Part shown: positions 1-20,901 of the stretch, one piece after another | How the letters are laid out: the number at the start of each line of letters is the position of its first letter | Position numbering within the stretch: the first letter of the stretch is position 1 | Origin: a virus | IMG/VR virus record: IMGVR_UViG_3300035681_000150 | Coordinates: 1-20,901 of that record | Reading direction: 5' to 3' (one strand) | DNA: 20,901 nucleotides | Notes under the pieces: generated by a model | What the model saw: only the letters and a program-made list of their open reading frames with translations | What the model was told of the DNA's origin: nothing | Database searches by the model: none | Position numbers and translations under genes: made by a program

Positions 1-143
1 ATCTTGCGGAACACACCGCCCTTGATGGAGATACGCTTACTGCCGCCGGTACTATTACCAGCAATGGCTTTTGTATCTTCGTCCAACCCCAACTCAACGT
101 TGGCAAGCTGGCTCTGGATACTCGCAATGATACTGTTACTCAT
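1..143 (-). CDS. Conserved phage protein, N-terminal part (runs off window)
   Basis: Reading leftward from an ATG at 143, the frame is open to the window edge: 47 complete codons beginning MSNSIIASIQSQLANVELG and continuing through a Gly/Ser-rich stretch into RISIKGGVFRK. A strong SD (GAGGAG, 7 nt before the ATG) supports the start. It lies 11 nt downstream of the stop of the 155-556 gene and is probably co-transcribed with it and the helicase. The C-terminus is outside the window. No catalytic motif is visible. I recall similar openings in hypothetical proteins next to replication genes of other phages, but assign no function. Confidence 0.75.
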   Translation of the reverse strand, partial: MSNSIIASIQSQLANVELGLDEDTKAIAGNSTGGSKRISIKGGVFRK

Positions 144-154
144 GTTCAAACTCC

Positions 155-556
155 TCAGTTACTAGCCTTACGTACCGTGATGCCAAACTCACGCATCACA
201 CTAACACCGGGCGGCAGGCCATCGGCTTCGTTCTCGGCCATGTACTGCTTGAAGTTGCCCTGATGAATTCGTTTCTCCAGAAGTTCCAACGAAGCATTCT
301 CGATGATGAACTTCCTAAAGTTGTCCCAGTCTTGGCAGAAGAACCGCTCGTTGAGCTTACGCATGATCGTGCCGTGCGTAGTCTTGATGCTGTCTGCATT
401 GATGCCGTTGCATACGTCGAGCAGCAACGCCTCGATCTTGGACATGTCCTCTTTTAGCTTGGCGTCCTTGGCCTCGTACTCGCGCAGGATTTTGTCGCGC
501 TCGCTACGAATGTTGAGATACGCCTGAACCGCTTCTTCCGTATTAATGTTACTCAT
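155..556 (-). CDS. Conserved phage protein with N-terminal coiled coil
   Basis: A 133-aa protein. Residues about 10-50 are a charged, heptad-like helix (ERDKILREYEAKDAKLKED) typical of a coiled coil. The second half contains WDNFRKFIIENASLELLEKR and a C-terminal PPGVSVMREFGITVRK beta-type stretch. The ATG lies inside the last codons of the helicase gene (8-nt overlap), which points to translational coupling. Proteins of this shape sit beside helicase and polymerase genes in many phages. The coiled coil followed by an alpha/beta tail loosely recalls Gam-type host-nuclease inhibitors, but I see no diagnostic residues, so that is only a possibility. Real gene: very likely. Function: unknown. Confidence 0.8.
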   Translation of the reverse strand: MSNINTEEAVQAYLNIRSERDKILREYEAKDAKLKEDMSKIEALLLDVCNGINADSIKTTHGTIMRKLNERFFCQDWDNFRKFIIENASLELLEKRIHQGNFKQYMAENEADGLPPGVSVMREFGITVRKASN

Positions 557-2141
557 CGTTATCCTCCAACTCTTGTTTGTACAGGTCTACTAACTTCTGA
601 TGGTTATCGACTTTGCCTTGCAGCATTCGATACATCTTCTTCTCAACTTCACTGCCTTGCAGGTGGACGACGGTCATGTTGTTCTTCTGACCAACACGGT
701 CGATACGCGCAACGCATTGCAGGTAAGTCTCCACACTCATCACAGGCGACCAGAAAACTACTGTGTCAGCAGCAGTCAAAGTGATGCCATGCGATGCAGA
801 CTGAGGCTGCACCACTAGAACGCGAGGGTCTGGCTGAGTTTGGAATCGCTCAATGATTTGCGAGCGTTCACGAGCAGAGACTGAACCTTGTATGACTTCA
901 CAACTAATATCCTCACTGGTCAAAAACTTGGTTACTACACCGATAGTATGTAGGAACCCTACGAATACTACAACTTTGTTTAACGTTTCATCAAGCACTT
1001 CTTTGAGCGCATTGAGGCGGGGCTTCACATCGAACTCGACCGTCTGGCCTTGATCGGTGTAGACCGCACCGCCTGAAATCTGTAGGAGTTTGTTGAGTGC
1101 AGCGGCAGCGTTGACCGCGCTGACCTGTTCGCCTGCGGCTTCTACAAGTAGTTGAGCCTTCAGGTTTTTATAGAAGGCAGCGACCTGTGGCGTCAAAGGT
1201 ACGTCGCGTGTCTGATACACAACAGGTGGCAGGTCGAGACACTCTGCCTTGGTATACCGGATGGCTGGCTGTAATGCCTCGTGCACTCGACGCTCCGAGT
1301 TGAGCCTTGGCTTCCACGTAAACCGGGTGATCTGATACATCACCATGTCCTTCCATGCACCGGTATAGCGGGGCACTCGGGTCGGACTAACCAGCTTAGC
1401 CAAACCAAACGCATCGACAGGAGACTGCGCCGCTGGCGTACCCGTCATCATCCAGAGCCGGGTGCTGGGCTTCAGTAACTTAGCCAGCGTCTTCCAGCGC
1501 CGTGTCGTCGCGCTCTTATAAGCGTTGGCTTCGTCTACGATGATGAGATCAAAGCCACCGTTAGCCAGATCATCAAAGACCGTATGCACACCATCGAAGT
1601 TAATGATGATGAATTCGTAGTCGCCCTTGATCAGCTTGCGACGTTTCTCCTGTGACCCGTGGGCTACGCCACAAGTCCGGTGCATAGCAGTCTTGAAGAT
1701 GTCGGCCTGCCATGCTGAATACATAATCGACAACGGACAGATGACAAGGACACGCTTGATGTGCCCCAGATTCATCAGGTAATCCGCAGCCCAGATAGCC
1801 GCAGAGGTCTTGCCAGTACCTGCCTCGTTGAAGCAGAACGCTCGCTGGCGTAGCGACAAGAACGAAGCTGTGTCCTTCTGATGCTCGAACGGCTTATAAA
1901 TACCCGGCCAGTTGTAGTCCCGCAGCATCGGTGACGGAACGTTCGGCAGCGCACCGTCTGGTGCTTGCTCGTCTACATAGAATGCCAACGATGCAGCTTC
2001 AGGATAATCCCAGTACACCAGCAATTCTTTGCTGTAAGCATCGCCGCCCAAGGATTTGCTCTTGGCTATGTGTGCAAGCGCGGCGTTTGCCATCGGAGTC
2101 GGCAACACCATTTGTAACGCTTTGTTATCTACGATGTTCAT
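549..2141 (-). CDS. SNF2/DEAD-type superfamily 2 DNA helicase/ATPase
   Basis: A 530-aa superfamily 2 helicase, expected to act on DNA during phage replication or recombination. Seen, counted from the ATG at 2141: Walker A NEAGTGKT (105-112), DEAN box in IIVDEAN (203-206, a variant of DEAH/DEAD), motif III TGTP (233-236), the second RecA domain from about residue 370, and motif VI QCVARIDRVGQ (475-485). The R-x-G-Q ending of motif VI is typical of SNF2-like proteins. A GTG at 2153 is in frame, but it overlaps the SD (GAGGAAA) that serves the ATG at 2141, so 2141 is preferred. It precedes the coiled-coil gene with an 8-nt overlap and follows a structured 168-nt leader that contains a terminator-like hairpin. 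No accessory domain is visible beyond an N-terminal ~80 residues of unknown role. Confidence 0.93.
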   Translation of the reverse strand: MNIVDNKALQMVLPTPMANAALAHIAKSKSLGGDAYSKELLVYWDYPEAASLAFYVDEQAPDGALPNVPSPMLRDYNWPGIYKPFEHQKDTASFLSLRQRAFCFNEAGTGKTSAAIWAADYLMNLGHIKRVLVICPLSIMYSAWQADIFKTAMHRTCGVAHGSQEKRRKLIKGDYEFIIINFDGVHTVFDDLANGGFDLIIVDEANAYKSATTRRWKTLAKLLKPSTRLWMMTGTPAAQSPVDAFGLAKLVSPTRVPRYTGAWKDMVMYQITRFTWKPRLNSERRVHEALQPAIRYTKAECLDLPPVVYQTRDVPLTPQVAAFYKNLKAQLLVEAAGEQVSAVNAAAALNKLLQISGGAVYTDQGQTVEFDVKPRLNALKEVLDETLNKVVVFVGFLHTIGVVTKFLTSEDISCEVIQGSVSARERSQIIERFQTQPDPRVLVVQPQSASHGITLTAADTVVFWSPVMSVETYLQCVARIDRVGQKNNMTVVHLQGSEVEKKMYRMLQGKVDNHQKLVDLYKQELEDNDE

Positions 2142-2309
2142 AGGTTTCCTCACAAAAGCCCCTTACGGGGGCCAGTCGGCTTAGACACAGCCCGGAAAAA
2201 GCATTGCTTTATAAAACTGTTCTAAGCAGGCACGGTTATGCGTTGGGTGTTACGCAGGAGTGAGGTAGCAACTCCCTATCCTACACACTCATGCCTTGTG
2301 TGGATTCTG
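2142..2309 (-). other. Structured non-coding leader between nuclease and helicase genes
   Basis: These 168 nt separate two otherwise tightly packed genes and hold no credible ORF. On the minus strand I can draw five short stem-loops in succession: CACAC/GTGTG, GGAGT/ACTCC, TGCGT/ACGCA, AAAGC/GCTTT and GCCCC/GGGGC, the last followed by TTTT. It may be an mRNA processing site, an attenuator of helicase expression, or a small RNA. No tRNA cloverleaf or known riboswitch core was recognised. Confidence 0.45.
2154..2172 (-). terminator. Terminator-like hairpin upstream of the helicase start
   Basis: Reading leftward, a GCCCC/GGGGC stem with a 5-nt loop is followed directly by TTTT, then the helicase SD. 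The 5-bp stem is short for an intrinsic terminator. Its position in the 5' leader rather than after a gene suggests partial attenuation rather than a full stop. Confidence 0.5.
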
Positions 2310-2969
2310 TTATCGCTCCTTGTAAAACTCACAAGTCTTGACCGGGCACCAACCACACAACGGGGTCGGTCTTGCAGGCCACTTGTCAGATACAAAAGCG
2401 ATTTCTAATCTCCTCAGTTCGGGTTCAAAGACAGACCAAAGTTTCGGAATGTCTTCGCGTTCATACTCTTCGGACACAAACGAATTGTGTGCAACGAACA
2501 GTAAGCCACCCTTGATGTACTCAACGTCAGGGAAATGTTCAAAGGTCATCAACGCCATCAGCTTCAACTGCTTCGGATCAGGATAGCGATTGCTGCCTGT
2601 CTTGTAGTCAACGATGTAGGCTTGTTGATAATCCGCCACGAGCAAGTCCACGATGCCACGCACCCAGTAGTCAGGTGAGTCAAAGTCGCATCGCTCCTTG
2701 TTTGCAGTCAGTGCCATCTTGTACTCGGGGTAGTGCTCACCCGGCGTGGATCTCAGCACATCCATCATCGGCTGAAACCGCTGGTAGTTCTTAGCCAACG
2801 GAGCACCGTCACGCACGTAATCTTCCAGAGCCTTGTGAACTTCCGTCCCATACATCATCTGCTCCGTGACTTTCTTCACGAAGTTTTGTTTGATCTTGAC
2901 CTCGTGATACTGCTTGGGGCAGTTGATGAAGTCCTTCAAACTACTGAATGACCATTTAACATTCGCCAT
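2310..2969 (-). CDS. Cas4/RecB-like PD-(D/E)XK nuclease with predicted 4Fe-4S cluster
   Basis: A 219-aa protein matching the RecB/Cas4 exonuclease layout. Visible residues: H45 (GTEVHKALE), E82 (PEYKMAL), D108 (RGIVDLL), D121 and K123 (IVDYKTG) and Q134 (DPKQLKLMAL), the classic H...D...DxK...Q set. Cys17 (NCPKQY) plus Cys205, Cys208 and Cys213 (CGWCPVKTC) are placed as in iron-sulfur Cas4/AddB-type nucleases. Family knowledge suggests 5'-end processing of DNA in recombination or replication. An in-frame ATG at 2993 would add 8 residues, but the ATG at 2969 has a GGTGAG SD and gives the usual KWSFSSLKDF opening. It overlaps the end of polA by 14 nt, so the two are coupled. No cas1 or cas2 is nearby, so a CRISPR role is not indicated. 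Confidence 0.9.
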   Translation of the reverse strand: MANVKWSFSSLKDFINCPKQYHEVKIKQNFVKKVTEQMMYGTEVHKALEDYVRDGAPLAKNYQRFQPMMDVLRSTPGEHYPEYKMALTANKERCDFDSPDYWVRGIVDLLVADYQQAYIVDYKTGSNRYPDPKQLKLMALMTFEHFPDVEYIKGGLLFVAHNSFVSEEYEREDIPKLWSVFEPELRRLEIAFVSDKWPARPTPLCGWCPVKTCEFYKER

Positions 2970-4818
2970 AAGACTCACCATACTTTGCTTCACACGCGAC
3001 GGGCAAGCCCTCAGCCCACGCAGGTGGCGTTGACATCACCTGAGTAATTGTCGCAAGCGCATGTTCCATATCGCTTTTTGGTGCCACGATCACAGCCGCG
3101 TCATGCACCGTCAGCACAGGGCGATAACCCTGCTTCTGAATCTCCAACATCTGCTCACCCACGATGATGCGAGCCAAAGCCTGCACCACGTTCTCGACCA
3201 TCGCGCCGCCCCAGATAGACTGGATACCTTTGCGTGAGTCGTAGATGAATCGGTCGTTACTCTTACGCAGCTTCGAGTAGCGGATATGTAATCCATTCGG
3301 CAGGCGAATCCCTTGCGGCGTGATCCACAAGCACTTGTGCTTACCGATGGAATACTCTTTGGCTCCGGTCGGCCAGCCAGACAGATGCACCAAAGCCCTG
3401 TCACACTCTTCCCACAACGCCGGGATCTTGTGGTTGGCACTGCGGTACAGATCGACGATGCGCTTGCATTCCTCTTCAGGCAGGTCAGCCCCCGGAGGTT
3501 GAGTCTTCAACGTGTGCTGAAGCTTCTTCGCTCCGGTGCCGTAGCCCAGTCCAAGGACGCAGGTCTTACCGACGAATCGCTCGACCGGGTTAGCCTTACT
3601 GATCTGCTTCTTGTAGATCTTGCTGGCAAAGATCGAATACACATCCTCGCCATCACGGAACTGCTTGACTACATCTTCTTGGCCAGCCAACCACGCAAGG
3701 ACGCGAGCCTCGATCTGCGAGGAGTCGCAGTTGATAATGACATGCTTCGGCGGAGCCACCACTGAATTCTTGAGTGCCTTCTTTCTCTTGTCTCTTGAAG
3801 GAAGGTTTTGAAAGTTGACGGCTTCCGAGCCTGCCCAACGACCCGTGTGAGCGCCGTAATACTTGAGCGGGATAGGTAACCGACCACGGTTCCTAGCACC
3901 AATATGAATAAAGCGTTCAATGCGTGACTCCTCTATGGTTGACTTGGTGCCGAGACGAACGGCACATAACTGCTGAATAAACGGATCGTCATGCTCCGTT
4001 AGCTCGATGAAACCCTCGTCATTCTTGGCGAGGGCGAATGTTTCCTTGTTCGTAGTCGGACTGATCTTGGTCGGGGGCGTGATCCCAAACTCAGTCAGAA
4101 GCGCAGCGAACTGCGGGTTGCTGGCCAACTTCTTGCGGACATCTTCTTCTGTCTCGCAGCCCAGCTTGCTCATCAGTCCAGACAACAGCGTGGACTTCTC
4201 TTGCTTGATCTCTTCAAGCCGCGTTACCAGTAACGCATCATCGACCATCAACACCGGCTGCGTGTACATCCGCAGGGTCATGTCGATCAGGTCAAGCTCG
4301 GGTGACGGGAACCCCTCTTCGAGAAGCCGAATGAAAAGCTTGTAGGTTAGGTTCACATCGTTTATGCAATATCCTGCATAACGCGCCAAGTCTTCCTTAC
4401 TGAAATCAGCGCGGCGTTTGCCTAGCGCATCGACAACTTCCGTACCTTTCTTACCGAGGCCGTACCGCTCTGCCAGCGCAGCCAACGATCCACCTGCATC
4501 GACACCGTGAATAGCCCGAGCCATGCACAGCGTATCGAAGTACTTAGCAGGTGTGATCCCGAAGTACCATGACAAGATCGCTCCATCGAACTGCATGTTG
4601 TGGCAAAGCAGTGCGGAGTTAGTCCAATCAACTTGGTTGAGCCAAGCCTTGGTCTCTTCCTTCGTACCGCTGAACCACACGGGAGCATCGTCATCAATCT
4701 TCATCGCCACGCCGATCACTTCAAAGCGTGGGTTGTTGATGTACTCCTCAGTCGTGAGCTTCTTCAGCCCGTAGTCCGGGGCATAGTAGGTTTCAAAATC
4801 TAACGTGACGAAGCTCAT
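2956..4818 (-). CDS. polA: Family A DNA polymerase with 3'-5' exonuclease domain
   Basis: A 620-aa replicative-type PolA. N-terminal proofreading domain: ExoI DFET (D7, E9), ExoII HNMQFDG (D78), ExoIII YCIND (Y150, D154), all acidic residues present. Polymerase domain: motif A CDSSQIEAR (D365), motif B R414-x3-K418-x3-L422-G-x2-YG, motif C VHDA (H572, D573). Two variations stand out. Leu422 occupies the place of E. coli Phe762, and motif C is HDA instead of HDE. There is no 5'-3' exonuclease domain, and the size fits phage PolA enzymes. The ATG at 4818 overlaps the stop of the preceding gene (ATGA), with GGAG upstream. It is the core replication enzyme of this phage, coupled to the Cas4-like nuclease downstream. 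Confidence 0.96.
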   Translation of the reverse strand: MSFVTLDFETYYAPDYGLKKLTTEEYINNPRFEVIGVAMKIDDDAPVWFSGTKEETKAWLNQVDWTNSALLCHNMQFDGAILSWYFGITPAKYFDTLCMARAIHGVDAGGSLAALAERYGLGKKGTEVVDALGKRRADFSKEDLARYAGYCINDVNLTYKLFIRLLEEGFPSPELDLIDMTLRMYTQPVLMVDDALLVTRLEEIKQEKSTLLSGLMSKLGCETEEDVRKKLASNPQFAALLTEFGITPPTKISPTTNKETFALAKNDEGFIELTEHDDPFIQQLCAVRLGTKSTIEESRIERFIHIGARNRGRLPIPLKYYGAHTGRWAGSEAVNFQNLPSRDKRKKALKNSVVAPPKHVIINCDSSQIEARVLAWLAGQEDVVKQFRDGEDVYSIFASKIYKKQISKANPVERFVGKTCVLGLGYGTGAKKLQHTLKTQPPGADLPEEECKRIVDLYRSANHKIPALWEECDRALVHLSGWPTGAKEYSIGKHKCLWITPQGIRLPNGLHIRYSKLRKSNDRFIYDSRKGIQSIWGGAMVENVVQALARIIVGEQMLEIQKQGYRPVLTVHDAAVIVAPKSDMEHALATITQVMSTPPAWAEGLPVACEAKYGESYGEC

Positions 4819-5357
4819 GGATCAACGCTCCATGTTTCAGTCTGTCGTTGCAGCTTAGGCCACTCAGACGCTGTGACAAAAGACTTATCCTGCACGAGGA
4901 TGTGATTAGTCGGCTGCGCTGTGAACCGACCATTGTCCAGCTTGACGAAGTAAAACTCTTTGCTCTGCTCTGGCTCCAAACTGAACCCATCCAGCATCGG
5001 TACAGCCGTGAACATATACCTACCCGTTAATTCCTGCTTCGACCGTAATCGAACGATTACAGGCACGGCTTCAAGAAACGGATATTCCAGTACGCTGAAG
5101 TTATGTCCGTAGCAATCCCACGTTTGAGCATCGCCGGTCTTCCAATCAACTGTTGGGTACTTATGTGCTAGACGATGCAGCGGCACGTTTCGATATACCG
5201 CGCCGCATTCCAGCATGACATGGCATCCCCACGTGCGACCGGGATGACTGACCAGACCGAACCACGCTACACGCAACCAATCATTGTTGCCAAAAGTATC
5301 TGGCTCGACCCAACAATATGTATGTCGGGGCAACGGCCCCGCGCCTGAGTAAATCAT
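4815..5357 (-). CDS. Conserved phage protein of unknown function
   Basis: A 180-aa protein placed directly before polA and joined to it by a 4-nt ATGA overlap. It is rich in aromatic residues (WVEPDTFG, GRTWGCHVMLECGAVY, AQTWDCYGHNFSVLEY). The pattern alternates in a beta-rich way, with no signal peptide or membrane segment. A C-terminal stretch, FVKLDNGRFTAQPTNHI, looks like a structural core. I recall similar proteins beside polA in other phages, always unannotated. The tight coupling suggests a role in replication, but nothing in the sequence proves it. Confidence 0.8.
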   Translation of the reverse strand: MIYSGAGPLPRHTYCWVEPDTFGNNDWLRVAWFGLVSHPGRTWGCHVMLECGAVYRNVPLHRLAHKYPTVDWKTGDAQTWDCYGHNFSVLEYPFLEAVPVIVRLRSKQELTGRYMFTAVPMLDGFSLEPEQSKEFYFVKLDNGRFTAQPTNHILVQDKSFVTASEWPKLQRQTETWSVDP

Positions 5358-5536
5358 TTAGCTACCTTCATCCTGACTAGATGCCAACCCTTTGCTGTTT
5401 CCACAAAACCGGCGATGCCCAATGCTTCGACCGACCGGCAACTGCCGAACTTATACCGATGTGCTCTGAACGATTCTGGAGTAGCGAACTTGCGCTTACA
5501 CTCCGTACACCTTCTTTCTTTTACGACGACCGTCAT
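5354..5536 (-). CDS. Small zinc-finger protein
   Basis: A 60-aa basic protein with a CTEC knuckle (Cys10, Cys13), then SFRAHRYKFGSC with His25 and Cys33, which fits a C2H2- or C2HC-type zinc finger likely to bind nucleic acid. The 4-nt ATGA overlap with the following gene supports the reading frame. Its 5' end lies 41 nt inside the preceding gene. A regulator or accessory factor is possible, with no further specificity visible. Confidence 0.72.
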   Translation of the reverse strand: MTVVVKERRCTECKRKFATPESFRAHRYKFGSCRSVEALGIAGFVETAKGWHLVRMKVAK

Positions 5537-5699
5537 TTTTTAACCTCGCTACCTCTTTGCGTAACCAAATAATCTCGTCCCGACAAGCCCACAACACGCT
5601 GCCCACAGTGAGAAACTTCATCTCTGTTGTCGTCGAGGCATCGTTGATTTCAGTGGGTAATGCCTGAATCAAATCCAAGATATCGTCCTCAATTTCCAC
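5496..5699 (-). CDS. Small acidic/basic helical protein, unknown
   Basis: A 67-aa ORF starting at a GTG (5699) with a strong SD (GGAGG) 9-10 nt upstream, inside the HNH gene's 3' end. The acidic N-terminus (MEIEDDILDLIQ) is followed by a helix, IIWLRKEVARLKNDGRRKRKK, resembling a short coiled coil with a basic tail. It overlaps the zinc-finger gene by 41 nt, which is long for this genome, so one of the two boundaries could be imperfect. No family recognised. Confidence 0.6.
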   Translation of the reverse strand: MEIEDDILDLIQALPTEINDASTTTEMKFLTVGSVLWACRDEIIWLRKEVARLKNDGRRKRKKVYGV

Positions 5700-6069
5700 C
5701 CTTCTTCCTCCTTTTACGCACCGCTTTGCGTGTTAGATCCCAATGTAGTATCCGATGGCAGTTGGCACAGAGCGGTATGCACTTCTCTTCTGCCTCTTTG
5801 ATTGCCTCGGCTATGTTTCTTTGCCTGACAGCCAGATAATTAACAGATCGCTTACCTTCTTTGATCACATGATGGAAGTCAATGATGGCCGGATGTTTCT
5901 TCCGACAGTGACTGCACCGCTGCTTCGTCTTGTATGCAATCCACCTCTCTCTGTCCCTATCTCTACCCTTCCTCGCTCTCTTGATAACCTCTTGTCTGTT
6001 TTCTTCGTACCACTTCCGTGCGTACACCTTTTGTTTGGCCTTCCTGATGGCCTCGTCCTTGTATGGCAT
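5689..6069 (-). CDS. HNH endonuclease
   Basis: A 126-aa protein with a basic N-terminal helix and a compact HNH core: CSHC (Cys52, Cys55), DFHHV (His66, His67) and CIPLCANCHRILHW (Cys101, Cys104, His105, His109). The four cysteines would bind structural zinc, and His67 with His105/His109 forms the metal-dependent nicking site in this family. A TTG at 6072 immediately precedes the ATG at 6069, and the GAGGGG upstream fits the ATG. It sits among small genes of the replication operon. It could be a free-standing homing-type nuclease or one used in replication. It is not next to the terminase, so a packaging HNH role is less likely. Confidence 0.88.
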   Translation of the reverse strand: MPYKDEAIRKAKQKVYARKWYEENRQEVIKRARKGRDRDRERWIAYKTKQRCSHCRKKHPAIIDFHHVIKEGKRSVNYLAVRQRNIAEAIKEAEEKCIPLCANCHRILHWDLTRKAVRKRRKKGGN

Positions 6070-6078
6070 CAACCCCCC

Positions 6079-6504
6079 TCAAAGTCTTTTCCTCCAGTAC
6101 AACGCTCTTGCGAACGAGTACAAAACTTTGGGGGTATATAGCCTGAAGCCACACGAGATCAGGTTGTTGGCACTCGGTATATTGTCGGTGGTATCCGACA
6201 CAGCCCATCTATACCCATGCCTTCTAGCCCACTGAACTCGTAGCCGGATCATCTGCCGCTGAATACCGTACCCCCTGTAGGCACTCAGCACACCACAACG
6301 ACCCAGATATATCCCATCTTCCATTTGCTGTGATGGCGACAGACAACTAAATCCTATCGGGGTAACTCTGTGATGCGCCATCCACCACACCCCGTCCTCG
6401 GGAAAGTACAAATCATCCGCCGGGAGACATGCCTTTTGCAGCACCTTTAGCTGCCGCTTGATCCCCGGATCTGAAGGATCAACTTGTCCATAGGTGATCT
6501 TCAT
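6079..6504 (-). CDS. GNAT-family N-acetyltransferase
   Basis: A 141-aa protein with the GNAT acetyl-CoA loop: beta-4 residues YLGRCGVLSAY, then R77-G-Y-G80-I-Q (the R/Q-x-x-G-x-G/A signature), and a C-terminal NNLISCGFRLY segment typical of the fold. The acceptor cannot be predicted; phage GNATs may acetylate host proteins, small molecules or glycans. The ATG at 6504 has no good SD. The nearest AGG is about 14 nt upstream, so translation may depend on coupling to the gene ending at 6516. Located just upstream of the HNH gene. Confidence 0.85.
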   Translation of the reverse strand: MKITYGQVDPSDPGIKRQLKVLQKACLPADDLYFPEDGVWWMAHHRVTPIGFSCLSPSQQMEDGIYLGRCGVLSAYRGYGIQRQMIRLRVQWARRHGYRWAVSDTTDNIPSANNLISCGFRLYTPKVLYSFARALYWRKRL

Positions 6505-6515
6505 AGGTCATGATT

Positions 6516-6770
6516 TTACCTGACCTTTTTACCCATCTGGTACTCCAGTTCATTCCTCAAAGTAAGAAGCTCTAACGAAAGGACTGTAGCCTCGTTGGAC
6601 AACCCCGCTCTCCGTATATTCTGCAATGATCGCTCGACGAGCGTCTGCTGACTTTGCCCATAGCCCCAAGGGGCAGCACTCATCTCGTCTTTCCACGCGC
6701 CGGGCGGGGACAGATTGTCCACAATCATTGACGTTTCCGTTGCCACCCTCGGCTTTGATTCTGTCGTCAT
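6516..6770 (-). CDS. Small phage protein, unknown; overlaps the neighbouring gene out of frame
   Basis: The frame opens further upstream, but the ATG at 6770 is the most likely start (84 aa, opening MTTESKPRVATETSM), with GAGG about 11 nt before it. It contains a Pro/Trp-rich middle (SPPGAWKDEM, APWGYGQSQQ) followed by helical SLELLTLRNELEYQMGKKV, which looks like genuine coding sequence. It shares 221 nt with the gene at 6550-6960 in another frame. Either both are made from this DNA, or the upstream gene was originally shorter or has suffered a frameshift. Confidence 0.6.
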   Translation of the reverse strand: MTTESKPRVATETSMIVDNLSPPGAWKDEMSAAPWGYGQSQQTLVERSLQNIRRAGLSNEATVLSLELLTLRNELEYQMGKKVR

Positions 6771-6960
6771 ATTGTTTAATACCTCTGTACATTGCTGTAG
6801 CCATGAAATACTGCGGAACACCCCATGCTTCCACTAGATCTTTGTACCTGATCCGCTCGTCAAGTTCTCGCGCCCTACGTTTACGCACCAACAAAAACTT
6901 GTACTGCTCAAACGTCAGCGTCAGGTTAAACCTAGTTGGCTTCGTGTACTTTTTCTCCAC
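6550..6960 (-). CDS. Small basic phage protein, unknown; C-terminal part may be spurious
   Basis: 136 aa from a GTG at 6960 with GAGGAAAG upstream. The first ~70 residues look like a real protein: a beta strand (TRFNLTLTFEQYKFL), then a basic helix and LVEAWGVPQYFMATAMYRG, reminiscent of small DNA-binding proteins. After about residue 75 the composition becomes Arg/Cys-rich and unlike its neighbours (RRVERRDECCP), exactly where the 6516-6770 frame begins. The likely reading is a genuine N-terminus whose present stop lies downstream of the original one. A frame-shifted fusion of the two genes is the alternative. Confidence 0.5.
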   Translation of the reverse strand: MEKKYTKPTRFNLTLTFEQYKFLLVRKRRARELDERIRYKDLVEAWGVPQYFMATAMYRGIKQYDDRIKAEGGNGNVNDCGQSVPARRVERRDECCPLGLWAKSADARRAIIAEYTESGVVQRGYSPFVRASYFEE

Positions 6961-7219
6961 ACTCTTTCCTCGTTTGGTCGCGTACCAACACCAACAATTT
7001 ACACATCACGTGTGACTGCGAACGATTTTTGTTGTCGATGTCATACTGCTTGGCGTACATCTCGATGATGTCCCACCGGATGACTTCAAGACCGCCGTTG
7101 TCACCAATCTTTGCCCACACCGTCTCGCTCGGCACAGCCTTCACGTGGGTCTTGTCCACGATTAACTCGGCGTACTCCGCATCCTTTGGCGGTTTCACCG
7201 CTGCTTCTACTCTTGCCAT
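6932..7219 (-). CDS. Small phage protein, unknown
   Basis: A 95-aa protein starting at an ATG (7219) with an excellent SD (AAGGAGATG, 8 nt away). It opens MARVEAAVKPPKDAEYAEL, has a beta-type centre (VWAKIGDNGGLEVIRWDII) and a charged C-terminus. No domain recognised. It follows the glycosyltransferase gene after 1 nt and overlaps the next gene by 29 nt, so it belongs to the same transcript. Confidence 0.7.
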   Translation of the reverse strand: MARVEAAVKPPKDAEYAELIVDKTHVKAVPSETVWAKIGDNGGLEVIRWDIIEMYAKQYDIDNKNRSQSHVMCKLLVLVRDQTRKECGEKVHEAN

Positions 7220-7220
7220 G

Positions 7221-7889
7221 TCACATCTCCTTCGCTACTGCTAACCATTCGTCGGCATACTCCACGTTGCCCCAGTCTTTGAACCAAGGACCGCCACGAG
7301 TAAAGTGAACAGCCACGGGGTTCGGGCAGTCGTTCTTCGTATGCCACCCTTCCAAGTAGTTGTATGCAATCGGCAACGCACCGATGTGCGTCCCTGCCCA
7401 CTTCAGTTGATGCAAGTACATCCCAGTGCCGATGTTGACCTGCTCAAGTGTCAGCCCACATTTCACGCTCTCGTGACCGCAGTTGAACAACATCAGGCTC
7501 GACCAATTCTTGCGGGGGTATTGGTGTTGTACCGCACCGTCCATCTTGGTTGTCTCTTTCGGCTTGTACCTATGCTGTACCACCATGACAGGAACGCTCG
7601 GATCAGCGTAGTCCATGATCCCTGCAACGTCGCCTCGCCAGAGGAAATCACAGTCCATGAACAATGCCCACCCGCTGTATCCTGCAAGATACGGTACGAG
7701 GAAACGAGTGAAGGAGAACTCGGTGGAAGAGAGAGGGTCATGCTCCCGCCAGTACAATCCGCGCTCACGCATCTCATGCTGCTTGATCGGCTTGATGTCG
7801 AGCCATTCGGAAGAGTTCCTAGCCAATGACTCCCTGCACACCTGATATGCAATGTCCTCACGACTGTCCCAACCGATAAAGACTTTCAT
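7221..7889 (-). CDS. GT8-like glycosyltransferase (GT-A fold)
   Basis: A 222-aa protein opening MKVFIGWDSRED, with a central hydrophobic strand leading to FMDCDF (D79-C-D81), the metal-binding DxD of retaining GT-A glycosyltransferases of the GT8/GT32 type. The later segments WSSLMLFNCGH and FTRGGPWFKDW resemble the acceptor and C-terminal motifs of such enzymes. Donor and acceptor sugars are unknown. The start is the ATG at 7889, sharing one base with the upstream stop (TGATG), with SD GAGGTGG; the GTG at 7892 is less likely. It forms a cassette with the large glycosyltransferase fusion upstream and the methyltransferase beyond that. Confidence 0.82.
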   Translation of the reverse strand: MKVFIGWDSREDIAYQVCRESLARNSSEWLDIKPIKQHEMRERGLYWREHDPLSSTEFSFTRFLVPYLAGYSGWALFMDCDFLWRGDVAGIMDYADPSVPVMVVQHRYKPKETTKMDGAVQHQYPRKNWSSLMLFNCGHESVKCGLTLEQVNIGTGMYLHQLKWAGTHIGALPIAYNYLEGWHTKNDCPNPVAVHFTRGGPWFKDWGNVEYADEWLAVAKEM

Positions 7890-9760
7890 CACGCCACCTC
7901 AAACAACTTCTTTCGTGCCTCGCCCTTGAAGTGCAGGATCTTGGCATCGTCGGTCTTGTGTTCAGGTAAACAACCATACACAGATTCATGTATCTCGCTC
8001 ACCCGTTCGGGATACTTCTTGGCATAGATACGTAACGCTTCTTGATCGCCGTACCATTTGCGGAACTTCGGATCGAGCGCGTCGTAGATCGCCAGTAATT
8101 CCTTCCACACATGAACGCCTTCTGCCACAACAGTGCAGCCTACGTACGGGTACACCTCGTCAATCGTCTTGCCTTCGTACTCATCAAACCGTAGCCCCCG
8201 CTGCTCGACGTTGAAGATCGCGTCACGCTGAAACTCTCTTCGCAGGAACGCTACTTCGTTATGTCTTGGTAGCAAGTCTTTCACCACGATTTTGTCCTGC
8301 ACCAACATATCCGTATCCAAGTACATGGTGGGAAGGATTGAACTCACGTAGATCTCGGCATACGCCTTGATTCGGTGGTAGCACAACTCTTCCCGATTAA
8401 CTTCGCTCTCAACCCGGCGCGTGATGCCCATCACATCTGGTGTGGTCTTGTCCGTATACATCGTGATGAAAGCGTCAGGGTTGTGCCGTAGCAGCGACTT
8501 CACCATCTTCTGTGGCTGAGAGATGTCATCACCCACATGAAAGAAAGCAAAGTGGTTGTACGAGGGATCACGCAGCATGTACATCCGTTCCAACTCTTCC
8601 TTGACTTGGCGAACCTGCAAGTCCCACGGCGCGTTCATGTTCTCGCGCTGAAAAATCTTGACCTCGGGATACCACATACTGCGATACCCCTTGCGGTTAT
8701 TCCAATACCACAACTTGTTGGCATCGAGCAGCATGACAGGCTTACCCATCGCAGCGGCTAGATGCACGTTGGCATTCGATGGAGAAACAATTATGTCGCA
8801 CAACTCCATGAGCGCAGCGACGTTCTCCAAATCCAAGAAGGTGTCGATGTGCGTCGTGATCAGGTTCGGGTGAAAGTCCTTCGCCTCATCCTGTGGTTTG
8901 CCGTACTGAAGATTGATGAACACGGTGTCGGGGATGTCGAACAGCGACCTGAACCCTTCCAATCCCACAGACTTGTGCTCACCGATTGCAGGTGCAGTGC
9001 TTGCCCATGACAGGCCGATGATGCGTTTTTTCTCAAGCCCGAACTCTTTCCTGAGAAGGTTGACTCTATGTGGATCAGCTTTGATGTAACTCTCGCTGCG
9101 GCTCGGCAGGATGTCGTGCACACTGTTAATGAAGTATTTGCCAAGGCTTGCGATGGGGATGTGCGAGTCGTGATCCGACATCTTGACCTTGGCATTGTGC
9201 GGCAGGAACGTCACGTTCTCGGCCTTGCAGCCACGTTGCATCAGCGGAGCCAACCGCATATCAATCAAGACAACAACGGACTCGACCTCTTTTGCCAACG
9301 CCTCGATGAGCGATGCGTAGAGAATCTGATCACCGATGCCCTGCTCCGTCCACACAATCGGACGCTTCAAGCCAAGACCACGCTCCCACTGTGGATGGAT
9401 AGTAGAGATACGTGGGGAGTTAAAAGTCTTGCTACCCCATCGTCGCTCATAACCTTCCCACCCCGCTTTGAAGTCGCCCATCTGCAAAGCAAGCAAACCC
9501 AGAGTCCACCCCGTATCGTCGTTGGTCGGATCGAGACGATGTGCTAACTCAAAATACTTTCTCGCCGGTTGCCAACGGTGCATCTCCCAGTGACAACGCC
9601 CGGTCTGCAAAGCAGATGCGACAAGAGCAGGGTGAATCTGGTTGATGTTCTCAAGGATGCCGATAGCCTCGTCATACTTGCCTTCACCCGCCGCTGCCAA
9701 GCCTTTGTCAAAGATGGACTTCGCTGCATCTGCTAGGGTCTGCCCTTTCTTTTCACTCAC
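7889..9760 (-). CDS. TPR - GT-B glycosyltransferase - GT-A glycosyltransferase fusion
   Basis: A 623-aa multidomain protein. About 15-110: TPR-like helices (GKYDEAIGILENI, ARKYFELAHRLDPTN, MGDFKAGWEGYERRW). About 130-390: a GT-B domain of the GT9/GT41-like type, with EQGIGDQILYASLI near 139 and SPSNANVHLAAAMGKPVML near 326-344, the usual nucleotide-sugar site. About 400-623: a second, GT-A domain with MYLDTDML (D482-T-D484) and HFKGEARKK near the end. The start is the GTG at 9760, with GGGAGGG upstream and a 4-nt overlap with a small gene (GTGA). The in-frame ATG at 9817 would read through that gene and is less likely. Family knowledge suggests glycan transfer to cell-surface or virion components; the acceptor is unknown. 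Two catalytic domains plus TPR on one phage protein is unusual. Confidence 0.85.
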   Translation of the reverse strand: MSEKKGQTLADAAKSIFDKGLAAAGEGKYDEAIGILENINQIHPALVASALQTGRCHWEMHRWQPARKYFELAHRLDPTNDDTGWTLGLLALQMGDFKAGWEGYERRWGSKTFNSPRISTIHPQWERGLGLKRPIVWTEQGIGDQILYASLIEALAKEVESVVVLIDMRLAPLMQRGCKAENVTFLPHNAKVKMSDHDSHIPIASLGKYFINSVHDILPSRSESYIKADPHRVNLLRKEFGLEKKRIIGLSWASTAPAIGEHKSVGLEGFRSLFDIPDTVFINLQYGKPQDEAKDFHPNLITTHIDTFLDLENVAALMELCDIIVSPSNANVHLAAAMGKPVMLLDANKLWYWNNRKGYRSMWYPEVKIFQRENMNAPWDLQVRQVKEELERMYMLRDPSYNHFAFFHVGDDISQPQKMVKSLLRHNPDAFITMYTDKTTPDVMGITRRVESEVNREELCYHRIKAYAEIYVSSILPTMYLDTDMLVQDKIVVKDLLPRHNEVAFLRREFQRDAIFNVEQRGLRFDEYEGKTIDEVYPYVGCTVVAEGVHVWKELLAIYDALDPKFRKWYGDQEALRIYAKKYPERVSEIHESVYGCLPEHKTDDAKILHFKGEARKKLFEVA

Positions 9761-9873
9761 CAGTAATCCCTCCCACCACGCTTTGCTCCCCATGCAGGGG
9801 GCGGCACGTGTGCCCATTCTTTCCTGCGAAACTCATCCGCACGTTTAAAGAAACCCAGTATCCACTTGATCAT
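9757..9873 (-). CDS. Small basic/aromatic protein, 38 aa
   Basis: An ATG at 9873 with AAGGG 8 nt upstream opens MIKWILGFFKRADEFRRKEW and ends in a Pro/Gly/Arg/aromatic tail (PPPAWGAKRGGRDYW). It is joined on both sides by 4-nt overlaps: its ATG contains the stop of the 22-codon gene upstream, and its TGA overlaps the GTG of the big glycosyltransferase. The short hydrophobic N-terminus could be an amphipathic membrane anchor. No family recognised. Coupling and SD make it a credible gene. Confidence 0.65.
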   Translation of the reverse strand: MIKWILGFFKRADEFRRKEWAHVPPPAWGAKRGGRDYW

Positions 9874-9938
9874 GGTTGTGCCCTTAACATGTTGTCAGAA
9901 CGAGTTAATAGTTCTACCGGTTCATTAACATGACCCAT
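9870..9938 (-). CDS. Micro-gene, 22 aa
   Basis: A perfect SD (AGGAGG, 7 nt spacing) precedes an ATG at 9938 that shares one base with the methyltransferase stop (TGATG). The 22 codons (opening MGHVNEPVELLTRSDNM) end in a TGA that overlaps the next ATG (ATGA). The precision of both joints argues for translation, either as a micro-protein or as a coupling device that carries ribosomes to the 38-aa gene. Confidence 0.5.
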   Translation of the reverse strand: MGHVNEPVELLTRSDNMLRAQP

Positions 9939-10579
9939 CACACAGCCTCCTGCGGCACAAACTGCAACAAGGTGAACGGGAGTGATACCGCCGTCTTCCT
10001 GTCTTCACGTGGGTAGATCAGTACTCGGTTCGCACCATCCAACATCATCGCGTTGACCACACCCTTCTCGATGCCTTCAAAGTCGTCGAACACAAAGATA
10101 GTCTGGTCATGAATGATCTTCGGGAAGTATTGGAAGTCCTCTTGCTGCAACCGACCGTCCAGATACAGCAAGTCCACGTTGACCTTCTTATCGGCCAAGT
10201 CCTTGAACATATCTGTCGATGATGTCTTCGGGTATTGATGGATATGAAACGGTAGGTTGAGCTTGATGTCGTTCGACACATCGCAGGTGTAGATATCTAC
10301 CTCTCCTTTGCAAGCTTCATACATCACGGTCGTCGATACACCGATAAACGTACCCACCTCGGCAATGACCTTTGGCTGAAAGAACTTCGCCAACTTGTAC
10401 AACTCAACCGCATCGTCATACGGGACTGACCCGGTATTGTAGTCTGCATCAGCACGCAGCTTCTGCTGATCCTCAACAATCTTCTCAATGACCTCGTACG
10501 GGTAGTCATCCACCCGCTCATCTACGATGCCCCAGAAGATGTTACTGAATCGTTGCCGTCCAATCTGTACCGGGTTCAT
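9938..10579 (-). CDS. Class I SAM-dependent methyltransferase
   Basis: A 213-aa protein with a Rossmann-type methyltransferase core: motif I VIAEVGTFIGVSTT (E74, G76, G80), acidic motif II YTCD (D100), then YLDGRLQQEDF (D141) and FVFDDFEGI (D165, D166). This order resembles the Methyltransf_24 group and related small-molecule or sugar-modifying enzymes, with acidic residues that could bind a metal. It sits upstream of the glycosyltransferases and is coupled to them by the micro-gene, so glycan methylation is a reasonable guess. The start ATG at 10579 overlaps the preceding stop (ATGA), with GAGGG upstream. Confidence 0.82.
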   Translation of the reverse strand: MNPVQIGRQRFSNIFWGIVDERVDDYPYEVIEKIVEDQQKLRADADYNTGSVPYDDAVELYKLAKFFQPKVIAEVGTFIGVSTTVMYEACKGEVDIYTCDVSNDIKLNLPFHIHQYPKTSSTDMFKDLADKKVNVDLLYLDGRLQQEDFQYFPKIIHDQTIFVFDDFEGIEKGVVNAMMLDGANRVLIYPREDRKTAVSLPFTLLQFVPQEAV

Positions 10580-11079
10580 ACACTTGCCCTCACTTCGTCC
10601 TTCTTACTCTCAACTGGTTGGAACTTGGTCTCGACCTTGGCTACAGCATCCCACACTTCGGACAACTCAATGAGAGTGTCGTACTTGCGGCGGCAGGCTC
10701 GTAGCTCAATGAGTGCGGTCTGAATCAGGTTCAACCGCAACGCCTCGTCGTTCATCACATCGTTGATGTGGCGGTAGCCGGGAAAACCCGACCCCGCCTT
10801 GCGATCCTCGATGAGAGAGACTAACGCTCGCACCGGAGGTTTCTGATCGTCAACTGGCTTGAGCACGAAGAGTCGAATGATGCGAGAGGCATAGTCGAGC
10901 CGTGCCTTCTCTGCCGCAGTCTTCTCATTCCACAATCCTTGCCGGTCGAAGTCTTCCCAGAGTGCCGAGTCCGGGTTCGCACGAGCGAAGTTGACGATGT
11001 GTTCCTGTTTGAGAAGCCCCCCGTGTGATACACGGAGGGTGTCCAGTTCTTCATTAATCCGATCACGCAGCGAGGACAT
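10576..11079 (-). CDS. Conserved phage protein, helical, unknown function
   Basis: A 167-aa, mostly alpha-helical protein (MSSLRDRINEELDTL, ALRLNLIQTALIELRACRRKY). The start ATG at 11079 has AGGAGAGG upstream and lies 17 nt inside the end of the RAMP-like gene. The centre (EDRKAGSGFPGYRHINDVMND) is a loop-like region with conserved-looking Gly, Pro and Asp. It resembles proteins I recall next to the same upstream gene in other phages, which suggests the two proteins act together. No enzyme motif seen. Confidence 0.78.
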   Translation of the reverse strand: MSSLRDRINEELDTLRVSHGGLLKQEHIVNFARANPDSALWEDFDRQGLWNEKTAAEKARLDYASRIIRLFVLKPVDDQKPPVRALVSLIEDRKAGSGFPGYRHINDVMNDEALRLNLIQTALIELRACRRKYDTLIELSEVWDAVAKVETKFQPVESKKDEVRASV

Positions 11080-11722
11080 CTGTCACCTCTCCTTGAATGT
11101 CAAACAAACCCCAACCCATGCCCGCAGAATTCTTCGAATCCGGTCGGCCTTCACCGATCCCGACTTGCTGACCTACGCGCATCATCAGGTTGATGATGTC
11201 ATTGTGCGAGAACATATCTGCGTCGTACCGCACACGCACCGTCATCTTCCATTGCTTCCACATCGGACGCACACGGATATCGACAGACCCGTTATCGTTT
11301 CTAGCATACGTCGTGTGACGGTTCGGCTCGCCATAGATGCGAACCAACGGAGTCTCATCATCAATGTCATACCCGTCCGCGAGTACGAACGCAGCGAGCT
11401 TTGCATGGGTCATCTTGTACCCGACCGTACGACAGGCCGAGACCATTGCGTTTCTGAATGCACCTGCTGGCACACCGATCCAACCCTCACGGGTCATGTG
11501 CATCGCGCCCATGTAGACCTCATCAAAATCCTTCGGGTCACGCTTCTTCTTACCCTTTGCTTGCGAACCTTCCTTCTGCGTCTGGATGATTTGGTTCCGC
11601 GCCTTCTGCGAGAACTTGTTCATCACCAACGGAGCCGCGCCCGCAATGTTGATCTCTGCAATCCGAAACTTCGGAGCCGGGATCTCTACCTTCTCTACCT
11701 TTGTACCTTCTTTCGTAGCCAC
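11063..11722 (-). CDS. Conserved phage protein with RAMP-like sequence features
   Basis: 219 aa from a GTG at 11722 with AGGAG 9-10 nt upstream. Seen: an N-terminal strand then APLVMNKFS (30-38), a Lys-rich loop (55-62), GVPAGAFRNAMVSACR (83-98) and a Gly-rich end GIGEGRPDSKNSAGMGWG (188-205). The order PLxMN, PAGxFRNAxxSA, then a Gly-rich SAGMGWG loop is similar to RAMP-superfamily (Cas7/Csm3-like) proteins, which bind RNA through a ferredoxin-like fold. That is my inference, not a demonstrated match. It lies directly downstream of the pentamer array and upstream of its probable partner at 10576-11079. Confidence 0.8.
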   Translation of the reverse strand: MATKEGTKVEKVEIPAPKFRIAEINIAGAAPLVMNKFSQKARNQIIQTQKEGSQAKGKKKRDPKDFDEVYMGAMHMTREGWIGVPAGAFRNAMVSACRTVGYKMTHAKLAAFVLADGYDIDDETPLVRIYGEPNRHTTYARNDNGSVDIRVRPMWKQWKMTVRVRYDADMFSHNDIINLMMRVGQQVGIGEGRPDSKNSAGMGWGLFDIQGEVTDVLAA

Positions 11723-11736
11723 TTTAGTTTCTCCTA

Positions 11737-11784
11737 GTTAATTGATTAAACACACTCAAACTATTCAACACACTCAACACTCAA
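11737..11784 (-). promoter_or_regulatory. Leader with inverted repeat and three ACACTCAA repeats
   Basis: On the plus strand ACACTCAA occurs at 11752-11759, 11770-11777 and 11777-11784, and GTTAATTGATTAAAC at 11737-11751 is an imperfect inverted repeat (5 of 7 pairs). The latter resembles the inverted repeats found after the promoters at 13.4 and 15.2 kb. No convincing -35/-10 pair is visible here. It may be a regulator-binding leader for the RAMP-like gene. Confidence 0.4.
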
Positions 11785-11805
11785 TAAGTCCGATCCATAC
11801 CGGGA

Positions 11806-12487
11806 CTTACCAAACCGTGCCACACCTAGCGTTGCCTGCGATGCCTCACCTCGCTTCGCCTCACCTTGCCTGACCGCGCCGTGCCTGCGATGCAGAACCA
11901 CACCTTGCCAAACCGAGCCATACCTGCGATGCCTTACCAGACCTTGCCCGATCTGGCCTCACCTAACCTCGCCTGCGATGCCTTACTAAACCTAACCGCG
12001 CCACACCGTACCAAGCCGAGCCTGCGATGCCTAACCAGACGCTGCGGGAACATACCGCGCCTAGCCAAACCTGCCTTGCCTCTCGCCGCCTGACCAAACG
12101 ACCCTGCGCCTCGCCTCGCCTGCGTTGCCTTACCAAACCTAACCTCACCCCGCCATACCCAGCCTAACCATGCCTGCGTTGCCTTACCAAACCCAACCTC
12201 GCCACACCTATCCATGCCTGCCTTGCCTCTCGCCGCAGAGCCAAACCAGTACGCACCTCGCCTCGCCATGCCTGCGATACCAAACCGTGCCCATCCACAC
12301 CTCGCCATGCCTGCGATGCCCTACCTTACCCAGCGTTGCCGGATCGCGCCGCGCCCGACCTTGCGAGACCGTGCCTCGCCATGCCTGCGATACCAGACCA
12401 GACCGTACCTTGCCCAACCTTCCCGAGCCGTGCCTGCCATGCCTAGTCGAGCGCAACTGCGCGATACCCGACCGAGCCTGACCTGCC
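11806..12487. repeat. Phase-locked pentanucleotide array (NNRCC)n with 4-nt register markers
   Basis: On the plus strand CC recurs every 5 bp for about 680 bp. The base before CC is nearly always a purine and the first two bases are free, so the sense (minus) strand reads GGYNN repeats. At intervals a 4-mer, TGCG or TGCC, replaces a pentamer, usually as CCTGCGATGCC. These 4-mers start at 11837, 11886, 11925, 11974, 12023, 12072, 12121, 12175, 12219, 12273, 12312, 12386, 12435 and 12484. Spacings are 49, 39, 49, 49, 49, 49, 49, 54, 44, 54, 39, 74, 49 and 49 minus none repeated beyond the 13 intervals listed by the positions: every interval equals 5n+4. A 19-bp block containing CTCTCGCCGC recurs 147 bp apart (12071 and 12218), three 49-bp units. 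It begins directly after the DUF3310 stop codon. Open frames inside it are by-products of a stop-poor repeat. Confidence 0.93.
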
Positions 12488-12488
12488 A

Positions 12489-12791
12489 CTACGCCCGTTT
12501 TCTCCGGGCAATCTCCCTCTTCAAATAAAACTCTGCTTTCTCCAAGTCCTGAACCGGATCGACACCGACCTTCTTGCCCGCTCGAACAACGTACTTCACA
12601 ACGTTGAACAGGTACGCATTCTCAGTCAGCCCCTTCGCCTCTGCGAAGTCGATGAAATCAATTCCACCCGCTTTGTAATGCGGCGGGTTGTTCACAAGAT
12701 CAGCTTCCCGATCTTTAATTTTGTCGAGCGCAGCGAGCGTAGCTTTCATCTCCTGCACCGAATCTAAAAGTCTCGACGGCTTTCTACTCAT
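12489..12791 (-). CDS. DUF3310 family protein
   Basis: A 100-aa protein with the DUF3310 core: VNNPPHYKAGGIDFIDFAEAKG near residues 37-58, then YLFNVVKYVVRAGKK and ending in FYLKREIARRK. The family is common in phages and of uncertain activity (sometimes labelled nucleotide kinase-like). The ATG at 12791 is chosen over a TTG at 12797. AGGAG lies about 10 nt before the ATG, and the start falls inside the VRR-NUC gene's end (8-nt overlap). The pentamer array begins immediately after its stop. Confidence 0.85.
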   Translation of the reverse strand: MSRKPSRLLDSVQEMKATLAALDKIKDREADLVNNPPHYKAGGIDFIDFAEAKGLTENAYLFNVVKYVVRAGKKVGVDPVQDLEKAEFYLKREIARRKRA

Positions 12792-13068
12792 GTCCAAACA
12801 ACTCCTTTAGTTGATCCACGTTCGTCTCATCAATGACGAGGGCGAGTCCGCCCGCATCTCGAATCCTTTGCATCGCTGCTTCTTGCAGCGCGGTGGGCTT
12901 GTTCTTCCCTGCCTTACACTCAATGGCCGCGAACGCACCCTGATAACACACGAGAAAGTCCGGTGTACCACTCAACCCATACCCACCTGTCGCGGGCATC
13001 GCGTAGTAACAACCCATCTCGGTCAGGTACTTCTTGACCTTCTGTTTGACTTTGCCTTCTGGTGTCAT
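12784..13068 (-). CDS. VRR-NUC domain nuclease
   Basis: A 94-aa single-domain PD-(D/E)XK nuclease: an N-terminal helix (EGKVKQKVKKYLTEMGC), then GYGLSGTPDFLV (D37), AFAAIECKAG (E50, K52) and TALQEAAMQRI (Q62), the full VRR-NUC set. This family acts on branched or structured DNA and in phages is thought to resolve replication or recombination intermediates. The ATG at 13068 has only a weak SD. It lies 53 nt downstream of the 13122-13355 gene, separated by a terminator hairpin. It overlaps DUF3310, a pairing common in phages. Confidence 0.88.
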   Translation of the reverse strand: MTPEGKVKQKVKKYLTEMGCYYAMPATGGYGLSGTPDFLVCYQGAFAAIECKAGKNKPTALQEAAMQRIRDAGGLALVIDETNVDQLKELFGHE

Positions 13069-13084
13069 CGTGTTTATCTAGGTT

Positions 13085-13115
13085 CAAAAGAGGGGGCGAG
13101 TTCGCACCCGCCCCC
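13085..13115 (-). terminator. Intrinsic terminator
   Basis: Reading leftward: GGGGGCG, a 10-nt loop containing GGTGCGAAC, CGCCCCC, then TCTTTT. It follows the stop of the 77-aa gene by 6 nt. The short T-tract may allow some read-through to the VRR-NUC gene, which has no obvious promoter of its own. Confidence 0.7.
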
Positions 13116-13121
13116 ACGCGG

Positions 13122-13355
13122 TTAGTGCATATTCTTAATGCTGAATCGTCGGCCTTTCTCAATATCAATGACTAAATAATCTTTGGCGGCTTTCTCCGAG
13201 ATCACATCGAAGTACTTCCAGTACCAATCCAATATGTCCTGCATATCATTCGCCACACAAAGCAAGTCATCGTTCCTCTGGGCGACGATGAGATAACGAT
13301 AGCCCGCAGGTACGTCGTACTTCTTGATGAGGTTTTCTTTGGTGAGGTTAGTCAT
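13122..13355 (-). CDS. Small phage protein, unknown; first gene after a strong promoter
   Basis: A 77-aa protein opening MTNLTKENLIKKYDVPAGYRYL, with an aromatic middle (ILDWYWKYFDVI) and a basic end. The ATG at 13355 has GGAGAAA 5 nt upstream. Further in-frame sequence to 13391 runs into the operator and is rejected. It is the only gene between the consensus promoter at 13405-13433 and the terminator at 13085-13115, so it may be made as a single-gene transcript. No family recognised; a host-takeover role would fit its promoter but is speculation. Confidence 0.75.
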   Translation of the reverse strand: MTNLTKENLIKKYDVPAGYRYLIVAQRNDDLLCVANDMQDILDWYWKYFDVISEKAAKDYLVIDIEKGRRFSIKNMH

Positions 13356-13380
13356 GTGCTTTCTCCGATTAGTTATAGTC

Positions 13381-13397
13381 GGTTGAACCATTCAACC
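13381..13397. promoter_or_regulatory. Perfect 17-bp inverted repeat at the expected transcription start (operator)
   Basis: GGTTGAA and TTCAACC arms around a 3-nt centre, ending 7 nt after the -10 box of the promoter at 13405-13433. It is either an operator for a dimeric repressor, or a 5'-terminal hairpin stabilising the mRNA. The promoter at 15247-15275 has a similar element in the same place. Confidence 0.65.
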
Positions 13398-13404
13398 GGA
13401 GCAT

Positions 13405-13433
13405 AGTATAACATAGCTTTACTAATTAGTCAA
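13405..13433 (-). promoter_or_regulatory. Sigma70-type promoter
   Basis: Minus-strand -35 TTGACT (13428-13433) and -10 TATACT (13405-13410) with an exact 17-bp, AT-rich spacer. This is the best promoter match seen in the window. It would drive the 13122-13355 gene and possibly the genes beyond. Confidence 0.82.
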
Positions 13434-13460
13434 GCCCCTCATTCTTTGATCGAACCTCAA

Positions 13461-13655
13461 TCACTCCTCATCACAACGTCTTTCGTAGTCGATCCCGCGT
13501 TCCCGGCACATATGCTGAAGTGTGACGAACGGCTGATGAACCAAGCCATAGAACCCGTACTTCAAAACTGTTTTGTACCGCTCGTGAATGTCATCCGGGT
13601 GTAGATACAACTCGTAGTCGAGTATCGCTTGCACCATCTCTTTGTCGTTCATCAT
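13461..13655 (-). CDS. Small phage protein, unknown
   Basis: A 64-aa acidic protein opening MMNDKEMVQAILDYELYLHP, with KYGFYGLVHQPFVTLQHMC and an ERGIDYERR tail. The ATG at 13655 has the GAGGTGCGAGCC leader also used by neighbours, and that leader contains the TGA of the preceding gene. It is the last gene of the small-gene run before the promoter at 13.4 kb. No family recognised. Confidence 0.7.
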   Translation of the reverse strand: MMNDKEMVQAILDYELYLHPDDIHERYKTVLKYGFYGLVHQPFVTLQHMCRERGIDYERRCDEE

Positions 13656-13665
13656 GGCTCGCACC

Positions 13666-13845
13666 TCAAAAAGGAAAGTATTCACGCGGTTGTTTCGGTT
13701 CTTCGAGCGGGAGTTCTAATTGCCGCGTGATCTGGCGAGGTCTGCACCACCACTCGCGTAGCTCGTACAACTCCAGATCGATGTCATACTCGTTGTCACC
13801 CTTGACCGGGATAACCCAGTCGTTCCGTAATTCAAATGTTTTCAC
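13666..13845 (-). CDS. Small phage protein with GTG start, unknown
   Basis: A 59-aa gene fills what would otherwise be a gap. GTG at 13845 with the leader GAGGTGCGAAC, opening MKTFELRNDWVIPVKGDNEY, then YELREWWCRPRQITRQLELP and a Pro-rich, aromatic end (EYFPF). Its TGA lies within the SD of the next gene. Frame, SD and spacing all match the neighbouring small genes. No family recognised. Confidence 0.7.
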   Translation of the reverse strand: MKTFELRNDWVIPVKGDNEYDIDLELYELREWWCRPRQITRQLELPLEEPKQPREYFPF

Positions 13846-13854
13846 GTTCGCACC

Positions 13855-14091
13855 TCAATGCGTTTTCAAGTTTTCGAGGGTGTCACCAAAGAGGGCACGC
13901 TCTCGCATATCTGTCCGCGCCTCGATGGTATCCATCGCTTCCGCAAACTCTTCAAGCGACATAGACCGGGCGATATCGAACGCAATCCGCGCCGCTTGCA
14001 TCATCTTGTCGTCATCCGGTGCAGTCGCAGCCAGAGTCAAAGCAAGCTCTAACGCCTCTTTGGGAGTTTCGGGAGGTTTTAGTTTGGTCAT
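13855..14091 (-). CDS. Small helical phage protein, unknown
   Basis: A 78-aa, mostly helical, acidic protein (PKEALELALTLAATAP, AARIAFDIARSMSLEEFAEAMD). ATG at 14091 with GGGAGGTCGC immediately upstream and a 4-nt overlap with the preceding gene. The stop overlaps the next gene's SD. No domain recognised. Confidence 0.72.
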   Translation of the reverse strand: MTKLKPPETPKEALELALTLAATAPDDDKMMQAARIAFDIARSMSLEEFAEAMDTIEARTDMRERALFGDTLENLKTH

Positions 14092-14297
14092 GCGACCTCC
14101 CCCGTATGGTCAGACTCCAAATAGTCCAATGCGGCCTCGTGCATCCGATCACGCTCGGTTTCGTTGCTTGTGTAATACAAGATGAAGTTATCCAACACTT
14201 CCAGATGTTGCGTCAGGGTGAGCGTTACCCCACCCGATACCTTCCAGACGGGTTCAGATCGCTTGCTGTAATTAGGCGGCGGGATTAGGTCGGTCAT
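14088..14297 (-). CDS. Small phage protein, unknown
   Basis: A 69-aa protein opening MTDLIPPPNYSKRSEPVWKV, with a helical C-terminal half. ATG at 14297 with GAGGCCGC upstream. It overlaps a 14-codon micro-gene at its start and the next gene at its stop, both by 4 nt (ATGA). Unknown function. Confidence 0.7.
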   Translation of the reverse strand: MTDLIPPPNYSKRSEPVWKVSGGVTLTLTQHLEVLDNFILYYTSNETERDRMHEAALDYLESDHTGEVA

Positions 14298-14338
14298 GCG
14301 GCCTCTAACTCAAGCATCACAAAATACTTCTTACTCAT
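14294..14338 (-). CDS. Micro-gene, 14 aa
   Basis: An ATG at 14338 with GGAGG 7-8 nt upstream shares a base with the preceding stop (TGATG). The 14 codons (MSKKYFVMLELEAA) end in a TGA overlapping the next ATG (ATGA). The opening resembles the MKKY/MKKF openings of nearby genes, so it may be the remnant N-terminus of such a gene kept for translational coupling. Confidence 0.45.
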   Translation of the reverse strand: MSKKYFVMLELEAA

Positions 14339-14625
14339 CACACTTCCTCCGCGGCGGCGATTGCCGCATCGATGTTGTCGTAGTTGTCGGATGTTGCAGA
14401 TGCAATCAGCCCGATGTCGGGGTCGTCCCCGAAAGATTCCTCGGAGCGATACACGCACACGTTGAAGTCATCGAACGTCGGGTAGTCCATCCCACCCGTG
14501 TCGGTGATCACGATGTATCGCCCGTCTTTTAGCGTCTGCGTCAGGGCTTGGAATCGCCCGTCGTCATAGGCTTCGAACTCGGGGAGTTCTGCGCGGATGT
14601 CGTAGTCGCGGTCGTTGATGTTCAT
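14338..14625 (-). CDS. Small acidic phage protein, unknown
   Basis: A 95-aa, strongly acidic protein (MNINDRDYDIRAELPEFEAY, then ESFGDDPDIGLI) with a central beta-type RYIVITDTGGMDYP. The start is the ATG at 14625 (GGGAGACGCACA leader), overlapping the preceding stop; the upstream in-frame extension lacks any SD and lies over another gene. The acidity could suit a DNA mimic, but nothing specific supports that. Confidence 0.7.
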   Translation of the reverse strand: MNINDRDYDIRAELPEFEAYDDGRFQALTQTLKDGRYIVITDTGGMDYPTFDDFNVCVYRSEESFGDDPDIGLIASATSDNYDNIDAAIAAAEEV

Positions 14626-14828
14626 TGTGCGTCTCCCGTTGCCTTGGCGATAGCGGCTCGTAACTCTTTGATGGTTAGGTGCGCGGGATCGCCCAACGAA
14701 AAGCACTCGGCCTCGGCCAACCCCTCAAGGTCGGCAAGCGCACAGCGGCAAGCGTCCAGAAGGGCAGGCGCGGCAGAGAGTAGATCGCCCGTGTACTTAC
14801 CACGCGCTCCAATGACTTCGATTTTCAT
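14622..14828 (-). CDS. Small phage protein with AAPALLDAC motif
   Basis: A 68-aa protein opening MKIEVIGARGKYTGDLLSAAP, with LLDACRCALADLEGLAEAE and a C-terminal KELRAAIAKATG helix. The LLxAAPxLLxA pattern is widespread among small phage proteins of unknown role, and a related one lies at 16358-16618. ATG at 14828 with GAGGAGGTCGC upstream; ATGA overlaps on both sides. Confidence 0.75.
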   Translation of the reverse strand: MKIEVIGARGKYTGDLLSAAPALLDACRCALADLEGLAEAECFSLGDPAHLTIKELRAAIAKATGDAQ

Positions 14829-15001
14829 GCGACCTCCTCAATATCCATCTCGCAGTAATCCGCCACGCCACAGTCGTAGCCTCGCTTGTAGGCAAGCCGC
14901 ACCTCATCAGGCAAGGCATCCACAAACTCTTGAGAGGCTTTATAACCGTGATTTCTCCCGTCGTAATAGCCTCGGGCAAACCAATATGTTCCCTTGCTCA
15001 T
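14825..15001 (-). CDS. Small aromatic phage protein, unknown
   Basis: A 58-aa gene in the gap between two clear genes. ATG at 15001 with GGGAGGTCGC directly upstream, opening MSKGTYWFARGYYDGRNHGY. A second GY motif (KRGYDCGVADYCEMD) gives two similar RGYYDG/RGYDCG halves. The stop overlaps the next ATG and its start overlaps the preceding stop. No family recognised; the frame is well supported. Confidence 0.7.
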   Translation of the reverse strand: MSKGTYWFARGYYDGRNHGYKASQEFVDALPDEVRLAYKRGYDCGVADYCEMDIEEVA

Positions 15002-15195
15002 GCGACCTCCCGCTGCTCTTCAACATCATTAATAAATTCTTCTGCGTGTACGCATCCGCAATTCATGAAGGCTTCGTCATCCTCTTCCCATGTCTCAAGT
15101 GCTAGCTCTTCTGCCTCGTCTTTATCGTTGGCCTCGACCTCAATCTGGTAGACCCGGTGTTCGATCCGGGCAAGTGACACCACAAACTTTTTCAT
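14998..15195 (-). CDS. DpnD/PcfM-like small protein
   Basis: A 65-aa protein opening MKKFVVSLARIEHRVYQIEV, followed by EANDKDEAEELALETWEED, the strand then acidic helix typical of DpnD/PcfM-like proteins. The family's role is unknown. First gene after the promoter at 15247-15275; ATG at 15195 with GAGGTGCGAGC upstream. Acidic overall. The family assignment is from the pattern only. Confidence 0.68.
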   Translation of the reverse strand: MKKFVVSLARIEHRVYQIEVEANDKDEAEELALETWEEDDEAFMNCGCVHAEEFINDVEEQREVA

Positions 15196-15221
15196 GCTCG
15201 CACCTCGCTTTTTCCTAGTTA

Positions 15222-15237
15222 GTTAAAGAATCTTAAC
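15222..15237. promoter_or_regulatory. Inverted repeat at the expected transcription start
   Basis: GTTAA/TTAAC arms (sense GTTAAGATTCTTTAAC) begin 9 nt after the -10 box at 15247-15252, the same arrangement as the 17-bp repeat at 13381-13397. A putative operator or 5' hairpin. Confidence 0.5.
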
Positions 15238-15246
15238 AACGTCTCG

Positions 15247-15275
15247 ACAATAAGCTCGCGTTCGCACCCTGTCAA
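15247..15275 (-). promoter_or_regulatory. Sigma70-type promoter
   Basis: Minus-strand consensus -35 TTGACA (15270-15275), 17-bp spacer, -10 TATTGT (15247-15252; 4 of 6). The spacer contains one copy of GGTGCGAAC. It would drive the run of small genes 15195 to 13461. Confidence 0.7.
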
Positions 15276-15435
15276 GGGGTCTAAATACTTTTTCGAATCC
15301 TTTTTGCTAGGCTTTTTTGCTACGCATTCGAGGCCGGTACGCACCCAACCTGAAACCCGTACGCACCGGGGAAAAAATCCCCGTCAACCTAAAAAGCCCG
15401 GTAAAAAATACTCGGCGGCACGTTCGCACCCGGAC
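15258..15435. repeat. GGTGCGWAC repeats in the intergenic region
   Basis: Within the 309-nt gap 15196-15504 the nonamer GGTGCGAAC/GGTGCGTAC (minus strand) occurs near 15260, 15334, 15357 and 15421; the two middle copies are direct repeats GTACGCACC on the plus strand. Further copies lie in the terminator loop near 13100 and in the ribosome leader near 13846, with a GGTGCGAGC variant before the genes at 13655 and 15195. The rest of the gap holds a CGGGGA/TCCCCG hairpin near 15367, the promoter and the terminator, but no gene. Confidence 0.55.
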
Positions 15436-15455
15436 AAAACAGGCAAAAACCTAGT

Positions 15456-15484
15456 AAAAAAGGGGGGCGGTATCGTCCCGCCCC
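15456..15484 (-). terminator. Intrinsic terminator closing the 18.1-15.5 kb operon
   Basis: Reading leftward: GGGGCGG, 7-nt loop, CCGCCCC, then CC and TTTTTT. Strong stem and T-tract, 20 nt after the stop of the 70-aa gene. It should separate the upstream operon from the promoter at 15247-15275. Confidence 0.85.
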
Positions 15485-15504
15485 AAAAACCTACCCGGAA
15501 AACA

Positions 15505-15717
15505 TCACGCCGTTTTGCGTATCTGATAGACCATTGTCCCCGTGGTGATCACGATCTCGCCGTGCTCTAGCATCCATATGAACTGCGCCCGGTCGAACGG
15601 GTGCATGTCTTCGAAGTCGTCGAACTCCTGAACCGTGGCCGGTTCGCGGATAGGGTCGCCGTATCCTCTCGGGTTGCGTATCCATCCGCCCGTATTGTGT
15701 ACCGCGTACTTTTTCAT
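15505..15717 (-). CDS. Small phage protein, unknown
   Basis: A 70-aa protein opening MKKYAVHNTGGWIRNPRGYG, with an acidic middle (VQEFDDFEDMHPFDRAQFIW) and a beta-type end (GEIVITTGTMVYQIRK). The ATG at 15717 has GAGAGG about 10 nt upstream and overlaps the preceding stop (ATGA). Last gene before a strong terminator. No family recognised. Confidence 0.75.
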   Translation of the reverse strand: MKKYAVHNTGGWIRNPRGYGDPIREPATVQEFDDFEDMHPFDRAQFIWMLEHGEIVITTGTMVYQIRKTA

Positions 15718-16361
15718 GCTGCTAACCTCTCCCGAACTACTTTCGACATGCTCCGCCCATGCGCGACATACGCCACCACGGCTACGTCTTTTGAGTAACA
15801 GGCGCGACACGCGCCACACTGGCCGTTGTTCATCGCCGCATGGCATAACGTCGCCCCTGCCGGTACAGCGTCAACAGACGGGACAATCGTCGAACCATGC
15901 ACACCGGGGATGTAGCCGCCCGTTACAGAGTCCGAAGAGGGTCGCACCATCACGTTCGGCAACGCTTGCATCCGGGTGAGCACATCCGCGAACTTCGCAA
16001 ACTTATACATGCGAGTCGGTAGCCAATGCTGCACGTGCGGGGTCGCTTGCATAACCTCAAAAATCTTTTCGGCGAGCGCGAGCGCGTACATGTCGCCCGA
16101 GTCGAACCAACGGAAAAACCGATCATTTTGCAGAGCCGCGACCATGTCGGCCACCCATGCGTCACGTTTCCAATCTTCGCGATTCTCTTCGCGAGGGGCG
16201 CGGACATTCAAAAACCGATAGTTTCCCCCGTATGCATAGCACCCGGCGCACGGGTCTACCAGTTTCCCATCCGCACCAATTGAACCCGGACATGTCTCGC
16301 GAGCGATAAGCGACCATGAGCGGACGCCATCGAGCTTCGATGTTTTGCTGATTCTGATCAC
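15714..16361 (-). CDS. GP88-like Cys-rich protein
   Basis: A 215-aa protein from a GTG at 16361 (4-nt overlap with the preceding gene, GAGGGGG upstream). It opens SKTSKLDGVRSWSLIARETC and has CPGS (Cys24), CAGCYAYGG (Cys38, Cys41), FFRWFDSGDMY near 82-92 and CGACRACY (Cys182, Cys185, Cys188, plus Cys173). I recognise this pattern as the gene-product-88 (GP88) family found in phages and plasmids. The Cys clusters suggest zinc or iron-sulfur binding. No activity has been established to my knowledge. It sits in the same early operon as ArdC-like anti-restriction, as is common on mobile elements. Confidence 0.8.
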   Translation of the reverse strand: MIRISKTSKLDGVRSWSLIARETCPGSIGADGKLVDPCAGCYAYGGNYRFLNVRAPREENREDWKRDAWVADMVAALQNDRFFRWFDSGDMYALALAEKIFEVMQATPHVQHWLPTRMYKFAKFADVLTRMQALPNVMVRPSSDSVTGGYIPGVHGSTIVPSVDAVPAGATLCHAAMNNGQCGACRACYSKDVAVVAYVAHGRSMSKVVRERLAA

Positions 16362-16618
16362 GGCGCGACCCCCTCAGCCTTGCGGATAGCGGCGCGGACA
16401 ATCTCCAGAGCCTCACTGTTTCGGGTCGCCGCGTGGTATCGCAACTCACTTTCGGCCACTTTTAATGCTCCGATCAAGTCCGGCGCGGCCGCGATTAGAT
16501 GTGCATGGGTCTCGCTGCTAAGCCCTTTCGATATAGTGCTGAGCGAGCGAGTCGAAATAACGTCATACGTCGGCGGCGTACCGCACCCGTGAAAGTTTTT
16601 CAAAACAGACCATTGCAT
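16358..16618 (-). CDS. Small phage protein with LIAAAPDLIGA motif
   Basis: An 86-aa protein. The N-terminal 40 residues are specific; then THAHLIAAAPDLIGALK and a C-terminal IVRAAIRKAEG helix match the same widespread small-protein pattern as the 68-aa gene at 14622-14828. ATG at 16618 with AGGAAAAAGCATC upstream, a leader shared with the ArdC-like gene. Function unknown. Confidence 0.75.
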   Translation of the reverse strand: MQWSVLKNFHGCGTPPTYDVISTRSLSTISKGLSSETHAHLIAAAPDLIGALKVAESELRYHAATRNSEALEIVRAAIRKAEGVAP

Positions 16619-16642
16619 GATGCTTTTTCCTATGTTGGATGG

Positions 16643-16665
16643 GGGCGGGTGTGAAGTCCCCGCCC
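16643..16665 (-). other. GC hairpin without T-tract between ArdC-like and downstream gene
   Basis: GGGCGGG and CCCGCCC arms with a 9-nt loop, 8 nt after the ArdC-like stop. It lacks the T-run of a terminator, so it may protect the mRNA end or weaken transcription rather than stop it. Confidence 0.5.
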
Positions 16666-16673
16666 GTGATGGT

Positions 16674-17573
16674 TTAGGCGGCTACGGCTAGCGTGGCGCG
16701 AGTCTCGCCCGTTTCGCTTGCTTGCATGATGTAGTCGCAAGCCTTTTGAGCTTCGCTCGCGGCGCGAATGATCGCCTTGCTATCGCTTTTCAATACTTTC
16801 AGCCATGAGGCGAGGTACTGAGCGTGATCGGGGCGGGGGTCATTCGTTATGCCTAGCTGAGCACATAAAAACGCCGCGCCCATTTCGGCGGCTAGTTCTT
16901 CGACGGCATAAGCTTCATCGCCGAACTTTTTGAACTTTGTAAAGCCCCGCGAAAGGCGCGACTCGTGTCCAGTCCAGTGAGTCAACTCATGTAGTGCTGT
17001 GCTGTAGTAGGCTTCCGTTGGCGAACTCGTCTCGGTTCCGATGAATGCGGCGCGCTCCGGTAAATAAATCTCGTCAGTCGAATGACGATAAAAGGCGCGG
17101 CTACCGGCATGGGTGACCTTCGCCCCCGTCGCTGTAATGACTTCGTCCGCCCGTGCTATCCGTTGCGTCAAGTCTTCGCGGGGTGCGGATGCTTCGCCCG
17201 TCTCGCCGTCTACCTGTTCGGCGTTGAAAAGATAAAAGGCGCGAGCGAACGGCGTCGCCTTAGTTTTCCCGGTAGCGTCTTCGTGCTCCGTGATGGTGTA
17301 GAAAATCCCGGCGGTAGCCTTTTCGCCCTTGCGGACTTGCGCCCCATTCGCCGCCCATTGTTTATATGTCGCCCATCGATTCGAAGCGTAGCCGTGTTGC
17401 ATACCGGCCACCCATAACGTGAGGATGTTCGAGCCGCGGTACTTCGCCCCGGTAATAGCGTTGCATGGGATATCGTTCGCCGTGCTCGCTCGATGCCACG
17501 GCATTCGGAACTCTCCCGCGCCTTGCTCGATTGCGTTGATGATGTTGGCCGTCACTGTTTCGTAGATGTTCAT
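16674..17573 (-). CDS. ardC: ArdC-like anti-restriction protein with zinc metallopeptidase motif
   Basis: A 299-aa protein with the two-domain ArdC layout. About 1-120: the ssDNA-binding N-terminal domain (MNIYETVTANIINAIEQG, MPWHR, YRGSNILTLW, WATYKQWAANGAQVRKGEK). About 140-299: the metallopeptidase domain with HELTHWTGH (HExxH, His195, Glu196, His199) and EELAAEMGAAFLC (226-238), the usual third zinc ligand region. Known members protect incoming DNA from restriction. The ATG at 17573 has GGA about 13 nt away in the shared GGAAAAAGCAT leader; upstream in-frame sequence overlaps the preceding gene and is rejected. Its place near the start of the leftward early operon fits expression soon after DNA entry. 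Confidence 0.9.
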   Translation of the reverse strand: MNIYETVTANIINAIEQGAGEFRMPWHRASTANDIPCNAITGAKYRGSNILTLWVAGMQHGYASNRWATYKQWAANGAQVRKGEKATAGIFYTITEHEDATGKTKATPFARAFYLFNAEQVDGETGEASAPREDLTQRIARADEVITATGAKVTHAGSRAFYRHSTDEIYLPERAAFIGTETSSPTEAYYSTALHELTHWTGHESRLSRGFTKFKKFGDEAYAVEELAAEMGAAFLCAQLGITNDPRPDHAQYLASWLKVLKSDSKAIIRAASEAQKACDYIMQASETGETRATLAVAA

Positions 17574-17604
17574 GGTTATGCTTTTTCCGTGTGGTGTGGA
17601 TTGG

Positions 17605-17697
17605 TTAGGCAATGGCCGCGAAAATGAAAAACAGCGGCGGGGCGGTGATCAGGAAAAGCCAGAAAAAAATCTCGGGGGCGTGGTTTCGCTTGCTCAT
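17605..17697 (-). CDS. Single-span membrane micro-protein, 30 aa
   Basis: ATG at 17697 with GAGGG 9 nt upstream. Residues 1-9 are polar and basic (MSKRNHAPE), and the rest is one continuous hydrophobic span (IFFWLFLITAPPLFFIFAAI). It starts 3 nt after the stop of the 57-aa membrane gene. Size and composition suit a small inner-membrane protein such as a superinfection or host-membrane modifier. A holin is less likely in an early operon. Confidence 0.62.
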   Translation of the reverse strand: MSKRNHAPEIFFWLFLITAPPLFFIFAAIA

Positions 17698-17700
17698 GGT

Positions 17701-17874
17701 TTAGACCCTCTTTAAAAGACAATGCACGGCGGCGTAGACGTAGAGACAACCCGCCCCGGTTAGGAGCATTCCACCCGCGAGGGTTTCGAGGTTGGCCGCG
17801 TGGTGTAGGTTCGCGAATCCGATATAGGTGAAAAGAGCGCCGCCCGATAGGTTGGCAAGGTGTACTAGTTTCAT
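17701..17874 (-). CDS. Small membrane protein, 57 aa
   Basis: The ATG at 17874 (GGAG about 11 nt upstream) is chosen over the longer in-frame ORF, whose N-terminus lies over the next gene. Two hydrophobic stretches, GGALFTYIGFANL and LAGGMLLTGAGCLYVYAAVH, suggest two membrane spans. It lies between the 63-aa gene and the 30-aa membrane gene; together they form a short membrane-protein pair. No family recognised. Confidence 0.65.
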   Translation of the reverse strand: MKLVHLANLSGGALFTYIGFANLHHAANLETLAGGMLLTGAGCLYVYAAVHCLLKRV

Positions 17875-17890
17875 GGTGAGGTTGCTCCGG

Positions 17891-18082
17891 TTAGGCTTGA
17901 ACATCTGAGGCGATGTAGTGCTCGGACAATTCCGGCAAGGTTTTATCGAATCGAATCCGGGCGGCGTCGATCGCTTCCGGTGCGGTTGCAGCTTCAACCT
18001 TGAAGCCGAAAATATCAGGCTTCCCGAGATTCCCGGCGGGTGCGGTTGAGCGCGGCGAAAAGGTGACTAGATACTTTTTCAT
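17891..18082 (-). CDS. First gene of the leftward operon, unknown
   Basis: A 63-aa protein opening MKKYLVTFSPRSTAPAGNLG, then FGFKVEAATAPEAIDAAR, the same strand-then-helix plan as the DpnD/PcfM-like protein at 14998-15195. ATG at 18082 with CCGGAG 5 nt upstream. It is the promoter-proximal gene of the operon containing ArdC. Specific function unknown. Confidence 0.72.
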   Translation of the reverse strand: MKKYLVTFSPRSTAPAGNLGKPDIFGFKVEAATAPEAIDAARIRFDKTLPELSEHYIASDVQA

Positions 18083-18115
18083 TTTTGCTCCGGTGTGGTT
18101 TCGTTCGACGGGTCT

Positions 18116-18186
18116 ATTAAATAACTTTTCTTTACTTATTGGAAGCCCCCCGGCGAAATTAATTGATGCCCCTCAATGCTATGCAA
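18116..18186 (-). promoter_or_regulatory. Possible leftward early promoter region
   Basis: Two weak candidates are visible on the minus strand: TTGCAT (18181-18186), 17 bp, ATTAAT (18158-18163); and TTCCAA (18139-18144), 17 bp, TTTAAT (18116-18121). An inverted repeat ATTGA/TCAAT (18162-18177) lies inside the first. A promoter is required near here for the leftward operon, but neither match is good, so a phage-specific or activator-dependent promoter is possible. Confidence 0.35.
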
Positions 18187-18201
18187 TTTAGGCAGCTATC
18201 T

Positions 18202-18256
18202 GGTGCGGCGAGGTAAGGCGTGGCCGGGTGAGGTTTTGCGGGGTTGGGTGTGGGTA
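18202..18256. repeat. Second pentamer array, GGYNN orientation on the plus strand
   Basis: Eleven consecutive 5-bp units in perfect phase: GGTGC GGCGA GGTAA GGCGT, GGCCG GGTGA GGTTT, one exception TGCGG, then GGTTG GGTGT GGGTA. Ten of eleven begin with GG, mostly followed by a pyrimidine. It is the same rule as the large array at 11.8-12.5 kb but with the G-rich strand on the opposite DNA strand. Confidence 0.75.
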
Positions 18257-18260
18257 ACCT

Positions 18261-18269
18261 TGTGGATAT
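18261..18269 (-). promoter_or_regulatory. Near-consensus DnaA box
   Basis: Plus strand TGTGGATAT, i.e. ATATCCACA on the minus strand, is one mismatch from the consensus TTATCCACA. It lies between the small pentamer array and the first TTGTTCCAG repeat. One 9-mer alone could be chance; the setting raises its value. Confidence 0.4.
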
Positions 18270-18284
18270 CTGACTGGCGGGGTT

Positions 18285-18772
18285 TTGTTCCAGAGCCGGG
18301 TCTAGTTTTGTTCCAGTTGTTCCAGAGGGGCGAAAATGCTGGAACAGAAAAAGTCTAATAAAATCAACGGGTTAGGCTTAGGCTTGTTCCAGAGTTTGTA
18401 CCGGGATTTTTGTACTATGGAACGGCGAAACGGCGAGGGGGGCGACGTAACTTGTTGTTTTTATTAGAATTGATTGATAATAAGTAAAGAGAAAAAAGAG
18501 AGAAAAAAGGGATTTTTGAAAAACGAACGGGTTTCAAATTATTTTCGAGCTTTTTAACGCGCCGCGCTCCCTTGCTTCGCTCTCCCGATTTTTGCGCGAT
18601 TCTGCCGGGCTACCCCTCGTTTTTGCTGGAACACTGGAACAAGCCTAAAAAAACGGCGTTTTTCCTTTTAAAATCAAACACTTGCGCTGTTCCAATTTCT
18701 TTGATCATCTGGAACAAGCCCGGAACAAGCCTAAAAAAGCCAATATAATCAATGCCCCTCGCCTTGTTCCAC
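18285..18772. repeat. TTGTTCCAG nonamer cluster (putative origin iterons or packaging site)
   Basis: Eleven copies or near-copies. Forward: 18285, 18308, 18317, 18384, 18687 (CTGTTCCAA), 18764 (TTGTTCCAC). Reverse: 18339, 18626, 18634, 18709, 18720 (CCGGAACAA). Two pairs are direct tandem repeats (18308/18317 and 18626/18634). A longer form TTAGGCTTGTTCC at 18378 is exactly inverted at 18636 and 18722. Forward copies dominate the left side and reverse copies the right side of an AT-rich centre, giving overall dyad symmetry. There is no gene here. Confidence 0.85.
18449..18560. other. AT-rich stretch with homopurine run (candidate unwinding element)
   Basis: Notably A/T-rich compared with the C/G-rich flanks, including a 27-nt all-purine run at 18486-18512 and several TTTTT/AAAAA tracts. 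It is centred between the left and right groups of TTGTTCCAG repeats, which is the arrangement expected of a duplex-opening region, though it could simply be a flexible spacer. Confidence 0.5.
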
Positions 18773-18938
18773 GCGGTTTTTCCGCGTTGTTTTCTCGCCA
18801 CATAATCGGGCGCGACCTTGCGGGGTCTAGGCTACGTCTGGACTAGGTTAGCGCGGTACGTTCGCGCTCGCCGGGTTGGGTCTCGCCGCGCATGGTGCGA
18901 CCCGGTACAGCTTGAAACAGATACGCTCCCCTTGCCTC

Positions 18939-18988
18939 ACGCGGTCTCGCCGCGTCTACCCCGCCCCCCTCGCCGATTCTGGAATCGG
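18939..18988. promoter_or_regulatory. Two palindromes upstream of the late genes
   Basis: 18939-18955: ACGCGG, TCTCG loop, CCGCGT (perfect 6-bp arms). 18973-18988: CCGATTC, TG, GAATCGG (perfect 7-bp arms), operator-like. They stand 170-215 bp before the terminase genes in a very C-rich stretch; no standard promoter is visible downstream apart from a CTATAAAAC (19121-19129) lacking a -35 partner. The rest of 18773-19154 shows nothing else I can name. Confidence 0.5.
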
Positions 18989-19154
18989 TCTAGGCCAGAC
19001 CCTACCCGCCCCGTACCCCCCGCTGTCAGGCTGAGACTCCGCGCTCGCCCCGCCCCGCTTTGATCCACACAAATCACCACGCATTTTTTAAAATCTGGCT
19101 GGGCCGACCCCACCCCCTCGCTATAAAACACCCCCCGGTATCCAATTTGGTACC

Positions 19155-19736
19155 ATGCCCAAAATTCGTATATATTTCGCAACAATGCAGCCACTGGTCC
19201 CTGACATCGAAGAGAACCTTGCTCTCCCGGCAAACGCGGCTGAGGCGCTACCGGACTTGTCCCCGGCTGAAGAACTGGACATGCGGGCTAGAACCATCAA
19301 GTTCATATCGGACGTATCGAGCCAGCCCATCATCCCGAACGAGTCTGACAGCGCGTCCGCACAAGAATTGGCCCGCAAGATGATCAAAGACCCCAAGGCC
19401 AGACCAGATTTTGCCAAGTATCCGAACGAGGCCATCGCGTTGTATGCAGGGTTAGCTGCCCGGTACAACCACATGATTGTGGAAGAGCTATCTGACCTGA
19501 AGCTCTACGTGGTGAATAAGCTGTTTGAGGCTGCGGAGCAGGCAGATGACCTGAAAACGCGCATCAATGCCCTCAAAGCCTTGGGCGAAGTGGACGGGAT
19601 TGACGCCTTTAAGAAGCGTAGCGAGGTCACGCACATCATCAAGCCGATTGAGGAAGTGGAGAAGGAGCTTCTCTCGGTGCTGGAAGGCATTGAATATACG
19701 GTGGTCACTGAAGAAAACGGTGCATCACGTGGGTGA
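19155..19736 (+). CDS. terS: Putative terminase small subunit
   Basis: A 193-aa, largely helical protein directly upstream of the large terminase in the same strand and operon. A disordered acidic N-terminus leads to helices (PDLSPAEELDMRARTIKFI, ASAQELARKMIKDPKARPDF, AIALYAGLAARYNHMIVEEL) and an acidic tail. The role is inferred mostly from position: small terminase subunits bind the packaging site and regulate TerL. No clear helix-turn-helix is visible. An ATG at 19185 (MQPLVPDIEENL) is an alternative start; neither has a good SD. First gene of the rightward late operon. Confidence 0.65.
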   Translation: MPKIRIYFATMQPLVPDIEENLALPANAAEALPDLSPAEELDMRARTIKFISDVSSQPIIPNESDSASAQELARKMIKDPKARPDFAKYPNEAIALYAGLAARYNHMIVEELSDLKLYVVNKLFEAAEQADDLKTRINALKALGEVDGIDAFKKRSEVTHIIKPIEEVEKELLSVLEGIEYTVVTEENGASRG

Positions 19737-19737
19737 T

Positions 19738-19947
19738 GTGGTTGGATTCAAGGGGAAGAAGTCAAAAAAGGCTGTTGAAGCCGAGGAAGAAGTAGCTATC
19801 GTGGCCTGCGGGAACTGCGAACAGCCTACTTTCTATCTTTCAACAGATGGCAGGGTGTTTTGTGAAGAGTGTTTGTACCCCGTTGCTGCACTCTGGACTC
19901 AAACAGACGAACAACTTAACCCAGATCCGCCGCTCCCCGCCGTATGA
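19738..19947 (+). CDS. Zinc-ribbon mini-protein between terminase genes
   Basis: 69 aa from a GTG at 19738, just after the TerS-like stop (TGATGTG), ending in a 4-nt ATGA overlap with terL. A Lys-rich N-terminus (VGFKGKKSKK) and an acidic patch precede two CxxC pairs (CGNC at 24-27, CEEC at 42-45), a zinc ribbon. The longer open frame begins well inside the TerS-like gene and is rejected; GTGs at 19720 and 19729 are other possible starts. A packaging accessory role is inferred from position only. Confidence 0.65.
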   Translation: MVGFKGKKSKKAVEAEEEVAIVACGNCEQPTFYLSTDGRVFCEECLYPVAALWTQTDEQLNPDPPLPAV

Positions 19948-20901
19948 GCCTGCAACTCACACCTGACAAGCTGCAAAAGCTGAAAGCCGCCCTGCCGACG
20001 ATGCCGGACAAGGAGAAACGGCGCGTTGCTGAGCTATTAAAGAACTATCAGCAGCAGATTACGCAGGCCAAGGGCAAGGAATCGTTCCTCGACTTCATCA
20101 ATCATGTGTATCCGGGCTACAAAGTGGGTCCGCATCACCGTCGCCTAGCCAAGATCTTCGAGGAAATTGCGTTGGGTAAGAAGAAGCGGGTCATCGTCAA
20201 CATCGCTCCGCGTCACGGTAAGTCGGAGATGATCAGTTACCTTGCTCCGGCGTGGTTTCTAGGCAAGTTTCCCCAGAAGAAGGTCATCATGGCGTCCCAC
20301 ACCGCAGACTTGGCGGTGAACTTCGGTCGTCGGGTGCGTAATTTGGTGGGAGCGGAGAACTATCGTGACATTTTCCCCCAAGTTGAGCTTCAGGCCGACT
20401 CTAAATCTGCTTCTCGATGGGGTACTAATTTTAACGGCGAGTATTTTGCTATCGGTGTTGGCGGTGCTCTTGCTGGTCGAGGCGCTGATCTGTTCATTAT
20501 TGATGATCCCCACTCAGAACAGGAAGCTAAACAAGGTCGCGCAGACGTTTTTGAACCGGCTTGGGAATGGTTCCAGTCAGGCCCGGTCCAGCGATTAATG
20601 CCGGGTGGCGCGATCATCGTCGTGATGACGCGGTGGAGCAAGATGGACCTGACCGGCAAGATCGTGGATCACATGACCCGCGAAGAAGGGGCAGACCAGT
20701 GGGAGGTCGTAGAGTTCCCGGCCATCCTCAACGAGAAACCGCTTTGGCCTGAGTTCTGGGGCATTGACGAGTTGCTGGCAAAAAAGGCCAGCATGGATGT
20801 GCGGTATTGGCAGGCCCAGTACATGCAGCAGCCGACCTCGGAGGAAGGCGCTCTTATTAAAAGAGAGTGGTGGCAGGTGTGGGAGCCAGAGAACCCCCCT
20901 C
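19944..20901 (+). CDS. terL: Terminase large subunit (partial, runs off window)
   Basis: ATG at 19944, open for 319 codons to the window edge. It carries the packaging ATPase motifs: Walker A IAPRHGKSEM (A88-P-R-H-G-K-S94), Walker B LFIIDDPHS (D187, D188), coupling motif VVMTRWSK (227-233), plus a basic N-terminal helix (residues 9-45). TerL pumps phage DNA into the procapsid; the nuclease domain would lie downstream, although YWQAQYMQQPTSEEG near the edge already resembles the linker before it. ATGA overlap with the zinc-ribbon gene. This gene fixes the phage identity of the window. Confidence 0.95.
   Translation, partial: MSLQLTPDKLQKLKAALPTMPDKEKRRVAELLKNYQQQITQAKGKESFLDFINHVYPGYKVGPHHRRLAKIFEEIALGKKKRVIVNIAPRHGKSEMISYLAPAWFLGKFPQKKVIMASHTADLAVNFGRRVRNLVGAENYRDIFPQVELQADSKSASRWGTNFNGEYFAIGVGGALAGRGADLFIIDDPHSEQEAKQGRADVFEPAWEWFQSGPVQRLMPGGAIIVVMTRWSKMDLTGKIVDHMTREEGADQWEVVEFPAILNEKPLWPEFWGIDELLAKKASMDVRYWQAQYMQQPTSEEGALIKREWWQVWEPENPP

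What the first reader, a model, noticed from the sequence alone, without database searches (positions are those of the whole stretch)
11806..12487. A 680-bp array locked to a 5-bp phase with quantised 5n+4 super-period
Seen: CC every 5 bp (NNRCC), the other positions variable, and a 4-nt unit (TGCG/TGCC) inserted at 14 positions. All 13 intervals between them are 39, 44, 49, 54 or 74 bp, each 5n+4, with 49 commonest. Keeping phase while sequence drifts suggests that spacing of CC/GG, not a fixed word, is selected. On the transcribed strand it is GGYNN repeated, which satisfies a two-tier G-quadruplex pattern with 3-nt loops; alternatively it is a regularly spaced protein-binding lattice or a slippage-generated spacer. 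I know no named element with this design.
Basis: partly seen in the sequence, partly recalled or inferred. Interest (0 to 1): 0.9.

Follow-up and report, generated by a model that had tools for sequence, protein, structure and literature searches.

The report
Phage VIPR guide-RNA array
The odd 5-base-phased stretch is an array of guide RNAs belonging to a phage VIPR system, a recently described CRISPR-related weapon in which a small Cas7-like protein reads two letters out of every five to find and silence rival DNA.

Summary
On the minus strand, window 11787-12483 is about 129 GGYNN units interrupted by 13 four-base units (CGCA/GGCA); shuffles give nothing like it. It is a guide-RNA (vrRNA) array of a VIPR system, described in a 2026 preprint (PMC13142463).

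The array lies just upstream, sense strand, of a 219-aa gene (11063-11722). Its product has a Cas7/Csm3-like fold, and its family profile matches the solved SUSP1 Vipr protein (E=7e-38).

The link holds both ways. About 80 of 97 viral array loci fetched by DNA pattern alone carry this gene; of 80 loci fetched by the protein alone, 77 have the array within 1.5 kb, all sense.

A second gene (10576-11079) marks arrays with four-base phase shifts: 21 of 21 with it, 11 of 34 without.

The published 1-base-skip code works in this lineage: a guide of sister phages L134/L135 spells the tyrosine-integrase motif HGFRTTFRDWA (78 genomic sites against 8 for a control). Two window guides spell DEA(L/V)FxGDK, found in DUF5906 primase-helicases; this is only a candidate target.

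Verdict: a new member of a known, very recent kind, not an unknown element.

The parts
11787..12483 (-). vrRNA (guide RNA) array: about 129 GGYNN units and 13 four-base units
12223..12272 (-). guide segment s5, NN = AT GA GA GC CT TT TC GG GA AA; read as NNx codons it gives (I/M)(D/E)(D/E)AL(F/L)SG(D/E)(N/K); candidate target DUF5906 primase-helicase
12076..12120 (-). guide segment s8, NN = GA GA GC GT TT CA GG GA AA; spells (D/E)(D/E)AV(F/L)(H/Q)G(D/E)(N/K), a variant of the same motif
   Evidence: no exact site in IMG/VR
11063..11722 (-). vipr gene (phrog_4652), Cas7/RAMP-like protein, 219 aa
10576..11079 (-). gene B (phrog_15946), 167 aa, probable vap accessory gene, overlapping the end of vipr
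18202..18256 (+). second short GGYNN run (11 units) in an intergenic stretch, candidate solo vrRNA
12489..12797 (-). DUF3310 gene whose stop codon lies 6 bp before the array; likely same transcription unit (inferred)

Best explanation
The region is the guide-RNA array of a phage VIPR system. It is probably transcribed leftwards with the DUF3310, vipr and B genes (inferred from strand and spacing). Each module of about 49 nt carries 7-14 GGYNN units and ends in a short semi-conserved tail, roughly GGYAW followed by CGCA or GGCA. The Cas7-like Vipr protein coats the RNA at one subunit per 5 nt, holding GGY and presenting NN (established for SUSP1 in the preprint, inferred here). The NN pairs read double-stranded DNA with one base skipped per pair, so one RNA unit corresponds to one codon whose third base is usually the skipped one. 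Binding represses genes of rival phages, prophages or satellites. The four-base unit breaks the 5-nt register and probably marks the boundary of each guide (inferred). Gene B, tied to arrays that have this unit, probably acts on or with it (inferred).
For: Family: the profile of the window protein's family matches PDB 36pp 'SUSP1 Vipr protein' with E=6.9e-38 and SUSP1 CDS 28474-29061 with E=6.7e-46. The AlphaFold2 model (pLDDT 92.9) matches Csm, Cmr and type VII Cas7-like subunits in the PDB (best E about 4e-6). Linkage: about 80 of 97 pattern-fetched array loci hold the gene, all but one in sense orientation, while no other sense family is in more than 7 loci. In reverse, 77 of 80 protein-fetched viral loci and 24 of 26 genome or named-phage loci have the array within 1.5 kb, all sense. 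Code: a guide of L134/L135 (Vipr 88-89% identical to the window's), read with 1-base skips, gives 78 sites in 65 of 399 Pseudomonadota genomes against 8 for the backwards control; most read HGFR(S/T)(S/T)FRDWA, and 6 of 7 sites inspected lie in integrase-type ORFs with the skipped base at codon position 3. Window guides s5 and s8 and the L134 version spell variants of DEAxFxGDK, present in DUF5906 primase-helicases. Published mechanism: PMC13142463.
Against: No transcript or binding data exist for this phage. No guide of the window itself has a statistically secure target: s3, s8 and the solo guide found nothing and s5 hits are near chance level, one of them in an HU-like protein. A local search of 2.2 Mb showed only a weak excess for skip 1, which coding periodicity could produce. 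Several units deviate from GGY. Many segments have 7-9 units, at or below the 9-16 reported in the preprint.
Confidence: 0.93

Rival explanations
1. A VIPR array that is decaying: vipr is kept but many guides are no longer functional.
For: Non-GGY units (CGCTA, GTTCC, CGTCT, GATCC) are scattered in the array; most guides tested have no target in the collections.
Against: Phase is kept over about 700 bp; some deviating units (GTACT, TGCGG) are shared with L134, so they are old and tolerated; the only differences between the window and L133, and between L134 and L135, are C/T changes at the Y position; guide content turns over between window and L134, as expected of an active array.
Confidence: 0.05
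2. A nucleic-acid structural element: GG tracts every 5 nt form two-tier G-quadruplexes or R-loops in the transcript or DNA, with no guide function.
For: GG tracts with 3-nt loops on the sense strand fit the pattern formally.
Against: Does not explain exclusive linkage to a Vipr homologue, the 4-nt units, or why a guide spells an 11-residue integrase motif. Folding of the array was not computed.
Confidence: 0.01
3. A neutral slippage-generated satellite or spacer.
For: Adjacent segments share sub-sequences (TRF finds two imperfect 39-bp repeats), so duplication does generate new modules.
Against: Phase is conserved while NN varies freely; the array is found next to vipr in hundreds of unrelated contigs.
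Confidence: 0.01

Closest known systems
VIPR system of Escherichia phage SUSP1 (type II; PMC13142463, PDB 36pp)
   Same: Homologous Vipr protein, GGY/NN tandem units on the sense strand at the vipr locus, a small accessory gene directly behind vipr, phage-encoded; 1-base-skip decoding supported in sister phages.
   Different: One continuous array of 13-14 modules divided by 4-nt units instead of four separate RNAs of about 100 nt with a structured tail; the accessory protein profile does not match SUSP1 vap1.
VIPR types with 'staggered arrays with overlapping vrRNAs' (PMC13142463, fig. S18)
   Same: Possibly the same architecture: dense arrays with closely packed guides.
Cas7/Csm3/Cmr4 RAMP proteins of class 1 CRISPR systems
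   Same: Fold; by analogy, assembly along a guide RNA.
   Different: Single small protein, 5-nt periodic guide RNA, no repeat-spacer array, no adaptation genes.

Membership tests
VIPR system | Vipr protein (ancestral RAMP homologue) | tested here: met
   Profile match to PDB 36pp SUSP1 Vipr, E=6.9e-38; Cas7-like fold
VIPR system | Tandem GGY/NN units in non-coding sequence beside vipr | tested here: met
VIPR system | Mostly encoded by phages, archaeal viruses or prophages | tested here: met
   The window is a virus record with phage-type genes
VIPR system | Accessory vap gene | tested here: inconclusive
VIPR system | vrRNA of 9-16 units with a defined 3' tail | tested here: inconclusive
   Segments of 7-14 units ending in semi-conserved GGYAW + SGCA; transcript ends unknown
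VIPR system | Target read with a 1-base skip (xNN) | tested here: inconclusive
   Supported for one guide of sister phages L134/L135; window guides have only candidate matches
VIPR system | Vipr-vrRNA complex silences target DNA | not testable with these tools
   Needs expression and reporter assays
Class 1 CRISPR-Cas | Repeat-spacer array with a cas operon | tested here: not met
   No repeat-spacer structure; no Cas or defence family recognised for the genes scanned
G-quadruplex element | Stable quadruplex formation by the GG tracts | not tested
   No quadruplex prediction or probing was done

The most novel reading that the evidence does not exclude
The four-base units are dedicated register-breaking boundary signals: one shortened unit (GGYN instead of GGYNN) ends one Vipr filament and starts the next, and the B protein family recognises or processes this boundary. 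That would be a distinct way of packing many guides into one continuous transcript, without CRISPR-type repeats, ribozymes or structured tails.
Probability: 0.4. Interest if true: 0.65.

Novelty: new member of a known kind. Interest (0 to 1): 0.5.

Why it matters
VIPR was described only in 2026. This locus independently re-derives it from raw sequence and adds testable points: an architecture with 13-14 modules in one array, a near-perfect association of four-base register shifts with one accessory gene family, guide turnover between close relatives, and decoded guides pointing at phage integrase and possibly phage primase-helicase. Vipr homologues with arrays in mycobacteriophages and Gordonia phages of laboratory strains make this class open to experiment.

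Tried and rejected
Rfam and tRNA searches: nothing. blastn of the array against named phages: nothing, as expected for variable NN. Pfam, NCBIfam and PADLOC for the vipr protein: nothing; PHROG gives only an unknown-function family. Target search within 2.2 Mb of fetched loci with skips 0-3: only weak excess for skip 1, inconclusive. Exact IMG/VR scans for guides s3, s8, the L134 integrase guide and the solo guide: no exact hits. s3 in 150 genomes with up to 3 mismatches: none. I tested whether substitutions avoid NN in near-identical arrays: over 12 pairs they do not clearly (9 of 28 in NN, 11 expected), so the Y-only differences of the window pair are anecdotal. Structure of gene B: confident local helices but low pTM (0.54) and no PDB match. 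Coding function of the array was set aside: the 4-nt units break frame and GGTAA/GGTGA/GGTAG units carry stops.

Full report
What is there. On the minus strand, window 11787-12483 consists of about 129 pentamers GGYNN in unbroken phase, interrupted only by 13 tetramers, ten CGCA and three GGCA. The phase is far beyond chance: lag-5 autocorrelation of CC 0.57 against 0.00 +/- 0.04 in shuffles, and runs of six GG phases 13 times in the window against 0 in 100 shuffles. The 5n+4 intervals follow from strict phase plus 4-base insertions and should not be counted as a second observation. A second short run of 11 units lies on the plus strand at 18202-18256.

Related loci. Parsing showed arrays in 97 of these loci, the window included. 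One protein family, homologous to window 11063-11722, is present in about 80 of them, while no other sense-strand family is in more than 7. Arrays lie in sense orientation, often within 20 bp of a stop codon. The reverse test used protein sequence only: 77 of 80 viral loci had an array within 1.5 kb, 77 of 77 in sense; the three without are cut off shortly after the gene. Of 26 genome and named-phage loci, 24 had one.

Identity. No curated family covers the protein except an unknown-function PHROG. Its AlphaFold2 model (pLDDT 92.9) matches Cas7-like subunits of Csm, Cmr and type VII complexes. A literature search found PMC13142463, a preprint of April 2026 describing VIPR: a Vipr RAMP protein and vrRNAs of alternating GGY/NN that read DNA with a one-base skip and repress rival phages. 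The family profile matches the deposited structure 36pp, SUSP1 Vipr, with E=6.9e-38 and the SUSP1 gene itself. This settles membership.

Architecture. Gene B (10576-11079) directly follows vipr. Among pattern-fetched loci with enough flank, all 21 with B have arrays with at least two 4-base shifts, against 11 of 34 without B (Fisher p=1.6e-7). Related phages are not independent, so the p-value is optimistic, but the loci share few other genes. In arrays with NGCA-type units the commonest intervals are 49, 44 and 54. Arrays without B instead show no shifts, 1-base shifts (L044, L058, L083, L085) or long interspersed repeats (L011).

Turnover and code. L133, with an identical Vipr protein, has two C/T differences in 697 bp, both at Y positions; L134 and L135 (89% and 88% Vipr identity to the window) differ from each other by one C/T at Y, and share with the window chiefly the last segment and guide s5. 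Over 12 similar segment pairs from all loci, substitutions do not clearly avoid NN. Reading NN as the first two codon bases, the 15-unit guide of L134/L135 read in reverse spells HGFRTTFRDWA over its first 11 units. I recognised this motif by eye, then tested it: 78 sites with at most 3 mismatches of 22 in 399 Pseudomonadota genomes, 8 for the backwards pattern. Six of seven inspected sites are in ORFs with P4-type integrase context. Integrases are common, so this shows what the guide spells, not which integrase is the real target.

Window guides. s5, s8 and the L134 version of s5 spell DEA(L/V)Fx G(D/E)K variants; no other array does, and scrambled motifs give about none. Two of four exact IMG/VR matches to s5 fall in one conserved protein with DUF5906 and Prim-Pol domains, 'FLDEALFAGDK', and one genomic near-match reads DEAFFAGDK in a similar protein. 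The total number of hits is near chance, the motif was chosen after the fact, and one match is in an HU-like protein. I rate the primase-helicase target at about 0.5.

Most likely working. Shown here: array, phase, linkage, protein family and fold, B association, one decoded guide in sister phages. Inferred: co-transcription, Vipr filament on the RNA, boundary role of the 4-base unit, role of B, repression of rivals.

Noticed in passing
window 18202-18256 (+): Isolated run of 11 GGYNN-like units in a gene-poor stretch, on the opposite strand to the main array; candidate solo vrRNA. Its exact decoded 20-nt target was not found in IMG/VR.
   Followed up: partly
L011 640-1197 (-): GGYNN blocks separated by four copies of a conserved ~46-bp sequence (TTATTGCRAGGAATARGGCGGYTAA...CCGCCTTATRACGTGCAAT) with an inverted repeat; a different array architecture.
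   Followed up: no
L044, L058, L083, L085: Arrays whose phase shifts are 1 base instead of 4, without gene B.
   Followed up: no
L137 3526-3833 (+): Array in which GGYNN blocks alternate with repeated TTCTTGGCA/GGAG words.
   Followed up: no
L130 (Mycobacterium phage Gorge gp54): The annotated CDS 54 translates to a Vipr start followed by out-of-frame residues and then the B domain, suggesting a frameshift or annotation fusion of vipr and B; other cheoctoviruses keep a full-length Vipr match.
   Followed up: partly
L129 (Cyanophage Cy-LDV1): Closest named relative of the window's Vipr (53% identity) with two GGYNN arrays beside g34 and g33, both annotated hypothetical.
   Followed up: partly
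L261 (Rhodoplanes serenus plasmid NZ_LR026982.1): Vipr homologue, 57% identical, on a 54-kb plasmid that carries phage structural genes, probably a plasmid-prophage.
   Followed up: no
window 16674-17612 (-): Large ArdC-type protein with MPTase-PolyVal domain (anti-restriction factor).
   Followed up: no

What the first reader, a model, noticed from the sequence alone, without database searches (positions are those of the whole stretch)
18202..18256. Second pentamer array in the opposite orientation, beside the putative origin
Ten of eleven consecutive 5-mers start with GG and stay in perfect phase. The same rule as the 12-kb array, at a distant non-coding site and on the other strand, suggests a shared trans-acting factor or structural function such as strand marking in replication or packaging. 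If it acts as RNA, the two arrays would be of opposite sense relative to nearby transcription.
Basis: seen in the sequence. Interest (0 to 1): 0.7.

Follow-up and report, generated by a model that had tools for sequence, protein, structure and literature searches.

The report
Distal guide-RNA-like pentamer array, VIPR phage
The odd GG-every-five-bases stretch is most likely a lone guide RNA of VIPR, a recently described CRISPR-like weapon that phages use against rivals, lying far from the rest of the system and on the opposite DNA strand.

Summary
The run is real: 10 of 11 in-phase pentamers at 18202-18256 (+) start with GG, and 9 of the 10 in 18202-18251 are GGY. None of 2000 local shuffles and none of 93 control loci, 0.83 Mb, match it. 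The 12-kb array (11787-12489) obeys the same GGYNN rule on the minus strand, in sense with its operon. A pattern scan for GGYNN arrays fetched 119 phage-contig stretches. 96 of them lie on contigs encoding one protein family, the family of window gene 11063-11722(-). That family matches the solved SUSP1 Vipr (profile E=3.5e-47) and folds like Csm3/Cas7. The window therefore carries a VIPR system (PMC13142463): Vipr plus vrRNAs whose NN dinucleotides read target DNA. The 18-kb run is probably a solitary distal vrRNA. A relative (L164) keeps GG but changes every NN in its first four units. Both-strand arrays are rare: 2 of 63 array-bearing records, one being the window's twin; the other (G024) has a clear distal, opposite-strand run. 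Against it: the run lacks the local array's separator, seven relatives lack the run, and no convincing target was found. The system is known; the distal placement is the unusual part.

The parts
18202..18256 (+). Solitary GGYNN run of 10-11 pentamers; putative distal vrRNA variable region (NN: GC GA AA GT CG GA TT GG TG GT TA)
18247..18276 (+). Stretch at the 3' end of the run conserved in L164 (GGTGTGGGTAA..TTGTGGATAT.TG); possible vrRNA tail (inferred)
   Evidence: pattern found only in L206 (twin) and L164; no fold stronger than shuffles
11787..12489 (-). Main GGYNN multi-guide array, with 9 GGYANCGCA separators that shift the phase by one base; staggered VIPR array (inferred)
   Evidence: same separators in relatives L237, L238, L239
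11063..11722 (-). vipr gene: 219-aa RAMP (Cas7/Csm3-like) protein
   Evidence: profile match to PDB 36pp_D SUSP1 Vipr E=3.5e-47; AF2 pLDDT 90.8; Foldseek Csm3/Cas7
10576..11079 (-). Putative vap (VIPR accessory) gene, overlapping vipr; homologues near other arrays; phrog_15946
18285..18771 (.). Seven TTGTTCCA iteron-like sites beside the run, both orientations; putative origin or operator, not part of the array

Best explanation
The window is part of a phage that carries a VIPR system: a Vipr RAMP protein (11063-11722 -), a probable accessory protein (10576-11079 -) and a multi-guide array (11787-12489 -). The 18202-18256 run is most likely a further, solitary vrRNA of the same kind, placed 6.5 kb away on the other strand in the intergenic region before the terminase genes. 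Proposed working, by analogy with the published SUSP1 system: rightward transcription gives an RNA with GGY every 5 nt; Vipr subunits line up on the repeats and keep GGY unpaired; the NN pairs read double-stranded DNA as NNxNNx..., and the bound complex silences the target in a competing element. Shown here: the array, the Vipr homology and fold, the array-Vipr linkage, the strand rule, and GG kept while NN changes between two genomes. Inferred: transcription, loading, target and function of the 18-kb RNA.
For: Statistics. Linkage: 88 of 119 loci fetched only by the array pattern encode the family in the held flank, against 2 of 80 loci fetched by TerL, and those two also hold arrays; 8 more of the 31 have it elsewhere on the contig. 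Vipr identity; paper main text. Strand rule. Selection pattern: W against L164, units 1-4, mismatches by position 0,0,2,4,4 of 4 each; chance of none at the 8 GG positions 3.6e-4. Two of two array differences from twin L121 are Y-to-Y at unit position 3. Independent precedent: G024 has vipr and arrays at 31.0-32.5 kb (+) and one 12-unit run at 13261-13320 (-), whose 3' end (GGTTTGGAGCAATAC) resembles that of a local array (GGTTTGGAGGAATAT).
Against: The run lacks the GGYANCGCA separator of the resident array. No sigma-70-like promoter was found in 17990-18520, and RNA folding is no better than shuffles. Seven relatives lack the run, including L238, whose Vipr is 88% identical. All arrays in five named phages with vipr homologues lie close to vipr and on its strand. 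No target: the 10-unit pattern has 0 exact hits in viral contigs and none in the window with up to 3 mismatches; in all loci held the best 10-unit match is no better with a 1-nt skip than with other skips. The 3' half in L164 is identical at NN in units 5-8, so only the first half shows the hypervariable pattern.
Confidence: 0.62

Rival explanations
1. Orphan relic: a vrRNA left behind by an earlier, different VIPR cassette and no longer loaded by the present Vipr.
For: Cassettes do swap. L123 is 85-95% identical to the window in the aligned stretches around the cassette but has another Vipr (20% identical) with differently ended arrays in the same region. The 18-kb run lacks the resident separator and has one TGC and one GGG unit.
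Against: GG is kept in phase in both W and L164 while NN changes, and no run differences separate W from L121; a relic should lose GG as fast as NN.
Confidence: 0.2
2. DNA-level element of the putative origin/regulatory region (protein-binding or G-rich melting region beside the TTGTTCCA iterons), similar to vrRNA only by rule.
For: It lies about 30-80 bp before an iteron cluster, and the flanking TTGTGGATAT resembles a DnaA box (recalled, not tested).
Against: Iteron-bearing relatives lack the run; such runs are otherwise tied to vipr and absent from 93 control loci.
Confidence: 0.09
3. A decoy: a solitary vrRNA mimic that occupies the Vipr of a competing phage, as solitary CRISPR repeats do for Cas proteins (the CRISPR parallel is recalled).
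For: Solitary, distal, other strand, different 3' flank from the resident array.
Against: No direct evidence; the G024 distal run shares its local arrays' 3' end, which favours use by the resident system there.
Confidence: 0.06
4. Chance G-rich sequence.
For: The surrounding 1000 bases (17501-18500) have positive GC skew.
Against: 0 of 2000 local shuffles; 0 of 93 control loci; a homologous run in L164.
Confidence: 0.03

Closest known systems
VIPR systems (Vipr + vap + vrRNA), PMC13142463, bioRxiv 10.64898/2026.04.26.720920 v2 (whole main text read; supplement not read)
   Same: Phage-encoded RAMP protein of the Vipr family, adjacent small gene, noncoding arrays of GGY/NN pentamers of the published length; the paper also mentions staggered arrays and systems with one vrRNA.
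   Different: One array lies 6.5 kb from vipr on the opposite strand, with a 3' flank unlike that of the main array; the main text describes vrRNAs flanking the vipr locus. Transcription, loading and target are not shown here.
Class 1 CRISPR RAMPs (Csm3/Cas7)
   Same: Same fold as the window protein (Foldseek E 4.5e-6, probability 1.0).
   Different: Sequence identity of about 10%; no constant repeats with unique spacers; one small protein instead of a multi-subunit cas operon.
SUSP1 Vipr, PDB 36pp chain D
   Same: Profile match over 193 positions, E=3.5e-47.
   Different: Single-sequence similarity is weak (E=0.15).

Membership tests
VIPR (whole window locus) | Vipr: RAMP-fold protein of the Vipr family | tested here: met
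VIPR (whole window locus) | Noncoding array(s) of alternating GGY/NN pentamers flanking vipr | tested here: met
   11787-12489 (-), immediately upstream of vipr
VIPR (whole window locus) | Accessory (vap) gene beside vipr | tested here: inconclusive
   10576-11079 overlaps vipr and has homologues in other array loci, but it was not matched to a named vap1-6
vrRNA (the 18-kb run) | 9-16 GGYNN repeats | tested here: met
   10 of 11 GG units, 9 of 10 GGY
vrRNA (the 18-kb run) | GGY conserved and NN hypervariable between relatives | tested here: inconclusive
   units 1-4 of W against L164 fit (p=3.6e-4), but units 5-8 are identical at NN and only two genomes could be compared
vrRNA (the 18-kb run) | Lies in the VIPR locus next to vipr | tested here: not met
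   6.48 kb from vipr, other strand (L236)
vrRNA (the 18-kb run) | Conserved 3' tail shared with the system's other vrRNAs | tested here: not met
   no GGYANCGCA; its own 3' flank is shared with L164 only
vrRNA (the 18-kb run) | Target with 1-nt skip in a competing element | tested here: inconclusive
vrRNA (the 18-kb run) | Expressed and bound by Vipr | not testable with these tools
   needs RNA sequencing and pull-down
CRISPR array | Near-identical repeats with unique spacers | tested here: not met
   TRF finds no such array; the only longer-period rows are 39-nt, 79-81% matches, in the 12-kb array
Iteron array of an origin | Several near-identical binding sites | tested here: not met
   units of the run vary at NN; the separate TTGTTCCA sites nearby fit this better

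The most novel reading that the evidence does not exclude
VIPR phages can keep a single vrRNA away from vipr, on the opposite strand and under a different operon (here before the terminase genes; in G024 18 kb from vipr). That would be a separately timed or separately inherited guide, possibly an orphan that borrows or blocks another element's Vipr.
Probability: 0.3. Interest if true: 0.7.

Novelty: new member of a known kind. Interest (0 to 1): 0.5.

Why it matters
It places an unexplained repeat in a just-described RNA-guided system with a code unlike CRISPR's. It gives an independent, annotation-free confirmation that GGYNN arrays and Vipr travel together in environmental phages. It also raises a testable point about solitary distal guides: separate timing, trans use, or decoys. 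Close relatives with swapped vipr cassettes suggest fast turnover in phage-phage conflict.

Tried and rejected
Origin, packaging or strand-marking role: no supporting evidence; relatives with the same iterons lack the run.

Protein-coding reading: rejected (mechanical 60-aa ORF only; one-unit, 5-nt indel in L164).

Rfam, tRNA, promoter and RNA folding: nothing informative.

Target search for the 18-kb guide. Ten units exact: 0 in viral contigs. Units 2-9: 4 hits, two of them in homologous small genes (Ref/HNH-like by recalled name), codon-aligned, 17 of 20 over ten units. Units 2-10 in genome contigs: 10 hits, close to my estimate of 7-8 by chance under uniform base composition. One (L222, Desulfobulbus) matches all ten units in a receiver-domain-like ORF; 5 of 10 lie in ORFs with the NN at codon positions 1-2. 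I do not claim a target. A 12-kb guide gave 2 hits out of codon register. A G024 distal guide gave 6 hits with 18-21 of 24 matching. Testing the skip rule on all arrays against 1.76 Mb of held loci was underpowered: distinct guide windows matched were 1, 7, 2, 4 and 2 for skips 0 to 4, several of them simple repeats.

Finding the host by Vipr in genome contigs: no relatives. First literature searches on pentamer repeats in phages found nothing relevant (listings only).

The crude ORF caller misassigned some flanking genes (it chose an antisense ORF over the window's vipr), so its upstream same:opposite count of 109:35 is only indicative. One search merged array-derived peptides; one search used stricter links. 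My notebook entry giving 26% identity for the L123 Vipr is wrong; one search gives 20%.

Full report
OBSERVATION. From 18202 on the plus strand the units are GGTGC GGCGA GGTAA GGCGT GGCCG GGTGA GGTTT TGCGG GGTTG GGTGT GGGTA; 10 of 11 start with GG. Scored as a phased run it reaches 8.5 (GG) or 7.5 (GGY); the best of 2000 dinucleotide shuffles of the surroundings reaches 6.0 and 5.0, and none of 300 whole-window shuffles reaches the observed value. In 93 loci (826,991 bases) not selected for arrays there is no GGY run scoring 5 or more; L121, L123 and L164 were left out of that count because they hold such runs. The 12-kb array is the same rule on the minus strand, in blocks divided by nine GGYANCGCA separators.

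WHAT KIND OF THING. Many hold 100-700 bases of such blocks. Among genes near the arrays one family stood out. A profile started from the window's gene 11063-11722(-) and that cluster finds it in 88 of the 119 loci, against 2 of 80 loci fetched by TerL, and those two are TerL loci that hold arrays. Of the 31 remaining, 8 have it elsewhere on their contig, two of these as partial matches at a contig end, giving 96 of 119. The other 23 include simple-repeat false positives (L033, L048, L114, judged).

THE PROTEIN. The single-sequence PDB search gave only a weak hit to 'SUSP1 Vipr protein' 36pp_D (E=0.15). The profile of 72 members hits the same chain at E=3.5e-47 and no other chain up to E=1. The AlphaFold2 model has mean pLDDT 90.8, and its best solved matches are Csm3/Cas7 subunits (E 4.5e-6, probability 1.0). 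That led to PMC13142463, whose main text I read in full: VIPR systems, a phage RAMP plus vrRNAs of 9-16 GGY/NN repeats whose NN read double-stranded DNA with a one-base skip, used against competing elements. A second literature search found no other paper on it. The small gene 10576-11079(-) overlaps vipr; homologues occur in 12 further loci besides the window and its twin L121. It is a likely vap, not matched to a named type.

RNA, NOT DNA, LEVEL. In 66 vipr-associated records (mostly contigs of 17 kb or more; contigs already known to lack vipr were not given), seven-unit GGY arrays occur in 63. They lie on one strand only in 61, and in 59 of these that is the strand of vipr (vipr places; exceptions G041 and G058). 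The reversed-pattern control gave 1 match and 7. Arrays thus follow transcription. The pooled NN spectrum of 3820 units resembles dinucleotides at sense codon positions 1-2 (Pearson 0.60) more than any other register (-0.28 to 0.27) or background (0.10), in line with the paper's wobble-skip claim, though only 16 dinucleotides are compared.

THE 18-KB RUN. It lies 6.48 kb from vipr on the other strand (L236), in a noncoding stretch before TerS/TerL. The near-identical contig L121/L206 (99.57%, 47 differences) has both arrays. The only two differences from it inside the 12-kb array are pyrimidine-to-pyrimidine at unit position 3, and the run has none. L164, a 6.9-kb fragment, has a run at the same place. 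Over the first four units GG is identical, Y is always a pyrimidine and all eight NN positions differ (p=3.6e-4); units 5-8 share NN; one whole pentamer is inserted or deleted; the 3' flank is conserved. L123, L183, L154, L200, L192 and L182 lack it, as does L238. A tail pattern finds it only in L206 and L164.

PRECEDENT. Only two of the 63 records have arrays on both strands: the window's twin and G024. G024 carries vipr and local arrays at 31.0-32.5 kb (+) and one perfect 12-unit run at 13261-13320 (-), 17.7 kb from vipr, whose 3' end resembles that of its local arrays. Distal opposite-strand guides therefore seem to exist but are rare. In five named phages with vipr homologues (Cy-LDV1, Pipp, Gorge in part, Trine, LESphi2) all arrays are near vipr and on its strand.

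CASSETTE TURNOVER. L123 is 85-95% identical to the window in the aligned stretches around the cassette but carries a Vipr only 20% identical, with arrays on the other side of vipr and a different array end. L237-L239, with 88-90% identical Vipr, keep the separators but differ from the window in most guide blocks.

AGAINST MY READING. The run lacks the resident separator, a recognisable promoter or a notable fold, and no target was established. The best lead, two homologous small phage genes matching 17 of 20 positions in codon register, is not shown to be beyond chance. I put 0.62 on a genuine vrRNA and 0.2 on a relic.

VERDICT. The array belongs to a known kind of system described in 2026. 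The window is a new member; the distal opposite-strand guide is the part worth testing.

Noticed in passing
window 18285-18771: All seven TTGTTCCA sites of the window lie here in both orientations, near an AT-rich stretch (71% AT at 18441-18540); in relatives L183, L200, L192, L182 and L238 the sites read TTGTGTCA instead, as if the site and its binding protein changed together.
   Followed up: partly
L123 1919-3010 against window 11063-12489: Closely related phages carry unrelated-looking VIPR cassettes (Vipr 20% identical) in the same genome region, with the array on the other side of vipr.
   Followed up: partly
L233 13261-13320 (contig G024): A 12-unit distal opposite-strand array, 17.7 kb from vipr.
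   Followed up: partly
window 16674-17612 (-): ArdC-like antirestriction protein with zincin-like metallopeptidase domain.
   Followed up: no
window 13672-13720: A 49-base stretch holds 24 of the 47 differences between the window and its twin L121; possible small replacement or assembly error.
   Followed up: no
L009, L022, L030 and other array contigs: Several contigs over 30 kb have GGYNN runs but no recognisable vipr: divergent Vipr types, missing ends, or orphan arrays.
   Followed up: no

Follow-up and report, generated by a model that had tools for sequence, protein, structure and literature searches.

The window (here the whole stretch of DNA that was analysed, an entire IMG/VR virus record of 20,901 bases that is itself a fragment) contains a repeat array that we consider to be probably a phage replication origin of the iteron type with its own unwinding element, bound by a phage-encoded protein for which a small helix-turn-helix (HTH) protein appears the likeliest candidate. 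We infer origin activity from the anatomy of the region: iteron-like repeats, a unique melting minimum, the phage's own replication genes and a helicase related to Cch together fit an iteron origin. No description of the array was found in the literature searched.

Results

A nonamer array around the weakest duplex of the window

Ten copies of TGTTCCA and one of TGTTCCG, eleven in all, lie within 18285-18772 (Table 1). The nonamer TTGTTCCAG, at up to one mismatch, occurs 14 times in the window, ten of them inside the 488-bp array, while whole-window shuffles held a mean of 5.1 and never 14; the top 7-mer cluster per 500 bp numbers 10 in the window versus 3-5 in 100 first-order Markov sequences. 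The repeat cluster that the first-pass annotation had described is therefore real and goes well beyond what randomised windows contain. Its description of the surroundings was also borne out, in that four of the five left copies are forward and four of the six right copies reverse, and the divergent region is free of convincing genes among the open reading frames of the window, from the start of the leftward frame at 18082 to that of the rightward terS-like gene at 19155. Searches for Rfam matches and tRNAs gave none. A second motif, AAGTNNTTGATT (AAGTGTTTGATT in the window), is rare in the rest of the contig and may be a second binding site.

Table 1. Coordinates of the array and of neighbouring features in the window
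Feature	Position	Strand	Remarks
Family A DNA polymerase	2956..4818	-	Leftward block
First gene of leftward block	17891..18082	-	63 aa, hypothetical
Exact TTGTTCCAG	18285+, 18308+, 18317+, 18384+, 18634-, 18709-		Sequence match
One-mismatch copies of TTGTTCCAG	18339-, 18626-, 18720-, 18764+		Sequence match
Further TGTTCCA	18688+		Brings the array to eleven
Left cluster of putative iterons	18285..18392	+	Nonamers 18285+, 18308+, 18317+, 18339-, 18384+; cluster kept in relatives
AT-rich segment, proposed DNA unwinding element	18457..18556	.	Least stable 100 bp of the window
Right abutting reverse-nonamer pair	18626..18642	-	8 bp apart; conserved '--' pair
Second motif, AAGTNNTTGATT (window version AAGTGTTTGATT)	18672..18683	-	1-4 copies per array
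Right cluster of putative iterons	18687..18772	.	18688+, 18709-, 18720- (TTGTTCCGG), 18764+; order same in relatives
Conserved non-coding element	19058..19157	+	~100 bp, directly upstream of terS-like gene; separate from array
terS-like gene	19155..19736	+	193 aa; present in all relatives; assigned by position, without a profile match
Terminase large subunit (terL)	19944..20900	+	Incomplete at window end

The AT-rich centre proposed in the first-pass annotation coincides with the lowest duplex stability in the window. This is not peculiar to one record: by nearest-neighbour energies, the AT-rich centre of the array is the weakest 100 bp of the contig in 11 of the 11 contigs in which an array was located, namely the window and ten relatives of 36-63 kb (longest 62.6 kb). 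We regard this as the strongest single argument that the segment would be an unwinding element and not merely intergenic DNA. TAG-type runs occur in the centre of 8 of the 11 arrays and are absent from the window's own.

The layout is fixed among relatives and the motif drifts

Relatives were gathered by terL, and 80 loci were kept, all ~90-100% identical in terL; among isolates, no near DNA match to the window itself was found. Those reaching far enough upstream have the array 1.2-3.1 kb before terL and, in every case, 0.4-2 kb upstream of the terS-like gene; more than 30 IMG/VR relatives have it at the same place and in one layout. Some lineages lack the exact heptamer, and in these a de novo search returned another repeat at the same place and in the same arrangement. 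All of the motifs share TTGT, which is followed according to lineage by TCCAG, TCCA(A), TCCG, GCC(A/G), GTCAG, GCAG, TCT(A/G), ACGCT or ACGG. The arrays open with forward copies, followed by the AT-rich segment and, in most cases, by another one or two copies in forward orientation; ~115-125 bp further on come two or three reverse copies spaced 8 bp apart, a single forward copy and again two or three reverse copies. The forward pair immediately to the right of the AT-rich segment is missing from the window's lineage. Counted from the weakest 60 bp of each of 34 arrays, copies on the left are 101 forward and 19 reverse and those on the right 74 forward and 156 reverse, figures that describe the arrays and are not 34 independent tests because the arrays are related. 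The most frequent spacing in these 34 arrays is 8 between two reverse copies. In the seven long contigs the array is the motif's only dense cluster, which answers the concern in the first-pass annotation that the nonamer might be comparably dense elsewhere. The array is absent from four distant isolates with a related terL.

Two further kinds of repeat were seen near terS. Tandem repeats of 9-18 bp (e.g. GACCCGCCT, TGTCCGCC...) lie between array and terS in L306 (G030), L064 (G008), L069, L079, L087 and L354. In Pelagibacter phage HTVC023P (L380 3378-3470), direct repeats of ACTAGGAAA occupy a divergent non-coding region upstream of the annotated terS, possibly a similarly built origin that uses another repeat.

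Genes around the array

Synteny holds across eight records, the window and the seven long contigs. Leftward of the array come small genes and then a block encoding the family A polymerase, a PD-(D/E)XK nuclease and a SNF2-type helicase, all three of which are in the window. Beyond the window start, relatives encode an HTH protein of 103 aa and, immediately after it, a primase-helicase of 938-961 aa; the two genes adjoin in all seven contigs first compared. The HTH gene lies 18-20 kb left of the array and the primase-helicase 19-21 kb from it in six of seven contigs, with the latter at the other contig end in G004.

Within the leftward block, an ArdC-type protein (ArdcN plus zincin-like metallopeptidase domain, 16674-17612) is near the array in the window's lineage only, and other lineages have unrelated genes in its place. 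At 11800-12480, C-rich degenerate tandem repeats of ~39 bp (CCATGCCTGCGATACC...) lie in a stretch without a convincing gene.

Between array and terS-like gene, the element in Table 1 (CACACAAATCACC ... GACCCCACCCCCT ... ACACCCCCCGGT ... GGTACCATGC) is kept in most relatives, even those with a drifted iteron; a packaging site, a late promoter or a leader are all possible identities. In many IMG/VR contigs the sequence breaks off in this element or close to it, 0-310 bp before the terS-like gene and not at one fixed position (L232, L233, L236, L239, L243, L248, L254, L259, L281, L296 and others have their first bases there), and these ends may be either assembly breaks or a genome terminus.

DnaA boxes and GC skew

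Is the array a DnaA-dependent oriC? The first-pass annotation had placed a DnaA box at its left edge, and a one-mismatch site does exist at 18261-18269, but such sites occur at chance level and are not conserved. The exact box TTATNCACA is absent from the window; one-mismatch boxes, including those near the array at 18249- and 18261-, number 15 in the window where 11.8 are expected, and DnaA boxes are not conserved in the relatives. We consequently rejected the DnaA box. Of the original proposal, then, an iteron origin with its unwinding region stands as the best-supported reading, given a layout common to more than 30 relatives and centred on the weakest duplex of each contig tested, and a role of host DnaA is not supported.

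The GC-skew comparison that had been proposed alongside it was run and does not discriminate. In most long contigs the cumulative skew has its minimum near the array, which is also the point at which gene directions diverge. The contigs of four relatives (61-63 kb) were rotated to the array; their skew changes back at ~39 kb together with gene direction and not at the antipode at ~31 kb. Since the sign of the skew tracks the direction of transcription, we dropped skew as independent evidence for an origin.

Two candidate binders

The model of the HTH protein is of high confidence (pLDDT 95), with a recognition helix at 47-54. The structures closest to it are XRE or lambda-repressor-like domains, with Z up to 6.9 and E-values above 0.1, so that these matches indicate a fold class only. 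No match to the protein was found in the annotated phage records searched; one scan of bacterial genome contigs returned no relatives, and hence no host. The primase-helicase, whose gene in relatives lies outside the window, combines primase-like N-terminal matches with a DUF927 helicase whose relatives include Cch, the replicative helicase of SCCmec (5dgk, E 1e-10; NF047345); the model of the whole protein is of low confidence (pLDDT 64).

If one of these proteins reads the nonamer, do its residues change with the motif? For covariation we used 34 genomes in which an array and an HTH gene were both present. HTH residue 47 is R in all genomes with TCC, GCC, GTC and GCA motifs; the ACG lineage has K at this position, and two of the four TCT genomes have P. 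We rejected residue 47 as a unique motif-tracking column, its association with the motif (adjusted mutual information) being equalled by that of a helicase column and confounded with clade. In the closest pairs with a changed motif, residues 57 and 62 are the sole changes in the 22-aa recognition segment: they are R/N in G001 (TTGTTCCAG), G/G and G/S in G012 and G013 (TTGTGTCAG) and S/D in G006 (a TTGTGCC-TTGTTCC mix), and in a second lineage R/N in G016-G018 (TTGTTCCAG) versus A/D in G022 (TTGTTCCG). G001 and G016, which have TTGTTCCAG in common, both keep R/N at an identity of only ~76%. G007 is an exception, with TTGTTCCG and Q57, a residue also common to the ACGC and ACGG lineages. By pairwise partial correlation, residue 57 ranks 6th of 880 columns among 31 distinct genomes, 34th of 785 for closer pairs only and 20th of 965 in the three-protein set. 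The top column among the 31 genomes is HTH 76, which is not obviously a DNA contact; for closer pairs only, helicase columns lead, and helicase columns rank as high as HTH ones. Set against columns of the terS-like protein and of the primase-helicase, the HTH protein does not stand out firmly, and we regard the covariation as suggestive, not decisive. In our view the HTH protein is the likelier binder of the array, with the C-terminal domain of the helicase as the main alternative.

Discussion

How might such an origin work? We propose that about eleven asymmetric nonamers would serve as iterons for a phage-encoded protein, most likely the 103-aa XRE-fold HTH protein with one monomer per nonamer. 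Protein seated on both sides of the AT-rich segment would wrap or strain the DNA until that segment opened, the phage primase-helicase would then be recruited or loaded, and the family A polymerase of the phage would start synthesis. Most proteins with an XRE fold regulate transcription, which counts against the HTH protein as an origin binder.

The alternative that survives best overlaps with this scheme and differs in the binder alone: the origin would be the same, the reader of its iterons would be the primase-helicase, through its C-terminal domain, and the XRE protein would be an accessory or a regulator. There is precedent in SaPI and SCCmec elements, where the origin immediately follows the helicase gene and the iterons are read by the C-terminal domains of the helicases, Rep in SaPI and Cch/Cch2 in SCCmec (PMC7581432). 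The relationship of the phage helicase to Cch agrees with such a role, several of its C-terminal columns equal HTH columns in how well they covary with the motif, and its C-terminal helix and strand elements are compatible with a winged helix, although in a model of low to medium confidence that gives a hint only. However, between G016 and G022, which have different motifs, the C-terminal part of the helicase is 89% identical and the rest 86%, with the changes scattered, and the gene is 19-21 kb from the array instead of adjoining it as in SaPI and SCC elements. We therefore think it rather unlikely that the helicase domain is the reader.

A second alternative is that the array is a transcription switch, in which the nonamers would be operators from which an XRE-type regulator controls two divergent promoters, one for the leftward replication block and one for the rightward terminase block, and the AT-rich centre would be promoter DNA. 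The predicted XRE fold of the candidate binder fits such a switch, as does the position of the array between two divergent gene blocks, and the region contains promoter-like matches, though no more than shuffled sequences do. Yet some eleven sites over 490 bp, in a fixed dyad-like layout around the weakest duplex, go beyond the needs of a simple operator, and none of the seven long contigs has a second dense cluster, the HTH gene included, so we hold this explanation to be unlikely. That the array is a packaging site (pac or cosB-like), to which a terminase component would bind ahead of cleavage close to terS, is very improbable. In its favour, the array precedes the terS-like gene in all relatives, contig ends accumulate in the interval between the two, and the HTH protein gave a single, very weak match to a profile of terminase small subunits (E 0.012). 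Against it, those ends are 0-310 bp from terS and fall in the separate conserved element, outside the array; the motif is not tracked by the terS-like protein, whose mean column association of 0.07 is the lowest of the three proteins; and a melting element is not expected at such a site.

Returning to the replication origin, it is instructive to set the array beside known ones. In the lambdoid ori, iterons lie beside an AT-rich unwinding region inside the O gene; the array has the same juxtaposition, but it is non-coding and its candidate initiator genes are at least 18 kb away in relatives. In bacterial oriC, repeats bound by DnaA flank an AT-rich element; the array is likewise flanked, and the TAG-type runs in 8 of 11 arrays recall DnaA-trios, whereas DnaA boxes are not above chance in the window, none is conserved and the window's array is without a TAG run. 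With SaPI and SCCmec the array shares an initiator-type helicase (DUF927 in Cch and here) and short repeats at the origin, but differs in the distance of the candidate origin from the helicase gene and in having a separate HTH protein as leading candidate. Because it has neither the location features of the SaPI/SCC and lambda origins nor the DnaA boxes of oriC, we file the array as a putative variant of iteron origins. In the Vibrio cholerae satellite PLE, the origin contains three iterons, semi-palindromic and ~30 bp long, and the initiator is of the RepA_N type; between PLE lineages the iteron sequence and the DNA-binding domain of RepA covary, with cognate specificity shown (PMC8263062). 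Like those of PLE, the repeats here are non-coding; unlike PLE, there are about eleven asymmetric nonamers and the candidate binder has an XRE fold.

Do these phages then represent an origin class in its own right? We offer as a tentative possibility, and a more doubtful one than the origin itself, that there is a class of phage origins recognised by a small stand-alone XRE-fold protein and not by Rep, a DnaA-like protein or a helicase domain, with 8-15 nonamers of a fixed TTGT half and a drifting half, and that the origins of related phages would be mutually incompatible.

If our reading is correct, a phage group that is known here from metagenomes alone gains an origin together with a candidate for the protein that recognises it, and the drifted motifs on a fixed layout form a natural test set for how origin specificity changes. 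In PLE, such changes in specificity can matter in the conflict between mobile elements (PMC8263062). In the phages studied here, the repeat alone could keep apart related phages, or parasites that target their origins.
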